The notes under the pieces are model-generated. The model was not told where the DNA came from. It did no database searches and saw only the letters and a list, made by a program, of their open reading frames with translations. The position numbers and the translations under genes were made by a program. A stretch of DNA of 64,000 nt from positions 2,500,789 through 2,564,788 of the forward strand of contig NZ_CM001776.1 in assembly GCF_000332275.1 (NCBI RefSeq), given 5' to 3'. The stretch is from Synechococcus sp. PCC 7336. Lineage in GTDB: Bacteria > Cyanobacteriota > Cyanobacteriia > Thermostichales > PCC-7336. Shown here in pieces: positions 1 to 64,000 of the stretch (position 1 is its first letter; each line of letters starts with the position of its first letter).

Positions 1-1815
1 TCGGGTGGGATTGCCCCCGACAATGCCCCCAATATGGGTGGTTTCTGCATAATTCTCACCCTCCCGCCAGAACACTTTGCCCAGTTCGAAGCCATTCAGG
101 GGGCCGTTACCGCGATCGAGGTTATAAACCAATGCGTCGATCAATCCCGGCAGCAGTTCCTGGCGCAAAGCAGAAAACTCTTCAGCGATCGGGTTGGCGA
201 TCGCCACCGGCAAGCCGGTAGTGCGAGGGCAGAGAGAAATTTGCATTAACTCGGTCAAGCCCTCACTGCGAAAGGCTTCCCGCACGCAACGCACCAGCAT
301 ATCCCATTCTGCCAGGGTGCCGATAATGGGTTCGGCTGGCAGCGTCGCGGAGAAGCGATCGTAACCGTAAAGGCGAGCGAATTCTTCAATTAAATCGATT
401 TCCCGCTCGATATCCCGCTGTCGGTAGGCCGGTACCGCCACTTTCCAGCTCGGTCGCAGACCTTCAGTCGCAGTCTCCAAGGCGAGCTCGAAACCTAAAG
501 CCGTCAGAATGTCTTCAACATCGGTAGCCGCGATCTCGTCCCCCATGACGTCGATTAAACGTTGCAGCCGCAGTCTAATGGAGCGCTCTTCAGTGGGACG
601 GGCGTCGCATTCCACTTGTTCCACCAATTCGCCCCCGGCAATTTCTAAGATGAGAGCGACCGCGCGATCGCGTGCCGTCAGCCAAGCCGACGCATCCACC
701 CCCCGCTCGTAGCGGGCCGAAGCCTCGGTACGCAGAGACTGAGACCTGGCCGATCGCCGAATCGCAGCGGGATCGAACAGTGCCGCCTCCAGCAAAATAT
801 TGACGCTGTCATCATTCACCTCCATCCGTTCGCCCCCCATGACACCCGCCAGTGCAACGGGTTTATCCCCCGCCGTAATGACAAGGTTGTCGGCGGCCAG
901 AGGGCGATCGCTACCATCCAACGTTTGCAGCCTTTCCCCCGCTTTTGCCAGCCGCACTCCCACTGTGGGGGGACGATCCGCCGCACCCATGACCGCCTGC
1001 AACCGATCCCAATCAAAGGCGTGCAGGGGCTGGCCCCATTCCAACAAAACATAGTTGGTGATATCCACCACGTTGTTAATCGATCGCTGTCCGCCCGCTT
1101 CAATCTTGCGGGCGAGCCATTCGGGAGAAGGACCAATGGCGACACCGCGAATCAGGCTGGCACTGTAGGCGGGACAGTGGTGGCTGTCAGCGACTGCCAA
1201 CTGAATCGATGGCGATCGGGCGGGTTTGGGGGGAGCTGAGGTAGGCAGGCGCACCGGATTGCGAGTTAGGGCTGCCACTTCGCGGGCAATGCCCACCATG
1301 CTGAGGGCGTCGGCGCGGTTAGCGGTGGAGAATAGATCGAGAATGGCGTCATCTAGCCCCAATAGCGGTCGCACGTCGCTGCCCAGTGCGGGCTCCCCGT
1401 CAAACTCGTGAATGCCCGCAGAGTCTTCTTCTAGGCCCAATTCCTTCAAAGAGCAAATCATGCCCTCGGATTTGACGCCCCGCAGCTTGGTTTGCTTCAA
1501 TTTGAGGTCGATTGCGGGCAGATAGGTGCTAACGGTGGCGACAGGCACGTACAAACCTACCCGCGCATTCGGTGCCCCACAGACAATATTGAGGGGCGCG
1601 TCTCCCCCCACATCCACCTGACAGACCTGCAGGCGATCGGCGTTGGGGTGCTTGTCAGTAGCGAGGATTTTGCCCGCCACCACCCCATCGGCAAGGGCGC
1701 GGCGATCGTCGATGCCTTCCACTTCAAAGCCCGCCAGCGTTAGGGCTTCGCCAATGGCCTCTGGCTCCCAATCGAAGTCCACCAGTTGCCTCAGCCACTT
1801 TAAAGAAATCTGCAT
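1..1815 (-). CDS. pheT: Phenylalanyl-tRNA synthetase beta subunit (3' part outside window)
   Basis: Charges tRNA-Phe in the cytoplasm as the beta subunit of the alpha2-beta2 enzyme. Reading the minus strand from ATG at 1815 gives MQISLKWLRQLVDF, the usual PheT opening. It is followed by the tRNA-binding (EMAP-II-like) domain around residues 40-150, with GAPNARVG, then a B3/B4 editing region and a B5 region. About 605 codons are in the window; the family is about 800 residues, so the catalytic-like core end and the anticodon-binding domain lie beyond position 1. No frameshift is visible. The 289 bp between this start and the divergent OstA-like gene should hold both promoters. Identity is very likely from the opening and domain order. 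Confidence 0.95.
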   Translation of the reverse strand, partial: MQISLKWLRQLVDFDWEPEAIGEALTLAGFEVEGIDDRRALADGVVAGKILATDKHPNADRLQVCQVDVGGDAPLNIVCGAPNARVGLYVPVATVSTYLPAIDLKLKQTKLRGVKSEGMICSLKELGLEEDSAGIHEFDGEPALGSDVRPLLGLDDAILDLFSTANRADALSMVGIAREVAALTRNPVRLPTSAPPKPARSPSIQLAVADSHHCPAYSASLIRGVAIGPSPEWLARKIEAGGQRSINNVVDITNYVLLEWGQPLHAFDWDRLQAVMGAADRPPTVGVRLAKAGERLQTLDGSDRPLAADNLVITAGDKPVALAGVMGGERMEVNDDSVNILLEAALFDPAAIRRSARSQSLRTEASARYERGVDASAWLTARDRAVALILEIAGGELVEQVECDARPTEERSIRLRLQRLIDVMGDEIAATDVEDILTALGFELALETATEGLRPSWKVAVPAYRQRDIEREIDLIEEFARLYGYDRFSATLPAEPIIGTLAEWDMLVRCVREAFRSEGLTELMQISLCPRTTGLPVAIANPIAEEFSALRQELLPGLIDALVYNLDRGNGPLNGFELGKVFWREGENYAETTHIGGIVGGNPTR

Positions 1816-2104
1816 CTCGCACCCATCCCTCTGCACGCACAGCTACTTATGCTATCACTCCCAGTTCTCTCCTCCTGTAGGCGCGCTACCTCTCCCAGGA
1901 ACACAAGTCAGCCTTTGAGGTTAAATAAGGCAAGATAGGCAGCGATGGCCCGAAACCTTCCCAACTGGAGACTGTCGGGAGGCGGTTAGGGTTCTAGCTG
2001 GGCTGCGTTTCGCTATAACAGTTGTGATGCCCGCGCTACCTACCTGCGATCGCCCGCAGGAGACCCCGTGGCGATTTGACCATTTGTGACTGGATGGACC
2101 CAAC

Positions 2105-4165
2105 GTGATTTTTCTGCTTCTTCTCGCGATCGCGTCTTCAGCCACTGCGGCTGAGCTGTCGGTACCTGCCGACGATGTGTTGGTTAGCGCTAGCGACCTG
2201 CAAGTGGCCCAGGGACAAGCCTCCGACCTAATGGATCGACCTTCCGCCAGCCGCGAACTGTCAGTTCCCGACAGCCCAGATGCCGCCACCTCAGACACCC
2301 CCACTGCAGACATACAGGATAGTTTGAATGAAGGGGGTTTAGGCGATCGAGATACGTCGGGAGAAGGGAGCGAGCTCGACTTCGGACCGAGCTCCCCCGT
2401 CCCATTTGAAGCCGGGACAGAGCTGGACGTTGCCGAAGACTCTATCCCAGCTAACGGTCTGGAGGTCATTTCCGATCGGCAAAATTTCGACACCGAAACG
2501 CAGGTATTTACTGCTACTGGCAACGTCAGAGTGACTTTCGGACAAACGGTGTTGCGGGCCAACATTGTCAGGATGGACTTGGTGGAACAAGTGACCACCG
2601 CCGAAGGCGACGTCATCATCGACATTGACGAGCGGCAGCAGGTGCGAGGCACCTATCTGGAATATCATCTCGATACGAAAACAGGCACTCTATACGACGC
2701 AGAAGGAGACCTCGATCTCGTCAACTTGCCCACCAGCGTTCAGCGGGCCGTCCTGCCCGACGATGTCGCGGCAACCAGCGTCTTCGAGCCTCCTTCCGCC
2801 CAGCGGCTGAAATTTATCCGTTTTGAGGCAGAGGAACTCCTCCTCACCCCAGATGATTGGCGGGCTCTCAATGCTCGCATCACCAACGATCGCGAGGGAC
2901 CGCCGCTCGGACCGGAGCTGGAGATTCGCTCGCGTCTGGCCACGTTGGAAGAATTACCCGACGGGACTAGCTTGCTCCGGGTCCGCAGCAACCAGATCTG
3001 GTTCGATCGCCTGTTTGGACTTCCCTACTTCAATCGCGAAATTATTTTGGGGGCTGACGAAGCCCGCCGCAGACCTCCTTTCAACGTCTCGTTCAATGAA
3101 GATGATGGCGGTCTCATCTTGCAACAAGACTTCGAGTTGCTCAATCAGCGCAATGTTAGTTTTTCCCTCGGCCCCAGAGTGCGCGTCCAGCAGTTCGGCA
3201 ATGAGGATGGAGTGCTGGCAGCCTTTGGCCTCAACCTAGATTTCAATGCTGTCACATCTTCTGGGGTGACTGACTTATTTTTGGCCCTCAATTCCTTGGC
3301 CATTGGCAGCGACGGGTTTGAAGACGATCTGCGCGGGTTCGTCCGCCATACCATGCCTGTTGGCCGCAATAGCCGCTATGGGAGCGCAGTCTATCGATAT
3401 TTCTACCGACCGCGATTTACCCCCACCTTTGACGATGACTCCGATTCTCCTGAAATTGCCCATCAAGTGGGAGCTGCGTACAACAGTCCTTCTGTCAGCC
3501 TAGGCAACACCGGACTGCGATTGAATGGCCGAGTGGCAGTGGACTGGTTCGATGCTGAGGAACGAGTTGGCAATGAATTTTTACAGCTCGTTCGCGCTCG
3601 TGCCGACTCATCCCTGTCCCGCAGATTTCCCCTTTGGCAGCCGTCTATCGCCAATCCCGATGCCCAGCCGAGGTTTAGCTTTGCCCCCATTCAGCAGGGG
3701 GTATGGCTTTTAACCGGTTTGAGAGGCCACTACTCGCAATATTCCAACGGCGACGAACAGGGTCAGTTTGCGAGCAGCGTCGGCCTTCAAGGAGTGCTGG
3801 GAGAGTTCGATCGCAACTTTTTCGACTTTACTGCTTTCAATGTGGTCTATAGCAACGCTATCTTTCAAGTCGATAACACCCCCTTCGACTTTGATGACAT
3901 TACTGCGCGCGAGATTCTGCGCGTTGGGGTCAGACAGCAAATTTTCGGGCCTTTCCGGGTAGGAGGTGAATCTAGCTTCGATCTGAGAGACCCCGATCGT
4001 GGCGCTCTCCAGGCCCTTCTGAGTCTGTCGTACGATCGCCGCACTTATGGAGTTACATTAAGCTACAGTCCGACCCGACAGACGGGCAGTTTTGTCATCC
4101 GCATCGACGACTTCAACTGGATTGAGTTCGCGGCAGACGAATTTACAGAAGGAAGGACGCAGTAA
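2105..4165 (+). CDS. OstA/LptD-like outer-membrane protein with DUF3769
   Basis: Likely an outer-membrane or periplasmic protein related to the LPS-assembly (OstA/LptD) family. The start is GTG at 2105, because a hydrophobic signal peptide (MIFLLLLAIASSATAA) follows at once. Residues about 120-210 carry an OstA-type beta-jellyroll segment (TATGNVRVTFG, TAEGDVIID, GTLYDAEGDLDL). The remaining ~470 residues are rich in alternating beta-strand patterns ending in aromatic residues, as in a beta-barrel, and match the cyanobacterial DUF3769 type as I remember it. An acidic, low-complexity stretch (residues 20-115) lies between signal and OstA domain. It stands alone between divergent pheT and convergent miaA. 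The exact lipid substrate is not shown by the sequence. Confidence 0.8.
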   Translation: MIFLLLLAIASSATAAELSVPADDVLVSASDLQVAQGQASDLMDRPSASRELSVPDSPDAATSDTPTADIQDSLNEGGLGDRDTSGEGSELDFGPSSPVPFEAGTELDVAEDSIPANGLEVISDRQNFDTETQVFTATGNVRVTFGQTVLRANIVRMDLVEQVTTAEGDVIIDIDERQQVRGTYLEYHLDTKTGTLYDAEGDLDLVNLPTSVQRAVLPDDVAATSVFEPPSAQRLKFIRFEAEELLLTPDDWRALNARITNDREGPPLGPELEIRSRLATLEELPDGTSLLRVRSNQIWFDRLFGLPYFNREIILGADEARRRPPFNVSFNEDDGGLILQQDFELLNQRNVSFSLGPRVRVQQFGNEDGVLAAFGLNLDFNAVTSSGVTDLFLALNSLAIGSDGFEDDLRGFVRHTMPVGRNSRYGSAVYRYFYRPRFTPTFDDDSDSPEIAHQVGAAYNSPSVSLGNTGLRLNGRVAVDWFDAEERVGNEFLQLVRARADSSLSRRFPLWQPSIANPDAQPRFSFAPIQQGVWLLTGLRGHYSQYSNGDEQGQFASSVGLQGVLGEFDRNFFDFTAFNVVYSNAIFQVDNTPFDFDDITAREILRVGVRQQIFGPFRVGGESSFDLRDPDRGALQALLSLSYDRRTYGVTLSYSPTRQTGSFVIRIDDFNWIEFAADEFTEGRTQ

Positions 4166-4188
4166 GCTAGAGCTCTGCAGGAGTCCAC

Positions 4189-5130
4189 TCACTTGGGTGT
4201 CTCTGCCGAGGTAATAGGTACCTCCAGTCGAGCGAGATATTGCCGAACTAAGGTATACACTTGAGCGTCGATGTCAGGCGCATCGCAATCGAGCCAGATG
4301 AGATTGGGGGTGCGGCGAAACCAGGTCATCTGCCGCTTGGCAAATTGGCGGGTGTGTTTGACGATCTCCAGTCTGGCTCGTTCCAAAGACCAATGTCCGG
4401 CCAAATATTGCCCCAACTCTCTATAGCCCAATGTTTGCAGCAGGGGCAAATCCCTGCCGTACTGCTGTTGGAGATGTTGGACCTCCTCTAGCCAGCCAAC
4501 AGCCAACATGCGATCGGTCCGTCTGGCAATGCGTTGCTCCAACACCGCAGTGTCTCGACAGCACAAGCCCAGAATGAGGCTGCTGTAAGCGGGTGGCTGC
4601 CGTCGTTGCAGAGTTGAGGGGGGACGACCGGTGCTGTAGAACACCTCTAGCGATCGCAAGGTGCGCACGCAGTCATGGGGATGAATCTTACTCGCCCCCA
4701 CGCTATCCACCTGCTGCAAGTACTGGTGGAGCAAGGGTTGTGGCAATTGACTGAGTTGCGATCGCAACTGGGAATTGGGGGCCACTGCCGGGATGGCCAA
4801 GCCCTCAGTCACGGCTTGCACGTACAGTCCCGTTCCCCCTACCACAATTGGGGTCTGGCCGGCAGCGTGGGCAGTCTGAATGAGATGCTGGGCTTGCTGT
4901 TGATATTGAACGACCGTAAAGGTCTCAGTCGGCTCGGCAAGATCGATTGCATGGTGGGGCCAGCGGGCGCGCTCGGCAGGGGTGGGCTTAGCCGTGCCGA
5001 TGTCGAACTGCCGGTAGATTTGACGCGAGTCGGCACTCAACAATGGCACCCGCAGCCGCTGGGCAAGCTGGAGGGCGCGAGCGGATTTACCCGTTGCTGT
5101 CGGCCCGCAAATCACAATCAGTCCCGACAT
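4189..5130 (-). CDS. miaA: tRNA dimethylallyltransferase MiaA
   Basis: Transfers the dimethylallyl group to A37 of tRNAs reading codons that begin with U. Starting at ATG 5130 gives 313 residues beginning MSGLIVICGPTATGKSA, with the P-loop GPTATGKS, then DSRQIYR and GTAKPT, all MiaA hallmarks. An upstream in-frame start at 5175 would add 15 unrelated residues and overlap the next gene's leader, so I prefer 5130. Downstream it converges on the OstA-like gene with 23 bp between stops. The divergent HTH gene starts only 63 bp away. Length is usual for the family. Confidence 0.95.
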   Translation of the reverse strand: MSGLIVICGPTATGKSARALQLAQRLRVPLLSADSRQIYRQFDIGTAKPTPAERARWPHHAIDLAEPTETFTVVQYQQQAQHLIQTAHAAGQTPIVVGGTGLYVQAVTEGLAIPAVAPNSQLRSQLSQLPQPLLHQYLQQVDSVGASKIHPHDCVRTLRSLEVFYSTGRPPSTLQRRQPPAYSSLILGLCCRDTAVLEQRIARRTDRMLAVGWLEEVQHLQQQYGRDLPLLQTLGYRELGQYLAGHWSLERARLEIVKHTRQFAKRQMTWFRRTPNLIWLDCDAPDIDAQVYTLVRQYLARLEVPITSAETPK

Positions 5131-5193
5131 AGATCCTGTAGAAGGCAGTCCAAATTCGCTACAGTGCGATCGCACCCTTTCGATCCTACTGCG

Positions 5194-5835
5194 ATGGCCT
5201 CACCCGGAGATGCCCCCCCTCTAACTTGGATAGCTCAACTGGAGGCTTGGAAACAACAGGCTGGTAGGGATACCTGGAAGGCATTGGCCCAAGCCAGCAA
5301 CCTGTCTCGCCACCGCATTCAACAACTGCGGGCGGGGGCGATCGCCAGATGGCCGCTAGAGGATTTGCTGTCCCTCTGTCTGGCACTGCAGATTTCGCTA
5401 TCCGAGCTCGCCGCAGCTGCTGGCATCCCTTTCGACGGCGATCGCTCCGAGCCAGACAGGGGCAGCCGCGAAGTGGCGATTGTCGAGCGATCGCAGATAG
5501 CCCTGGAGGAAGACTGGCAACGGGAGGCCCTCCACCAACTCGAACCCCTGCTACGACAGTGGCCCACTGCCCTCTACGCAGCCCGACATCACAATCTCCC
5601 AGCCAGCCAATTACTGGGACTGCTCGCCCCTCTCGATCGCTTACTGCGCCAGTGGGAAATTTTTCCCCTCGGCCAAGTCGGCCAAGTGACTGCGTTCGAT
5701 CCCAGTTGGCAGCAACCGCTTTCAGACGAGCCATGCGAAAGCGGTACCCCAGTCAGCATTCGCTACATCGGGTACCGCTGGCGAGACAAGCTCTGGCTTA
5801 GGGCTCAAGTCAAACGAGCCTCGATAGTCAATTAG
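5194..5835 (+). CDS. Helix-turn-helix protein of unknown function
   Basis: About 213 residues from ATG 5194; the open frame continues upstream to 4675, but that part lies opposite miaA. Residues about 20-65 (KALAQASNLSRHRIQQLRAG, then a segment ending LSELAAAAGI) look like an XRE-type helix-turn-helix. The rest has a Leu/Gln-rich helical stretch and a basic C-terminal end. I do not recognise a named family. It reads away from miaA, and its stop overlaps the stop of the convergent RRM gene by three bases. A DNA-binding role is inference from the HTH only. Confidence 0.65.
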   Translation: MASPGDAPPLTWIAQLEAWKQQAGRDTWKALAQASNLSRHRIQQLRAGAIARWPLEDLLSLCLALQISLSELAAAAGIPFDGDRSEPDRGSREVAIVERSQIALEEDWQREALHQLEPLLRQWPTALYAARHHNLPASQLLGLLAPLDRLLRQWEIFPLGQVGQVTAFDPSWQQPLSDEPCESGTPVSIRYIGYRWRDKLWLRAQVKRASIVN

Positions 5836-6266
5836 ACCTTAGCCGATTGCAGTTGCTCTTTAATGCGCTGCAGCTGATCGGCCCAGCGGGGATCGGGCTG
5901 GGCAGCAACGGTCTTATCGACAAAGTTGGAACCGCCACGGTTGCCGCGCTTGCCGCCAGACTTACCAGACTTGCCGCCACCGCCACCAGACTTCGCTGCA
6001 GCAGGAGCAGTCTCTTTATCGCGAGACTGGGCTACTTCTACTTTGAGAGTGGCATCGCCAAAGGGTTGAGCATTCAGCTCGGCGATGTACTTTTGAGCCA
6101 CTTCGTCAGATTCAACCGTGGCAAACCCAAAGCCGCGACATTGACCCGTCTTGCGATCGGTCACAATCTTGAGGGAGACTGGCTTGCTGATTTCGCACAG
6201 CCGTTCTTCCAATGCTTGCTTGTCAACATCTTCAGATAAATTGCCAATATAGAGACGCACAGACAT
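5832..6266 (-). CDS. RRM-type RNA-binding protein (cyanobacterial Rbp family)
   Basis: Small single-RRM protein of 144 residues that binds RNA. RNP2 (LYIGNL) is near residue 5 and RNP1 (GQCRGFGFATV) near residue 41. A Gly/Lys/Arg-rich tail (GGGGGKSGKSGGKRGNRGG) occupies residues about 97-115, followed by a short acidic and basic end. Cyanobacterial Rbp proteins of this shape are known to be cold-induced, and the long AT-rich leader on this strand (about 6270-6640) would suit such control; that link is inference. The last bases overlap the stop of the convergent HTH gene. Confidence 0.92.
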   Translation of the reverse strand: MSVRLYIGNLSEDVDKQALEERLCEISKPVSLKIVTDRKTGQCRGFGFATVESDEVAQKYIAELNAQPFGDATLKVEVAQSRDKETAPAAAKSGGGGGKSGKSGGKRGNRGGSNFVDKTVAAQPDPRWADQLQRIKEQLQSAKV

Positions 6267-6850
6267 TCAGGAAACTCCTAGCAACCAGACTCCTAGACAA
6301 CAGATCGACGTATCCAAAAAAGTGCTAACTAACACTCGAGAATTGCAATTCATTCCTCTAACACCGTTTGAAGTCCACTGCTCTAAACACTGCCCTGGCC
6401 CCGTTCGGACACAGCTTAAGTAAACAGGGGACTGATTAGCTACGCGACATCACATTATCGGTAAAGCTTAAAAAATACAACAGCGTTAGAGCTAAAACCC
6501 CTTGAAACACTCTACATAACCCCGTAAAAACTCTGATGGAACCTAGTGGATAGTTCGAGAATCAATCTGCAGGGACCACTACTAAATTCCTATAACAAAA
6601 TTTCTATATACAGGTATTCAATAATAGAACGTAACATCCTAACAGGTTGGCCCGTTCGAGTAGGTTGCCTGCTGGCGGTTCATTCGACCCAAATATTCTA
6701 GGCCAGTTCGCTCAATTTCGAGATTAATATTTCAATTGGCGCTTCATGACAGCTCCGTCGCTCAGCATAACACTATTTTCTCCACCGAGAGCCCTCCTTT
6801 TTGCCAGCAGGGCACAGCCAACCCAGATCGGTCAACTGGGCGAGCGGGGG
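6267..6850. other. AT-rich intergenic region upstream of the RRM gene
   Basis: No credible gene. Positions about 6300-6640 are clearly richer in A+T than the neighbourhood, with runs such as ACAAAATTTCTATATACAGG. This is probably the promoter and 5' leader of the RRM gene transcribed leftward. I could not pick a single promoter with confidence. Confidence 0.5.
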
Positions 6851-7057
6851 TTGCCAGCACCTGAGTTCGATGACTCTGCATTGCCCTTACCCCCCGGCCC
6901 CTCTCCCCTCGCGAAGCGTGGCGTCAGCCGTAAACTTGGGAGAGGGGAGAAGCAGCCTAAAACCCGCAATCTACCATTCTATTCCCCTTCCTCCAATTTT
7001 GGGGGAAGGGGTTAGGGAATGAGGGCCAGTTCCTTGTCGAACTCGCGTTGCCAGCAG
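6851..7057. repeat. GC-rich dispersed repeat, copy 1
   Basis: Contains CCCCCGGCCCCTCTCCC facing a later GGGAGAGGGGAGAAGCAGCC, then GGGGGAAGGGGTTAGGG and GAGGGCC. The outer ends GAGTTCGAT (6863) and TCGAACTCGCG (7037) are imperfect inverted repeats. Related copies lie near 18767-19018 and 48921-49048. A 22-base insertion (TCGCGAAGCGTGGCGTCAGC region) splits the first hairpin in this copy. Looks like a non-coding, hairpin-forming MITE- or REP-like element. Confidence 0.7.
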
Positions 7058-7178
7058 ACCGCTAAGCGGGGCAGGTTGTGGGGTAGGATGTGACTTGCAT
7101 TAGCGATCGAAGTTTTATTTCGGGCCGTTTTGCCACGATTCAATCAGCCATTACCTTGCCGAGATCCGAGAAGTTACA

Positions 7179-8456
7179 ATGTCCGCGATTCAAGAAGTCA
7201 CAATGCCAGCCCTGAGTTCCACCATGGAAACAGGTAAAGTGGTCTCCTGGGCAAAAGCTGAGGGCGATCGAGTGGAAAAGGGCGAAACCATTTTGGTGGT
7301 GGAGTCAGATAAAGCCGATATGGATGTGGAATCTTTCTATAGCGGCACCCTGGCGGGCATTGTGGTAGAGGCCGGAGCTTCGGCTGCGGTCGGATCGGCG
7401 ATCGCCTTTATCGCCGAATCGACGGATGATATTGCAGAAGCCAAAGCAAAGGCTGAAGCGCTTCGCAGTGCTGCTCCGGTGGCAGCCCCTGCAGCTGCGG
7501 CCGAGGCCGTTGCAGCCAAACCTGCCAGTCAAGGAAATGGGAAATCTCGCCCGTCCTCGCCGACTTCCGCAACCCCAGCCTCCCCCTCTGGCCGCACGAT
7601 TGCATCGCCGCGAGCTAAGCGATTGGCGCGGGAGCTCAATATCAATCTCGCGAATGTGCGCGGCAGCGGTCCAAACGGACGCATTGTGGCTGCCGATGTG
7701 GAAGCAGTGGCTAAAACGGCAGCAAGACCTGAGGCGATGACTGCTCCTGCAACTGCCCCCGAAACTATTCCTCCAGTGGCTTTAGGCGAAGTTGCTCCAT
7801 TCACAACTTTGCAGCAGGCTGTGGTTCGCAATATGACCGCCAGTCTGTCGATACCGACTTTCCATGTTGGCTACGCGATCGCCACCGATGCCCTCAACCG
7901 CTTGTACGCGCGGGTCAAGCCGAAGGGCGTGACCGTGACGGCGCTGCTTGCCAAAGCCGTGGCGATGACGTTGGAAAAACATCCCTTACTCAATGCCAGC
8001 TATACCGAAGAAGGGGTGCATTACAAAGCCAATATCAATATTGCTGTGGCCGTAGCGATGGAAGATGGTGGGTTGATTACTCCTGTCTTGCAAAATGCCA
8101 ACCACGTGGATCTATACGAGCTGTCTCGCCAGTGGAAGGATCTGGTCGATCGCGCCCGTCGCAAGCAACTGCAACCGGAAGAGTACAGTTCCGGTAGCTT
8201 CACAATTTCGAACTTGGGCATGTTTGGGGTCAGCCTGTTTGATGCCATTCTGCCTCCCGGCCAAGGCTCGATTCTGGCCATTGGGGGCTCTCAGCCTACT
8301 GTGGTGGCAACATCGGAGGGGGCGATCGCCGTCAAGCCCCAAATGCAAGTCAACATCACCTGCGACCACCGCGTAATTTACGGTGCCAATGCCGCTGCGT
8401 TCCTCAAGGATCTGGCAGCACTGCTCGAAACTCAGGTGGAAACACTCGCCATGTAG
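7179..8456 (+). CDS. pdhC: Pyruvate dehydrogenase E2 (dihydrolipoamide acetyltransferase)
   Basis: Transfers the acetyl group to CoA in the pyruvate dehydrogenase complex. 425 residues. N-terminal lipoyl domain with the lipoylated lysine in ESDKADM (about residue 46). Ala/Pro/Ser-rich linker (90-140). Peripheral subunit-binding domain (ASPRAKRLARELNI to GRIVAADV, about 141-176). Catalytic acyltransferase domain to the C-terminus with NITCDHRVIYGA, the cyanobacterial/plastid variant of the DHRxxDG active-site motif in which the final Asp-Gly is replaced. Lone gene on the plus strand; the other subunits are not in the window, which is normal for cyanobacteria. Confidence 0.95.
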   Translation: MSAIQEVTMPALSSTMETGKVVSWAKAEGDRVEKGETILVVESDKADMDVESFYSGTLAGIVVEAGASAAVGSAIAFIAESTDDIAEAKAKAEALRSAAPVAAPAAAAEAVAAKPASQGNGKSRPSSPTSATPASPSGRTIASPRAKRLARELNINLANVRGSGPNGRIVAADVEAVAKTAARPEAMTAPATAPETIPPVALGEVAPFTTLQQAVVRNMTASLSIPTFHVGYAIATDALNRLYARVKPKGVTVTALLAKAVAMTLEKHPLLNASYTEEGVHYKANINIAVAVAMEDGGLITPVLQNANHVDLYELSRQWKDLVDRARRKQLQPEEYSSGSFTISNLGMFGVSLFDAILPPGQGSILAIGGSQPTVVATSEGAIAVKPQMQVNITCDHRVIYGANAAAFLKDLAALLETQVETLAM

Positions 8457-8500
8457 GTCGAGCCGATTTCAAGGAAGGGGGAGTTCTACAGGCAAGCGGT

Positions 8501-8731
8501 TCACTCGCTAGCGGTGTCTGCTGCCGCTAAATATTTGCCATCCACTAAGAATGTTCCGTTGGCAAATCGAACGCTGTAATATCCCGCTGGTCGCATCTCT
8601 AAGACTCGACCCTCTTCCCCCAGCCGAACGAGCGTTGCTGGACGCAGCATCGGCATTGGGTCGGCAGTTTTAAGAAAAGGAGGTAATTCGACAATTTTCA
8701 CAACATCGCCGACACGAATTGCAATATCCAT
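8501..8731 (-). CDS. sipA: SipA/CRR42-like small protein (DUF3148)
   Basis: 76 residues with the core KTADPMPMLRPATLVRLGEE, followed by GYYSVRFANGTFLVDGKYL. This matches my memory of the cyanobacterial SipA / plant CRR42-type family (DUF3148), an SH3-like small barrel. SipA is known to bind the sensor kinase NblS/Hik33 in cyanobacteria, and NblS controls nblA and high-light genes. That would link it functionally to the nblA gene at 41.3 kb, but this is inference. Converges on pdhC with 44 bp between stops. Confidence 0.75.
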   Translation of the reverse strand: MDIAIRVGDVVKIVELPPFLKTADPMPMLRPATLVRLGEEGRVLEMRPAGYYSVRFANGTFLVDGKYLAAADTASE

Positions 8732-9156
8732 AATTTAAACTTAATCAGTTTAGACATTGTTTAGGGCAAAGTAGATGCTATCATCGTGTCCCTCGCTCAG
8801 ATGAGATGCAATGTTAACGTTTGCACTCGATGGCAAGTTGTTGGAGAGTGCAGCGGTTGCCTCGATCGCATTGAGTGAGGGACTCGTCAGGAGGAGGACG
8901 AGTGAGTCAAAGGTCGGGCAGACTGCACCTCAACCATAACTGCCTGCAGAGAACTGAACAAAACCACCCCTGGCAAGGGCTGAAAGCAACCTTAGCGATC
9001 GCCGAATTCATTGCCAAGATAGGGGGCAACGCTGTGTCTGGCGATTGCGGGCTGTCTATTCTCGCTTAAAAAATTAAGAATGATTAAAATTATTGCAAAC
9101 TGTTTTGAAATTGAGATGATTGAGCACTGGGAGGGCGGCGATTGCCGCATGGGGTT
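8732..9156. other. Intergenic region, possible transposase remnant
   Basis: No intact gene. An open stretch at about 8890-9066 (+) contains GRVSQRSGRL and NHPWQGLKATLAIAE, faintly like the HGR-containing C-terminal half of ISAs1-type transposases (a Gly-Arg-Val/Ile segment followed by W-x-GL). Too short and too degraded to be sure. A short inverted repeat (ACTCGTC / GACGAGT, 8882-8902) precedes it. Confidence 0.3.
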
Positions 9157-9360
9157 ATGGAAAAGGATGGAGCAGCGACATCGTTAGAGCGGTATTTGCT
9201 GGAAGCGGGCATCGTGAACGGCAGCGAATTGTCTCTAGCGAAGAAATTACAGCAGCGGGAAGAAGGACCCCTGTTGATGATTTTGTTACACCTGAATTTT
9301 ATCGACATCGCGCAGCTAGAGCGACTGTGGGATTTTGACTCGGCAGCTTGGGCCTCGTAG
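9157..9360 (+). CDS. Small DUF2949-like protein
   Basis: 67 residues from ATG 9157 (a TTG at 9142 is an alternative start). The pattern LLEAGIVNGSELSLAKKLQQ, followed by PLLMILLHLNFIDIAQLERLWD, resembles the short cyanobacterial DUF2949 family, whose C-terminal half resembles a degenerate helix-turn-helix. Function unknown. It abuts mazG: its stop codon is followed directly by the mazG GTG, so the two are probably co-transcribed and translationally coupled. Confidence 0.65.
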   Translation: MEKDGAATSLERYLLEAGIVNGSELSLAKKLQQREEGPLLMILLHLNFIDIAQLERLWDFDSAAWAS

Positions 9361-10350
9361 GTGATTCAGGTTCGAGATTGTCGCACTCTACTGTCGAATG
9401 ACCCCATACCGGAGTTGGGGGCATTTCCGATTTTACTCACCCATTGCTCGCTCGCCCTCTGGGGACAACTCTTCGAGCAGTTGAGAGCCACCTATCCCGC
9501 TTGGCATCTCGTGAGCCCCATCGATGCCAAACAACACACTTCATACGATTCAATTCCGCTAGCAGAAGTCGGCGATCGCTTTCCAACTTTGCTCGCCTCC
9601 GAACCGTTTTGTAACCTTTACCTGCCCCCTGTGGCTGCTGGGTCGTTGCCTGCCCTGCAGCAATTAATTGAGGTGGTTGCACAACTGCGATCGCCCGCCG
9701 GTTGCCCCTGGGACCGCGCCCAAACGCCTATCTCGCTGACCCCCTACATTCTCGAAGAAGCCTATGAAACGGTGGCAGCAATTCGCAGTGGAGACATCGA
9801 GCACACGATTGAAGAGCTAGGAGATCTGCTGCTGCAGGTGGTGCTACAAGCTCAAATTTTTGCTGAAGCAGAGATGTTTGCGCTGGCAGATGTGGCAGGA
9901 GGGATTGCCGCTAAGTTGATTCGCCGCCATCCGCACGTATTCGGTCCAGAAGCGTTGTCGGAGATCGCGGTGGAGGAGGTGCGACGGCGGTGGGAAGAGA
10001 TTAAGACCGAAGAAAAGCAGTCGGAAACGCTGGCGGACAAGGTACGCAGCTATGCAGATACATTTCCTCCTTTATTGGCGACTAGCAAGATTGTCAAAAA
10101 AACGGCTGGTCTGGAGGGGGTCGATGGCGTTCTGGGGTCCGAACAGCAGTTAGGTGATGCGATCATGGCGTTTGAGGCAGCAGTAAAAGGCGATCGCGAA
10201 TTGGCCCAAGCATCCCTGGGAGAAGTGCTGTTCCTATTGGTGCAGTTGGGGCATCGGCACGGATTGAAGGCGACGGCGGCGTTAGAGGGAGCAAATGCTG
10301 CAGCGGTGCGGCGGGTAGAGGCGATCGAGGGTGTAGCGTTGGGCAAATGA
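9361..10350 (+). CDS. mazG: Nucleoside triphosphate pyrophosphohydrolase MazG
   Basis: Hydrolyses NTPs to NMP and PPi (house-cleaning). 329 residues from GTG 9361. The first MazG domain begins near residue 105 with LRSPAGCPWDRAQT and has EEAYETVAAI and EELGDLLLQVV, the metal-binding acidic clusters. A second, weaker MazG repeat follows (TSKIVKKTAGLEGVDG onward). The N-terminal ~100 residues are an extension of the kind often seen in cyanobacterial MazG; I see no tetrapyrrole-methylase motif in it. Start chosen because it abuts the previous stop. Confidence 0.92.
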   Translation: MIQVRDCRTLLSNDPIPELGAFPILLTHCSLALWGQLFEQLRATYPAWHLVSPIDAKQHTSYDSIPLAEVGDRFPTLLASEPFCNLYLPPVAAGSLPALQQLIEVVAQLRSPAGCPWDRAQTPISLTPYILEEAYETVAAIRSGDIEHTIEELGDLLLQVVLQAQIFAEAEMFALADVAGGIAAKLIRRHPHVFGPEALSEIAVEEVRRRWEEIKTEEKQSETLADKVRSYADTFPPLLATSKIVKKTAGLEGVDGVLGSEQQLGDAIMAFEAAVKGDRELAQASLGEVLFLLVQLGHRHGLKATAALEGANAAAVRRVEAIEGVALGK

Positions 10351-10389
10351 GAGGAGTGCAGTTAGCTGCCAGACTGTCAGGGTGGGCGC

Positions 10390-10713
10390 TTAACGATATA
10401 ACTTGTCCTCGAGGGAGCGAACTTGGCGCTCTAGTCGGTCTAGGCGTCCTCGCAGTTCGTCCATTTCGGCTTGGCGGGGGACGCCCAAGTCTTGCATGAC
10501 ATTGCGAATTTGCCGCTGCAGTTGGGCTTCGAGGTTGCCCTGCTCGGTTTTGAGTTGAGTCATGACTTTTTCTACAACCTGCTTGGCAGCAGCAGGATCG
10601 ATGCTGCCGGATTGGGCTAAATCGTCGGCAGCTTTGGAAATTTGCTCTATGACCAGCGACGAGGTGCCAATACCCATCAGCAGCATTTGTCGTAATAAGC
10701 TGCTATTGTCCAT
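10390..10713 (-). CDS. Phasin-like coiled-coil protein
   Basis: 107 residues: a hydrophobic start (LLRQMLLMGIGTSSLVIEQISKA), then a long amphipathic helix ending in heptads (ELRGRLDRLERQVRSLEDKL). This matches the cyanobacterial proteins annotated as phasin family or PhaI-like, which coat granules. Whether the organism makes polyhydroxyalkanoate cannot be judged here. The gene is divergent from the next (54 bp between starts), suggesting a shared promoter region. Confidence 0.7.
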   Translation of the reverse strand: MDNSSLLRQMLLMGIGTSSLVIEQISKAADDLAQSGSIDPAAAKQVVEKVMTQLKTEQGNLEAQLQRQIRNVMQDLGVPRQAEMDELRGRLDRLERQVRSLEDKLYR

Positions 10714-10767
10714 GTGTTCGCGACCAGCTTTACTTACATCTATTGTGTCAGAAAGTATTACTCTCTT

Positions 10768-11112
10768 ATGACAACATCGGTTTCTCTGCTAACGCTCAAT
10801 CTCGATGGCGGTTCACTGGGTTTTGCTTGTTCGCCGCAGGTGGCGAGGGAGTTAAAGGCAGCTTTGGAGGATACCTTGGCTGCTCGGTTGCGGGGGGTGG
10901 CAGAGAATCCCAAGCAGCGGCAGGAGTCATTTGAGTTCCGCCAGACTGGGGAGCTGTTTTTGGAGGTGTTTTGCAATCCCAATCAGTGGGCGACACCGTT
11001 TGTGGCAAAGGTCTACATCACGGTGAAGACTGCGCAGGTGCGGGTGTCGGCGGAAGTACTGCTATCGCAGGTGCGGGAGGATCTCGATCGCTTTTTAGAG
11101 GCTTGTGCTTAG
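10768..11112 (+). CDS. Conserved-looking hypothetical protein
   Basis: 114 residues from ATG 10768; an upstream in-frame ATG at 10714 would put 18 odd residues (FATSFTYIYCVRKYYSL) inside the divergent promoter, so it is not preferred. Contains VARELKAALEDTLAARLRG, followed by alternating beta-like strands (FEFRQTGELFLEVFC, AKVYITVKTAQVRVSAEVLL) and a C-terminal helix. I do not recognise the family. Runs in the same direction as ureE, 27 bp downstream. Confidence 0.6.
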   Translation: MTTSVSLLTLNLDGGSLGFACSPQVARELKAALEDTLAARLRGVAENPKQRQESFEFRQTGELFLEVFCNPNQWATPFVAKVYITVKTAQVRVSAEVLLSQVREDLDRFLEACA

Positions 11113-11139
11113 GTTGCAGAGCTATGGGGGAGTTCGGCC

Positions 11140-11589
11140 ATGACTGAGGCTGCGGAGATCGCCGTCACTGAAGTCTCAAAGGGGGGGCTGCAGGCAGGAT
11201 TAGTGACTGAGGGGGTTTGGTTGGGCTGGCACGAGCGCCGCAAGGCACGCCAGCGGGTGCAGGGCGATCGCGGCACGACACTGTTGCTAGCTCTGCCGCG
11301 CGGAACGGTGTTACAGGAGGGGCAAGTGTTGTATCGCGATGGGAAACTGCAGATTGTGGTGCGATCGCAGTCCGAGGCACTTGTGAAAATTCAGCCCGCC
11401 TCAATTGCCGAGAGTTGTCGGGTGGCCCACCACTTGGGCAATTGGCACCGGCCGGTGGAGATTTTAGCGGATGGGGGGTTGCTGGCAGAATGCGATCGAC
11501 CGCTGGTGGATTGGTTGGAGGCGGGGGGCATTCGGTTTGAGGCAATTGAAGCGCCGTTTCAGCCCAATTCAGTGGCACACCCCCATTGA
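11140..11589 (+). CDS. ureE: Urease accessory protein UreE
   Basis: Nickel chaperone for urease assembly. 149 residues, near family length. Visible marks: WLGWHERRKARQRVQGDRG (the arginine-rich N-terminal strand that opens UreE), LLLALPRGTVLQEGQVLY, then VAHHLGNWHRPVEI, matching the conserved HxGNxHxP nickel-binding region, and a C-terminal FEAIEAPFQP. The C-terminal histidine tail is only HPH. No other urease gene is in the window; scattered ure genes are usual in cyanobacteria. Confidence 0.88.
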   Translation: MTEAAEIAVTEVSKGGLQAGLVTEGVWLGWHERRKARQRVQGDRGTTLLLALPRGTVLQEGQVLYRDGKLQIVVRSQSEALVKIQPASIAESCRVAHHLGNWHRPVEILADGGLLAECDRPLVDWLEAGGIRFEAIEAPFQPNSVAHPH

Positions 11590-11610
11590 AATCTCCTGCA
11601 AGAAGGATGG

Positions 11611-12123
11611 CTACGTTTGTAGGTTGTAGTCGGTATAGCCCTGCAAGGCTTCGGGATCGAACTGACGCAGGATAGGAGTAGCCGATCGGATCGAGGCATC
11701 GGACCCCTGTACGACGATGAGGTATTTACCTTCGTTGAGACGGTTGCGATAGGGCAAGGCGTCGCCGCTACCGAAGGCAATACCCGCTCCTCCGCCCACA
11801 AAGAAGCTGCCCATCGCCCCAGCGATCGCCCCTAACACCCCCCCCAAGAGGCGATCGCCGAAGGGGTTGCCCACAATGACAAATCCGGTGGAGAGATTGA
11901 AAGCAATCCCTGCCACAAACCCGAACGGCACCAACCAATAGGACATGAGAGTGGCTTGTTTGCGGGCTTCTTCTTGAGGATTGATGAGGCCGAACTCGTC
12001 TGCGCTGCGATAGCCCTTGCCCAAGATGGCGACTTTATCCATCGGCAATCCGGCTTTTTCGAGCGCAGTATAGGCAGACTCTGCCTGCATGCGATCGCTC
12101 AATACTGCCACGAGATAATTCAT
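11611..12123 (-). CDS. Glycine-rich membrane protein of unknown function
   Basis: 170 residues from ATG 12123 (the ATG at 12141 adds six unlikely residues). N-terminal ~65 residues look like a small alpha/beta domain (YLVAVLSDRMQAESAYTALE, KVAILGKGYRSADEFGL). Two glycine-rich membrane-compatible segments follow (YWLVPFGFVAGIAFNL; LLGGVLGAIAGAMGSFFVGG), then a soluble C-terminal part with KYLIVVQGSDASIRSA, similar to the ferredoxin-like folds of general-stress membrane proteins. Name unknown; a stress role is only a guess from that resemblance. Confidence 0.65.
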   Translation of the reverse strand: MNYLVAVLSDRMQAESAYTALEKAGLPMDKVAILGKGYRSADEFGLINPQEEARKQATLMSYWLVPFGFVAGIAFNLSTGFVIVGNPFGDRLLGGVLGAIAGAMGSFFVGGGAGIAFGSGDALPYRNRLNEGKYLIVVQGSDASIRSATPILRQFDPEALQGYTDYNLQT

Positions 12124-12179
12124 CTTGCACCTATCCCTCAATGGGCCGGATTTTACTCTAGCATCGCCCGAATAGTGAA

Positions 12180-12411
12180 TCAGTTGAAGTCTGCAATCGG
12201 CTTACCCCATTCGCGCAGGGGCTGCAGGACGCGTTCCCCTTCCTCCGCCGAGCCTGCATAACAAGTGACCACCACAAAGAAGGGCTTGTGCGCCATCACT
12301 GCCCAGGAAAGTTCTCCTCTTCGGGCACAGTACCCGTGAATGAGAGTACGCCAACCTCATCCGGCTCGTTGCGGACATACTCGCGAGACTTGCTGGAGAA
12401 GTATAAACCTC
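12180..12411 (-). pseudogene. FAD-binding oxidoreductase fragment (dead)
   Basis: Reading leftward, one frame gives SREYVRNEPDEVGVL and TVPEEENFPGQ, then a stop. The next frame continues with AHKPFFVVVTCYAGSAEEGE and RVLQPLREWGKPIADF, then a stop at 12180. Together these form a continuous ~75-residue internal piece of a GlcD/berberine-bridge-type FAD oxidase, broken by one frameshift near 12297. Both the FAD-binding N-terminus and the C-terminal end are missing. The upstream side ends exactly at a miniature repeat (12412). Confidence 0.65.
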
Positions 12412-12590
12412 GTCCATGTTGGGACCTGGAGTTTTCAGGCATTGCACTCGGCCCCCTCAATCCCCCACCAGTGGGGGACTTCCGAGAGACTATTGACTTC
12501 GTTCTGCAGCTGTCGATCGCCTTCCCAGCCTCCCAATGCCAACTGGCACTGCACTCAAGTCCGTCAAATAGATCGCTCAAACATTCACCA
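12412..12590 (+). mobile_element. Miniature element (MITE-like), copy A
   Basis: Starts TCCATGTTG, has the self-pairing CCTGGAGTTTTCAGG, then TTGCACTC and CCCCCTCAATCCCCCACC facing GTGGGGGACTT (hairpin). It ends with a weak inverted copy of the start (AAGTCC ... ACATTCACC). It matches copy B (31440-31638) closely in the first ~90 bp, but lacks about 20 bp inside. It has no coding capacity of its own. It truncates the FAD-oxidase remnant on its left. Confidence 0.65.
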
Positions 12591-12665
12591 ATAGAAATTA
12601 CCGCCCTGCAAATTGAAATTTTAGCTGTGAAAAGTGAATCTACCCAAAACTCGGCCGCAGGATGA

Positions 12666-13580
12666 TTAGCTGAGTTTAGAGAGTGCATCTTTAACAGCAT
12701 CAACAGTTCTAGAATCTATATTTTTTGCTCCCATTGGTGATAGATGTGGCCCTAAGGGTATATACCGAACCGAGAGAGTGGGGTCAAAGCCACCGACAAA
12801 TCGGTTTCGAAATTGACTACTCCAATCGAGAGTATCCTTTGCCCTAACATCTCCCTCGAACCCTGTAATATTGACTAGATTGAAGCGCCCACCATTATTC
12901 CTAGCGGCTGCAACCACTAAATCTTTAGTCTCTTTCTCGGAGGGGATAACTTCAAGGCCAAATTTAGCAAATAGGTTAGCTAGAGCAGGAATCGGGATAG
13001 CATTCCTTAAATCAGCTAAGACAGGTGCGAGCAGAATCATTGATTGGTTTGTCAGAGAGGCAATATCATTAAGATTGACATTGCCATATTTTTTTACTGC
13101 AGCTCCGATATCCGATCGCAAATTAGCATCTTCAGGATCGACAGATTCTAATATCGATAAAAGTTCTAGCAAGGCTATGTACTTACAGCCCAAACTATGT
13201 CCCAGCCAAAAATATTTCCCTTTCTCAAGTATTATTTCAGGATCTTTAATAGCATTGATATAGTTTTGATAGAGGTGAAGACCAGAATAGCCGAGACTCT
13301 CAGCTTCAAGTAAAATTGACTTAAATAGATCGGCTTGAGAATCTAATAAATCTATTGCTACAGACCAATGGCGAAAGGTAAATCTATAAGGCTTAGCTAC
13401 GATTGTATAGCCTTGAGAAAATATAGATCCTAACAAATCTCTGTAGAAAATAGTAGGAAAAGTTCCAAAGAAAGCTCCGCCAATAAACTGGACAACACCA
13501 ATTGGTTCTGGATGGATAGCAACCCAGTCAAATTTTAGAGGCTTAAAAATTATTTCTGACTGCACTTGAACAATCTCCAC
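12666..13580 (-). CDS. DUF1350 family alpha/beta-hydrolase-like protein
   Basis: 304 residues. WVAIHPEPIGVVQFIGGAFF near the start and GHSLGCKYIALLELL (near residue 126, nucleophile elbow G-x-S-x-G) fit the DUF1350 family of cyanobacteria and plastids, which has an alpha/beta-hydrolase fold. Substrate unknown. The gene is noticeably more A+T-rich than its neighbours and is flanked by repeat debris on the 3' side, so it may have a different history; this is an impression from base use only. Confidence 0.75.
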   Translation of the reverse strand: MEIVQVQSEIIFKPLKFDWVAIHPEPIGVVQFIGGAFFGTFPTIFYRDLLGSIFSQGYTIVAKPYRFTFRHWSVAIDLLDSQADLFKSILLEAESLGYSGLHLYQNYINAIKDPEIILEKGKYFWLGHSLGCKYIALLELLSILESVDPEDANLRSDIGAAVKKYGNVNLNDIASLTNQSMILLAPVLADLRNAIPIPALANLFAKFGLEVIPSEKETKDLVVAAARNNGGRFNLVNITGFEGDVRAKDTLDWSSQFRNRFVGGFDPTLSVRYIPLGPHLSPMGAKNIDSRTVDAVKDALSKLS

Positions 13581-13920
13581 ATTATTAAATAAAGCTTTAG
13601 ATTCAGTACAATTGATAGTAATCTGAGGGCCAATTTATAAATATAGGCACAATTGCATACTCTTCACCCTATTTATTGGATTTGCCTATAACAATCCGAG
13701 ATGACTTGTAAATACCGATCCCTGCCAGCACTGGATTTCAGGCATCCTGGCGTTTACAAATGGCTTAGGAATGCTATAGCTGTGAACTGTTAATGCAATT
13801 AACGAGTAGACAAACCCAACAATGGCATGGGCTCAATCAGATCTCAACAAAATGATTGTTTGAGTATCCTTGCAAATTGACCCTCAGATCTCTAATGCCT
13901 TTTTTAGAAAAATTGACTCC
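13581..13920. other. AT-rich intergenic stretch
   Basis: No gene, tRNA or strong hairpin seen in these 340 bases. Probably promoter DNA for the leftward DUF1350 gene. Confidence 0.5.
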
Positions 13921-14490
13921 TTATCCAGGAGCAACTACTTCTCGCCGAGTTCCAAGGGAATAACTTAAGTTGTCGAAATCTAAGCAATCGCAAACCAGCG
14001 GGAAATCATTTGGCAAGAAAGTACCACGGATTTCTGGATTGAGTAGAACTTCAGCTCTTTCACTTGAGAAAATAGAGGCGAAACCTCGAATCTCTATTTC
14101 CGGGTCGGGATCGAGAATAAACTTACCTACATCCGGCAATAGCTGTAGCGAAGCCGTAGCTAGAGGTGGGAGGATAAAGCTATCGCTCTCATAAGTTATA
14201 TAGCTAGGTGCAGAAACTGTTTCACTATAGTTTATCGGCTGGTTGTCTCCAGCTATGTCATAGAGAAGAACCGCGTTGCCTAACAATATCCTAGCTCCAG
14301 GAGAAGGAAAACCTGCATCAGGAGCACTAATCGTGAAAACCCCTCTTAGCTTGAGAGGATCTTCCATGAGATTGGATATAGTTAAGAAGTAGCCTTGAAT
14401 CACTCGTCGGGCAACTTTATTGAGAACAGAAACTCCAGGAGAGCGTGGAGCAATCGGTCTGACTAAAAGTTCAAATGGGGAAACTTCCAT
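13921..14490 (-). CDS. Hypothetical protein
   Basis: 189 residues, mostly predicted beta strands with many Pro/Gly turns (FELLVRPIAPRSPGVSVLNK, RGVFTISAPDAGFPSPGARI, NLMEDPLKLRG, RGTFLPNDFPLVCDCLDF). No signal peptide, no membrane segment and no family I recognise. AT-rich like its neighbour DUF1350. The two minus-strand genes are 340 bp apart, so a shared operon is unlikely. Confidence 0.5.
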   Translation of the reverse strand: MEVSPFELLVRPIAPRSPGVSVLNKVARRVIQGYFLTISNLMEDPLKLRGVFTISAPDAGFPSPGARILLGNAVLLYDIAGDNQPINYSETVSAPSYITYESDSFILPPLATASLQLLPDVGKFILDPDPEIEIRGFASIFSSERAEVLLNPEIRGTFLPNDFPLVCDCLDFDNLSYSLGTRREVVAPG

Positions 14491-14624
14491 ATCTCTAGCC
14501 TTGTTTTCTTACACGACATTATTATTTCTGAATGGTTTAAGCTTATGCAGCTAAACCGAGTTTAGTCAGAAACCTGTAGTTTTAATGAGGCATCTTTTAG
14601 TCCCTCTCACTAACGCTGTTAACC

Positions 14625-14775
14625 GCTGCATTCGCCCCCTAAGTCCCCCAGAATGGAGGACTTAATTACAATGCTAATTGGGGTTGGGAGACGGGGAAGA
14701 CGAACCAGCGAATCGCAGTCATTAAAGTTGCAGAACGAAGCCAACCGACTCTCACAAGTCCCCCACTAGTACTCC
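14625..14775 (-). mobile_element. Terminal part of a decayed insertion sequence, related to miniature elements A and B
   Basis: On the minus strand this reads CTAGTGGGGGACTTGTGAGA, then GGCTTCGTTCTGCAACTTTA, ending GGGGGACTTAGGGGGCGAAT. It aligns with copy B (31490-31636). It directly follows the C-terminal codons of the transposase remnant, so it is the insertion sequence's right end. The left inverted end present in A and B is missing. Confidence 0.65.
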
Positions 14776-15345
14776 AGATTTTCTGCTTCCTCCTGTGACG
14801 AGCATTGATGAGGGGGTCTATATGAGATTCTGCCAATTGACCCGTCAATGTCTTATTGGCTTCTTCCCACTCGTTGTAGTTGACGAGGTAGTCCCGGTGG
14901 GGATATGCCCTCCATCTACTTGCACAACCAATTTCGCAGCAGGGGCAGGCAATTCCTCTTGAGTTGGGGGTTTCTCATGCTCCTTAGCCAGTTGAGCCCC
15001 AAGCTGATTGGTCAGGCTTTTGACTCGGGCATGGTTATTGACACTGCGACGCTGAGCGTTCAATTTCTCTAGGTTGCTTTCAGCTTCTCGGTAACTATGC
15101 AGTGCCCCTTGCTCACATTGCAGTTTGGCCAAGTCTGGGCAGTTTGGCCAAGTCTGGGTGGATATCTGAGCCAAACACAGAGGTAATCGTGGGGGTGCTT
15201 TGCCAGTTGCACTCAGGGTTCTTGCAACGATGCTTTTGGATGCGTAGCTTATCGTCGCTGAAGACTGCGTGCAATTTGGATTGCAGGAATCCATTCTTGC
15301 TAATCTTCTGTCCGCACAGAGGGCAAGCATCGGGACTCAGATCGA
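14776..15345 (-). pseudogene. Transposase remnant (ISKra4-like)
   Basis: Fragments of one transposase lie in different frames. First a zinc-ribbon start (PDACPLCGQKISKNGF), then HRCKNPECNWQST and SDIHPDLAKL. Then, after a frameshift at a 19-bp tandem duplication, LQCEQGALHSYREAESNLEK, up to KLVVQVDGGHIPTG. A large internal deletion follows and then the C-terminus NEWEEANKTLTG and SHIDPLINARHRRKQK. The zinc-ribbon, VQVDGGHIP and AESHIDPLI features fit ISKra4-type transposases as I remember them. Non-functional. Confidence 0.7.
15122..15159. repeat. 19-bp tandem duplication inside transposase remnant
   Basis: The unit CAGTTTGGCCAAGTCTGGG occurs twice head to tail. 19 bp is not a multiple of three, so it shifts the transposase frame. 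Confidence 0.85.
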
Positions 15346-15500
15346 TGAGATTTCAAAATAATCCGTTACGCTTCCAATCGGTTTTGTGCCGAAACACCGG
15401 AGATAGTCGGAGGTTACCGGAGATAGCAGAAGTTTGCAAGGGGGATGCAAATCCCTTGCCAGAAAAGGGTTTTGGGCTGGAATTCAATCAGAGAAAGGAA

Positions 15501-15572
15501 TGGCACAGACGTGATTTGAACACGTGACCAAGGGCTTATGAGTCCCCTGCTCTACCACTGAGCTACTGTGCC
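15501..15572 (-). tRNA. tRNA with CAU anticodon (tRNA-Met)
   Basis: The minus strand folds as a full cloverleaf. Acceptor GGCACAG pairs with CTGTGCC, discriminator A; D-arm GCTC/GAGC; anticodon loop CTCATAA (CAU); T-arm ACGTG with loop TTCAAAT and CACGT. CCA is not encoded. The G1-C72 pair argues against an initiator. Elongator Met is the simplest reading; tRNA-Ile2 (lysidine-modified CAU) cannot be excluded. The anticodon stem has an A-G mismatch at 31-39. Confidence 0.93.
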
Positions 15573-15701
15573 TGAGGGCCAAAATCTAAACAAAAGCTTT
15601 AGGCCGGATACTAACCTATCACCTCGGTGCGATCGCTGCCAAGCACTTCCCTCCACCAACTTTGAGGTATAGTCTTCTCGACTATATTCTCCCTCGCTAG
15701 C

Positions 15702-16634
15702 ATGAGTCCCACGCCATCTCTTTTCAATTGCGATCCCCTCAGCCGCGCCCGCATCCTCAGCGAAGCACTGCCCTACATTCAAAAGTTTCAGGGGCGCACT
15801 CTTGTCATTAAATATGGGGGGGCCGCAATGGTGCAGGCGGAACGGCGTGCTGAAGTGCTGCGCGATATTGTCTTTCTGGCCTGCGTGGGCATTCGACCCG
15901 TCATCGTTCACGGTGGCGGCCCCGAGATCAATACTTGGCTGACCAAACTCGATATTCCCTTCCAATTTGTAGATGGTTTGCGGGTGACGGATGCCAAAAC
16001 GATGGAAGTGGTGGAGATGGTGTTGGCGGGTCGGGTCAACAAGCAGCTAGTGCAGTTGATCGAGCTGGCTGGGGGTTCTGGTGTGGGTCTTTGCGGTCGC
16101 GACGGTCAGATCGTTAGAGCCCGATCGCAGGGGCGCGAGGAAATTGGCTTTGTGGGGGAGGTCGCTAAGATTGACCCGACGTTGCTCAATACCTTAATTC
16201 GCGATCGCCACATACCGGTGCTCTCCAGTGTGGCTGCCGACGAAACCGGACAGGCTTTCAACATCAATGCCGACACGGTTGCGGGGGAGATCGCCGCTGC
16301 CTTGGGGGCCGAAAAACTGATTTTACTCACCGATACACCAGGCATCTTGAGCGATAAAGACGACCCCAGCTCCCTGCTCGATCGCATCGATATCCAAACG
16401 GCCCGCCAACTGATTGAGGACGGTACCGTTGCTGGCGGCATGATCCCCAAGTTAAACTGTTGCATTCGAGCCCTCGCTCAGGGGGTGGGTTCTGCTACGA
16501 TTCTGAACGGTGGCGATCCCCACTCGCTCTTACTGGAAGTATTGACCAAAGAAGGCAGCGGCACACAAATTTTGGCCTCTCGCTACTGTATGGAACAATC
16601 AGCTCGAGCGGGAATGGGGCGATCGCACCTTTAA
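15702..16634 (+). CDS. argB: Acetylglutamate kinase
   Basis: Phosphorylates N-acetylglutamate in arginine synthesis. 310 residues. [12 protein letters not shown] (phosphate-binding lysine and Gly loop), [47 protein letters not shown] and [14 protein letters not shown] are all ArgB signatures. The N-terminal helix ([18 protein letters not shown]) is present, as in the hexameric, arginine-inhibited, PII-activated enzymes. Its last 36 bp overlap the 3' end of the convergent lnt gene. The tRNA upstream is on the other strand. Confidence 0.96.
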
Positions 16635-18140
16635 CCCCGCTAACAGCCCAGTTATCCCCAGGCACCCCCAAGCTAGCCAATCTCCCCAACGACTGGCGAT
16701 CGTCAATTCGGAGCGTAAGGAAACGATCCCGGAGACGGTCTTCCGCTGCCATAACGGACCTCGTTCCAGTATGCGTCCCGAAGGGGCGACAACGAGATTG
16801 CCGCCAGTATTGTTGACAAAGGTAAAGCTGCGTCGCGTTTCGATCGCCCGGAACACCGACAATACGGAATGCAAGATGGGCCAATTACTGCGGCCAAACC
16901 AACTGTCATCCGAAATGGTTAGCAACGACTGAGCTCCCCGTCGCACGAGCGAGCGGGAGGCTCTGGGCATGACGCTTTCCAAACAGATGGCTACACCGAG
17001 CTGGCCCAGCCGATCGCCAGCCTCTAGCGGTCGATAGCCACCCTCAGAGGGGACGTAGCGAGCCGTCTCGAAATATTGAAACAACCACTGCTTGCCATAG
17101 CGATCGCGAATGCTGCCATCCGAGCCGTACAGCAGGGCTGAATTGACAAATTTCAATCGATCCCAAGCTACTCCCTGCTGGTCGGGGAGGGGCTCGCTCG
17201 CCCCCACAATCAAGCCACCCCCTTCTGGCAACTGTACCAGCAGGGGATCGATAACCCTCTCCTCCAGATCGGTGTCCTCCACCTGGGCTCGCATTGCCCC
17301 TTCCGGCCACGCCACCAGGTCGGCACCTGCCGCGATCGCAGCAGTGGAAAACTCCTGTAACTCTCGATAGCGGCGATCGCGATAGCTCCAACTGCGATCG
17401 GCCTCCAGCCATGCCACCGGCTGAAGGGTGGCAATGCGGTAGCTGTCAGCGACTTCACTTTCTAGAACCGATAGGCGAATGGTTCCATAGGCCAGAGCTG
17501 CAATCCACAGCCCCAGTGGGAAAGCGATGGCAAGCCAGCGTTTGGGGGGAGGGGCAATCCAGAGCGCGGCGAGCGCGGCGTTGCTCGAGATCGCTAAAAA
17601 GGTCGCGCCCCAAATGCTGGTCATGTCGGCAATTTGGATGGCGACGAGCCAGTTGAACAGACAGGCACCGTAGTGCAAGGGGAGGGGAAACTGTACGATC
17701 CCAAAAAAGCCATCGAAACTGGTCCAGACAGCGGCGATCGCCAGCGGACGCAGCCACAGCCCACACTGCTGCGTCAGTTGCAAGCTGAGCAGGGTGGCAG
17801 CAATGAAATAGAGGGGAACCAGTGGCGCAGCGATAATGCCCCCGATGATTTCCCCCTCCGTCAGCGCTTCAACAGAGAAGGGATCGGGTAAGAAAATGAG
17901 GCTACATACCCCCACCCAAGTGGCTGTGCAGTAGCGTATCTGCTGTCTCAAGGGTTTTTGCCAGCACAGATAGAGCAAAGGAGCCAGCCCCAGCAATGCG
18001 GCGGGATAAACGTGCAATAGGCGATTGGGCGACCCCAAGGCGATCGCGACAATTGACAGCAGGATCGCGGCCCAGGGCTGGAAACGAGTGGGTTGGCTCG
18101 CTCTTGGCGATCGATGCATAGTCTTTTGAGATGCAGGCAT
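16599..18140 (-). CDS. lnt: Apolipoprotein N-acyltransferase
   Basis: Adds the third acyl chain to lipoproteins at the cytoplasmic membrane. 513 residues: multiple hydrophobic segments in residues 20-220, then a nitrilase domain. The catalytic triad residues are visible: Glu in [10 protein letters not shown], Lys in [13 protein letters not shown], Cys in [21 protein letters not shown] and [20 protein letters not shown] follow as in Lnt. A C-terminal hydrophobic segment returns. Overlaps argB convergently by 36 bp. Confidence 0.93.
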
Positions 18141-18204
18141 GACGGATGACCCATGACGGAGAACGCAGGAACGATCCCCGCATCCTTTGGTTAGCTGTTG
18201 AACC

Positions 18205-18654
18205 TTACCTGCGATCGCGCCCCTTGTGAGTCAAGCGATCGGCATATTCATTCCACCTCAGTCCAGTATGTGCTTTGACCCAGACTGCCGAGATCTCGGG
18301 ACAATCCTGCTTCAGCGCCGCCAGTTGCTTGACCAAATCTAAATTCTCGACCGGTCCTGTCTTGCGTTTCCAGCCGCGCTTCTGCCAGCCAGCCATCCAG
18401 CTATTGTAGGTTTGCACGCACAAATTCGAATCGGAATAGAGGGTGGCGGCATCCCAGTCCCGAGGGCGATCGCGGCAAAACTCCAAAGCCCGAATCATCG
18501 CCAGCAATTCCATTCGGTTGTTAGTGGTCGCTTTCTCGCCGCCGCAGTCCTCGGCGATCGCCTCATCCCGCACCACCACCACAAATCCCCATCCCCCCGG
18601 CCCGGGATTGGGGGAACATCCGCCGTCGGTAAATACTTTCCACACTCGATCCAT
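18205..18654 (-). CDS. rnhA: Ribonuclease HI
   Basis: Degrades RNA in RNA-DNA hybrids. 149 residues. Catalytic carboxylates are visible: Asp10 (FTDGGC), Glu49 (NNRMEL), Asp75 (YSDSNL) and the Asp in NEYADRLT. WMAGWQKRGWKRKTGPVENL is the basic handle region. Minus strand, 64 bp upstream of lnt's start, so the two may be co-transcribed. Confidence 0.96.
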   Translation of the reverse strand: MDRVWKVFTDGGCSPNPGPGGWGFVVVVRDEAIAEDCGGEKATTNNRMELLAMIRALEFCRDRPRDWDAATLYSDSNLCVQTYNSWMAGWQKRGWKRKTGPVENLDLVKQLAALKQDCPEISAVWVKAHTGLRWNEYADRLTHKGRDRR

Positions 18655-18766
18655 ACCCGTATCCTTTCACCACTATTTGTGTAACTGCGATTGAGCTGCT
18701 CTAGCCTCTGTCCGCACAAGACGGGATTTCGGGTTGGAAAACCGCTGCGATCCCCACATTTGTTTA

Positions 18767-19018
18767 ACCTGAGTTCGATGGCTCTGATTGCCCTCACCCC
18801 CGGCCCCTCTCCCAAGTTTGGGAGAGGGGAGAAGCAGCCGAAAATCCTTACGGGGCCTTGTTCCCCTGCCCCCAAAGTTGGGGGTAGGGGTTAGGGGAAG
18901 GGGGCCACAGGCATCTAGACAAATGGCCAATGTTTCGGAATATGAATTTCGCCAGCAGCATCAAGTTTGGGGGAAGAGGTTAGGGGATGGGGGCCAGACA
19001 CCTGTCGAACTGGCGTTG
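18767..19018. repeat. GC-rich dispersed repeat, copy 2 (composite)
   Basis: CCTGAGTTCGATG, then CCCTCACCCCCGGCCCCTCT facing GGGAGAGGGGAGAAGCAGCC, then GGGGGTAGGGGTTAGGGG and a GGGGGCC end. A second right-hand end follows (GAAGAGGTTAGGGGATGGGG, then TGTCGAACTGGCGTTG). It resembles one element inserted beside or into another. Non-coding. Confidence 0.65.
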
Positions 19019-19114
19019 TTTAGGGGAAAATCAGTTTTTGAGGCATAGAAACACTAGATACAGCGTAATCTACTTTTGCCAAACCTTATAGACACTAGAT
19101 ATTTTATCAATGCA

Positions 19115-19172
19115 GAAAAAACCCCCAGACAGATCCGGGGGAGGAGTGGTGTGTTGAGGTGATGAATAAACC
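19115..19172 (-). ncRNA. Candidate small RNA ending in a Rho-independent terminator
   Basis: On the minus strand an 8-bp stem (CCCCCGGA, loop TCTG, TCTGGGGG) is followed by TTTTTT (19115-19141). Upstream is an unstructured stretch containing CACACCACTCCTC and, farther up, TATACT as a possible -10. The terminator lies 236 bp beyond the only nearby leftward gene, so it may end an independent short transcript of about 55-60 nt. ACTCCTC next to a terminator stem recalls the cyanobacterial sRNA Yfr1, but the full Yfr1 motif is not present. Confidence 0.35.
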
Positions 19173-19377
19173 CAGTATATCCTTGGATTTCAACAAGTGG
19201 TAGATAAAACGCAAAAATCATGCGTTGATGAGTATTTTCCCCTGGTGGAACGTACAGCCACAAATGACGTTTTAGGTCCGAAGGAAATACCGTTTAGTCC
19301 TCAACATATAGGCGATTAAATGGGATATTCTTGCCGCATAAACGCTAGATATAGAGTTGAGAGAAAGAGAGGATCCC

Positions 19378-20472
19378 TCAGGCAGTACGTACTTCGGCCA
19401 AGGGCTTCGGTAGCTGCAATTTTTCGAACAGACGCGGAAAATCGAAGGATTGCTCGATCAAATCTCGAACGCATTGCACCTTTACCTCTTCGTGCAGACG
19501 CACTTGACCGAACACCCGTTCGATCCGCTCGACTGTGGAGAGGGTATCCAGATCCACAGACAGGATGGGGATTTCCAATTCTTCTGCCCGCAGGCGAATC
19601 AGATCGGTGGGGGGAAGCTGACCGGTGAGGATCAAACAGTTCGTAGAGGTTTCTAGTGCCGCCAGTTGAATGTCGGTTCGATCGCCTCCTGTAATCACCA
19701 CTTTGTGCTCCGACTTGCGGAAGTACTTGAGGGCGGAGTTGACGTTCATCGCGCCGATGGTAATTTCTTCGACCAGCAGGTCCAATCGATCGTCGCAACA
19801 GAGCACTTCGGCATCGAGCTGATGCACGAGCTCGCCCACGCTAATGCTGCGCAAAATACGGTTAGTGGGCAGTATGCCCAATACGGCAATGCCCTGCTGC
19901 TCTAAATAGGGCACGATATGATGTTTCACTGTGTCTGTGATGTCTTCGGGGACATCGTTGAGCACGACTCCAATCAGGCGATCGCCCAAGCGATCGCGGG
20001 CGGACAATAGGGTATCCACCACCACTGCATCGGTGTAGCGAGCTAATAAGACTACCGAGGCATCTAGGGTCTCGGCCATTTGCACCAGTGATAGGTGAAA
20101 CAGTTGGCCCTCTTGCAAATCTCCCGGCCCCTCCAAGAGGGCGAGATCGGCAGCAAATTTCTCTCGATAGTTTTGCAGTTGGGGGGTGTAGTTGGTGGGA
20201 CCCGTCCGATCGACTGCCGCCAATACTGTATCTGGATCGAGGCGGGCGATGGTCGGCAGGCGAGCCTCGGCTTGCAGCCCCAGCCAATCGGCAATAAAGG
20301 TGACATCGGGGTCAACTCCGTCGCGATTGCAGTTGCCGTCCATACAAGCCGCTAAGGGCTTACCGTAGGCTACTCTCAACCCCTGCGCTTGCAGGTGGGC
20401 AGCCAGCCCCAAAATTGCAGCAGACTTACCGCTATAGGGAGCCGTCGATCCAATGAATAAAAACTGCGACAC
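19378..20472 (-). CDS. BioD-like/DRTGG-domain protein (phosphotransacetylase-like family)
   Basis: 364 residues. N-terminal P-loop domain of the dethiobiotin-synthetase type (STAPYSGKSAAILGLAAHL, near residues 9-28), continuing to LALLEGPGDLQEG and DASVVLLARYTDAVV. Then a DRTGG domain (about 210-330; ITIGAMNVNSALKYF and VVITGGDRTDIQLAAL). This pair occurs in the N-terminus of Pta enzymes and in free-standing cyanobacterial proteins; the phosphotransacetylase catalytic domain is absent here. Role unknown, probably nucleotide or ligand sensing. Confidence 0.8.
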   Translation of the reverse strand: MSQFLFIGSTAPYSGKSAAILGLAAHLQAQGLRVAYGKPLAACMDGNCNRDGVDPDVTFIADWLGLQAEARLPTIARLDPDTVLAAVDRTGPTNYTPQLQNYREKFAADLALLEGPGDLQEGQLFHLSLVQMAETLDASVVLLARYTDAVVVDTLLSARDRLGDRLIGVVLNDVPEDITDTVKHHIVPYLEQQGIAVLGILPTNRILRSISVGELVHQLDAEVLCCDDRLDLLVEEITIGAMNVNSALKYFRKSEHKVVITGGDRTDIQLAALETSTNCLILTGQLPPTDLIRLRAEELEIPILSVDLDTLSTVERIERVFGQVRLHEEVKVQCVRDLIEQSFDFPRLFEKLQLPKPLAEVRTA

Positions 20473-20902
20473 GCCTGTCTGACCCTCCTAAAACCTCATT
20501 TCTGCGCGACCAAAATGCAAACGCCAGTGGGTAACATAACGACTGCAGGCAACCGGAGCGTCACTGTTAACCGCCAAGGCTGCGGCTAATCAACGATGGG
20601 CAGCTACCTCGTACTAACGAACGACATTGAGTCAATCGCTGGCCCCACATTACCCGATTCGGTGGCAGAATAGATGGCTTTTTATGGGGTAAATCGTCAA
20701 CAGATTGCCAAAAGAGCCACGCTCGATCGCCTGCCTGCCGTCTTTCCGCCCAGCGATCGCACTCTTGCAGTGACCCAATCGGACTCAACTGCAACTTCGC
20801 GTCACTACAAAATAGAAAAAACCTAAGCCGCCACCCTTTTCAAAGGTTTGTGTACCCCCAGTGTAACGAACTTCTAGGGGCTCCGTTGTCGATTGCCCGC
20901 AC
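20473..20902. other. Intergenic region without recognisable features
   Basis: 430 bases. I see no gene, tRNA or clear terminator. It separates the leftward BioD/DRTGG gene from the end of the cpc operon. Confidence 0.5.
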
Positions 20903-21520
20903 CTAAAAACTTTCTGCAACTTTTCCCCTCGGCACCCGTTCTGCGTAGTCCTTCACTTTGACAAATTCAAACGACCCCAACTGAGAACCCCACACCTGCT
21001 CGTCGGTTTCCACATCCAGACCGCGATCGAGGCTAGTGAACCGCGTCGGGGTGATGTCGAATTTCACCACTAGATAGGTTTCTCGATCTTTGCGAGTCAC
21101 GCGACAGTTTTTGCTGGGTATGCTCTCGCCGTGAAATCCCGTTTCGGTGGGGACTAGGTTGCTCAAACAACCCGGCAGTTGGACAAAATCGGCAGCGGTC
21201 ATCTCAGCCACTTTGCTCAAATCGCGACAAGCGCCAATAAAGCGATCGCGATTGGCCAGAGCGTAGTTTTGCAACCACAGCCCCTCGTCTGTTTCGTAGA
21301 CGCGATAGGCCCCCTGGCGATAGGGATAGTCGGGATAGACATCGTAGTGCTGCTCTAGATAGAGCCCCGGACCGTCAAACACCGACCAAGGCAGGGGGCA
21401 GTGGTGAACGTGGATATTGGCAAAATAAACCGGTTGCTCCATTGCTTGAGCGATGTTGTTGAAATGACCAGCTAGGCAGCGGGTGAGTTCTAACAGTTGG
21501 GGGGACGGGCGATCGCTCAT
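20903..21520 (-). CDS. cpcT: CpcT-type phycobiliprotein lyase
   Basis: Attaches phycocyanobilin to Cys153 of beta-phycocyanin (known for CpcT). 205 residues with the family marks: LTRCLAGHFNNIAQA, FANIHVHHCPLPWSVFDGPG, YLEQHYDVYPDYPYRQGAYR, and the C-terminal FTSLDRGLDVETDEQVWGSQ. A second, more distant T-type lyase lies in the cpe operon (35763). Its position directly after cpcE-cpcF (28 bp) and downstream of cpcBA supports CpcT rather than CpeT. Confidence 0.88.
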   Translation of the reverse strand: MSDRPSPQLLELTRCLAGHFNNIAQAMEQPVYFANIHVHHCPLPWSVFDGPGLYLEQHYDVYPDYPYRQGAYRVYETDEGLWLQNYALANRDRFIGACRDLSKVAEMTAADFVQLPGCLSNLVPTETGFHGESIPSKNCRVTRKDRETYLVVKFDITPTRFTSLDRGLDVETDEQVWGSQLGSFEFVKVKDYAERVPRGKVAESF

Positions 21521-21548
21521 GATGGCGAGGATAGTGTAGAGAGGTCAA

Positions 21549-22298
21549 TCAATCGTTTGAAGGGTCGGCTTGCAGTGCAGGCGCGCTAGAAGCATTTGGA
21601 TGGCGGCGATCGGCAAACCCAGAACACTGTTGCAATTGTTGTCGGGCAAAGATCGCCCGAGCCTTGACAGCCAATTGGGAATCTTCGAGCAGCAGGCGAT
21701 CGAAGCAAGTCTGGACTTGTTGCAGGTACGCTTTCTCTGCTGCTAGGTCATCTTGACGGCGAGCCAGAGAGAAGACCTCAGCTAGCCGCTGCAACCCCAC
21801 AACTGCGGCGTAACGAACGATCCATTCCTCATCTCTAGCCTTGAGTAATAATGCCTCTAAAGCTTTCGCTTGGGCGGCGAGACGGCGATCTCCATCCGAG
21901 ATTGAGGACCACTGCACAAATCCCAACCCTCTCGTTGCGGCCCGACGGACGCTAAAAGAAAAATCGGTTGTTGCAGCATGTAATAGAATCTCTAACCCGC
22001 GCGGATCGCCGATGCCCGCTAGCGCCCGCACTGCCCAAGACCGAGCAGTGTAGTTATACCCATCCATTAACTCCAGTAACGGCACCACAGCAGGCTCGCC
22101 AATCAGTACCAAGCCATCCACAGCAGCAACCGCTGCACCGGGATTGTTGAAGCTCAGTACCTCAATCAGCGTCGGTATCGCCTCTAGCAGGCGGGCCTCT
22201 GCTAGCGCTTCCACCGCATCGAGCATGGCATCTGCAGAATCCGCCAGATCGACAGCCCGTATGAGTTCTGCACAGGTGGGGTGTTGAGACATCAGCAC
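21549..22298 (-). CDS. cpcF: Phycocyanin alpha-subunit phycocyanobilin lyase, CpcF
   Basis: HEAT-repeat partner of CpcE; together they attach phycocyanobilin to Cys84 of CpcA. About 249 residues of armadillo/HEAT helices (LLEAIPTLIEVLSFNNPGAA, VVPLLELMDGYNYTARSWAV, FSFSVRRAATRGLGFVQW). The GTG at 22298 overlaps the cpcE stop (TAGTG); an ATG at 22292 is an equally possible start. The overlap implies translational coupling with cpcE. Confidence 0.9.
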   Translation of the reverse strand: MLMSQHPTCAELIRAVDLADSADAMLDAVEALAEARLLEAIPTLIEVLSFNNPGAAVAAVDGLVLIGEPAVVPLLELMDGYNYTARSWAVRALAGIGDPRGLEILLHAATTDFSFSVRRAATRGLGFVQWSSISDGDRRLAAQAKALEALLLKARDEEWIVRYAAVVGLQRLAEVFSLARRQDDLAAEKAYLQQVQTCFDRLLLEDSQLAVKARAIFARQQLQQCSGFADRRHPNASSAPALQADPSND

Positions 22299-23134
22299 TA
22301 CAGCAAGGTATCCATCAACATCAAAATTTCTGCAGTCTGTTCGGAAACGGAGTCTGGCAGCGAATCTCCTGCCTCCCCTAAATGATTTTCCAACAATCCT
22401 TGCAGAGCAATCAGCTTCAAGCTGTTTTCCGCCAGTGTCTCTGCCACAGCAGGTGCGGCGGGGATATAGTCAGTGGCGCTTAAATCCATCAGGGCAGACC
22501 GACGCAGTTGCAGCTCGGGACCGGCCAACGCTTCAATCAGGCGATCGCCATACTGCGCTTCCCCTGTCATTTGATACAGTGCCCGTGCCGCCGCATACTG
22601 CACCCGTTCGACCGGGTGCGCCAAAAACTCGCGGATGCGATCGACTTCTCCAACGGCGTTGAGGCTGCCGAGGGCCTCTAACACCGCATCGTAAGGTTGC
22701 ACGAGATGGGGTTTTCCCGGCACAAACTGTGCCGCCTCGATGCCCCCCTCCAAAAGCTGCGCCAAGGGAGCAATGCAGTCTGCCTCCCCCAGCAGTTCTA
22801 ACGATTGCACGGCAGCTTCCCGCACGTAATAGTCCGAACAGGACAAACAGGCAATCAGATCTGGAATCGCGCGGCGATCGCCCATTTTCCCTAAAGCCCT
22901 AGCCGCATTGCGCCGCAATGGATAGCCGCCATCTTCCGTACGATCGTCCTCATCCGTCAGAGCTGCGATCGTGAGGTCAACCGCCTCGGCATCCCGAACT
23001 CGAAATCGCCCCAGCCACCAAGCCGCATAAAATCGCAGTCCTAAATCTTCCCCCTTGAGATTGGCGATCGCGCTCTCCAGGGTCAACTGTTCGGCTTCTC
23101 CCACATGCAAAGGTTCGTAAGGATCTCGTAACAT
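22298..23134 (-). CDS. cpcE: Phycocyanin alpha-subunit phycocyanobilin lyase, CpcE
   Basis: 278 residues. Typical CpcE features: LTLESAIANLKGEDLGLRFY, AAWWLGRFRV, PLRRNAARALGKMGD, KPHLVQPYDAVLEALGSL, and HPVERVQYAAARALYQMTGE. HEAT-like repeats run through the protein. Follows cpcA by about 100 bp that contain a strong hairpin with a T-run (23170-23218), so read-through from cpcBA is probably partial, giving much less lyase than phycocyanin. Confidence 0.93.
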   Translation of the reverse strand: MLRDPYEPLHVGEAEQLTLESAIANLKGEDLGLRFYAAWWLGRFRVRDAEAVDLTIAALTDEDDRTEDGGYPLRRNAARALGKMGDRRAIPDLIACLSCSDYYVREAAVQSLELLGEADCIAPLAQLLEGGIEAAQFVPGKPHLVQPYDAVLEALGSLNAVGEVDRIREFLAHPVERVQYAAARALYQMTGEAQYGDRLIEALAGPELQLRRSALMDLSATDYIPAAPAVAETLAENSLKLIALQGLLENHLGEAGDSLPDSVSEQTAEILMLMDTLL

Positions 23135-23169
23135 CGCGATTCATCTCTTGACGCGTTCGTGCGCATAGC

Positions 23170-23218
23170 AAAAAACGGGCAGGCAGCTAGCTACAAGCTT
23201 GTAACCGCTGTCTACCCG
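23170..23218 (-). terminator. Stem-loop with T-run between cpcA and cpcE
   Basis: Minus strand: CGGGTAGACAGC pairs with GCTGCCTGCCCG, with an inner palindrome TACAAGCTTGTA, and is followed by TTTTTT. Looks like an attenuator or terminator that lets a fraction of transcripts continue into cpcEFT, and may stabilise the cpcBA message end. Confidence 0.7.
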
Positions 23219-23236
23219 AACTTAAGAGCTTAAAAA

Positions 23237-23725
23237 TTAGCTCAGAGTGTTAATCGCATAATCGATGTAACCATTCGCTTCGGTTGCAGCATCGCCAGAC
23301 AAACCGTGGTTGGCTTTGATGTACTTGAGCGCCTCGACATACCAGCTGGGAGACAATTCGAAAGTACGGTTGATTTCGTCCAAACCAGCGATTAGGTAAT
23401 CATCCATCGGACCGGTACCGCCGACTACCAAGCAGTAAGTGATCATGCGGATGTAGTAGCCAATATCGCGGGAGCACTTTGCCTTGCCCGTAGGGGTAGA
23501 GGCGTAAGCAGAACCAGCCATCGTGGTGGTGAAAGGAAACTTCTGGTAAACAGCTTGAGCTGCACCTTCAGCCAAAGAATCAGCTCTAGCGGTTAAACCC
23601 TTAGCCGCTTGCATGCAAGCGGCTGCTTGCTTATAACGACCGAATGCAGACTGCATTTCGGTATTGCCCAGGAAACGGCCTTGAGAATCAGCAGCAGCAA
23701 CTGCCTCAGTCAGGGGGGTTTTCAT
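23237..23725 (-). CDS. cpcA: C-phycocyanin alpha subunit
   Basis: Light-harvesting rod biliprotein, 162 residues. [19 protein letters not shown], then [20 protein letters not shown] (Cys84 bilin site in KCSRD), then [20 protein letters not shown] and [20 protein letters not shown]. Second gene of cpcBA on the minus strand, 77 bp after cpcB. The normal length and complete chromophore site point to a functional gene. Confidence 0.98.
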
Positions 23726-23802
23726 TGTTTAAAGATCTCCGATGCTGTTCAAAGCGTTAAGAAATGATGATTTTGAGTCTAGAACTCAGATTGATTGGCA
23801 GA

Positions 23803-24321
23803 TTAACCCACAGCATTTGCTGCTAGGTCGAAGTAGCTACCGACTTCGGACATCAAACTGGAGCAGTCACCGCGAGTCACGCCATTGGGATCGTTAGCGA
23901 GGGAGATTGCAGCAGCCTTCATTTTCTGAACGCCAACCGAAACAGAACTACCGGGGGTACCCAAAGCTAGGTAGGTTTCCCGCAAGCCGTTCAAGCAGCG
24001 ATCGTTGAGTACGCTAGCGTCGCCAGCAAAGACAGCGTAGGTCACATAGCGCAAAATGATTTCCATATCCCGCAGGCAAGCAGCCATGCGACGGCTGGTG
24101 TAAGCGTTACCACCCGGGGCAATCAGAGCGGGTTGCTCGGCGAACAGTTCGCGAGCGGCGCTAGCAACAATCTCAGAAGAGTTGCTGGTGATGCGGTTGA
24201 CGGTATCCAAACGCTTGTTGCCATCAGCAACCAGGCTGGAGAGAGCGTCTAGCTTCGCGTCAGTGAGGTATGCGCCTTTAGCGTCAGCTTCAGCGACTGC
24301 TTTAGCAAATGCGTCAAACAT
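23803..24321 (-). CDS. cpcB: C-phycocyanin beta subunit
   Basis: 172 residues: [20 protein letters not shown], then [20 protein letters not shown] (Cys82 site), [17 protein letters not shown], and [18 protein letters not shown] (Cys153 site). Both phycocyanobilin cysteines are present. First gene of cpcB-A-E-F-T. The methylatable Asn72 region ([11 protein letters not shown]) is conserved. The leader of more than 500 bp upstream separates it from pebB. Confidence 0.98.
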
Positions 24322-24850
24322 GTATTCAAGTCTCCTACTTAGCGTTTTGGTTAAGGACGATTGTCATAAGGAATTTAGACCCTGCGTTCAACAAGTCGTT
24401 ACTTTACTGAAGAAGCAGCTAAGAAATGTGAAGCAGAGTCACCATCGTCATTCTAAAGGCTCCCAGACTCCGGCTTTCGTGAAGTGTCGCACAAGTCAAC
24501 AAGACTTCACACGATCCTCTTGCAGCAGACCCAGAATCCCGAACGCCCCGGCACTGGCTTAACGCTGGTGAACCTTGGCAGCCGTGGCCTTCGACTTCTC
24601 TTTATACCGTCTGCCGGATCCCTGTCTGAGAAAAATTTTCATTTGTTTACATCTCACAATCAGTGCTCTCAAGCTGCAAACTCCTGCTGGCGATCGCGCT
24701 CCGAGCTCGTTCAACTGCACGACTTTCCTGAGAAATGGAGGGCTTTGGCCGATCGATAAGCGTCTCGATCGCGCCAAAAATAGTATCGGATTCTCGTAGA
24801 ATATTGGCTTCTCGTAGAATATTGGCTTCTCGTAGTTCGAGGGGATGAAC
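24322..24850 (-). promoter_or_regulatory. cpcB upstream/leader region
   Basis: 529 bases between pebB and cpcB, no gene. On the minus strand, GGTATAAAG near 24601-24607 is a possible -10 element. Closer to cpcB the transcript could fold at 24479-24510 (GTGAAGT/ACTTCAC). The pebB-proximal end holds an 18-bp tandem repeat (24791-24835). The promoter position is a guess. Confidence 0.4.
24791..24835. repeat. 18-bp tandem repeat, 2.5 copies, downstream of pebB
   Basis: TTCTCGTAGAATATTGGC occurs at 24791 and 24809, with a half copy (TTCTCGTAG) at 24827. Exact copies. It lies 16 bp beyond the pebB stop, upstream of cpcB. Confidence 0.9.
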
Positions 24851-25606
24851 TCAAACGGTGCAGCTCAGCTCCGGAAATTTGCGCTCTAGATCGAAGAGGA
24901 AGCCGTGGATATATTCCTCTGTCCATTCGGGGCCGTACAGGCGTGTAAACATGCCACGGGCGGGATCTTTCTCCGCTCGATAGCGCAGGTAGCGCAGTTG
25001 AGCCTGCAAAATGGCTTCTCTGCGCTCGGGGTCGGTGACGGGCTCGGCCCGATCGACAAACTCTAGATAGAGGTTGAGGTAGTCGCGGAATGCCTCAAAG
25101 ACTTGGGTTTCGACCACTGCAGTCTCTGTGGGGCGAGTCCAGAGAAATGCGGGAGAAAAAAAGGCTCGGGCCTCTGCGGGGAAGTCGCCCCCCCAACTGA
25201 GCTGTTGGCGATGGCGCTCGAAGCTGGGCATCACCGGATCGGCATATTTCTCTCGGTAAGCCGGATCGTCCCGAAAGAGTGGCTGCATATCGAGGGCGAT
25301 CAGATGTCCCCCCGGCAGCGTCACTAAGTCGCCGCCAAAGAAGGGCAAGTCGTAGTTCAACTGCGGAAAGATCACAAAGTTCAGCACCTGCAGCGCCTCT
25401 CCCCCCTGAACGTGGGCGGCCCGAATTTGGCGCAGCTTGGGGGATTGGCAGGCAAAGCTGGTGGTCAGCACTTCGGTTTGGCGCTTGCCTTTACCCGAGA
25501 CCGCCGACTTGGATTCAAACCCCTCGGGGATTGGATAGGGGGATAGGGACAATCGCTCTTGCAGAGTGGCGATCGCCCAATCGAGAAACGGTTGATAGAG
25601 AGTCAT
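24851..25606 (-). CDS. pebB: Phycoerythrobilin:ferredoxin oxidoreductase
   Basis: Reduces 15,16-dihydrobiliverdin to phycoerythrobilin with ferredoxin. 251 residues. [40 protein letters not shown], and the C-terminal [20 protein letters not shown] and [10 protein letters not shown] are PebB features. Follows pebA by 35 bp on the same strand, the usual pebAB operon; the enzymes are known to hand over dihydrobiliverdin by a close contact. Confidence 0.95.
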
Positions 25607-25641
25607 TGAAGGTAGGGGGTCGTTGAATCGAACGGCAGGGG

Positions 25642-26379
25642 CTACGAGCGAGCGACCGCGAGCGGTCGAGCATCCTCAAACAGGAACTCGTATAGGAACC
25701 GATTGGCCCATTCGGAGCCAAAGTAGCTGCTGAATAGACCGTGGGCCGGATCCCGCTCGGCGCTGTATTGGTCGTAGCCCTTTTGGGCTTTGACGATCCG
25801 CTGAATATCTGACGGATCGGTGAGGGGCTCGGCCCGTTCGAGCATCTGCCAGTAAAACTCTAAATAGTCTTTAAACGCGTCGAAGACCTGCGTCGCAACG
25901 GTATCGGCGTCAGTTTTGGCAAATAACAAATACTTCGAGAAGTATTGGTTGGCATCGTAAAACTTCATTTCGAGATCTTGCGCGAGATCGCTGTACTTCT
26001 CTTTCAGCGATCGCAGCGGCTCGATGTATCGATGCAGATAGGCTTTGTCTCGAAACAGGGGCTGGCAGTCTAGAACCACCAGGATTTTGCTTTTGCCGAA
26101 GGATAAAAAGTCTACCCCCAGCAGCGGAATATCGTACTGATGATTGGGGTAGATGACGCTATTGAAGACCTGAGCGGCTGCCCCTGCATCGATGTAGGTA
26201 TAGCGAATCTTGCGCAGTTGCGGGCATTCGTAACACCAGCTTTGGATGGTGGCAGTATGTTTGCCGCGATCGCTAATATTGCCCTCTAGTCCGGCAGGGA
26301 TGGGTCGGCTGCGCAGATCGAACTGCTGGAAGATCGACTCTTCTAGGTGCTTTAAGAAAGGCTTATACATACCAGGCAA
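25642..26379 (-). CDS. pebA: 15,16-dihydrobiliverdin:ferredoxin oxidoreductase
   Basis: First step from biliverdin IX-alpha towards phycoerythrobilin. 245 residues with [80 protein letters not shown] and [10 protein letters not shown], as in PebA. The aspartate of the catalytic region (GVDF) is retained. An ATG at 26370 (MYKPF) is an alternative start. First gene of pebAB. Confidence 0.95.
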
Positions 26380-26528
26380 TCTGTATCGCGATAGTTCCCA
26401 AGATAGGGGACGCCCTCGATCGCAACTGAGGGGCTAACTGACAAAGCAACAAACTGTAACGAATGTCAGAAGCTCTCTATTGTGCCTCGGCAAGTTGAGT
26501 GGAGTAGCGGTTCGGGATGGAGATCGCC

Positions 26529-27101
26529 TCAAGGGAGAATGACTGGGATGGGCTGCTGGCGATCGGCAATCATGCGCTCCAACATCTTGCGAGAGACACA
26601 GCGCCGCTCCGAACAATAGGCCATCATGTTGACGCCATTCATCATGCGCACGGTGCTGACCCGTACCCGAAAATCATCGGTGATAAACCAAGCGCGCTCT
26701 TGTCCTTGGTGGTTGTCATAATCGGTCGTAATGGTCAGCAGGCCATCATCCGCAAACTGATAGCGACCCACCACCGGTATGCCTTCCACATAACCCACAT
26801 CCCTTAAAATTCGGCCCGAGCGCAAATCTTCCCCATTGGGCACCGAGACCAAAACTGCAGCATTGTCGGGATCGAGCTCTCGCGGGTCCAGATTGACTTT
26901 CCAGCTAAACGCCGCACCGCCTGTGGCTAGTGCCGGATCGACATTCTGTTGCTTGCAAATGGCGATCGCCCTCTCATCCTCAGGGGCGATCGCCCTTACC
27001 GTAATGTTCGATTCTCCCGATTCGTCTTCTGTCGAATCGAAGTGGTGAACGCTGCGTTGGATATACCAGGTGCCTTCGCTCTTGCGAAAGAACTCAGTCA
27101 T
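26529..27101 (-). CDS. CpcS/CpcU-type phycobiliprotein lyase
   Basis: S/U-type (lipocalin-fold) bilin lyase of 190 residues from ATG 27101; the ATG at 27140 adds 13 residues without family character. MTEFFRKSEGTWYIQRSVHH, then GRILRDVGYVEGIPVVGRY and WFITDDFRVRVSTVRMMNGV are typical. These proteins attach bilins to the conserved Cys82-type site of beta subunits and allophycocyanin. One of three S-type paralogues in the window; the sequence most resembles the CpcU-like branch, but I am unsure of the subclass. Confidence 0.85.
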   Translation of the reverse strand: MTEFFRKSEGTWYIQRSVHHFDSTEDESGESNITVRAIAPEDERAIAICKQQNVDPALATGGAAFSWKVNLDPRELDPDNAAVLVSVPNGEDLRSGRILRDVGYVEGIPVVGRYQFADDGLLTITTDYDNHQGQERAWFITDDFRVRVSTVRMMNGVNMMAYCSERRCVSRKMLERMIADRQQPIPVILP

Positions 27102-27257
27102 GGTTGTGGGGGGGTGGAAGGTCACAGACGTAATCCTCAAATGTGCGAACGTTCGCTGGATCGAGCTGGGAGGCGATCGGTTAGGGCTTTGTTTTGGCCT
27201 GCCAGAAACCTTAGAATGACCGCATTCGAGTCTATCTATAAGTTAGCTACCTTAACA

Positions 27258-28115
27258 ATGACGAGTTTTACCGTAAGGGATAGCCTGCGCTCCGCCGCTG
27301 AAGTGGCGGCCTCAGCTCATCGGGGTGAGAGTTTGGCAGAGGCTCACTTATCAGGCATCGATTTGAGCGGGGTCGATCTCTATCGAGGCAATCTGAGGGG
27401 GGCCAATCTGAGTCGAGCCAATTTGGAGCAGACCGGACTGACCAATGCCAATCTGAGTGGGGCCAAGTTGCTGGGCAGCAATCTCAAAGGGGTCGATTTG
27501 CGCGGAGCCAATTTAGCTGGGGCCGATTTTACCGGAGCCAACCTAGAAGGGGCATATTTAAATCGAGCCAATATTTGCGGGGCCAATTTCAGCGAGGCCA
27601 ACTTGAGTGAAGCCAAGTTGGTGGCGGCCTTATACGACGATCGCACCATTTGGTTGGAGGGGTTTCGGTACCCAACTTCTGGCGCTGTGGGACCGGGGGC
27701 AGTGCTCAACGGCGCTTATCTCAACACAGCCAACTTGAGGGGGGCCAACCTGCGCGGCATTCGGTTGTTGGGAGCCTATTTGAGCGGGGCCGATCTAACC
27801 GGAGCAGATTTGACGGACGCCTCGATGAGTGGAGCGAATTTGCAGCGGGCCTTTTTGACGGGGGCCTGTCTGAGAAATGCACGCCTGTGCAATGCCGAAC
27901 TGCAGTTGGTGGATTTTCGCGGGGCGGATCTGACTGGGGCGGATTTCTCGGATGTGGTGAGCTTGGCGGGGGCAGATTTCACCCTCGCGGTTGGGCTGGA
28001 CGAGGCAACGCGGGCAGAGATCCTGGGGCGCAAGCCAACTGAGATTACTACCTGGAATTCATATACGCGATCGAACACCAAAGCTAGCCTGCAGGAGAAT
28101 AGGCCCGAGGAATAG
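27258..28115 (+). CDS. Pentapeptide-repeat protein
   Basis: 285 residues from ATG 27258; the open frame extends upstream to 26949 but is antisense to the lyase gene. Residues about 30-120 and 155-245 are uninterrupted A(D/N)LXX repeats (LSGIDLSGVDLYRGNLRGAN and so on), which fold as a right-handed quadrilateral beta-helix. A non-repeat loop (ALYDDRTIWLEGFRYPTSGA) splits the helix; YDDRTIW followed by FRYP is common in cyanobacterial members. Function unknown. Confidence 0.9.
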   Translation: MTSFTVRDSLRSAAEVAASAHRGESLAEAHLSGIDLSGVDLYRGNLRGANLSRANLEQTGLTNANLSGAKLLGSNLKGVDLRGANLAGADFTGANLEGAYLNRANICGANFSEANLSEAKLVAALYDDRTIWLEGFRYPTSGAVGPGAVLNGAYLNTANLRGANLRGIRLLGAYLSGADLTGADLTDASMSGANLQRAFLTGACLRNARLCNAELQLVDFRGADLTGADFSDVVSLAGADFTLAVGLDEATRAEILGRKPTEITTWNSYTRSNTKASLQENRPEE

Positions 28116-28326
28116 TTTAGTTGAGAGGCGATCGGCGGAGAAACATTGGCCTTGCCTTGAGAGGCACATACGCCGTCGATGCGAAAAGCGGTCTCTTTGA
28201 CTTCAATCGCGTCAAATTTGTCGGGGACCCGCAGATTAATAACATACCGATTGGACCACTCAATGCTTGAAAAATTCTTCGGCCGAGCGGTGCTCTATTT
28301 GAACTTAAGTTCCGAAGCGATCGCCT

Positions 28327-29307
28327 TCACGCATCGCATTCATCCAACCACATATCTAGATCTGCCCCGCGCTTGAAATCCAATAGCACTTCTCCCAGTG
28401 CTTCCAGTTGATGCAGTGCCAATGCTTCTATGCGAGCTTGGCGCTGCGCAGAAATCTCCCCGAATCGCCGCGCGAGCTGGCGCAAGATCAGCGCTCGTTC
28501 TCCCTGTTCGAGCCCCTGTTCGAGCCCCTGTTCGAGCCCCTGTTCGAGCCCTTCCTGATGTGCTATGCGCTCCATCGTGCTGAGGTAAGGCATGCGACCC
28601 TCCCGCTCCCATTGCGCCAACTCTGTCCGAAATTCTAGCTCCAATTCTTCTGGTAACTGCATCACCCAATCGATAAACCGATACAGGTTCACGACTTCTT
28701 GACGCTCGTAACCTCGCTCGTACAACCGCCGCGTCAACCTCAATTTCGAGCTTTTGCGCTCGACTGGCCGATCCCGCGTTGCCTGTGCCTTCAGATGCAC
28801 CATCACCACCGTAGCAAACACGTTCTGACTGGCTTCCAGTTCCTCCCAGCGTTGCCTGTACTCTAACAGCTTCACCGTTGGAAACCGAAAGCTCACCTCG
28901 CAGCCCCACAGACCAGTCTCAAATTGATTGGGTCGCCAACTGGCCCGCTCGTCACTCAAGATGGCCAGACTGACGATGGGAACATTGAATTTGTCCCGCA
29001 AGCGATAGTAGTAGGTAAACATGCGCGCTTCAAAAACCGTCTCTGGCTGACCTTGCACTTCAACATGAATGATGACCCAGGCTTCGCTGCCATCGTTGCA
29101 CCAGACTTTGACGAGCTTATCTGCCCAGCGCTTGCCCACTTCTGCGTCGCGGGTGATTTGTTGGAGTTCGGTATTTAGAAATTCGTAACCTCGGCTCCAA
29201 TCAATCTCGGCGTGGATCTCCGGAAAGAAAAAGGCCAAGCACTCAGCAAAATGAGCCTCGAGAATATCCTTCCAGGGGTTATCAAAATCTTGGCGGGTTG
29301 AATTCAT
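28327..29307 (-). CDS. Rpn/PD-(D/E)XK nuclease-family protein with DUF4351-like tail
   Basis: 326 residues. N-terminal NPWKDILEAHFAECLAFFFP, then a nuclease core with Asp in RWADKLVKVW and VEVQGQ (the E-x-Q of the PD-(D/E)XK fold), then YYYRLRDKFNVPIVSLAILS. The C-terminus (LILRQLARRFGEISAQRQAR, with LALHQLEALGEVLLDF) matches DUF4351. These genes are abundant, recombination-promoting, often transposon-like families in cyanobacteria. A GLEQ repeat (four units, encoded by a perfect 12-bp array at 28502-28549) links the two parts. Confidence 0.85.
   Translation of the reverse strand: MNSTRQDFDNPWKDILEAHFAECLAFFFPEIHAEIDWSRGYEFLNTELQQITRDAEVGKRWADKLVKVWCNDGSEAWVIIHVEVQGQPETVFEARMFTYYYRLRDKFNVPIVSLAILSDERASWRPNQFETGLWGCEVSFRFPTVKLLEYRQRWEELEASQNVFATVVMVHLKAQATRDRPVERKSSKLRLTRRLYERGYERQEVVNLYRFIDWVMQLPEELELEFRTELAQWEREGRMPYLSTMERIAHQEGLEQGLEQGLEQGLEQGERALILRQLARRFGEISAQRQARIEALALHQLEALGEVLLDFKRGADLDMWLDECDA
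28502..28549. repeat. 12-bp minisatellite in the nuclease gene
   Basis: CCCTGTTCGAGC repeated four times exactly, coding GLEQ on the minus strand. Copy-number changes keep the reading frame. Confidence 0.95.
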
Positions 29308-29423
29308 GTCGCAGAGGATGAGGATTGGAGCGCAAGCAGGTCATCGGCTTAGATCGCAAGCTCGCAAAGCTTACAGCGAATCTGAGCGGTTCGGCGTCGC
29401 CGTATCCACGTTCTACCGGAGAA

Positions 29424-30080
29424 CTACACCGATGCTTCGAGTGTTGCACCCACAACTCTACGATCTTCATCTTTGGCCAGTTTTTGCAAAGCTGCTTTCG
29501 CTGCGGGACCTGCAAATAGGGTAAGCGATCGCGCCACTTGGGCTCGCAACCGCCAAGCGGGATTGCTCGTGTGGTTCAGTAATGCCTGCAGGGCTTCGGT
29601 CTCTCGGGAGGTTCCCACCAACTTACTCAAACAGGTGGCAGAGGCTTCGCGAACCGTTGCATCTTCCCCTGCCAAACCGCAGACACAAACCTCGAACAAC
29701 TCTTCGGGAGAATCCATTTCGGTCAGGGCTGCCAAAATACTGCGGCGGACTAGCCAGTGATCGTCTTGGAAAAAGATGCTGACTAAATGCGATCGCGAGA
29801 TCGGACCGTAGAGCGACAGGGAGTTCGAGGCTTCGGCTCGGACATTGGGGTCGGGGTCGAACTTGACCATTTCCAAAAGGGCGGCAAAGGCTTCGGTGGT
29901 TTGGTGAGTGCCCAAGCCCATCGCGATAAACGATCGCACCAAAAACTCGGGATCTTTGAGTTGGGCAACCAGCCGAGGTACGGCAACGTCGGTGTCGCAC
30001 TGCCACAATGCTTTAACTGCGACAATCCGCTCCTGAAGGTCTTCGCTTTGAAGGGTAGCCTCAATTTGAGAAAGGTCCAT
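29424..30080 (-). CDS. HEAT-repeat protein (bilin-lyase-like/NblB-like superfamily)
   Basis: 218 residues from ATG 30080 (two residues shorter than the start at 30086). At least five HEAT-like repeats (DLQERIVAVKALWQCDTDVA, DPEFLVRSFIAMGLGTHQTT, DPNVRAEASNSLSLYG, DDHWLVRRSILAALTEMDSP, NPAWRLRAQVARSL). Length and setting fit the CpcE/NblB/IaiH-like group, but I cannot decide which. Divergent from the small gene at 30191. Confidence 0.7.
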   Translation of the reverse strand: MDLSQIEATLQSEDLQERIVAVKALWQCDTDVAVPRLVAQLKDPEFLVRSFIAMGLGTHQTTEAFAALLEMVKFDPDPNVRAEASNSLSLYGPISRSHLVSIFFQDDHWLVRRSILAALTEMDSPEELFEVCVCGLAGEDATVREASATCLSKLVGTSRETEALQALLNHTSNPAWRLRAQVARSLTLFAGPAAKAALQKLAKDEDRRVVGATLEASV

Positions 30081-30190
30081 CACCACGATTGCATAGCGTT
30101 GTTTTTACCTTACTTTACAAAACTAGGGGCTGAGAACCTGATTTGGGATGATGGGGGTAAATCCCCTTCTGAACGAATCAGGTTTGAGAT

Positions 30191-30418
30191 ATGTCAAATG
30201 GTGTAAAAGCAGCTCCCTCCGCCCGAGAGATCCAGGAAGTCATTGCAGAACTGGAGCAATATCGGGCTCGCATCTACGAAGACACGCTGGCGGTGGCGAA
30301 GAAGGCCAAGTTGCCTAAAAAAATGGTGATGCAGCAACTGGAGAACCATCCAGATGTGGTGAAGATCGATGCAGCAGTGACCCAATTAAAGACTCAGCTC
30401 TCCGCTTCCGATCGCTAA
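30191..30418 (+). CDS. Small helical hypothetical protein
   Basis: 75 residues, nearly all predicted helix: AREIQEVIAELEQYRARIYE, then DTLAVAKKAKLPKKMVMQQL and HPDVVKIDAAVTQLKTQL. No family recognised. It starts 111 bp from the divergent HEAT gene and is followed after 22 bp by the phycobiliprotein-like gene, so the two are likely one transcript. Confidence 0.65.
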   Translation: MSNGVKAAPSAREIQEVIAELEQYRARIYEDTLAVAKKAKLPKKMVMQQLENHPDVVKIDAAVTQLKTQLSASDR

Positions 30419-30440
30419 CGCCTGGGGCAAATCAGTTCTT

Positions 30441-31040
30441 ATGACCCGCCAACTGAGCGAAGCCGTCCGGCAACTCATCGCTAAAGCCCGAATTGTCAGC
30501 TTTGTCACTTGGCAATCTGCCTACCCGGCTGAAGCGATCGCCATTTTTCAGGCGGCAGACGACGAAGGTCGCTTTCTCAGCGATACCGATCTAGACCAAA
30601 TTCAAGCATTCTCCGATGCGTTCTCGTCAGAGGCGATCGCCACAGCCCGGTTGCTGCGAGAGGGTGCTGCCGAGATTGTTGCCGAGGCAAGGGCTGAAGT
30701 CCTGATTGCTTTTCCGGGACTGACAGAGCCGGGGGGCGATTTGTATCCTCCGTTGCGAGCAGAGGCTTGTTGGCGGGATTTTTGGCATTTTTTGCGCTGC
30801 ATTACCTACGGAATTGCCGGACAGCAAGTTCAATACACCAGTGCTGAAGGATTGCACCACATGCAATTGCTCTATCGAGAGCTGAATGTCCCTCTCGATG
30901 CGATGGTATTGGGGTTGGATACTCTTAAAGTAGCGAGCCTCGCTCGATTGGAGGGCGATCGCCCAGACAAGGTTGCCCCCTATTTCGATCGCCTGCGCGA
31001 GGCCCTAGATCGATTCCGCCCCTGCCCCGATGCCGCTTAG
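30441..31040 (+). CDS. Divergent phycobiliprotein-like globin
   Basis: 199 residues with the phycobiliprotein fold. AADDEGRFLSDTDLDQIQAF matches helix X/A entry of CpcB. GLTEPGGDLYPPLRAEACWR then DFWHFLRCITYGIAGQQVQY aligns with the segment carrying Cys82-Arg-Asp (here ACWRD), so one bilin site may remain. The second beta-subunit cysteine (Cys153) is absent. The N-terminus has an unusual insertion (SFVTWQSAYPAEAIAIFQ). Not a rod or core subunit I can name. It lies among bilin genes, likely co-transcribed with the small gene upstream. Possible roles: minor core component, lyase helper or bilin-binding regulator; unproved. Confidence 0.8.
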   Translation: MTRQLSEAVRQLIAKARIVSFVTWQSAYPAEAIAIFQAADDEGRFLSDTDLDQIQAFSDAFSSEAIATARLLREGAAEIVAEARAEVLIAFPGLTEPGGDLYPPLRAEACWRDFWHFLRCITYGIAGQQVQYTSAEGLHHMQLLYRELNVPLDAMVLGLDTLKVASLARLEGDRPDKVAPYFDRLREALDRFRPCPDAA

Positions 31041-31107
31041 TTTGCAGTCGAGTCCGCATACCTGTCTTTTTTCACATACCTATACTTTCGATCGAAGGGA
31101 TTTTGCT

Positions 31108-31449
31108 GTGAGTGAGTCCTTGACAGCCCGCATGTTGCTGTCCCACAACCACAATGTTTCGGAAGAGATCGTTCCAGCCCTCAGCCCTGCTGAGTTTGCA
31201 GCCATTTTTAGCGATCGCCTCAATGGCCGTCCTAGCTTGAGTACTCAGGCGATCGAGCATCCCCACTGGATCGTTGAAATCCGGTTTGACAATCGGAGTG
31301 TTTCCCCTGCCGAAGTGGGCGAACTTTGTGCCCGAGCTCTGTGTAGAACTCAAGCCTTAGCTGTGGCATCGCGCCCCATCGCCACGGCCTCTCCTTGCTT
31401 GCACGCCGCAAATGATCCCAAGCGCCGCTTATTTCTGCATCCATGTTGA
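31108..31449 (+). CDS. Hypothetical protein, 3' end at a miniature element
   Basis: The open frame begins at ATG 31030 (overlapping the globin stop), but the first 26 codons look non-coding; GTG 31108 is a better start, giving 113 residues. Contains SEEIVPALSPAEFAAIFSDR, then HPHWIVEIRFDNRSVSPAEV. No family recognised. The stop codon lies inside repeat copy B, which suggests the element replaced the original C-terminus. May be a decaying gene. Confidence 0.4.
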   Translation: MSESLTARMLLSHNHNVSEEIVPALSPAEFAAIFSDRLNGRPSLSTQAIEHPHWIVEIRFDNRSVSPAEVGELCARALCRTQALAVASRPIATASPCLHAANDPKRRLFLHPC

Positions 31450-31638
31450 AACCTGGAGTTTTCAGGTGTTGCACTCAGCCCCCTAAATCCCCCACCAGTG
31501 GGGGACTTGTGAGAGGCTATTGGCTTCGTTCTACAACTTTAATGACCGCGATTCGTGGTTCGTCTTCCCCGTCTCCAAACCCCAGCTAGCACTGTCGTCA
31601 AGTCCATCAGAATGGGAGATTTAGAGGGCGAATGCAGC
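31440..31638 (+). mobile_element. Miniature element (MITE-like), copy B
   Basis: TCCATGTTG and CCTGGAGTTTTCAGG, then left end TGCACTCAGCCCCCTAAATC, hairpin CCCCCACC/GTGGGGG, and right end reading as the inverse (AGATTTAGAGGGCGAATGCA). The ends TGCAYTC...CCCYCTAAATC are inverted repeats at 31470 and 31636. The interior matches the right end of the ISKra4-like remnant at 14625-14775, so it could have been mobilised by that transposase. Confidence 0.7.
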
Positions 31639-32116
31639 TACACTTCCATTAAACTTTATTAACCCTTCCCTCAGAATTCATCACTTATAGACCACCTCTG
31701 CACGTTTCCAAGCGGCGCTTCAATGAAAGATTATTGGCGAATTTAGTATCGGGAACGAGCAATTGCGACCCTATCGATCGCCAGCTTTGCGATGGCAAAA
31801 GCCTTAACCAGCCTACTTCTCAGAACTGTCAGCCCAGCTTCAGAGCTGCCTCGACGACAACCGCTAAAGTTTACAAATCTTGACCGCTGTCCGAGCAGAG
31901 CTATATGAGAATTGGAGTTGAATAAGGCGGGGATTCTTAACATTCCTTCACCCCGGTAAAGTTTGCATTCCGGTTCTGTTGGCTTGTTAAGGGGTTATGT
32001 TTTCATAACTCACCCTCGAGTAACGTAGGTTGTTAAATTTAGGCAGCGTTGTTAAATTTAGGCAGCTTATAAAAGCGTTTATGTATAACGTTCCGTTGTT
32101 ACTTGGAGAGTAATGA
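31639..32116 (+). promoter_or_regulatory. cpeC upstream region with 19-bp direct repeats
   Basis: No gene. Near the cpeC start: two exact copies of GTTGTTAAATTTAGGCAGC (32029-32047, 32048-32066), followed by TTATAAAAGC and TGTATAACG as possible -10 sequences, then the ribosome site GGAGAG (32105-32110) before ATG 32117. The repeats sit where an activator or repressor of the cpeCDESTR operon would bind; which protein binds is unknown. Confidence 0.5.
32029..32066. repeat. 19-bp tandem repeat upstream of cpeC
   Basis: Two perfect, directly adjacent copies of GTTGTTAAATTTAGGCAGC, about 50-90 bp before the cpeC start codon. A spacing of 19 bp is near two turns of the helix, which would place two bound proteins on the same face. 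Confidence 0.9.
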
Positions 32117-32965
32117 ATGGTTTTTGGACCAGCCTCACGATTGGGCGTGAGCTTTTTTGAAGAAACCGATCCGTACGAAGTATGGCCCGGAATTCCCGAC
32201 CAAGATAAAGAAGCGATTATCCGTGCGGCCTACCGTCAGATTTATGGCAATGCGTACGTGATGGATAGCGAGCGAGCCATTGTGGCTGAGTCTCAATTCA
32301 AGTTGGGCATGTTTAGCGTGCGCGAATTCGTTCGCCAGCTCGGTAAATCTGATTATTACCTATCTCACTTTTTCGATTGCCCTCGCTACCGTGCCTTCGA
32401 GCTTTGCTTCAGGCACTTCTTGGGTCGCGCTCCCAATAACTACGATGAGATGAAGGTTTGCAGTGCTGTGCTCGACTCGGGCGGCAGCTACCAAGATTTA
32501 ATCGATTACTTTGTCGATAGTGACGAATATCAAGAGGTTTTCGGTGAAGACACCGTGCCGTACGTTCGCGGTTACAAAACCGAAGCCTGTCAGAATATGA
32601 TTGGCTTTACCCATACCTTCGAGTTGGTTCGCGGTGCTTCCAGCAGCGACCTCAAAGGTAGTTTGGCTGGCAAGCGACCCGTACTCAACGATTGGGTGAT
32701 CAACGGAACCGCAACACCGGTCACCACCACCACCACGTTCCAGACCCCTGCTCTAGCAGCCCGCACCCGCCACGGCATAGACGCTAGCTCCGGCGGCAAG
32801 ACTTATCGCATTGAGGTGACTGGCTATCGCGCCAACACCGTCAATCGCGTCTCCAAGTTCCGTCGTTCGAACAAGGTTTACCTCGTTCCCTTCGATAAGC
32901 TTTCGGAAGAATACCAACGCATTCACGCCCAAGGGGGCACGATCGTTAGTATTACTGCGGTTTAA
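32117..32965 (+). CDS. cpeC: Phycoerythrin-associated rod linker CpeC
   Basis: 282 residues. Short N-terminal stretch (MVFGPASRLGVSFFEET), a PBS-linker-polypeptide (pfam00427-type) domain about residues 25-160 (IIRAAYRQIYGNAYVMDSER, FSVREFVRQLGKSDYYLSHF, YRAFELCFRHFLGRAPNNYD, IDYFVDSDEYQEVFGEDTVP), a Thr-rich linker, and a C-terminal CpcD-like domain (YRIEVTGYRANTVNRVSKFR to GGTIVSITAV). The opening and position as first gene before cpeD-E-S-T-R favour CpeC over CpcC. Confidence 0.88.
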   Translation: MVFGPASRLGVSFFEETDPYEVWPGIPDQDKEAIIRAAYRQIYGNAYVMDSERAIVAESQFKLGMFSVREFVRQLGKSDYYLSHFFDCPRYRAFELCFRHFLGRAPNNYDEMKVCSAVLDSGGSYQDLIDYFVDSDEYQEVFGEDTVPYVRGYKTEACQNMIGFTHTFELVRGASSSDLKGSLAGKRPVLNDWVINGTATPVTTTTTFQTPALAARTRHGIDASSGGKTYRIEVTGYRANTVNRVSKFRRSNKVYLVPFDKLSEEYQRIHAQGGTIVSITAV

Positions 32966-32977
32966 ATCTCTCACACA

Positions 32978-33003
32978 AGCCAACCTCCATCTGAAGGTTG
33001 GCT
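32978..33003 (+). promoter_or_regulatory. Intergenic hairpin between cpeC and cpeD
   Basis: AGCCAACCT (32978-32986) pairs with AGGTTGGCT (32995-33003) around an 8-base loop. There is no T-run after it, so it is probably an mRNA-stabilising or processing hairpin that makes cpeC more abundant than the downstream genes. Confidence 0.6.
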
Positions 33004-33191
33004 CATTCGTATCCTGCATCTATCCCTCAATCTTGCAAAGGCGATCGCGTCAGTAGGCGTTATTGTTGCAGATTCTTTTGAGTGACCAATCTAAAACTAT
33101 TTCCCTCAGTCTTAGCTGAAGACTTGCCAGTTTGTACTGCTGGCCTCGCTATTTACAGTTCGAAATTCTTTGATATTAGGAGACACGATCC

Positions 33192-33974
33192 ATGCCTAGC
33201 GCAGCGTTTAAATCGGTGGACCCGACCCCAGTGGAACTATGGGACGGTGCCTCTAGCGAAGAGAAAGCAGTGGTGATTAATGCAATTTACAAGCAGGTTC
33301 TCGGCAATCCCCATTTAATGGAGAGCGAGCGCTTGGTTGAAGCCGAGTCGAAGTTTAAGGATGGCAGCTACAGCGTGCGCGATTTTGTGCGCGCTGTGGC
33401 CAAGTCCAGCCAATATCGCAGCCGCTTCTTCGAGACCTCTGCTCCCTATCGCTTTGTGGAACTCAATTTTAAGCATCTGTTGGGTCGCGCCCCCCTGGAT
33501 CGGGCGGAATTATCCGAACACATTCAGTGCTGTGTCAATGAAGGATACGACGCTGAAATCGATTCCTATATTGACAGCGACGAATACCAACAGAACTTCG
33601 GCGAAAATACTGTCCCCTACTATTGCTGGGCTATGACGAGCCAGGTGGGCCAAAAACAAGCCACCTACAACCGCCTGTCCGAGCTCTATCAAGGGGTTGC
33701 CGGATCCGATAAGGCGGTCAAGAGCGCCAAACTGGTGGCGGCGATCGCTGGCAACAGTGCGACCAAAATCACCGGCCCTTCTAACGGCGGTCGTCTATCC
33801 CCCTACTCTGCTGCAACTGACAAGACTTTCAAAATTGTGGTCTCGACTGATAGCGGCAGCCGTCGCCGCCGCTGCAATGAAGAATATCTGGTTTCGGGAG
33901 CCAAGATGACTCCGCAAATTCAGCGGATTTGCCGTTCGAAGGGGCGCATCCTCAGCATTACTGAGGTGTCATAA
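33192..33974 (+). CDS. cpeD: Phycoerythrin-associated rod linker CpeD
   Basis: 260 residues. PBS-linker domain about residues 20-155 (VINAIYKQVLGNPHLMESER, YSVRDFVRAVAKSSQYRSRF, RFVELNFKHLLGRAPLDRAE, EIDSYIDSDEYQQNFGENTV), then a CpcD-like C-terminal domain (TFKIVVSTDSGSRRRRCNEE, ILSITEVS). Second linker of the cpeC-D-E run. A ribosome site (TTAGGAGA, 33177-33184) precedes the ATG. Confidence 0.85.
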   Translation: MPSAAFKSVDPTPVELWDGASSEEKAVVINAIYKQVLGNPHLMESERLVEAESKFKDGSYSVRDFVRAVAKSSQYRSRFFETSAPYRFVELNFKHLLGRAPLDRAELSEHIQCCVNEGYDAEIDSYIDSDEYQQNFGENTVPYYCWAMTSQVGQKQATYNRLSELYQGVAGSDKAVKSAKLVAAIAGNSATKITGPSNGGRLSPYSAATDKTFKIVVSTDSGSRRRRCNEEYLVSGAKMTPQIQRICRSKGRILSITEVS

Positions 33975-34114
33975 GTCTACTGAGTTTTTGGAGGAGAAAA
34001 TTTCAAACTTCCTCTTCCAGCGCCACCCTCGTTTTCTGTGTGGGATGTTAACGCCTTGACGGACAGCCTATTGGAAGCTTTGCATTCGCAATTTGCCTTA
34101 AAACTCGATTGAAT

Positions 34115-34169
34115 TCTCAACTCGATATTCGCATCTCAACTCGATATTCGCATCTCAACTCGATATTCA
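34115..34169. repeat. 19-bp tandem repeat upstream of cpeE
   Basis: TCTCAACTCGATATTCGCA at 34115 and 34134, and a third copy of 17 of 19 bases at 34153. It lies 20-75 bp before the cpeE start codon, inside the operon. Confidence 0.9.
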
Positions 34170-34188
34170 CTACCCAGAGGACTCTCAA

Positions 34189-34953
34189 ATGGCTAATCTA
34201 GTCCAGGTATCCGAGCCTGTCGAGCTGTACCCCAATGCTTCGGAAGAAGATTTGCAAATAGCGATCCGCGCTGTCTACCGCCAGGTTTTGGGTAATCCCC
34301 ACGTACTGGAGAGCGATCGCCTTACCAGCGCAGAATCGCTACTGCGCAATGGCGAAATCACCGTGCGGGGGTTTGTGGGGCAGGTGGCAAAATCTGCTTT
34401 GTATCGCTCTCTCGCGTTTGAATCCGTCCCCCAGTACCGCTTTATCGAGCTGAATTGCAAGCATCTCTTGGGTCGTCCCCCCGCCGATCGAGCAGAGATC
34501 TCCGAGCACGTGCAGCGCTATAGCGAGCAAGGCTACGAGGCCGAAATTGACTCGTATCTCGATAGCGACGAGTACATCAGCAATTTTGGCGAAAATATCG
34601 TGCCCTACTGCTGCAGCAATGTCTCTCGAGCTGGGGTTGCGAATGTCAGTTTCAGTCGCGGGTTTGCGATCGAGCGCGGCTATGCCAGCAGCGATCGCGG
34701 CAAGTCTGCCCAGCTCGTATACGCTTTGGGTAGCAATAGTGCTGTGGCAATCAAACCACCGTCGGCAGGACGAGGCGGAGCCTACGACAACACCGGCAAG
34801 CGCTTTCGCATTTCAGTCTCCAAAGCTGGAGCTGGCCCTCGTTTCAAGCGCAGCAACATGAGTTGTGAAGTTGCGTTCGACCAATTGACCCAGCGCATTC
34901 AAAGCATTCATCGCTCTGGTGGCAAGATTGTCCGCGTCGCGGAAGTCGATTAG
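34189..34953 (+). CDS. cpeE: Phycoerythrin-associated rod linker CpeE
   Basis: 254 residues. Linker domain about residues 20-150 (AIRAVYRQVLGNPHVLESDR, ITVRGFVGQVAKSALYRSLA, RFIELNCKHLLGRPPADRAE, EIDSYLDSDEYISNFGENIV) and CpcD-like end (FRISVSKAGAGPRFKRSNMS, KIVRVAEVD). Third linker of the operon. The three differ mainly in the region between the two domains, as expected for linkers at successive rod positions. Confidence 0.85.
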   Translation: MANLVQVSEPVELYPNASEEDLQIAIRAVYRQVLGNPHVLESDRLTSAESLLRNGEITVRGFVGQVAKSALYRSLAFESVPQYRFIELNCKHLLGRPPADRAEISEHVQRYSEQGYEAEIDSYLDSDEYISNFGENIVPYCCSNVSRAGVANVSFSRGFAIERGYASSDRGKSAQLVYALGSNSAVAIKPPSAGRGGAYDNTGKRFRISVSKAGAGPRFKRSNMSCEVAFDQLTQRIQSIHRSGGKIVRVAEVD

Positions 34954-35184
34954 ATCGCGAGATCGCAGTCTCTAGTCGGAGTTTGGAGGTTCAGTTGAGA
35001 GTATAGGGCGAGGTTACTTTTCCCCTCGAACTGGACCTCATCTCTGAAAACGATTCATCTAGAATGGAGGTGGTTGATGAATGTCAGATCGATTCATTCA
35101 ACGAGTGGAGTTTCATCTCAAACTATTGAGACTGGCAGGATACTGTAATGTCCCGATCCAGCCTTTCCCAGGTTAGCTAGATCG

Positions 35185-35763
35185 ATGGATATTCACCAAT
35201 TTGTACAGTTATCTTTGGGACAGTGGCGATCGCAGCGGAGCGCCCACCACTTGATATTTCAGCATTTTGAAGAGGTGCGATCTGTTATCGATATCGAGCC
35301 CGTCTCTGCGACTGCTCCCGAAGTGATTGCTTTATGTCAAAGCTACAAAATCGATACCAAAACAATCGCTCAACCTTTTCGCATGAGTTGGGAAGGAGAA
35401 TCTGATTGGGATGAAGATGAAGAGTTAAGCGGAAGTACGGTGTTGGTGCCCGTTCCCGATCCCGATAATCCCAAGCAGGGAAAACTTTTACGCGATCGCG
35501 GGTATGCTGAAACAGTTCCGGCAGCGGCCCTATTTTCCATTTCGGAGGACGGTACCTTTACGCTTGTGAGTCAGTACGATCGTGCCTCTGCAGAAGAACG
35601 AATTTGGTTCGCCACCCCCCAGTTAAGATTTCGAGTTGCCAGTATTAAAACCAGTGATGGAACGGGTGTATTGACTGCCTCTTTTTCTTCAGAAATTCGT
35701 CGCCAACCCCAACCATCAGAAGAGAAAATAGAAAACTCTACAGCCAGCTCGACATCTGTTTAA
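35185..35763 (+). CDS. cpeS: Phycoerythrobilin lyase CpeS
   Basis: 192 residues. MDIHQFVQLSLGQWRSQRSA, then FRMSWEGESDWDEDEELSGS, GKLLRDRGYAETVPAAALFS and IWFATPQLRFRVASIKTSDG. S-type lipocalin-fold lyase; CpeS is known to attach phycoerythrobilin to Cys80 (82) of CpeB. The C-terminal 25 residues are a Ser/Glu-rich tail. Its stop codon overlaps the cpeT ATG (TAATG), so translation is coupled. Confidence 0.9.
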   Translation: MDIHQFVQLSLGQWRSQRSAHHLIFQHFEEVRSVIDIEPVSATAPEVIALCQSYKIDTKTIAQPFRMSWEGESDWDEDEELSGSTVLVPVPDPDNPKQGKLLRDRGYAETVPAAALFSISEDGTFTLVSQYDRASAEERIWFATPQLRFRVASIKTSDGTGVLTASFSSEIRRQPQPSEEKIENSTASSTSV

Positions 35764-36422
35764 TGTCATTGAATCTAGCCGAACGTTCCATCATGGTTTT
35801 GCTACCCTCTAACCCAAATACTGCCACTGACACCAAACTTCTGCCTACATTAGCGCATTGGATGGCAGGGGATTTTAGCAATCAAAAACAAGTCTTCGCC
35901 GAGCCGACTAAGTTTGCCCATATTCGTATTTTCTTTCGTCCGCTGCCCTACGATTTTTTCCATGGTATTGGTTTCTACTCCGAGCAAGCCTACAACCACG
36001 ATTTGTGGACTCCATACCGCCAAGGGATGCACCGCTTGGTCGATCGCGGCGATTTTGTTTATATCGAGAATTACGGTTTCAAAGATCCGGTTGTATTTGC
36101 CGGGGCCAGCCGCGATCGCTCGATTTTAGACAGCATTACGCGGGACGATATCGAGCGGCGGCACGGATGTTCGATGGTGTTCGAGCGCCAGGACGATCGC
36201 TTGATCGGCAAGGTGGAGCCCGGATGCCGGTGTTTGATTCATCGCAATGGGGCGCAAACTTATTTGGTCAGCGAGGTGGAGTTGACCGAGACGACGTGGG
36301 TGAGCCGCGATCGGGGGTTAGATGTGGAGACCCACGAACAGGTGTGGGGCTCGGCAGAGGGTCTGTTGCGGTTTGAGAAAAGAGCGAGTTTCTCGACAGA
36401 AATTCCGGTAGATGCCTTTTAA
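35763..36422 (+). CDS. cpeT: Bilin lyase CpeT
   Basis: 219 residues, T-type lyase. LLPTLAHWMAGDFSNQKQVF, HIRIFFRPLPYDFFHGIGFY, SEQAYNHDLWTPYRQGMHRL, HGCSMVFERQDDRLIGKVEP and SRDRGLDVETHEQVWGSAEG are family features. CpeT is reported to modify Cys165 of CpeB. A later in-frame ATG (35793) would drop ten residues, but the TAATG overlap with cpeS favours 35763. Confidence 0.9.
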   Translation: MSLNLAERSIMVLLPSNPNTATDTKLLPTLAHWMAGDFSNQKQVFAEPTKFAHIRIFFRPLPYDFFHGIGFYSEQAYNHDLWTPYRQGMHRLVDRGDFVYIENYGFKDPVVFAGASRDRSILDSITRDDIERRHGCSMVFERQDDRLIGKVEPGCRCLIHRNGAQTYLVSEVELTETTWVSRDRGLDVETHEQVWGSAEGLLRFEKRASFSTEIPVDAF

Positions 36423-36438
36423 GCTAGAACGTCATTCC

Positions 36439-36774
36439 ATGCATGTAACAACAGGACTGAAGGAGATCGTGCTACCGCCACAGGCTTCTAAAAAAATGCA
36501 GGTGTGGATTCGCAGCCGTCACTTGGTTTGCGAAGGTAGTTTTTTTGTGTTTGAAACGGTGGAGACCTCTACGATCGATCGCTTTTCTGAGTGTGTCAAA
36601 TGTTTGGGCGGTACTGTGATTGGCGTCAATCCCATCAGAAAGGTTTGGATTGGGACCCATCGCAAGGTCGTATTGTACCGAGTCAAAGCCAGCCTCCATA
36701 CCCCCCACCACGATCTCAAACAATATTGGATTAAATACGGTGGCTTTCGTACCCGCTTTGACGAACGCACTTAA
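36439..36774 (+). CDS. cpeR: Phycoerythrin gene activator CpeR
   Basis: About 111 residues from ATG 36439; an ATG at 36412 inside the cpeT end is an alternative start. LPPQASKKMQVWIRSRHLVC, then GGTVIGVNPIRKVWIGTHRK and YRVKASLHTPHHDLKQYWIK match CpeR. In Fremyella diplosiphon CpeR is required to express cpeBA and pebAB. It ends the operon cpeC-D-E-S-T-R, giving exactly the published gene order. DNA binding has not been shown by any motif I can see; the protein resembles PP2C-like regulators only weakly. Confidence 0.88.
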   Translation: MHVTTGLKEIVLPPQASKKMQVWIRSRHLVCEGSFFVFETVETSTIDRFSECVKCLGGTVIGVNPIRKVWIGTHRKVVLYRVKASLHTPHHDLKQYWIKYGGFRTRFDERT

Positions 36775-36803
36775 TAGAAATTGTCTTTCACCATCACTTT
36801 CTT

Positions 36804-37718
36804 ATGTCTCAGCCCAATGCTTCAGTCGCCGCAGATCCCGTACTGGCTGCCCAGCACAGAACGGATGCCCAATTGGCCGAGCTGCGCCAAAAACTAGTCG
36901 AGGGCAGCTTGAATCCTGAAGCTGACGCACAATTACTGGCCGATTTAGTAGAAAATTTCTCAGACCCTCGGGGCCTAACCCGCATGGCGATCGCCGAAGC
37001 TCTGGCGGAGGTGGGCAAACCCGCTTCTCCCTATTTGATTGGCGCTTTAGCCCAGCACCCCAACCCTGTCATCCGTAGAGCCTGTGCTAAAACCCTCACT
37101 TTAATTGCAGATAGAACTGCGATCCCCACTTTGATCGATGCGCTGCTCAACGATCCAGACACCGTCGTCCATGGCTCGGCAGTGGGGGCACTGGCTCGCT
37201 TGGGGGAAGACGCGGTTCCCGAGCTGATCGCCATTTTGGCGACCCCCGCAACGCCCGAAACCACCAAAGGACATTTGGCTTGGGCCTTGGCCTTTATTGG
37301 TGCGGAAGCCTCGGAGCCCATCTATCGGGAGATCGGCTCGGACTCTGCCGCAGTGCGGGCAGCGGTGGTCGGTGCTGTCGCCAGCATTGCAGAAAGTCAA
37401 CCGGAAGACCGTGCCTTCAGACTGTTGCTCGATGCCTTGAACGATCCCGCTCAAAATGTCCGTAGCGAGGCCGCAGCGGCTTTGAGCAAAATCGAGCACA
37501 AACCGGCCATCCCCGCTCTGCTAGAGATGTTGGATCGCCCCGAGGGGGAAAGTCGCAAAGCCGCCGCACTGGCCTTGATGAAACTCAGCGGGAAAGAGGC
37601 GATCGCCCCCCTCTCTGCTGCCCTCGAACGAGAATCTGACGACGCTGTGCAAAAGGCAATCAAACTGGCCATTATGCAAATTGAGCGCAGGTTGGAGACG
37701 GAAGAGGAAGGCTGGTAA
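36804..37718 (+). CDS. cpeF: HEAT-repeat bilin lyase CpeF (MpeV-like)
   Basis: 304 residues of HEAT repeats, E/F-type lyase. FSDPRGLTRMAIAEALAEVG, HPNPVIRRACAKTLTLIADR, DTVVHGSAVGALARLGEDAV, GHLAWALAFIGAEASEPIYR, DPAQNVRSEAAAALSKIEHK, ESRKAAALALMKLSGKEAIA. This pattern fits the CpeF/MpeV branch, which in F. diplosiphon completes the doubly linked bilin at Cys48/59 of CpeB. Follows cpeR by 29 bp, likely in the operon. Convergent with cpeZ; 37 bp between stops. Confidence 0.78.
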   Translation: MSQPNASVAADPVLAAQHRTDAQLAELRQKLVEGSLNPEADAQLLADLVENFSDPRGLTRMAIAEALAEVGKPASPYLIGALAQHPNPVIRRACAKTLTLIADRTAIPTLIDALLNDPDTVVHGSAVGALARLGEDAVPELIAILATPATPETTKGHLAWALAFIGAEASEPIYREIGSDSAAVRAAVVGAVASIAESQPEDRAFRLLLDALNDPAQNVRSEAAAALSKIEHKPAIPALLEMLDRPEGESRKAAALALMKLSGKEAIAPLSAALERESDDAVQKAIKLAIMQIERRLETEEEGW

Positions 37719-37755
37719 TGCCAACCGATGCGAGCCGCCTCGATTGGCACGGCAC

Positions 37756-38355
37756 CTAACGTCCGAGCATCATTTCCAGACGAGACACGGCACTCGTTGC
37801 CGTCTCGCGAACGTAGCTATCGACAGACTCGTCATGGGCGACCTCGTTCAACACATCAATCAGACCCTCGTCCTGAATGGAACTGAGGGCATTGACAATC
37901 GCGATCGCCGCCGCCGGGTTGTCGGTGGCTGTGAGGCCGTCTAGCAAAATATTCTTAGCCGCTGCTCCAACGGCTCCAAGCGCCATTGCCGCCGTAATGT
38001 GAACGACAGGATCGGCATCGCTGAGGGCAGCTTTTAACGCTTCGCTACCCACTGCAGGAAAGGGCTTGTCGGGGTGGTTGACTGCCACTTGAGCCATTGC
38101 CTTCGTGCAGCTAGCCTTGACTGTCGTGTCGTCACTCGCATGCAACTTTTTGACCAAGGAAGGAACCGAGTCCGGTCCAATGACCCCTAAGGTTTTGACG
38201 ACCGCCCGACGAAAATCAGTGTTGGCTTCCCCTAAAAATCCAATCAGGGTAGGAATCGTGTTTTCATCGCGAATATCGACAATTTCAGCGATCGCCCGAC
38301 TGCGCATATTGGGGTTGGGGTGCTTCAATTTTTGCAATGATGCCTCTAAAGACAT
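37756..38355 (-). CDS. cpeZ: Bilin lyase chaperone CpeZ
   Basis: 199 residues of HEAT repeats (HPNPNMRSRAIAEIVDIRDE, NTIPTLIGFLGEANTDFRRA, DADPVVHITAAMALGAVGAA, DSVDSYVRETATSAVSRLEM). Length (about 205 in F. diplosiphon) and place after cpeY identify it. CpeZ is known to act as a chaperone-like partner of CpeY and CpeF for phycoerythrin. Last gene of cpeB-A-Y-Z on the minus strand. Confidence 0.88.
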   Translation of the reverse strand: MSLEASLQKLKHPNPNMRSRAIAEIVDIRDENTIPTLIGFLGEANTDFRRAVVKTLGVIGPDSVPSLVKKLHASDDTTVKASCTKAMAQVAVNHPDKPFPAVGSEALKAALSDADPVVHITAAMALGAVGAAAKNILLDGLTATDNPAAAIAIVNALSSIQDEGLIDVLNEVAHDESVDSYVRETATSAVSRLEMMLGR

Positions 38356-38405
38356 AGTTTCCCTCTCGACAATTCAAATCTCTGCTAAGCAATCACTCAG
38401 TCCTT

Positions 38406-39692
38406 TCAGGAGACTGGAACGGAGTTCGCAGCCTGGGTGGCCCGCGCTCGGATTAGTCGGTCTGGGTCGTCAGCCAAAACTTCACGTGCAGTTGAGTCTC
38501 CAAATGCTTCTAGGGCCAAGATCGAGGCATATTTCAGAGCCCAGATCTTTGTGGCCGAGCTTGCCCTTAAAGCGGGAATCGCTTTTCTCTCTCCCAATTC
38601 GGCAAGAGCCAGCGCAGCTGCAGATCGTGACTTTTGAAACTGAGGCGAAGTATTATTCAGCGCCTCAATGAATAAATCGTATGCAGGAGCATATCTCAGC
38701 CATCCTAGCGATTTGATGACATGGTAGTGAGCGCCATAGTCTTGACGTGCTTCTGTTTCATAAGTCGCGAATAAAGCCTTGGGCGCTGCTTCAGGATATT
38801 GCTCCACCAATGTTTGAGTGGCAAGATAGCAGCGACCGAAATCAGTGCTGTATAGATCTTTGATTAAAACATCTAGGGGGGGTAGAGCATCGTATTGGTG
38901 AACCCGATTCAAGTCACTGGGGCGATCCATCAAGACCCGATCCAAGCTGGCATACAGATCTCGATCGATTAGCTTTCCATCGGACAAATCAGACCCAGCC
39001 ATTAAGCGAATGGCCCGCAGCCGGAAAACAATTGACACGGGACAAGCAGCAATTTTAGGAATGGCTCGATAATAATCAGCATCAATCAAATCTTGAATAC
39101 TGCTGCGGCGGGCATTTACACTGGGATGCTGCAATAAGTCAATCACTTTGCCAATTTGAGAATCGTCTCCCGATAATTTACAAACAGCAGAAATCGCAGC
39201 ACTATACAGGGGTTCGCTATCGGCGTCTAAAAAGTTTCGAATGCGATCGAGGGCGGGCTTGTATCCCAGCTTGGATAAAACTTGGATGAGGGAGCGATAG
39301 CACTGTTCGGGTTTGTCGAGTAACTGTGCGATTTCTGCCAGAATTTCAGCATCGTCAGTGGTGATTTCAGCAATTGCCTTGGCCGCATTCTCCACCGTAA
39401 ACCGATCGTCATCTTGCAAGCAAACCCGAATGAAAGGAAGGGCTTCCCGAACTTCTAGGCGGCCTAATGTTTCGATCGCCTTTCGCCGCGTGATGCGATT
39501 GTCTAATGATGGATGCGTATTTTCGACGGCGCGGATGAGTGCAGCAATAGAACGATCGGTTGGGAAATTCACAAGATGAGCAGCAGCTACATACCGCACA
39601 TCATCCTCTTCTAGATCTTCAATCGGTTTATCGAGCAGAGCAATTGCCTCATCTTCACTCATATCGAAGAGCCGAAAAAAACGTTTATCCAT
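38406..39692 (-). CDS. cpeY: Phycoerythrobilin lyase CpeY
   Basis: 428 residues, E/F-type HEAT lyase. MDKRFFRLFDMSEDEAIALL, then PSLDNRITRRKAIETLGRLE, LQDDDRFTVENAAKAIAEIT, DRVLMDRPSDLNRVHQYDAL and YGAHYHVIKSLGWLRYAPAY, the last being a stretch typical of CpeY/MpeY. CpeY attaches phycoerythrobilin to Cys82 of CpeA. It follows cpeA by 152 bp on the minus strand. Confidence 0.92.
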   Translation of the reverse strand: MDKRFFRLFDMSEDEAIALLDKPIEDLEEDDVRYVAAAHLVNFPTDRSIAALIRAVENTHPSLDNRITRRKAIETLGRLEVREALPFIRVCLQDDDRFTVENAAKAIAEITTDDAEILAEIAQLLDKPEQCYRSLIQVLSKLGYKPALDRIRNFLDADSEPLYSAAISAVCKLSGDDSQIGKVIDLLQHPSVNARRSSIQDLIDADYYRAIPKIAACPVSIVFRLRAIRLMAGSDLSDGKLIDRDLYASLDRVLMDRPSDLNRVHQYDALPPLDVLIKDLYSTDFGRCYLATQTLVEQYPEAAPKALFATYETEARQDYGAHYHVIKSLGWLRYAPAYDLFIEALNNTSPQFQKSRSAAALALAELGERKAIPALRASSATKIWALKYASILALEAFGDSTAREVLADDPDRLIRARATQAANSVPVS

Positions 39693-39844
39693 AGCCTTCT
39701 ATTCGAGCGGCAACTCAATTAACTCGTGACTCGTGCAAACAGCGAACTGGAGATTCCAGATAGATGGCTAACCAGAGGGTAAGACATCTCTCCAAGAATC
39801 CCCAGACAATTTGGACTCAAGTCCTACAGGATTGACGACCGAGC

Positions 39845-40396
<552 letters not shown>

Positions 40397-40421
40397 TTAA
40401 ACAAGGGCTAGAGGTGCAGGA

Positions 40422-41251
<830 letters not shown>

Positions 41252-41443
41252 TCAACCATTCTGCTGCTGCCACAGGTTGCCCTGGCCTATGAGCAGATTC
41301 TTAACAATGTTGTCTTTCACCATCATTTGGCGCATTACCTCCATCAGGTACTCCTGCGCCTGCTCGCGGCTGAGCCGTTGCACCTGTTCGGACAAAACTC
41401 GCAACTTGAACTGTTGTTCCATGCTCAGATCGGTAGATTCCAT
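41252..41443 (-). CDS. nblA: Phycobilisome degradation protein NblA
   Basis: 63 residues: LSMEQQFKLRVLSEQVQRLS, REQAQEYLMEVMRQMMVKDN, IVKNLLIGQ. The two-helix NblA pattern (MEQQFKLR, REQAQEYL, MRQMMVKDN) is complete. NblA binds phycobiliproteins and recruits Clp protease during starvation. A ribosome site (AAAGGAG) lies upstream of the ATG. Its place directly upstream of cpeB, on the same strand, couples a degradation factor with pigment genes. Confidence 0.96.
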   Translation of the reverse strand: MESTDLSMEQQFKLRVLSEQVQRLSREQAQEYLMEVMRQMMVKDNIVKNLLIGQGNLWQQQNG

Positions 41444-41793
41444 CGGTTAACTCCTTTGGCTGGTTAGTCGGTCGTGCAAGATAAGTGGATGCAAACGGCT
41501 AGCAACAAGGTGAGAAAAACGAGGAATTTATAAGTGCTCGGCTACAGACCTAATGGAATTAAGTCAAGCTACTCATAATTTAAGCATTAAAACTTAACAT
41601 ATGCAATAGGGAAACATTGCGGTTCATTATCAGTGGTTTATTTGAGGCTTGTTGTGTTAAAGGCTACAAAATTGAGATCGAAGGACGGATGGTTGCCGTA
41701 TTGGCGAGTAAATCGAGTATTCCCCAACACGCGCAGTATCTTAAAATTGAATACTGGCGCAGTCGAAGGCAGGCGGATGGAGCTGATTGAATC
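41444..41793. other. Divergent nblA / cpcS promoter region
   Basis: 350 A+T-rich bases without a gene. Should carry the starvation-responsive nblA promoter (leftward) and the cpcS promoter (rightward). I could not assign either -10 box with confidence. Confidence 0.45.
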
Positions 41794-42342
41794 ATGAACG
41801 CAATGGAATTTTTTCAACTCAGTGCGGGGAAATGGCGCTCCAATCGCATTACCCACCATCTGGCATTCCGCCGGGCGGAAACGGGCGATCTGGAAGTGGA
41901 AGTCTCGACATTGCCAGCAGACGACCCGGATGTCTTAGAGCTATGCCAGTTGCATCAGTTCGACCCAGACACAGCACTGGGGGGCTGTCGGGTGTGCTGG
42001 GGCGGCAAGATGGCTTGGGATAAGGAAGGCGCCGAAGACCATCAAGGATCGACCGTGATGGTGCTGGTGGCAGAGGACGAAACAGGCCGGAAGGGGCGCT
42101 TGCTGAGAGAGCAGGGCTATGCCGAGAAAATGCCTGTGGCGGGTCACTTTCAGATGGACGACGAGGATGGGCTGGTGCTTACAACCGAGTACGAAACCAT
42201 GAGCGCGGTAGAGCGGTTCTCGTTTGCCAGTGACGACTTGCGGCTGCGCACGAGTACTGTAAAGCGGTATGGCGGATTCAGTACAGCGTCTTTATGTGTA
42301 GAGACGCGCATTGTCGAGGAAGCGCGGCAAAGTCTCGGCTGA
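41794..42342 (+). CDS. cpcS: Phycobiliprotein lyase CpcS (S-I type)
   Basis: 182 residues. MNAMEFFQLSAGKWRSNRIT, then HHLAFRRAETGDLEVEVSTL, GRLLREQGYAEKMPVAGHFQ and FSFASDDLRLRTSTVKRYGG are strong S-I type features. CpcS proteins attach phycocyanobilin to Cys82 of beta-phycocyanin and allophycocyanin. Third S-type lyase in the window; closest of the three to canonical CpcS. Confidence 0.88.
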   Translation: MNAMEFFQLSAGKWRSNRITHHLAFRRAETGDLEVEVSTLPADDPDVLELCQLHQFDPDTALGGCRVCWGGKMAWDKEGAEDHQGSTVMVLVAEDETGRKGRLLREQGYAEKMPVAGHFQMDDEDGLVLTTEYETMSAVERFSFASDDLRLRTSTVKRYGGFSTASLCVETRIVEEARQSLG

Positions 42343-42554
42343 GGCGATCGTTACGATTTTTATGACGCTGTATTACAGATTGTTTCTGGCGATCGCCCTT
42401 CTGCCAGTTCAATTGATTTTATCTCCTACCCTGATGCATGGACAGTTGAGTCTTGCTAGGCTTCTGGCCTTACTTTTTTGAACGTGTATTTCCCCATTGC
42501 GGCACGCCCGACCGCAATATTTTAACAAAGCTTCAAGATACTCGGAGAACGACA

Positions 42555-43310
42555 ATGACCATTCCTCTGTTGGATTACCCTCGGTCGAGCCAAAATCAAC
42601 GTGTCAAAGGCTTCGAAGTGGGTAATGATGACCGAGCCGCCATCTACTCTGCTGAAAATTTGCTCTCTGCAACCGACATGGACGACCTGATTGCGGCAGC
42701 TTATCGTCGAGTCATCAACGAGCAACAAATGACCGCCAGCAGCCGCAATCCTTTCTTAGAGTCGCAGCTCAGATCGGGCCAAATTACCGTGCGAGAATTT
42801 ATTCGCGGCTTGGCAACTTCAGATACCTTCCGTCGCCGCAACCTCGAAGCCAGTAACAACTACCGCTTCGTGCAAATGTGTATCCAGCGCCTGCTGGGCC
42901 GCGACACCTACGACGAGCGGGAGAAGTTTGCCTGGTCGATTGTGCTGGCCACCAAAGGACTGCAAGGTTTTATCGATGCATTGCTGAATACTGACGAATA
43001 TCTGGAAAACTTCGGAGACGACATTGTCCCCTATCAGCGTCGGCGGGTGCTGCCTCAGCGAGACATGGGAGAGATTTCGTTCGAGCACATGCCTCGCTAT
43101 GGCCGCGATCGCCTAGAAACCTTAACGGCTTTGGGCTGCAACTATGCGTTCGTCGGTAGCGCTCGCCCCGCAGCTTGGGATTGGGACAACCCGCCCATTC
43201 CAGTCATTTACATTAAGTTAGGTGAAGTCCTGGCTAAAGGTGGCGGCATTCTAGTGGGGCTAGGGCTTCTGGCAGTCTTTCTAGCCTATTACACCGGATT
43301 CCCTCTCTAA
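42555..43310 (+). CDS. cpcL: Membrane-anchored rod linker CpcL (CpcG2 type)
   Basis: 251 residues from ATG 42555 ([20 protein letters not shown], the CpcG/CpcL opening); the open frame's earlier start at 42453 has no such character. Linker domain about residues 35-180 ([60 protein letters not shown]). The C-terminus is a single hydrophobic segment ([20 protein letters not shown]), the hallmark of CpcL. CpcL rods bypass the core and are known to serve photosystem I/NDH supercomplexes. Confidence 0.92.
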
Positions 43311-43408
43311 GCATAAATACCCAATTGGCCCACTTTCCTGAGAATATGGCGCGGGTTGATTTAAACTTTGTATCAATAATAATTTTGCTAATTCATGGAG
43401 ACTCTGAC

Positions 43409-44170
43409 GTGCCGTTACCGTTATTAAGTTACCAGTCGTCCACGCAAAATGCTCGGGTACTCGGTTATGACGTACCGGGGGACGATCGGCCCAAGGTTTA
43501 TTCTACTGAGAATCTCCTGTCTGCTGGAGATGTCGGCGAGCTCATCGAAGCAGCTTATCGTCAAATATTTTTCCACGCCTTCAAATGCGATCGCGAGCCC
43601 TGCCTCGAGTCGCAACTGCGCAGCGGTCAAATCACGGTGAGGGAGTTCGTACGCGGTTTACTGCTATCCAACACCTATAGAAAGAGCTTTTACGACCTCA
43701 ACAGCAACTATCGCTTTGTGGAGCAGACGGTTCAGCGGGTGCTGGGTCGAGACGTATACGGCGAAACAGAGAGGATCGCTTGGTCGATTGTTGTGGCCAC
43801 CAAAGGTATCGTCGGTTTTGTCGATGCCTTGCTGAGCAGTGAGGAGTACTTGGAGAACTTTGGCGACGATGTTCTCCCCTACCAGCGCCGTCGCGTGTTA
43901 CCCGGTCGGGCTAAAGGGGAACTGCCGTTCAACATTAAGTCTCCTCGCTATAACGAGTACCATCGAGACTTCCTCGGCTTCCCGCAGTTTATTATGACTT
44001 ACGCTTCCAGACCGAAGCGTGCGTTCCGTGGAGAAACCTTAACCCGTGCTGGCGATCCAGCTTCTTATCTGGATATGGCCAAAAAGATTGGGCTTCCTAC
44101 CAATTCCTTGCGGGGAGTTTCAGCTTCCGACTTTGGCGATTACATGAGAAAGGTTCCTTCTCGCAAATAG
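43409..44170 (+). CDS. cpcG: Rod-core linker CpcG1
   Basis: 253 residues from GTG 43409 ([20 protein letters not shown]); the frame is open from 43325, but the earlier part lacks family character. Linker domain ([80 protein letters not shown]). The C-terminus is soluble (no membrane segment), unlike the preceding cpcL, so it should join rods to the allophycocyanin core. 98 bp after cpcL. Confidence 0.92.
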
Positions 44171-44222
44171 TTCAGAACGTCTAGTCAATTCCCTTGCCTT
44201 GGCAAACTGTTTCTAAATCTAA

Positions 44223-44254
44223 AGGCCCTCCTTCGACTGGTCGAAGGAGGGCCT
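44223..44254. terminator. Strong hairpin after cpcG
   Basis: Perfect 14-bp stem: AGGCCCTCCTTCGA and TCGAAGGAGGGCCT around CTGG. No T-run, but this is the first stable structure after the cpcG stop and lies between convergent genes. It likely ends or protects the cpcL-cpcG message. Confidence 0.65.
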
Positions 44255-44275
44255 CATCAAGGATTCCAATCGCAA

Positions 44276-44304
44276 GAAAAAGCTTCTGACAGCCTGTCAG
44301 AAGC
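44276..44304 (-). terminator. Rho-independent terminator of the 44328 gene
   Basis: Minus strand: GCTTCTGACA, loop GGC, TGTCAGAAGC, then TTTTTC. Lies 24 bp past the stop of the leftward gene ending at 44328. Confidence 0.8.
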
Positions 44305-44327
44305 CTCTACGGCGCAAATGATGGTGG

Positions 44328-44786
44328 CTATTTAATGATTTCGTCGGCCATCTTGCGAAACATGTCCATGTTGCTATCTTTTTGTCGGCGAGCCGATACA
44401 TCTTTTGACATAGAGGCAGAAACGCGGGGAGGCAATTTGCCTTTTTGAGTCGCTTCAGATGCTGCTGCCGCTGGGGATAGCGGTCTAGGAATAGAGCCTG
44501 AAACCCCAGAAGCGGCAGAATCCTTCTTGCCCTCTACGGAAATAGATTTTTTTGTAGCTGTCACCTCAGCCACAAATTCGAGGGGTCGATCGGGGTCAGC
44601 AGCATTGGGGAAGGTGTGCCTCACAGATTTTGGCGTACGCATGTAGTCTAGGTTGCCAAAGGTTTTAGACTCATCTGGACTCAAGAAAAACCCTGCTTTG
44701 GACTCTGCTTTAGGTTGAGGCTTACTGTCTTCAGCAGCATTTGACTTTGCTTTTCCCCTGCTGACAAGGCGTTCGAAGAAATTCAA
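44328..44786 (-). CDS. Disordered, Lys/Ser-rich hypothetical protein
   Basis: 152 residues. Low-complexity, basic and Ser/Ala/Pro-rich (NAAEDSKPQPKAESKAGFFL; SGSIPRPLSPAAAASEATQK), with a short ordered core NLDYMRTPKSVRHTFPNAAD and a helical end MDMFRKMADEIIK. No signal or membrane segment. I recall similar DYMRTAKTVRRTFP segments in other cyanobacterial proteins, but no function. Has its own terminator (44276-44304), which supports it as a real gene. Confidence 0.65.
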   Translation of the reverse strand: MNFFERLVSRGKAKSNAAEDSKPQPKAESKAGFFLSPDESKTFGNLDYMRTPKSVRHTFPNAADPDRPLEFVAEVTATKKSISVEGKKDSAASGVSGSIPRPLSPAAAASEATQKGKLPPRVSASMSKDVSARRQKDSNMDMFRKMADEIIK

Positions 44787-45189
44787 TTTAGTTAATCTCC
44801 ATGCAACAACGAGACCGGCATCAAAGTGTGTCTAATCGAACTGCTGGCCAACCACAACATCTGAAGGCAATGTACTCCCGACATTGACTGCGGGGCGGTA
44901 CAGAGCAAGCCGATCTGCCAAGCAAATGGACTTGGATTCGCGTTCTATAGTGAAGTTTTTAACTCCACTGTTCGATGATTGTAGTGCGGCAGTTAGCTCG
45001 GCCCCTGGACAAATGATACGTTAGTTTGCGGGTTTCGGCGATGCGGAATTTGCTCTGCAACTGAGCGAGACCTGTTGTGAATTTTTTTTAGGTTTAAACC
45101 TTACACAGTACAAAAAACGACAGCATTGCCTTCCACGACAATGCTTCAATTGGGTGGTTGATATCCCCAAATGGTTGGACGCAATCTCC
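44787..45189. other. Intergenic region with a helicase terminator
   Basis: 403 bases without a gene. The right end holds the terminator described at 45112-45145. The rest should be promoter DNA for the leftward 44328 gene; nothing else is evident. Confidence 0.45.
45112..45145 (-). terminator. Terminator downstream of the SWIM/RecD-like helicase
   Basis: Minus strand: AGCATTG, 10-base loop, CAATGCT, then GTCGTTTTTT. 45 bp past the helicase stop. Confidence 0.65.
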
Positions 45190-46959
45190 TTACTGCAAAA
45201 TCAGTACCCGTTTGGAAGCCCGCGTCAGGGCCACGTAACAGAGCTTGTTGCGCTCCAAGGCGCTGCGGTTGATCGCAAAATTACGAACGTCCACATAGAC
45301 CGCTTCAAAACTACTCCCCTGCGCCTTATGAACGGTGAGTGCATAGGCATAGCGCAGATCGTGAAATTGGTTCTTCAGTGCCCAAAACTCCCCCCACTGT
45401 AAAGACTCGGCCAGTTGCTTCAATCTGCGCTCGAGTTCTGCTCGGCCCGCTTCGTGCAACACCTGTAACTGACGCCAGCGGCCTTCTTCATCCTCCACAC
45501 CCAGAGCCCAGACCTGCCAGCGATCCACTCGACCCAGCCGCACTTCTAACACCGTGCATTCCGCCGAAGAGGTTAGCAGGATGGTCTCGTCTTTTAAGCA
45601 GGGGTTGTGGGCTATGAGACGTTCCCCCACCACAAACCGATCTGCACCCACCCCATAAGTAGCCTGTCGGATCGTACGATTGAGCTGTTCGACTCGCCGA
45701 TTGGTGTAGGCCAAAGCCCTGACGCGATCGAAATCTGCCGATCCCTCAGACTCGACAAACACGTCTATCAACGAGCGGTGCCATGCTTCTGCATCCAATA
45801 CCTCGACCCCTTCCGAAGCTTGGGCATTCAATTGGGTCTGAAATCTTGGCAGCGCAGGGCGATCGATCGTCTGGCGCAGGCGTTCGGCCACCAAACCAAT
45901 GGCGTTGCCGTAGCGAACCACTTCAGTCAGGTGAGAAGCTCGCGCAATTTCTTTAAAGCAAGGGGATTCTGCTTCGTTGACGGGGGGCAATTGAGCGGGA
46001 TCGCCCACAAACAGCAGCTTGACTTCTCGAAACAAGCCAGAAACCGCTTTGAGTAGCAAACCCCACATTTCTTCGCCGATGGTCGAACTCTCGTCAATCA
46101 CCACCAAGGCAAACTTATCGATTTGGTTCTCGAAGCCGCGCTCGGGTTTGAATTCCTGCTGCCCCGTTTGGGGATTGATGACAGGCCGGATGCCCAAGAG
46201 CTGACAGCAGGTCAGACATTCAACTGCTAGCCCCCATCGCACAGCCATTGACTCCAATACTTTTTTGGCTTTGTTGGTAAATGCAGTTAAGGCGATCGCT
46301 CTGTCGTCCCCTTGACTGCGCAAGCGCTGGATTAGGGCTTGGAGGAGGGTTGATTTTCCCGTACCGGCATAGCCGGTTAGCAGGTAGAGTCGCTCGTCAC
46401 TGTGCAGAAACTCCTCTAACTCCTGCAGTGCTTGCCATTGCTGCTGAGTCAAGGTAATCCCGGGCAAGATAGCTGGAATGTTTGTATCTAACTCGGCGGT
46501 GTCGACATCCGTGCGATCGCCTTGCGCTTCGGCTTCCGTCTCTGTCAGGCTGGCTGCCACAACGGCTGCGAGGTGCTTGCAATTGTGTTTGAGGCGAAAC
46601 TGAGGACAGGTGCAGTTCCCCTGTCCGGCAGCGAAGGTCACGCTGTAAGCAGTGCCTTGACGCTCGTTAACCACTCTCCACATCCCTTCGGATTCGAGCT
46701 GAATGGCGAGGCGATCGGGCAAAGAGTTCGGAACGCTTACGCCTGCCTCCGTCAAGGGTTGGCGATATTTTTGCAAAATCTCGAAGGCTTGTGTTTCCTC
46801 TGCAGCAGATAGGGGCTGGCCGCCTTTAACGAGTCGGTCGGCAAAGATGCGGCTGAGTTTGCGATCCTCGCGGGCGATCGCGCGCGAAGACAAGCTCGAT
46901 CGCCCGCAATAGGCGAAATAGAGCAGCGTTGTTTGAAAGGCCATCCGATCTGCATGCAT
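45190..46959 (-). CDS. RecD-like/UvrD-fold helicase with SWIM zinc finger
   Basis: About 589 residues if started at ATG 46959 (or 584 from 46944); the open frame continues to 47097, but that part overlaps the upstream YciH gene. Residues about 105-140 hold a SWIM motif (CTCPQFRLKHNCKH). The helicase follows: Walker A GYAGTGKSTLL, Walker B VVIDESSTIGEE, FVGDPAQLPPV, and C-terminal ALTVHKAQGSSFEAVYVDV with YVALTRASKRVLIL, as in RecD2/Dda-type enzymes. The 5'-3' DNA helicase role is inferred from this fold. Confidence 0.85.
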   Translation of the reverse strand: MHADRMAFQTTLLYFAYCGRSSLSSRAIAREDRKLSRIFADRLVKGGQPLSAAEETQAFEILQKYRQPLTEAGVSVPNSLPDRLAIQLESEGMWRVVNERQGTAYSVTFAAGQGNCTCPQFRLKHNCKHLAAVVAASLTETEAEAQGDRTDVDTAELDTNIPAILPGITLTQQQWQALQELEEFLHSDERLYLLTGYAGTGKSTLLQALIQRLRSQGDDRAIALTAFTNKAKKVLESMAVRWGLAVECLTCCQLLGIRPVINPQTGQQEFKPERGFENQIDKFALVVIDESSTIGEEMWGLLLKAVSGLFREVKLLFVGDPAQLPPVNEAESPCFKEIARASHLTEVVRYGNAIGLVAERLRQTIDRPALPRFQTQLNAQASEGVEVLDAEAWHRSLIDVFVESEGSADFDRVRALAYTNRRVEQLNRTIRQATYGVGADRFVVGERLIAHNPCLKDETILLTSSAECTVLEVRLGRVDRWQVWALGVEDEEGRWRQLQVLHEAGRAELERRLKQLAESLQWGEFWALKNQFHDLRYAYALTVHKAQGSSFEAVYVDVRNFAINRSALERNKLCYVALTRASKRVLILQ

Positions 46960-47026
46960 CGCTCTCCGACTCCGATTCCCCTTCAGCCAGTGCCTAGGAA
47001 CGATCGGTCCGCTAGGGGCAATGGAT

Positions 47027-47383
47027 TCAGCGTACGCTATAGCGCAATTGGCGGAGTTTCTGGAGGATGCGATCGCGATGGTCCCCCTGAATTTCAATTG
47101 TCATCTCCTTGACAGTTCCGCCAGCGCCACAGAGCGATTTCAACTGTTTCAGCAGGGTTGCCAGTGTTTCGGGCTTGCTTTGAAATCCCGAAATCAGCGT
47201 GACGGTTTTTCCCTTGCGCCCTTTTCGGGAGGTCTGGATGCGGAGTTGTTGCTGTTCGGGCGGCAGCTCTGGGCTGGGACGGTCTAGCGGCGGGTAAGCG
47301 AGGTCGCTGCCAAATTCCGAGTAAACGATCCGCTTGCCGCTGGGGTCAGTGGGCTGCGATGCTCGGCGTTTTGAACTGCTCAT
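47027..47383 (-). CDS. YciH/SUI1-family translation factor-like protein
   Basis: 118 residues from ATG 47383 (ATG 47395 is possible). RIVYSEFGSDLAYPPLDR is a disordered opening; the SUI1/eIF1-like domain follows: KGKTVTLISGFQSKPETLAT, LLKQLKSLCGAGGTVKEMTI, EIQGDHRDRILQKLRQLRYS. Bacterial YciH proteins resemble eIF1 and affect start-codon selection. Lies between two minus-strand helicase genes (67 and 35 bp spacing), possibly one operon. Confidence 0.9.
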   Translation of the reverse strand: MSSSKRRASQPTDPSGKRIVYSEFGSDLAYPPLDRPSPELPPEQQQLRIQTSRKGRKGKTVTLISGFQSKPETLATLLKQLKSLCGAGGTVKEMTIEIQGDHRDRILQKLRQLRYSVR

Positions 47384-47418
47384 GGGATGCCTCAAAGGGG
47401 TGTGGTTGGGGTTGGATG

Positions 47419-48882
47419 TCAGAAAGGCAGATCGTCAATGTTCCATTCGGCGGGAGCCTCGGCAGCTCGGGGGGTTGTTCGTTGGGGCACGATCTCTAAT
47501 TGGCGAGGGCTGCGCCCTTGGCCTCGGCGGCGCTCGGAGGTGCGTTCCTCCACCGTTCCTTCGGCAACGACCTCGTACAGTATTGCGGATTTGCCAGGGG
47601 TTTTTGCTTTGCGCAAAATTCGCCCCAGGCGCTGGATGTACTCGCGCGCGGAACCCGTTCCAGATAGGAGCACTGCCACTTTCACCTCCGGCACGTCTAC
47701 CCCTTCGTTGAGGACGTGGGAGACCACTAGGGTGCGGTAGGTACCGTTGCGAAAGGCTTCTAGGATGGCGTGGCGCTCTTTGACGGGGGTTTGGTGGGTG
47801 ATGGCGGGGATGAGAAAGTCGCAGGAAATGCGATAGACGGTGGCGTTGTCGTTGGTAAAGATCAAGACTCGTTCGTCGGCATGTCGCTCCACTAGCTCCG
47901 CTAGAGTCTGCAATTTGCCTGCGGTGCCCAGGGCGATTTGTTTGGCTTCGCGATGGGCCAGCATGGCGCGGCGTCCGGCGGGCGATCGCGCACTGGCCCG
48001 GACAAACTGCTGCCACCCTTCTAAATAGCCCAAGCGAATATTGGCTTGTTGCAAGAACTCGTTGCGGCTGTTTATCAGCGTTTGATAGCGATCGCGTTCT
48101 GCGACAGACAGTTGCACTTTAATCTGCACCACTTCGTAATCGGCCAGGGTGCTCCCGGCCAGATCGTCGGCAGACTTGCGATACACCTGCGGACCGATGA
48201 GGTCGTCGAGATCGGCATGGCGACCGTCGGCGCGTTCGGGGGTGGCGCTCAATCCCAGGCGGTAGGGGGCGATCGCATATTCGGCAATGGCCCGATTGAA
48301 GTCGCTGGGCAGGTGATGGCATTCGTCAAATACGATCAGGCCGTAAGCACCTCCCAAAGTTTCGGCATGGATGGCGGCGCTATCGTAGGTGGCCACCAAA
48401 ATCGGGCTGCGATCGCGAGAGCCCCCGCCCAACAGGCCAATTTCAATGGTGGGGAAGGCGGCCACCAATTGCTCGTACCACTGGTGCATCAAGTCGAGGG
48501 TGGGCACGACGACCAGAGTGTGTCGGGCGATCGCCTGCAAGGCCAAATGTGCCAAATAGGTTTTGCCAGATCCAGTGGGCAAAACAACAACTCCGCGCCC
48601 CCCCGCCTGTCGCCAAGCTGCGAGGGCTTCGCTTTGGTGTCGGTAGGGTTTTCGTTGCGGTTGCGCTTCTAGCGGGAGGGCCTCAAACCCTTTGGCGCGA
48701 TCGGCAAACTCTGTCTCCTCCCGTCGCAAGCTTTCCACCAGCGATCGATACTGCAGTGCGGGAATGCGAAAGCGTTCGATCCGATCGTCCCAAGTGGCAA
48801 AGTCGATCCACCCTTTACCGCGCGGGGGGGGATGGAGAATGAGGGTGCCGCGATCGAAGGTGAGGGTGGGTTGGCGGGGCAT
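47419..48882 (-). CDS. XPB/RadD-like superfamily II DEAD/DEAH helicase
   Basis: 487 residues. YRHQSEALAAWRQAGGRGVV, VLPTGSGKTYLAHLAL (motif I), VVPTLDLMHQWYEQL, VFDECHHLPS (motif II DECH), GLSATPERADG (motif III), VVSHVLNEGVDVPEVKVAVL and RLGRILRKAKTPGKSAILYE (motif VI). An N-terminal domain of ~75 residues with beta character precedes, as in XPB-like proteins. Probably acts on DNA in repair or defence; no nuclease domain is fused. Confidence 0.88.
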   Translation of the reverse strand: MPRQPTLTFDRGTLILHPPPRGKGWIDFATWDDRIERFRIPALQYRSLVESLRREETEFADRAKGFEALPLEAQPQRKPYRHQSEALAAWRQAGGRGVVVLPTGSGKTYLAHLALQAIARHTLVVVPTLDLMHQWYEQLVAAFPTIEIGLLGGGSRDRSPILVATYDSAAIHAETLGGAYGLIVFDECHHLPSDFNRAIAEYAIAPYRLGLSATPERADGRHADLDDLIGPQVYRKSADDLAGSTLADYEVVQIKVQLSVAERDRYQTLINSRNEFLQQANIRLGYLEGWQQFVRASARSPAGRRAMLAHREAKQIALGTAGKLQTLAELVERHADERVLIFTNDNATVYRISCDFLIPAITHQTPVKERHAILEAFRNGTYRTLVVSHVLNEGVDVPEVKVAVLLSGTGSAREYIQRLGRILRKAKTPGKSAILYEVVAEGTVEERTSERRRGQGRSPRQLEIVPQRTTPRAAEAPAEWNIDDLPF

Positions 48883-48920
48883 AGCGGCTTAGGGCGAACT
48901 CCCGCTTATTGTATCGAGGG

Positions 48921-49048
48921 TTGGCCCCTCACCCCCGGCCCCTCTCCCTAGGGAGAGGGGAGGAACAGCCTCTATTAACTTGCGGTTTGGGAGAGGGGGC
49001 TTGGGGATGGGGGATGGGGGATGGGGGCCAACTCGCGTTGGACGAGGT
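48921..49048. repeat. GC-rich dispersed repeat, copy 3
   Basis: GGCCCCTCACCCCCGGCCCC, then TCTCCCTAGGGAGA hairpin, AGGAACAGCC, and GGGGATGGGGGATGGGGGAT ending GGGGGCCAACTCGCG. A 7/8-bp GGGGGAT array adds local repetition. It lies between the helicase promoter side and the end of the ABC transporter gene. Confidence 0.65.
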
Positions 49049-49049
49049 C

Positions 49050-49835
49050 CTAGTGGGACAGAATTTGAGAGAGGAATAGCTTGGTGCGCTCTTCTTGCGG
49101 ATTGGTGAAAAATGCTTGGGGAATGTTTTCCTCGACGATTTGACCGCGATCGAAAAAGATAATCCGATCGGCTACCTCGCGGGCAAAGCCCATTTCGTGG
49201 GTGACGCACACCATCGTCATGCCCGATCCGGCTAATTCCCGCATCACGTCCAACACTTCCGCGATCATTTCGGGGTCGAGGGCGGAGGTGGGCTCGTCAA
49301 ACAGCATTACCGTGGGGTTCATGGCCAGGGCGCGGGCGATCGCCACCCGCTGCTGTTGTCCCCCAGAGAGCTGTCCCGGAAATTTATCCGCCTGCTCGGC
49401 AATCCCCACCCGATCGAGTAACTCCAGGGCTTTCTCTTTCACCAGTCTCCGCTTTTGCTTTTTCACCCACACCGGCCCTAGGGTCACGTTTTGCAACACC
49501 GTCAGGTGGGGGAAGAGATTGAAAGACTGAAACACCATACCCACCTCGCGGCGGATGGCGTCGATATTGCGCAAATCGCTGCTGAGCTCGATGCCGTCCA
49601 CCCGAATAGAGCCCTTTTGGTGTTCTTCGAGTCGATTGAGGGTGCGAATAAAGGTGGACTTGCCCGAGCCTGAGGGGCCGCACACCACCACCACTTCGCC
49701 CTTTTGAATCTGGGTGGTGATTCCTTTGAGAACGTGGAATTCCCCATACCACTTGTGAACGTCTTCGCATTCGATAATGGCGGATCTGGGCGCATTTGCG
49801 TTCTCTCGCTCAGTCGCAGCCTGGGGAACATTCAT
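49050..49835 (-). CDS. aapP: Polar amino-acid ABC transporter ATP-binding protein
   Basis: 261 residues. Walker [11 protein letters not shown]-loop [17 protein letters not shown], signature [19 protein letters not shown], Walker [16 protein letters not shown]-loop [20 protein letters not shown]. Belongs to the glutamine/polar amino-acid (GlnQ/AapP/NatA) class by its DGIEL and [12 protein letters not shown] details. Divergent from the binding-protein gene at 50041. The membrane permease genes are not in the window. Confidence 0.93.
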
Positions 49836-50040
49836 GGCAAATCCTAGTCAGTAATTCTAGTCAGTATTGTCAGGGTCTTGCAGGTGGCGATCGCTGCCAC
49901 CCATGCGCAAATCCTAGCAAGATTGTCGGATCCAGCAAGAAAAATGAAGTATCTAGCATCACATTTCCTGCTTTCGGGGGATGTAAAGCTGACAGGTACT
50001 ATACAGGAACCCACCACCGTACAGGAGAGAAACGATAACA

Positions 50041-51069
50041 ATGCGGGTTAAAACAATTGCTACGTTTGCAGGGGCAATGGTGCTGTCTTTGGCAACTGCT
50101 TTCGGGACGAGTGCCGCGCAGGCTAGCGTGCTCGACGAGGTGCGCGCGCGGGGTTCGATCCGCTGTGGCGTGAACGGTCAACTGCCGGGGTTCAGTACGG
50201 TTGACTCCGAAGGCAACCATTTAGGGTTCGATGTCGATTTGTGCCGCGCTGTCTCTGCAGCGGTGTTTGGAACCCCCGATAACGTCGAGTATATTATCTT
50301 GACCTCAGCCAATCGCCAATCGGCTCTTCAGTCTGGCGAAATTGACATCCTCAGTCGCAACACCACCTACACCCTCACCCGCGACAGCGAATGGGGGGCC
50401 ACCTACGGTCCGACCACCTACTACGACGGTCAAGGATTTATGGTGCCCAAGTCTTTAGGGGTGACCCAAATTGAAGAGTTGGATGGAGCTACCATTTGCG
50501 TCATTGCGGGCACCACCACCGAGTTGAATCTGGCCGATACCTTTCGCGCCCGAGGTTTAGACTTTACGCCCGTGGTGGTGGATACTGACGACGCCAGCTT
50601 TACCACCTACGATGAAGGCCGTTGCGATGCCAATACCACCGACCAAAGCTCGCTGATCTCCCGTCGCACGACTCTGAGAAACCCCGACGCTCATGTCATT
50701 TTGGGGGAGATTATTTCGAAGGAACCTCTGGGTCCGTTGGTGCCTCAGGGGGACGAGCAATGGTCCGACATTATGGACTGGTCGGTGAATGCACTGTTTT
50801 ATGCGGAAGAAGTGGGCATTACTTCCGAGAATATCGATCGCTTTATTGCCACCAGTAACGATCCCAATATCCAGCGGTTTTTAGGGCTGGATGGAAATCT
50901 GGGTGAAGTGCTGGGTTTGGATGCTGACTTTGCAGTGAATATCATCAAGAGCGTGGGTAACTATGCCGAGATGTTCGATCGCCATCTCACCCCCTTAGGT
51001 GTTACCGATCGCGGTCTGAATGCGTCTTATGTGGATGGCGGGTTGCTCTATTCGCCTCCTTTCCGTTAG
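50041..51069 (+). CDS. aapJ: Amino-acid ABC transporter substrate-binding protein (AapJ type)
   Basis: 342 residues with a signal peptide (VKTIATFAGAMVLSLATAFG, cut near TSAAQA). LDEVRARGSIRCGVNGQLPG, FDVDLCRAVSAAVFGTPDNV, YTLTRDSEWGATYGPTTYYD, GATICVIAGTTTELNLADTF and YDEGRCDANTTDQSSLISRR are AapJ-type marks. Periplasmic binding of general L-amino acids. Upstream ATP-binding gene is divergent (205 bp), so a shared regulatory region is likely. Confidence 0.93.
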   Translation: MRVKTIATFAGAMVLSLATAFGTSAAQASVLDEVRARGSIRCGVNGQLPGFSTVDSEGNHLGFDVDLCRAVSAAVFGTPDNVEYIILTSANRQSALQSGEIDILSRNTTYTLTRDSEWGATYGPTTYYDGQGFMVPKSLGVTQIEELDGATICVIAGTTTELNLADTFRARGLDFTPVVVDTDDASFTTYDEGRCDANTTDQSSLISRRTTLRNPDAHVILGEIISKEPLGPLVPQGDEQWSDIMDWSVNALFYAEEVGITSENIDRFIATSNDPNIQRFLGLDGNLGEVLGLDADFAVNIIKSVGNYAEMFDRHLTPLGVTDRGLNASYVDGGLLYSPPFR

Positions 51070-51116
51070 AGCGCGATCCTTGGCTGTTGCCGGTCGGGGC
51101 GATTGTCGAAGTTAAG

Positions 51117-51148
51117 GTGGGTCGGGTTTCAGCTCGGCCCACTGTTTT
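51117..51148 (+). terminator. Terminator after the AapJ-type gene
   Basis: Stem GTGGGTCGGG / CTCGGCCCAC with loop TTTCAG, followed by TGTTTTAT. Confidence 0.75.
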
Positions 51149-51217
51149 ATATCCGATCCGCTGCTCGTACGCTAGCAGAATGCCGCTTCTATCTCTATCC
51201 CTATAGAGCCCAGACCC

Positions 51218-52510
<1,293 letters not shown>

Positions 52511-52608
52511 TCAATTGGGTGTCCTTATGTCTGGCGACAACACCTACACTGAGGAGAAGCGCGATCGCATTCGGGTCTTGCAGAAACATCGCACGGGGAG
52601 AGCAGAAG

Positions 52609-53304
52609 ATGCAGGGCAAGCACGTACTGGTGACTGGCGGAACGGGGGGATTGGGACTGGGGGTGACTCCCGAAGTGCTCAGGCGCGGAGCTTACGTGAC
52701 GCTGCCCTACCGCTCGCGAGCCAACGCAGAACGACTCAAGAGTCTCGTATCCCCCAGCGAGCTCGTGCGCCTGCAATGGGTAGAGGCAGACTTACTCGAC
52801 GAGGGCCGCGTGGCCGAACTCGTGCAGGGGATGGAGCGAGTGGATGGGTTGATTCACTTGATGGGCGGGTTTTCGATGGGGCCAACCCCCAGCTATTCAC
52901 TAGAACAGTGGCGTCAGGATTTGGATCTGAATCTGACCGCAACGTTTTTGGTTTGCAAACATGTTTTGGCTCGCATGTTGGAGCAAAACTACGGGCGTAT
53001 TGTCACGATCGCCTCCCGAGGAGCCGTGCAGCCTGCCGGTCAGCTCGCGGCCTATGCTGCCTCGAAAGCAGGGGTGGTGGCGTTCACAAAGGCGATCGCC
53101 GCTGAAACCAAAGGCACCAATGTCACGGCCAATGTCGTTCTGCCCAGTGTGATTGACACACCTGCCAACCGCAAGGCGATGGGGACGGAGAATGCTGGCG
53201 AGTGGGTCAAACCCGAATCCCTCGCCCACACAATCTGCGAGCTCGCGTCGGAAGCTGCGGGGGATATTCGGGGTGCTGCCTTGCCGATCTACGGCAACCT
53301 ATAG
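52609..53304 (+). CDS. Short-chain dehydrogenase/reductase
   Basis: 231 residues from ATG 52609 (MQGKHVLVTGGTGGLGLGVT; ribosome site GGGGAGAG upstream). Glycine-rich TGGTGGLG motif, LIHLMGGFSMGPTPS, catalytic Ser in IASRGAVQPAG and Tyr/Lys in AYAASKAGVVAFTK. Classical SDR of FabG-like size; the NNAG position reads MGGF. Substrate unknown. Divergent from sqdB (239 bp apart). Confidence 0.88.
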   Translation: MQGKHVLVTGGTGGLGLGVTPEVLRRGAYVTLPYRSRANAERLKSLVSPSELVRLQWVEADLLDEGRVAELVQGMERVDGLIHLMGGFSMGPTPSYSLEQWRQDLDLNLTATFLVCKHVLARMLEQNYGRIVTIASRGAVQPAGQLAAYAASKAGVVAFTKAIAAETKGTNVTANVVLPSVIDTPANRKAMGTENAGEWVKPESLAHTICELASEAAGDIRGAALPIYGNL

Positions 53305-53428
53305 GCCCTCAGTCCGTCAGTCGATTGCGTTATCGATCCTCACACAGCTTTAATTGGCTTAGGCTATGACAGAGGAAAGACTAAAAAGCAGAGGCGGAGA
53401 AAAAACGACATACCGATGAGGTATCGCG

Positions 53429-53674
53429 GTGGACGAGCAAAGATTACTAGAGCGCATCTCGGTCAATCCCGAGATCTTTGGCGGTAAGCCGATTGTGCGA
53501 GGGCGGCGGCTTGCTGTAGAACATGTTTTAGGAATGCTGGCAGCAGGCGATACACCTGAAACCTTACTAGAGAACTATCCCTGGCTCGAGCCTGAGGATA
53601 TTCAAGCCTGCTTGGCTTACGCCCGTCGCTTAGTGGGTCACGAACGTGTAGAACCACTACTGGTCAGCCAATAG
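53429..53674 (+). CDS. DUF433 antitoxin-like protein
   Basis: 81 residues from GTG 53429. RISVNPEIFGGKPIVRGRRL, then AVEHVLGMLAAGDTPETLLE and YPWLEPEDIQACLAYARRLV are DUF433 hallmarks (winged-helix, VapB-like antitoxin). Its stop is followed one base later by the GTG start of the DUF5615 partner gene, so the two form a classic toxin-antitoxin pair. Confidence 0.92.
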   Translation: MDEQRLLERISVNPEIFGGKPIVRGRRLAVEHVLGMLAAGDTPETLLENYPWLEPEDIQACLAYARRLVGHERVEPLLVSQ

Positions 53675-53675
53675 A

Positions 53676-54026
53676 GTGAAAGTGCTTCTCGATAGTTGCA
53701 TCGGTAAAAGTGTTCGAAAAACACTTGCAACTGCTGGATATGACGTTATTTGGTCAGGCGACTGGGATGAAGATCCAGGGGATGAGGAGATCTTAGCCCA
53801 GGCATTTGAGGAGAGTCGCATTTTAGTCACGCTAGACAAGGATTTTGGAGAGTTGGCGATCGTCAAAGGCTCTCCTCACAAAGGCATACTGCGTCTGGTC
53901 GACCTCAACTCCGAACAGCAAAGCCAAGTCGGTCTTACAGTTCTTAGTCTGTACGGAGATGAACTATCTACAGGTGCCATTATCACTGCTAACTCGACGA
54001 GAGTAAGAATTAGGCCACCTGACTGA
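53676..54026 (+). CDS. DUF5615 PIN-like toxin
   Basis: 116 residues from GTG 53676. MKVLLDSCIGKSVRKTLATA, GDWDEDPGDEEILAQAFEES, RILVTLDKDFGELAIVKGSP. The Asp residues in LLDSC, DPGDEEI and LDKDFGEL fit the PIN-like nuclease site of the DUF5615 family (Mut7-C/VapC-like). Partner of the DUF433 gene. Probably an RNase toxin; target unknown. Confidence 0.9.
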   Translation: MKVLLDSCIGKSVRKTLATAGYDVIWSGDWDEDPGDEEILAQAFEESRILVTLDKDFGELAIVKGSPHKGILRLVDLNSEQQSQVGLTVLSLYGDELSTGAIITANSTRVRIRPPD

Positions 54027-54100
54027 TACGGACGTTTGCTAATGCTTCGACTTTTTCTGAATAATTTGATGTTATAGCAGGAAGTCGGCAAGACCGCAGC

Positions 54101-54358
54101 CTAGCGCTTGTTGAGGCGCACAGCATACCATTCGACCATTTGACCGGGGGCAATGGGCAGTTCGCAGGTGGTTTGAATCAGCCGCTGTGCTCGTTTGGCG
54201 GGCGTGTCGTATTGCTGAATGTCGGCATCCGCTGCGTCGGGATATTCCTGCAGTAGCCGTTCCAAAAACACCTCCAGTTCGGCAGCAGAGACGAATTCCT
54301 CCGGGCACCCCGGCATCAGCAAAACGTAGTGGTTTTCTTCAAATAGTTGTTCGGGCAC
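54101..54358 (-). CDS. crr7: CRR7-type protein (chlororespiratory reduction 7)
   Basis: 85 residues. HYVLLMPGCPEEFVSAAELE, then VFLERLLQEY and RLIQTTCELPIAPGQMVEWY with AVRLNK match the small CRR7 family shared by cyanobacteria and chloroplasts. In plants CRR7 is needed for NDH complex assembly. Together with the SipA/CRR42-like gene at 8.5 kb it fits plastid-type NDH biogenesis, though function in cyanobacteria is not established here. Confidence 0.85.
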   Translation of the reverse strand: MPEQLFEENHYVLLMPGCPEEFVSAAELEVFLERLLQEYPDAADADIQQYDTPAKRAQRLIQTTCELPIAPGQMVEWYAVRLNKR

Positions 54359-54402
54359 GGTCGGTCAACCCTCTTATGCGATCGCATCTCTCTTGACTCA
54401 AT

Positions 54403-55686
54403 CTAGCCGTTTCTCCCAGCACTATTGGCGCTAGCCTTGACCTCCATGTCGGCAGCCCCCAACTGCTCGGCTGGTTGGCTAAACCAACGGAAATATAGCG
54501 AGTTCATCCCCTCCTTCAGAGGAAACAGCAGATAGGTGAGGGGATTAATTGTCACGATAATATTGCGGACATCCCGTTTGGCTAGGGCGACAATTTGGCG
54601 GGCAATGCGATCGCCAGACATCACCCCAATCGGATTGAGATTGCTCTTAAATGGTCCCAACACTAGCTTGCGAATTGCGCAGGGGGCATCCAGTCGCCGC
54701 AGCGTGACCAAATCCCCCAAGGTACGTTTGGACAATTCGTAAAGGGGGCTGACTGCCGGTAGCACCTCAGCTTCTGAAGTATTGACCCATACTTCTTTGC
54801 TGGCAATATCCTCGTTGGTGCGAACGGTCTCCAGAAATAAGTTCAACAGCCGCAGACTGGAAAAGGCATTGACTTCGTAAGCTCGAGCGATCGCTTCGGG
54901 GGTCCGATCGCCATGCCCGTTCGTGCCGTGGTTGAGCACCAGAATATCGATTTTGTGCAGGTGCTCCGCCAACTCCCATTCGCGACCCACGCTCCAGGTC
55001 AAAGTTTTGAGCTCGACCCTTTCTCCATCCAGCTCGATTGCGATGGCTTGCGGCTTCGAGGTGAGGGCAACGGGCTTGGCTCCAGCTTTATGCAAGTGCA
55101 GGAGCAGCGATCGCCCCAACGTGCCCGAAGCCCCCGTCACTGCAACTGTTTTGCCCTTCAACGACAATGCCGTACCCATGAGCTTGTCAACCAGCGAAAA
55201 TGTACTGCAATAGTAGGCGCGATCGTCATCGAAGTGATGTCGCCAATGATAGGGACGATTCACGATCCAGGCAGAGGGCGGCGCCAGAAACGGACCGGGC
55301 ATATGGGTGATGTCAGTCAGTTGCCGCGCCCACTCGCTGCCGCTGCCGCGAGCCATGCAGCTAACCAGAAACCCGAGCACGTAAACAATACCCAACCCAG
55401 TCGCGCTGTAATGGGCGGCATCCAGCCACCAGGCTAGACCGCTAAAGGCGATCGCCATTGCCAACATCACCAAGCATTCGGGAAAATCATTATGCCATTG
55501 GGCCTGTTGATAAATCTCTGCATTGGCAAAGGTGAGATCGCGACGAAAGACGCGGTGATGCCAAACGTGGTGGCGATACAGCCAGGGCCATTGATGGGAG
55601 AGGGCATGGTAGAGATCGCGCACGATCTCGGCCCATAAAATCGAACCCGCACCCCAGCCGCAAATCGCCAGCCAATCTAGTTCCAT
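54403..55686 (-). CDS. Fusion of fatty-acid hydroxylase-type and short-chain dehydrogenase domains
   Basis: 427 residues from ATG 55686; the open frame extends to 55740. Residues 1-180: a membrane hydroxylase/desaturase-like domain with histidine clusters LYHALSH, RHHVWHHRVFRRD and PYHWRHHFDDDRAY and several hydrophobic segments. Residues about 195-400: an SDR domain with KGKTVAVTGASGTLGRSLLL and LVLNHGTNG, followed by SPLYELSKRTLGDLV (Tyr-xxx-Lys). Known in cyanobacteria as a bifunctional sterol desaturase/SDR type; substrate unknown. Confidence 0.85.
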   Translation of the reverse strand: MELDWLAICGWGAGSILWAEIVRDLYHALSHQWPWLYRHHVWHHRVFRRDLTFANAEIYQQAQWHNDFPECLVMLAMAIAFSGLAWWLDAAHYSATGLGIVYVLGFLVSCMARGSGSEWARQLTDITHMPGPFLAPPSAWIVNRPYHWRHHFDDDRAYYCSTFSLVDKLMGTALSLKGKTVAVTGASGTLGRSLLLHLHKAGAKPVALTSKPQAIAIELDGERVELKTLTWSVGREWELAEHLHKIDILVLNHGTNGHGDRTPEAIARAYEVNAFSSLRLLNLFLETVRTNEDIASKEVWVNTSEAEVLPAVSPLYELSKRTLGDLVTLRRLDAPCAIRKLVLGPFKSNLNPIGVMSGDRIARQIVALAKRDVRNIIVTINPLTYLLFPLKEGMNSLYFRWFSQPAEQLGAADMEVKASANSAGRNG

Positions 55687-56064
55687 ACACTGCACACCTA
55701 AGCCAAAGTCGATGCCTGCCGAAAGGCTACATCTTTGCAATATTCTGACGCATTCGGTTGCAATAGTGTGTGCGAATGTAAATAAAGATCGGGATTTTCC
55801 TGCTTTTGAGGGGTTTAATCTAAAGTTATTTGCCCAAACGACAGACCGTCAAACATCCTGTAGTAGGAGTGGATTAAGGCTTCATCGAACTTCTATTCAC
55901 CTCCTGCACGCAGGCAAGCGATCGCCATGGCCCGACTGCAGTAGAGGGCCACGATCTCCTCACAATCTATAGCAGTTACAGACCATAGCAGTTACAGAGG
56001 TCAGCTCGAGTTGACCGCAGTGGTGTTTGCAGGTGGTGGGATCGGCAAATTGGGAGAGGGAATT
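55687..56064. other. Intergenic region upstream of the multicopper oxidase
   Basis: 378 bases without a gene. It contains a 16-bp near-perfect tandem duplication (ATAGCAGTTACAGACC at 55969, ATAGCAGTTACAGAGG at 55985) shortly before the oxidase start. Confidence 0.5.
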
Positions 56065-57822
56065 GTGAAAATCAAACGGCGCAAAGCGATCGAGTGGGGT
56101 TTGCTCGGTGGAACGTTGTGGTTGAGTGGAGCGCGATCGGTGGGGGCTAATGGCGATCTGTGCCAAGGGGATGTGAAATGTGTTGAGTGCGAGCCTAGAA
56201 AGTTGCCCCCTAGCAATACTCCCCACATCATCCCCTACAGCCCGCAGGTGAAGCAGTTCGAACGACCGTTGCCGATCTTGCAAGAGCTAAAGCCCTACGA
56301 CAGCATCGAAGGCGATCCCAGAAAAGGAGATACTCCCACCGACTATTTCAAAATTGAAATGCGCAAGGTGTCGGTGCAAATTTTAGATGAAGCTTGGCCC
56401 GCGACAGAACTATGGAGCTATAACGGCACGGTACCGGGGCCTGTGATTCGCCAAACGGGTGGATTGCAGAAAGAAGATACCCTGCGACAATCGGTTGTGA
56501 CGTTTCTGAACGACCTGGGCAACGATCGCGGGGGTGCTCCCATTTGTACCTCCGTACACCTGCACGGCATGGCTTCGCTACCGCAGTACGACGGCTATGC
56601 CGAAGATTTGATTAAACCGGGCTACTGCAAGCAATATATTTACCCGAACGATCGCGCTGCCACCATTTGGTATCACGACCACGCGATCGACAAAACCTCT
56701 CGCAATGTCGCGATGGGATTGGCGGGCTTTTACATTGTGGAGGACCAACTGGAGCGCGATTTGAATTTGCCGAAAGGCAAATACGACGTGCCCTTAATGC
56801 TGCAAGAGGTGAGCTTGGATCGAAACGGACAAGTTGACTTCGACGATCGCCGCAAGCGGGGCTATTACGGCGATATTCAGTTGGTGAATGGAGCTCCTTG
56901 GCCGGTGATGCAGGTAGAGCGACGCAAATACCGCTTTCGCATTCTGAATGCCACAGCCTCCCGCCTCTACCAGCTTTTTATCAGCCAGACACTGGAGGGT
57001 TGGAGCAATGATGTCATGTATGTCATTGCCAGCGATGGCGGCTTGTTAGAGACTCCCGTGCCGATTGCAGGGCCGACTGGACCGGCCAACACCCTGCGTT
57101 TGGGCATGGCAGAGCGGTATGAGGTGGTGATTGATTTTGCCAAATTCGCTGAAGGTACTCAAATTTATCTGCGCAATGAGCCTTGGTCGGTTTCCCGAGA
57201 TCCCAGCAATCGCAGCCACGCCCTGATGCGGTTTGATGTGGTCGGTCCCCCCGTTCGGGATGATTCCCAGTTGCCGGATGAGTTGCGACCCATCAACCGG
57301 TTCGATCGCGATCCAACCATCCGCCTCGACCAACTGCCCATCAAGCGATGGAAATTTAGCTTAACCGGCTCGGAATGGACCATTAATCACAAAAAGTGGG
57401 ACCGCAATCGGATTGACGCGCGAGTCAAGGCAGGCGATTACGCCATTTGGGAATTAATTAACCCCGGCGGGGGTTGGAATCACCCGGTTCACATACACCT
57501 GACAGATATGCAAATTCTCGATCGCAACGGCAAACCTCCTTTGCCCTACGAGATGGGTTGGAAAGATGTTTTTAATGTTGAAGAGTTTGAAACAGTTCGA
57601 CTGATAGCTCGATTTGGCGTACCGCGAGGTCTGGATGAGGATACAGAGGGAGAACTGGAAAAAGATGGCGAATTAATTCAGGGGATTTATATGATTCACT
57701 GTCACAATCTCGTTCACGAAGACCACGCGATGATGACTCAATTTGAAGTTTATGAAGAAGGGGTAAAACCCTGTCCCCCTTGTGGTTCTCCGGCAGTTCC
57801 GATTGCAGAATGTCCGCTCTAA
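56065..57822 (+). CDS. Multicopper oxidase, bilirubin-oxidase/CotA-like, Tat-exported
   Basis: 585 residues from GTG 56065 (VKIKRRKAIEWGLLGGTLWL), chosen because a twin-arginine-like signal follows. Copper sites in order: VHLHGMA; IWYHDHAIDKTSRNVAMGLA; NHPVHIHLTDMQIL; and IHCHNLVHEDHAMMTQFEVY, which has the type-1 Cys, the His ligands and the axial Met. HCHNLxHEDHxMM is the form seen in fungal bilirubin oxidase and near that of CotA. Likely exported, folded, to oxidise phenols, metals or perhaps bilins with O2. Confidence 0.9.
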   Translation: MKIKRRKAIEWGLLGGTLWLSGARSVGANGDLCQGDVKCVECEPRKLPPSNTPHIIPYSPQVKQFERPLPILQELKPYDSIEGDPRKGDTPTDYFKIEMRKVSVQILDEAWPATELWSYNGTVPGPVIRQTGGLQKEDTLRQSVVTFLNDLGNDRGGAPICTSVHLHGMASLPQYDGYAEDLIKPGYCKQYIYPNDRAATIWYHDHAIDKTSRNVAMGLAGFYIVEDQLERDLNLPKGKYDVPLMLQEVSLDRNGQVDFDDRRKRGYYGDIQLVNGAPWPVMQVERRKYRFRILNATASRLYQLFISQTLEGWSNDVMYVIASDGGLLETPVPIAGPTGPANTLRLGMAERYEVVIDFAKFAEGTQIYLRNEPWSVSRDPSNRSHALMRFDVVGPPVRDDSQLPDELRPINRFDRDPTIRLDQLPIKRWKFSLTGSEWTINHKKWDRNRIDARVKAGDYAIWELINPGGGWNHPVHIHLTDMQILDRNGKPPLPYEMGWKDVFNVEEFETVRLIARFGVPRGLDEDTEGELEKDGELIQGIYMIHCHNLVHEDHAMMTQFEVYEEGVKPCPPCGSPAVPIAECPL

Positions 57823-57862
57823 AAGGCGATCGCTAGCGGGGAATTCGCGAGTCGATCGACCT

Positions 57863-57886
57863 AAAGCCTGCCAGTTGGCAGGCTTT
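57863..57886. terminator. Bidirectional terminator between the oxidase and the WD40 gene
   Basis: Perfect 11-bp inverted repeat AAAGCCTGCCA / TGGCAGGCTTT around GT, with A and T at its ends so that it can work on both strands. Convergent genes end on each side. Confidence 0.8.
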
Positions 57887-57925
57887 GAATTGTGTAGACA
57901 TCGAGAGAACCGCTGGCGTCGAGAG

Positions 57926-60310
57926 CTAAACCCCTGGCTGCCTGCAAAGACCGGCAGACTGCAAGCGATGTTCGTCAAGTTGTACGCGCTTGTTTTCGCC
58001 ACCACTCAGGACTAAGACGCGATCGCCTTCTCGAAACACATCGACAGAGGCGATCGGGTTGTTGGCATCCTGACGAATCTGAACGGGAGTGAAGAAACTG
58101 GCATTACCGCTATCGTCGTAGTTCAGGGGCCAGAGTAAAACCTGCCCGTCAAGACCGCCACTGGCGAGGTAACAGCCATCGGCAGTCAGAGCCACCGATT
58201 GAACTGGTTGGCCGCCGTGGGCTGCGGCTTGGCTGCTGGTGGGCTGGCAGTTGGCTTGGCTGAAGCATTGGGATAGAGACCAAAGGGTGAGGTTGCCTTG
58301 GTTGTCCCCCACGGCCAGAACCTCAGGGCGTTCGATGGCGATGGCGAGAGTAGAAATGAAGCTAACGTCGGGGGGGAGGGTGCCGAGGGGATAACTCAAT
58401 CGCGTCAGGCTCTCGGTCGGCTTGGGCTCGTCCAGGTCGAGCAGATCGAGACGGTTCCGTTGACCGCCAATGGCCAGATAGCGATCGCCATTCCAGCTAA
58501 AGGGAGCAATGGTCTCGATCGCCGTGCAAATCGGCACTCCCGATCGAGTTTGGATGGGAATGGGCTGCAGTTGTCGATTGAGCAATTGAGCGTCGTTACT
58601 CCCGTCTAGCTGCAAATCCCACCGATAGATATTGCCACTGCCGTGAGCGCTCAACAGCACGGAACTGCGAGGCAGGAAGGCCAAATCGAAGACGCGATCG
58701 CTCAAGAGTCGCGTTGCCGGTGTGGCGGTGCTTGCAGCGACGGCCGGGGGAAGGCCGGAGTCCTCTGGTTTGAGCTTGCAAGCTGACAGGTCTTCTGCCC
58801 CATGAAACCTAGAGAGATGCTGGGCGAAGGACGGACGGGATAAACGCTGGGGTAAATTCCACAATTGGATATCGCCATTTTCGTAGCCAACGGCGGCCCA
58901 GGTATTGTCTTCGCGTCGATAGCGGATCGCATGGATGGCAGAAGTGCTAGTGGGGGAAACAGTACCTGCAGCTGGCGGAGGATTGACGATACCGAGAAAC
59001 TGCAAGCGACGACCCCGCACTTGCCATTGGCGCACGGTCGTGTCGAGGGAGCCACTGAGAGCCCTGCCGCCCCCCCCATTAAACTGCACGGTGCTAACGG
59101 GAGCGGCATGGTGCTGCATTTGCGATCGCCAGCGCCAAAACCACAGGGGCAAGACCATCACGAGGGCCAGGAATAAGAGGGCTGCCAACACCTGCAGTAC
59201 AAACGGGACGAGGGGCAATACCTCCAGGCTTAACGGCTGCTGTGGGGGTAGAAGGGGTACATCCGGGCGGGAAAGGGAGCCGGTGGCAGTGAGGGCATAG
59301 CGACGCCGCCATCCCCATCTGGGGCGGATTCTGCGCACCAGCAACGATAGTTCGGTCTCTTCTCCAGGAGGTAGCTCTCGTTGGGGAGGGGCAATTTCCA
59401 GTTGCGGGAGGAGCTCTTCTTCGGTCAGTGCTGCCCGTTCCCAAGCGCGATCGCGGCGCTCGGGGGAGTCGTAGGCGAGGGTGGCAGTGATGGTTTGATG
59501 CAGATTGCTGCGGTTGTGGAACTGGAGGGTATAGAGGGCGGTGTCGAGAACTCGGGCAGATTTTTCGCGGCGGTTGGGCAGTACCTGTTTGGGATTGGGA
59601 CAGGTCAGGGCGATGTCCCCTTCAGGGGCGATCTCCAGATGTCCGGCAACGCTGGCAGGGGCAGGGGAGTGTTGGGTGACAATTTCGAACGGATAGTTTT
59701 GGCTGATGGCGTGGGGAGCAGGAGGGACTTGTACGGCGAAGGCTACTTTGGTACTGCCCCGTCCTTCGATCTGGATCGGGCATTCTGCCCCTTGAGGCAG
59801 CCAAGCAGCATCGAGCTGGCGACAGAGCAAGCTGTCCCGCAGGGGGAGGCGGTTCGGATTGTTGACCGTCACCTCGATCTGGGCAGTTCCCCCGGCAGGG
59901 ACTGAGATGGGGGTCTCGGCGAGGGACAGTTGCAGGGGCTCGATCGCACTGCCCTCGATCTCCAAACGCACCACTGCGGGCGGCGGCTCTGTATCGATTT
60001 GAGGGGAGATAGCCCGCACGCTCAGATTCATCAAGCCGGCGTAATGGGGTTTGGGATTGGCAATAATCGCCACTTCAAACTCGGTGGAGTCCCAAGGGGG
60101 AATATTCACGCCCGTGTCGGGGGAGACGCGGTACCAACGGCGATCGGCAGGCACCTGAATGCCTGCCGCGATGACTTCTAGCCAAAATGACACCCGACGG
60201 GGGGCCAGATTGGTCACTTTGACCTGCAATTTGGCCGGATCGCCCCCTGGGGTGTAGGTCAACTGTGGGGGGGTGACAGCAATGCTGTAGTCAATCTTTG
60301 CAGTAGCCAT
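57926..60310 (-). CDS. Ig-like / transmembrane / WD40-repeat protein in an injection-system operon
   Basis: 794 residues. Residues about 1-350: two or three beta-sandwich (Ig-like) segments (LQVKVTNLAPRRVSFWLEVI; FEVAIIANPKPHYAGLMNLS; AQIEVTVNNPNRLPLRDSLL). About 367-392: a single hydrophobic helix (LVPFVLQVLAALLFLALVMV) followed by basic residues. About 401-775: WD40-like repeats (APVSTVQFNGGGGRALSGSL, DTTVRQW, VQSVALTADGCYLASGGLDG, VLLWPLN). It is the last gene of four on the minus strand, with 3 bp between it and the Cache/HAMP gene. Probably membrane-anchored, with the propeller on one side and the Ig-like part on the other. Confidence 0.8.
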   Translation of the reverse strand: MATAKIDYSIAVTPPQLTYTPGGDPAKLQVKVTNLAPRRVSFWLEVIAAGIQVPADRRWYRVSPDTGVNIPPWDSTEFEVAIIANPKPHYAGLMNLSVRAISPQIDTEPPPAVVRLEIEGSAIEPLQLSLAETPISVPAGGTAQIEVTVNNPNRLPLRDSLLCRQLDAAWLPQGAECPIQIEGRGSTKVAFAVQVPPAPHAISQNYPFEIVTQHSPAPASVAGHLEIAPEGDIALTCPNPKQVLPNRREKSARVLDTALYTLQFHNRSNLHQTITATLAYDSPERRDRAWERAALTEEELLPQLEIAPPQRELPPGEETELSLLVRRIRPRWGWRRRYALTATGSLSRPDVPLLPPQQPLSLEVLPLVPFVLQVLAALLFLALVMVLPLWFWRWRSQMQHHAAPVSTVQFNGGGGRALSGSLDTTVRQWQVRGRRLQFLGIVNPPPAAGTVSPTSTSAIHAIRYRREDNTWAAVGYENGDIQLWNLPQRLSRPSFAQHLSRFHGAEDLSACKLKPEDSGLPPAVAASTATPATRLLSDRVFDLAFLPRSSVLLSAHGSGNIYRWDLQLDGSNDAQLLNRQLQPIPIQTRSGVPICTAIETIAPFSWNGDRYLAIGGQRNRLDLLDLDEPKPTESLTRLSYPLGTLPPDVSFISTLAIAIERPEVLAVGDNQGNLTLWSLSQCFSQANCQPTSSQAAAHGGQPVQSVALTADGCYLASGGLDGQVLLWPLNYDDSGNASFFTPVQIRQDANNPIASVDVFREGDRVLVLSGGENKRVQLDEHRLQSAGLCRQPGV

Positions 60311-60313
60311 GCG

Positions 60314-62020
60314 TCACTTTTCGCCCCCCTGAATGTCCTGCTGGGCGATCGCGCGCACGTGACGCGAGCGGGCTCGCAGGGAATTCAAGTACTGAAATAG
60401 CGCCGACCCCTCCTGTCGTTCGTTCAACTGTTTTTCCAGCTCGCCGATCTTTTGCTTGTATTTGACAATCCGATCGTCCACCGATGCTCCCATTTGCTGT
60501 AGCGTTTCTGCCAGCTCGCCGAGCTCGTCAGATCGTTTGGTCATGGCTCCAATACTTTCGGGCTTGTAGCGATCGTGTTCGATGTCGTCTGCTGCTCGAC
60601 TCAATCTCTGTAGAGGTTTAGTAATCCAGATTCGACCGAATAAGGCACCGCCAATCACAAAGACGAGCACCAAGCCAACCACCGTCAAGCCAGTATTCCG
60701 CCGTCCCTCAATTAATCTATCCAGAAACTCCCGCTCGGGAATTACCTCAATCACAAACCAATCTTGAGGTTGCATCGCCAACTTGGAAAGAACCACAATC
60801 ATCTGCCCTCCAGCAATGCCATTCGAATCGTCTGCACTATTCGATCCTGCAAACGAAAATTTGCAGATCGTCCCGAGGCAAGCCTCTGGATCGATACCAG
60901 CAAATCCGCCAGACTCGGCAAATTTTGTATTTAAGAACTGATAAGTATCGCGGATGAGTTGATGGTCGCTATATTGTAAGGATCTCGGAGGGATGCAGTT
61001 CGGATCGGGATTATCAGTCGAACAGGTTTCGAGGGATTCTTGCAGAGAACTGGCAATAAACTGCCCTGAATCGTTCGTGACAAAAAACGGGTTGAGAGAG
61101 CTGACTGGAGCCCCTGCAGCCAGACCGGCTAGTAAGTCATTCACGTTATCGGCGGGTAAGTCGATCGCCAAAATACCGCCAAAGATCGGGTTGTCACTCG
61201 GATTGTTCTGGCCGTCCTTCTCTGTACTGAGAATCGGAATTCTAGGAGTCACTCCAATTTCGTTACCGGCGAATACGTATACTTCTCCAATATCCTCTTG
61301 GCATAAGAGGAGGTCACTACAATTGGTAATTGCTTCTAGCCCTTCTACGTACCAAGGTCGCTGGGCCAGTGCGAAGTCGGTGGAGGCCGTAGAATTAATT
61401 GGAATCGAGGGGTTTCCAGACAGCGTCTCGATGTAGTTACCACTGTCATCCAGAGGATACGTGAGTAATTGGCCAGATGTCCACGAAGCCAAAATCTTCA
61501 CGATGAATCCGCTATCCAGCTCTTCGATTTTGACAAAAATATCTCCAGAGAATGTCGGATCGTCCTGAATGTTCGCAATATTGGAATTACCCCGAACGCT
61601 CTGACTTAAGGCGGGATTGCTGGCAGCATTGCCAAAGAGCATGGAGCGAATAGATGGCGAGTTTTTCACCGATAGATATAAAAAATCTCGAATTCTTTGC
61701 ACGTACTCCGCTTCCGAACAACTGGCTCGACCAGCACAAAAATCCGATGCCACTAACGGAACATCTCCACCGATCGCTGCCGCCTGACTAATCCGCAAAA
61801 TTGTTTCCGAATCTTGCAGAAAAGATTCCATCACTTGAGCGTTGTTGCGGCTAATTCGCTCGATTAATGATGCTGAAATCTCTTGAATCGCTGTTGTACC
61901 GCCGCGATCGGTGAAAAACCAGGAGAACAGGCCGGTAAGGCTCACCAAGACAAAGACGACACTGGGGAGCAAAATCCGAATGGACGGCACGAGCGATCGC
62001 TGGGAATAGGAATCGGCCAT
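60314..62020 (-). CDS. dCache-HAMP membrane receptor without output domain
   Basis: 568 residues. Membrane helix 1 about residues 14-36 (IRILLPSVVFVLVSLTGLFS), a long extracytoplasmic dCache-type sensor (FALAQRPWYVEGLEAI; PIFGGILAIDLPADNVNDLL; FFVTNDSGQFIASSLQESL; QPQDWFVIEVIPEREFLDRL), helix 2 near residue 465 (TGLTVVGLVLVFVIGGALFG), then HAMP (ITKPLQRLSRAADDIEHDRY to ELGELAETLQQM) and a short coiled coil ending in a basic tail. No kinase, cyclase or chemotaxis domain follows. Lies between genes of a phage-tail-like system with 12 and 3 bp spacing, so it probably belongs to that system. Confidence 0.82.
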   Translation of the reverse strand: MADSYSQRSLVPSIRILLPSVVFVLVSLTGLFSWFFTDRGGTTAIQEISASLIERISRNNAQVMESFLQDSETILRISQAAAIGGDVPLVASDFCAGRASCSEAEYVQRIRDFLYLSVKNSPSIRSMLFGNAASNPALSQSVRGNSNIANIQDDPTFSGDIFVKIEELDSGFIVKILASWTSGQLLTYPLDDSGNYIETLSGNPSIPINSTASTDFALAQRPWYVEGLEAITNCSDLLLCQEDIGEVYVFAGNEIGVTPRIPILSTEKDGQNNPSDNPIFGGILAIDLPADNVNDLLAGLAAGAPVSSLNPFFVTNDSGQFIASSLQESLETCSTDNPDPNCIPPRSLQYSDHQLIRDTYQFLNTKFAESGGFAGIDPEACLGTICKFSFAGSNSADDSNGIAGGQMIVVLSKLAMQPQDWFVIEVIPEREFLDRLIEGRRNTGLTVVGLVLVFVIGGALFGRIWITKPLQRLSRAADDIEHDRYKPESIGAMTKRSDELGELAETLQQMGASVDDRIVKYKQKIGELEKQLNERQEGSALFQYLNSLRARSRHVRAIAQQDIQGGEK

Positions 62021-62032
62021 AGTCTCAGTCCG

Positions 62033-63403
62033 CTAGGAGTGGGGGGTAGAGGTCTCGACTTGAAGCTCGCGCAGGTGTCGCCGAGCCCAGGCAAAGTGGA
62101 GGAGATTGGCCCCGAGTTCCTGGGCCTCCCGCACCGTTTCGCGAGGGATATCGGGGGATTTAGACCCCCCCCAACCCGTGCCCAGATCGCCGATCGCCAG
62201 TACGACTGCCTCCCAGTTAAACAGCAGAATTAGCCCCCGATTCACCATTGGAAAACGGGAGAAGGTGAAGGGCCGGGAGCGCAGCGGGTGAGTGGAATCG
62301 ATCTGGGCTCCCCCTGTCGGAATGGAGCTCCAATCGAGATCGAGCGTTTCTCTCAGGGTTTGGCGCAAATTTTGCAAGAGGCGATCGACCACCGGCTGAT
62401 TCGCGAGCAGTTCTCCCTCTAAATCCTTGCGAATATCGTCATAGAGCCGATCCTCCCGCACGTCCTCGATCGCCTCTCGCAGGTGTTGTTGAACCAAAGC
62501 TAGCTCGTCAATGTGGGTTTGGCTGGCATCCATCGTGACGAGGAGGGTTGCTCCGTCAGTCAGGAGTTGGTTGAGGCTGCCGAGCTCGGAGCGAGACAGG
62601 GCAGATAACTGCCAGTAGTTGGCCATTAACAGGTCGATCTGCGGGCGATCGCCTCCATCCGCTGGCAAGCGCAGCAGGCCGAGATGCTGCCCCTGCAGAT
62701 CGGGATAGACGCTGGGCAACGCCTGCAGCAGGGCATCCACGCCAGCGAGCTCGGAATCTATACTGTCTTCGGCGGGCGGCACTGCAGCTGCGCAATCTAA
62801 ATGGGCAATGGTGAGGCTGGATTGCGATCGCGCGCCCAATTGGGGTCGAAAGCGAAAGTCGATGTTGTTGGCCAGGGGATGGAACGGATCGCGAGCATTC
62901 GCCAGGACAACGGGGTCGGGAGAGAGCAGAATGCGACAGACTTCGATTTCGTCGGGGTTCGGGGGTGTGGATTTCTCGTAGAGGCGAAAGTCCTCCTGCA
63001 GGCGATCGCCCACAAACCGTTCGGCCACTGCTGCGGGGTCGAAAAAGCTGATGACGAGATAAACCAACAGAGGACGCTCGGATTGAGCTCGGGAGACGAG
63101 GTAGTAGGGCTCTGGCTGAGGTACCACAACTGGGTTGCCCGCCGCATCAATCGCGATTCCGGGCTGTAGTTGCAGCCAGCGATCGCCTCGATATTCGCTC
63201 GGGGTGTTGGGGGGAGGGGCGATCGGATGCACCCCTAGTCCGTGCAGAATGCCGCCTCGGTGGAGGGCCTGATAGTGCAGGTTTTGACGGCGGCTGTGGT
63301 AAGAGTGGGCCAGTTGCCAGCCTTCTGCGTCCACGAGCAAGCCGTCGTAGATTTTGAGGCGCTCGAAGGGTTGAATGGGGGTGTGGGAAGGGGAGACAAC
63401 CAT
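62033..63403 (-). CDS. Tail-associated protein with DUF4159-like C-terminal part
   Basis: 456 residues. N-terminal FERLKIYDGLLVDAEGWQLA, then SYHSRRQNLHYQALHRGGIL and HGLGVHPI with WLQLQPGIAIDAAGNPVVVP, a pattern (RYFDGxLL ... HxxLHGxGVVxGL ... PGxAxDxxG) common to proteins in contractile injection system clusters. C-terminal half (IDLLMANYWQLSALSRSELG, SLNQLLTDGATLLVTMDAS, NRGLILLFNWEAVVLAIGDL, RETVREAQELGANLLHFAWA) resembles DUF4159. Probably a baseplate- or anchor-associated component; the exact role is unknown. Confidence 0.65.
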   Translation of the reverse strand: MVVSPSHTPIQPFERLKIYDGLLVDAEGWQLAHSYHSRRQNLHYQALHRGGILHGLGVHPIAPPPNTPSEYRGDRWLQLQPGIAIDAAGNPVVVPQPEPYYLVSRAQSERPLLVYLVISFFDPAAVAERFVGDRLQEDFRLYEKSTPPNPDEIEVCRILLSPDPVVLANARDPFHPLANNIDFRFRPQLGARSQSSLTIAHLDCAAAVPPAEDSIDSELAGVDALLQALPSVYPDLQGQHLGLLRLPADGGDRPQIDLLMANYWQLSALSRSELGSLNQLLTDGATLLVTMDASQTHIDELALVQQHLREAIEDVREDRLYDDIRKDLEGELLANQPVVDRLLQNLRQTLRETLDLDWSSIPTGGAQIDSTHPLRSRPFTFSRFPMVNRGLILLFNWEAVVLAIGDLGTGWGGSKSPDIPRETVREAQELGANLLHFAWARRHLRELQVETSTPHS

Positions 63404-63448
63404 AGCGAACGGGGGTCGGGGTTAAAGGGATAGCTTGAGGGCGAGACT

Positions 63449-64000
63449 TCAAGCAGTTGAGGGGGGAGGTCGGTCGGGGGCGATCGTCAGATCGTAGCTG
63501 CAGAAAGCCGGTTTTTCTTGCTCGATGATGGTCCGTACGAGGGCTTCGTCCACGACATCGGTGGGTCCCGGGCGCAGGATAACGGCAAAGTGAAAGGGAC
63601 GTCCCCGCCCCAACAAGCTGTCTTCGCCCATATGGGCTTGGCCGAGCACCAGCCCTCGGGCAAAGCTTTCGCGGATCTCGATGCGGGGCGGACGGTTGGG
63701 GGGGAGCGTCTCGAGATCCTCCAGCGGCAAGCCAGTGTAGAGGTGGAGGTAATGACGCAACCCCCGCTGCGTCCCGCGCCAGCGATAAATCTCTACCGCT
63801 TGTCGAATGAGCCTGCGCCGCTGCGGCTCGCTCCAGCGCTGATTGTCGACCCAGCCCACCCAATAGGCTAAAAAGGGCAGGAATTTAGCCGGTGCCGTGA
63901 GCGGATCGAGGTGGGCCCACATCGCGTCCAGTGCCTGCACGTCTGGCTCGAATGCCTGCTCGGCGATCGCCAAGAAACGACCGATAAAGTCCACTTCGCG
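63449..64000 (-). CDS. Phage-tail-I / TIGR02242-like baseplate protein (5' end uncertain)
   Basis: At least 181 residues from GTG 63994; the frame is open to the window edge, so the true start may lie outside. FLAIAEQAFEPDVQALDAMW, then HLDPLTAPAKFLPFLAYWVG, WSEPQRRRLIRQAVEIYRWR and GTQRGLRHYLHLYTGLPLED match the P2 gpI-like tail domain found in contractile injection systems. It is a baseplate wedge component in such particles. First gene visible of the minus-strand operon; sheath, tube and other baseplate genes should lie beyond 64000. Confidence 0.85.
   Translation of the reverse strand, partial: REVDFIGRFLAIAEQAFEPDVQALDAMWAHLDPLTAPAKFLPFLAYWVGWVDNQRWSEPQRRRLIRQAVEIYRWRGTQRGLRHYLHLYTGLPLEDLETLPPNRPPRIEIRESFARGLVLGQAHMGEDSLLGRGRPFHFAVILRPGPTDVVDEALVRTIIEQEKPAFCSYDLTIAPDRPPPSTA

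Follow-up and report, generated by a model that had tools for sequence, protein, structure and literature searches.

An Ig-WD40 membrane protein and a Cache-HAMP receptor encoded with contractile injection system baseplate genes in cyanobacteria

Baseplate and membrane genes at the locus

We analysed a 64,000-nucleotide stretch of DNA from Synechococcus sp. PCC 7336 (hereafter, the window; C1:2500789-2564788 of a single-contig cyanobacterial genome of 5.07 Mb), at the end of which lie genes of a contractile injection system (CIS). From beyond the window inwards, the minus-strand order is gp25, baseplate-J, TIGR02242, FIB, receptor and WD1, with gaps of 45, 12 and 3 bp, in that order, after the TIGR02242 gene. 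An earlier note on this DNA had placed the genes, their strand and their order correctly, and its 12-bp and 3-bp gaps are exact. The upstream border of the cluster is a divergent alpha-2-macroglobulin gene, and a plus-strand oxidase-like gene lies downstream. The features, with the evidence for each in brackets, are:

57926..60310, minus strand: WD1, a 794-aa predicted single-pass membrane protein (ORF; WD40 by Pfam; AlphaFold model; PDB propeller matches; co-occurrence)
57965..59098, minus strand: WD40 propeller of WD1, residues 405-782 (Pfam, model, PDB matches)
59120..59203, minus strand: predicted transmembrane (TM) helix of WD1, residues 370-397 (model helix; hydropathy)
59219..60289, minus strand: Ig-like domains of WD1, residues 8-364, predicted cytosolic (model; hhalign)
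60314..62020, minus strand: receptor, 568 aa, with TM1, a dCache extracytoplasmic domain, TM2, HAMP and a short coiled coil (Pfam HAMP; dCache_1 in cluster homologues; alignment; TM positions)
60482..60628, minus strand: HAMP of the receptor, residues 465-513 (Pfam PF00672)
62033..63403, minus strand: FIB, a 456-aa fibre/adaptor-like protein, CIS13_fam-related (NF053767, E = 9.8e-9; model pLDDT 90; structure matches)
63449..64000 (whole gene window-equivalent 63449-64546), minus strand: Cis12-like TIGR02242 / Tail_P2_I baseplate protein, 365 aa (TIGR02242, 125.5 bits)
64543-66795, past the window end, minus strand: TIGR02243 baseplate-J (Cis11), 750 aa (E = 2e-171)
66827-67243, past the window end, minus strand: gp25, 138 aa (scan beyond the window)

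The gene cut by the window end encodes a TIGR02242-type tail protein, as the note had said. Streptomyces Cis12 (9GTP chain E, 190 aa), which has no N-terminal Ig region, aligns with the 365-aa protein solely over residues 176-277 of the latter, whose Ig region is therefore an addition. FIB, which is conserved between the baseplate genes and WD1, had been taken for a DUF4159-like protein; Pfam and NCBIfam scans instead give the weak CIS13_fam match listed above. The FIB model has a fold of the tail-fibre/receptor-binding type. Its best PDB matches, at E = 2e-3 to 6e-3, are weak ones to the type VI secretion system (T6SS) protein TssK (5Y0E, E = 2e-3, a partial alignment below firm significance) and to the Anabaena CIS baseplate; among viral structures it matches receptor-binding and tail-fibre proteins, the best at E = 9e-5. 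ORFs of Anabaena-type loci are matched by the FIB profile as well, and by sequence FIB is probably related to Cis13. A sequence search against the PDB gave no convincing match, and the one marginal hydrophobic stretch is a beta-strand in the model, leaving no convincing TM helix in FIB. FIB was found in three plasmid records and in no phage record.

The description of the product of 57926-60310 as an Ig/TM/WD40 protein was borne out. WD40 is detected by Pfam, and the AlphaFold model (pLDDT 83) shows Ig-like domains that extend to residue 364, one helix (370-397) that is predicted to be the single TM segment, and a seven-bladed propeller (405-782) that matches solved seven-bladed WD40 domains in a PDB search, bacterial PkwA among them. 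A sequence search of the Ig region against the PDB gave no convincing match. By hhalign, residues 150-218 of this region are homologous to the stretch 49-117 of the TIGR02242 protein (probability 91%), as is WD2, a second Ig/TM protein (93%).

The orientation of WD1 bears on what the system could fire at. With the Ig domains outside and the propeller inside, WD1 could be a surface adhesin or a trans-envelope part of a device that fires at neighbours in the manner of a T6SS. Many adhesins contain Ig-like domains, the WD1 of the window has its more positive TM flank on the C-terminal side (wfwrwr), opposite to the family-wide bias, and FIB has its weak match to TssK, the protein that links the T6SS baseplate to its membrane complex. 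Unlike a T6SS, this cluster gave no TssJLM families in Pfam or NCBIfam scans. An outward-facing device would have to translocate a 350-residue N-terminal domain, whereas none of 46 WD1 homologues has an N-terminal signal peptide, and Cis12, which belongs to the cytosolic baseplate, has a domain of this Ig family too. Across the 46 homologues, K/R in the 15 residues flanking the TM helix is 1.46 on the N-terminal versus 0.85 on the C-terminal side, a bias that favours N-in (p = 0.011, a value that ignores kinship). We infer that the Ig domains face the cytosol, the topology signal being weak, and consider an outward-facing device quite unlikely.

Other parts of the machine and the distribution of WD1

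The earlier note had proposed looking beyond position 64000 for tail genes. This DNA holds gp25 and baseplate-J, but no sheath, tube or AAA+ gene adjoins the cluster in the window and the flanking DNA read. A matching sheath set lies ~1.6 Mb away at C1:4.15-4.16 Mb and comprises AAA+, two Pvc16-like proteins, a 563-aa sheath and three tube proteins; genome-wide there are three sheath matches and two gp25 genes. A lone VgrG spike is encoded at C1:1.779 Mb (61% identity to the VgrG inside the Pseudanabaena version of the cluster), and WD2 stands alone at 3.343 Mb. The CIS genes of this genome are accordingly split over at least four places with no single cluster, and the full part list (sheath, tube, gp25, baseplate-J, Cis12, spike, AAA+) is present genome-wide; location in one cluster is no strict requirement for a CIS.

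The note had named the lack of neighbouring sheath and tube genes as a finding that would count against it. That is literally the case in this genome. We do not take the missing neighbour as a refutation, because in relatives the sheath gene adjoins the corresponding genes or lies close to them, and this genome carries elsewhere a sheath up to 73% identical to theirs. In one relative (G215) the sheath gene is divergent to the baseplate genes, and in two others (G141 and G161) it lies 8-11 kb from the cluster genes. On plasmid ABRG53d of Pseudanabaena sp. ABRG5-3, the genes for VgrG, PAAR, gp25, J, TIGR02242, FIB, a 'cache domain-containing protein' and WD1 are consecutive. All but three of the 70 genomes with a stand-alone TIGR02242 gene (67) carry a sheath of matching type. 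From its genes, the window locus can be identified as the part of a dispersed CIS, with at least four locations in all, that encodes baseplate and membrane proteins, and the linked or near arrangement in relatives suggests that the scattered parts act together in this genome.

To profile co-occurrence, stand-alone TIGR02242 was looked for across 242 cyanobacterial genomes, about 70 surrounding loci were inspected, and a WD1 search profile was built from the Ig and TM region of cluster members. WD1 was present in 66 of 70 genomes that have stand-alone TIGR02242, against 0 of the remaining 172, which far exceeds what chance would give (Fisher p = 4e-55, a statistic that ignores the kinship of the genomes); the four TIGR02242 genomes without it are assemblies 79-91% complete. 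Since the profile came from cluster members, a second test scanned further genomes with a baseplate-J alignment and yielded 80 loci. FIB was present and an adjoining WD1 absent at 28 of these, mostly Nostocales. A full-length WD1 was encoded elsewhere in all 23 searched genomes whose baseplate locus had no adjoining WD1, and in the regions inspected the unlinked gene was usually followed by WD2. True loss of WD1 at these loci was rejected, the gene being present but unlinked. That WD1 is found even where unlinked (23/23) argues that it is a core component of this CIS lineage, as judged from sequence.

The order gp25-J-TIGR02242-FIB-(receptor)-WD1-(WD2) is maintained across many families. WD1 also occurs in Gloeobacterales (lineage record JACMLN010000193.1), which have no thylakoids, and in Leptolyngbya sp. 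PCC 6406 it occurs without the receptor.

These distributions bear on two further explanations. The receptor and WD40 genes might be ordinary signalling genes that happen to follow tail genes, and cyanobacteria do have many Cache-HAMP and WD40 genes (the receptor profile matches 187 of the 242 genomes at 1e-20). The presence of WD1, however, tracks the CIS almost perfectly, even when unlinked, and the order is kept across seven families, which makes chance neighbours scarcely credible. Alternatively, WD1 and the receptor could guard the producer's membrane against its own CIS rather than trigger it; obligatory co-occurrence of WD1 and the CIS would also suit an immunity protein. Immunity proteins usually match and vary with effectors, whereas WD1 is a single conserved family tied to baseplate genes, and we regard self-protection as very improbable.

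The receptor gene

The product of 60314-62020 had been described as a dCache-HAMP receptor, which agrees with our results: HAMP is detected by Pfam, and the protein, whose dCache is below Pfam detection, aligns full-length with cluster homologues, in 23 of 26 of which dCache_1 is clear. A HAMP receptor is encoded at the locus in 27 of 46 WD1 clusters, almost always between FIB and WD1, with short gaps (median about 45 bp). The clusters with a receptor span seven GTDB families, and WD1 spans more.

Among the 26 receptors scanned, HAMP was found in 25, dCache_1 in 23, a C-terminal cNMP_binding domain in 5, and Tll0287 replacing dCache in 1. None carried a kinase, cyclase, methyl-accepting/chemotaxis output or DNA-binding domain. 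This architecture is unlike that of chemoreceptors and sensor kinases, as it consists of sensor and HAMP only, with cNMP_binding in the five cases and no MA, kinase or cyclase output. The swapped input domains (dCache, Tll0287) and the occasional cNMP_binding domain are as expected of a signal input.

A receptor gene beside WD1 is missing in the other 19 of the 46 clusters. In two genomes without a receptor in the slot, a receptor match was found near the sheath instead: at the CIS sheath locus in G112 (locus L277), and some 16 kb away from the sheath gene in G161. Proteins of ~500 aa with a Cache-HAMP-coil architecture and a similar C-terminal motif (FFQDLxxKAxxLR) are also encoded away from CIS genes, and a receptor family exclusive to CIS was rejected on this ground. 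The earlier note had also named, as a finding that would count against it, the presence of the Cache and WD40 genes in most genomes that have no tail genes; this is not so for WD1 (0 of 172) and partly so for the Cache-HAMP superfamily, which is wider than the CIS loci. Since the receptor is optional, its input domains vary and its family extends beyond CIS, sequence comparison indicates a frequent, exchangeable input rather than a core component.

Relation to known systems and a proposed mechanism

The best PDB match of the sheath is that of the Streptomyces CIS (8BKY, E = 2e-105; Anabaena All3325, E = 1e-50), and baseplate-J gives E = 7e-151 to the Streptomyces CIS (9GTP) versus 2e-10 to All3317. 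By these matches the sheath, Cis11 and Cis12 are closest to the Streptomyces cytoplasmic CIS, a comparison made among solved structures only. In Streptomyces coelicolor, the gene for the membrane protein CisA lies immediately downstream of cis11 and sco4243; the protein has an N-in/C-out topology and is required for contraction and firing of CIS particles that are free in the cytoplasm; CisA is present in 79% of CIS-positive Streptomyces and in none of the CIS-negative ones (PMC10066040, PMC12237407). Its 468 aa form an unstructured N-terminal part and, outside the cytoplasm, a solute-binding-like C-terminal domain for which a stress-sensing role has been proposed (PMC10066040, PMC12237407). 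The present system is similar in having a predicted single-pass membrane protein encoded just downstream of cis11/cis12 and in its absence from CIS-negative strains. Set against CisA by description, WD1 differs in its ordered Ig domains and WD40 propeller, and the Streptomyces cluster, unlike the one here with FIB and a receptor, lacks a fibre protein and is not reported to encode a separate receptor. WD1 is at most a candidate counterpart of CisA, with a propeller in place of the solute-binding-like domain, which we note as a point against the best reading given below.

The earlier note had pointed to thylakoid-anchored particles among the known cyanobacterial systems. The thylakoid CIS (tCIS) of Anabaena sp. 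PCC 7120 is permanently anchored by Cis13, through a C-terminal TM helix, and by Cis12, through a long extension; firing of its particles is confined to lysing or ghost cells (PMC8894136). Both systems are cyanobacterial, the FIB profile matches the tCIS locus type, and the fixing of a contractile particle to a cell membrane, known from tCIS, would be shared. Unlike tCIS, the present system has a FIB without a credible TM helix, a Cis12 of 365 aa, and a distant sheath and Cis11. Membership of the window cluster in tCIS was rejected, as its sheath and baseplate-J are far from All3325 and All3317 and the Cis13 TM helix and long Cis12 extension are missing, and a machine of the thylakoid-anchored type did not hold, given the nearest solved relative in Streptomyces and the presence of WD1 in thylakoid-free Gloeobacterales. 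A separate tCIS relative occurs in the same genome (locus L008, C1:2647-2660 kb), with a J protein that matches All3317 (E about 0) and a sheath that matches All3325 (E = 2e-196).

Permanent anchoring could nevertheless take another form, in which WD1 (with FIB) holds the particles at the membrane as Cis12 and Cis13 do in tCIS, and the receptor tunes expression or does something unrelated. Near-universal WD1, an optional receptor and Cache-HAMP proteins away from CIS genes fit such a constitutive anchor, as does the precedent of tCIS. The receptor, however, lacks any DNA-binding, kinase or cyclase domain through which it might regulate expression. In Streptomyces, the relative whose sheath is most similar, the particles are free and depend on CisA to contract, and the Gloeobacterales again do not fit. 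We consider this explanation unlikely.

The reading that we favour, with rather better than even confidence, is a cytoplasmic CIS whose baseplate would dock on WD1 and which would be gated by the receptor. The particle would be assembled in the cytoplasm, where gp25, TIGR02243 (Cis11) and TIGR02242 (Cis12) would build the baseplate wedge and FIB would decorate it. FIB and the related Ig domain of Cis12 would dock on the cytosolic Ig domains of WD1, bringing the particle to the cell's own membrane much as CisA is taken to do in Streptomyces. The dCache-HAMP receptor would read a small-molecule or stress signal outside the membrane and control docking or firing directly via HAMP and the short coiled coil, with no kinase, and firing would act on the producer's own envelope. 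Passage of the signal by contact is suggested because the receptor has no enzymatic output domain. An anchoring or signal-gated firing module, as the earlier note proposed, is the interpretation best supported by the comparative data, anchoring and gating themselves being conjectural. A stricter version, a receptor-gated CIS in which a dCache/Tll0287-HAMP sensor is wired to the baseplate through WD1 and a ligand triggers docking and firing into the own envelope without kinase or transcription, is possible but somewhat doubtful.

Gating by the receptor cannot be universal, since the gene is missing beside WD1 in 19 of 46 clusters and the family also occurs away from CIS. This absence, the weak WD1 topology signal and the sheath and tube genes that do not adjoin the cluster are further points against the favoured reading.

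Contractile injection systems are already known, as are membrane proteins that serve them (CisA, Cis13 and Hbor_38620). The last of these is a putative anchor of the haloarchaeal T6SS-like CIS, conserved in one CIS clade and absent from CIS-negative species (PMC11566945). Like WD1, it is a conserved membrane protein tied to the presence of the CIS; unlike WD1, it is predicted to cross the membrane with six TM helices and has a cytosolic domain of 150 residues, with no Ig, WD40 or sensor parts. A literature search, with preprints and most subscription papers outside its scope, found no paper that brings a cache domain together with contractile injection systems, and its matches for contractile injection with WD40 looked unrelated by title and abstract. 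An Ig-TM-WD40 core protein and a Cache-HAMP receptor in CIS clusters appear to be undescribed in the searchable literature.

In Streptomyces, CisA is required for firing (PMC10066040, PMC12237407). In many cyanobacterial strains the genes of the machine are accompanied by one for a candidate trigger whose ligand-binding domains can be identified, which bears on how a cell-internal CIS is told when to fire. A near-constant membrane protein of its own and a frequent receptor suggest a CIS docked to the membrane of its own cell and firing on a sensed signal. The machine is present in about 27% of the sampled cyanobacterial species (66/242).

Receptor variants and the second Ig/TM protein

The receptor encoded between FIB (a fibre-like, CIS13_fam-related protein) and WD1 (an Ig/TM/WD40 membrane protein), usually dCache-HAMP, carried a cyclic-nucleotide-binding C-terminus at L133, L043, L111, L140 and L101, and one receptor among these had a Tll0287-type input domain. 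Cache-HAMP-coil proteins without an output domain form a wider family found in non-CIS contexts (L041, L045, L057-L060, L044), with a conserved terminal motif, FFQDLxxKAxxLR.

WD1 was usually followed by another Ig/TM protein, WD2 (740-950 aa), and this order was also seen where both were unlinked from tail genes. At L264-L272, FIB-WD1-WD2 also formed a stand-alone unit, apart from the baseplate genes and bearing a FIB paralogue of its own. Examples of WD2:
L056:12457-15105, WD2
C1:3343026-3345356 (Synechococcus sp. PCC 7336), WD2

Genes around the cluster and elsewhere in the window

Two further features were noted:
L004:5194-10959, alpha-2-macroglobulin-like lipoprotein (1921 aa), divergent from the gp25 end
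window 53429-54026, two adjoining small genes (81 and 116 aa)
Judging from sequence alone, the small genes resemble a DUF433/DUF5615-type toxin-antitoxin pair.

In Pseudanabaena sp. ABRG5-3, the entire baseplate-membrane cluster is borne on a 125-kb plasmid (NZ_AP017564.1, L278), where nitrogen-fixation genes adjoin it.

Other CIS and sheath-type loci in Synechococcus sp. PCC 7336

A second CIS, distinct from that of the window, lies at C1:2647001-2667000 (L008) and is a close relative of the thylakoid-anchored CIS of Anabaena (baseplate-J similar to All3317, sheath to All3325). A third locus, which looks partial or frame-broken, comprises:
C1:3604 kb (L006), sheath-type ORF (290 aa), adjoining a 693-aa CIS13-like ORF
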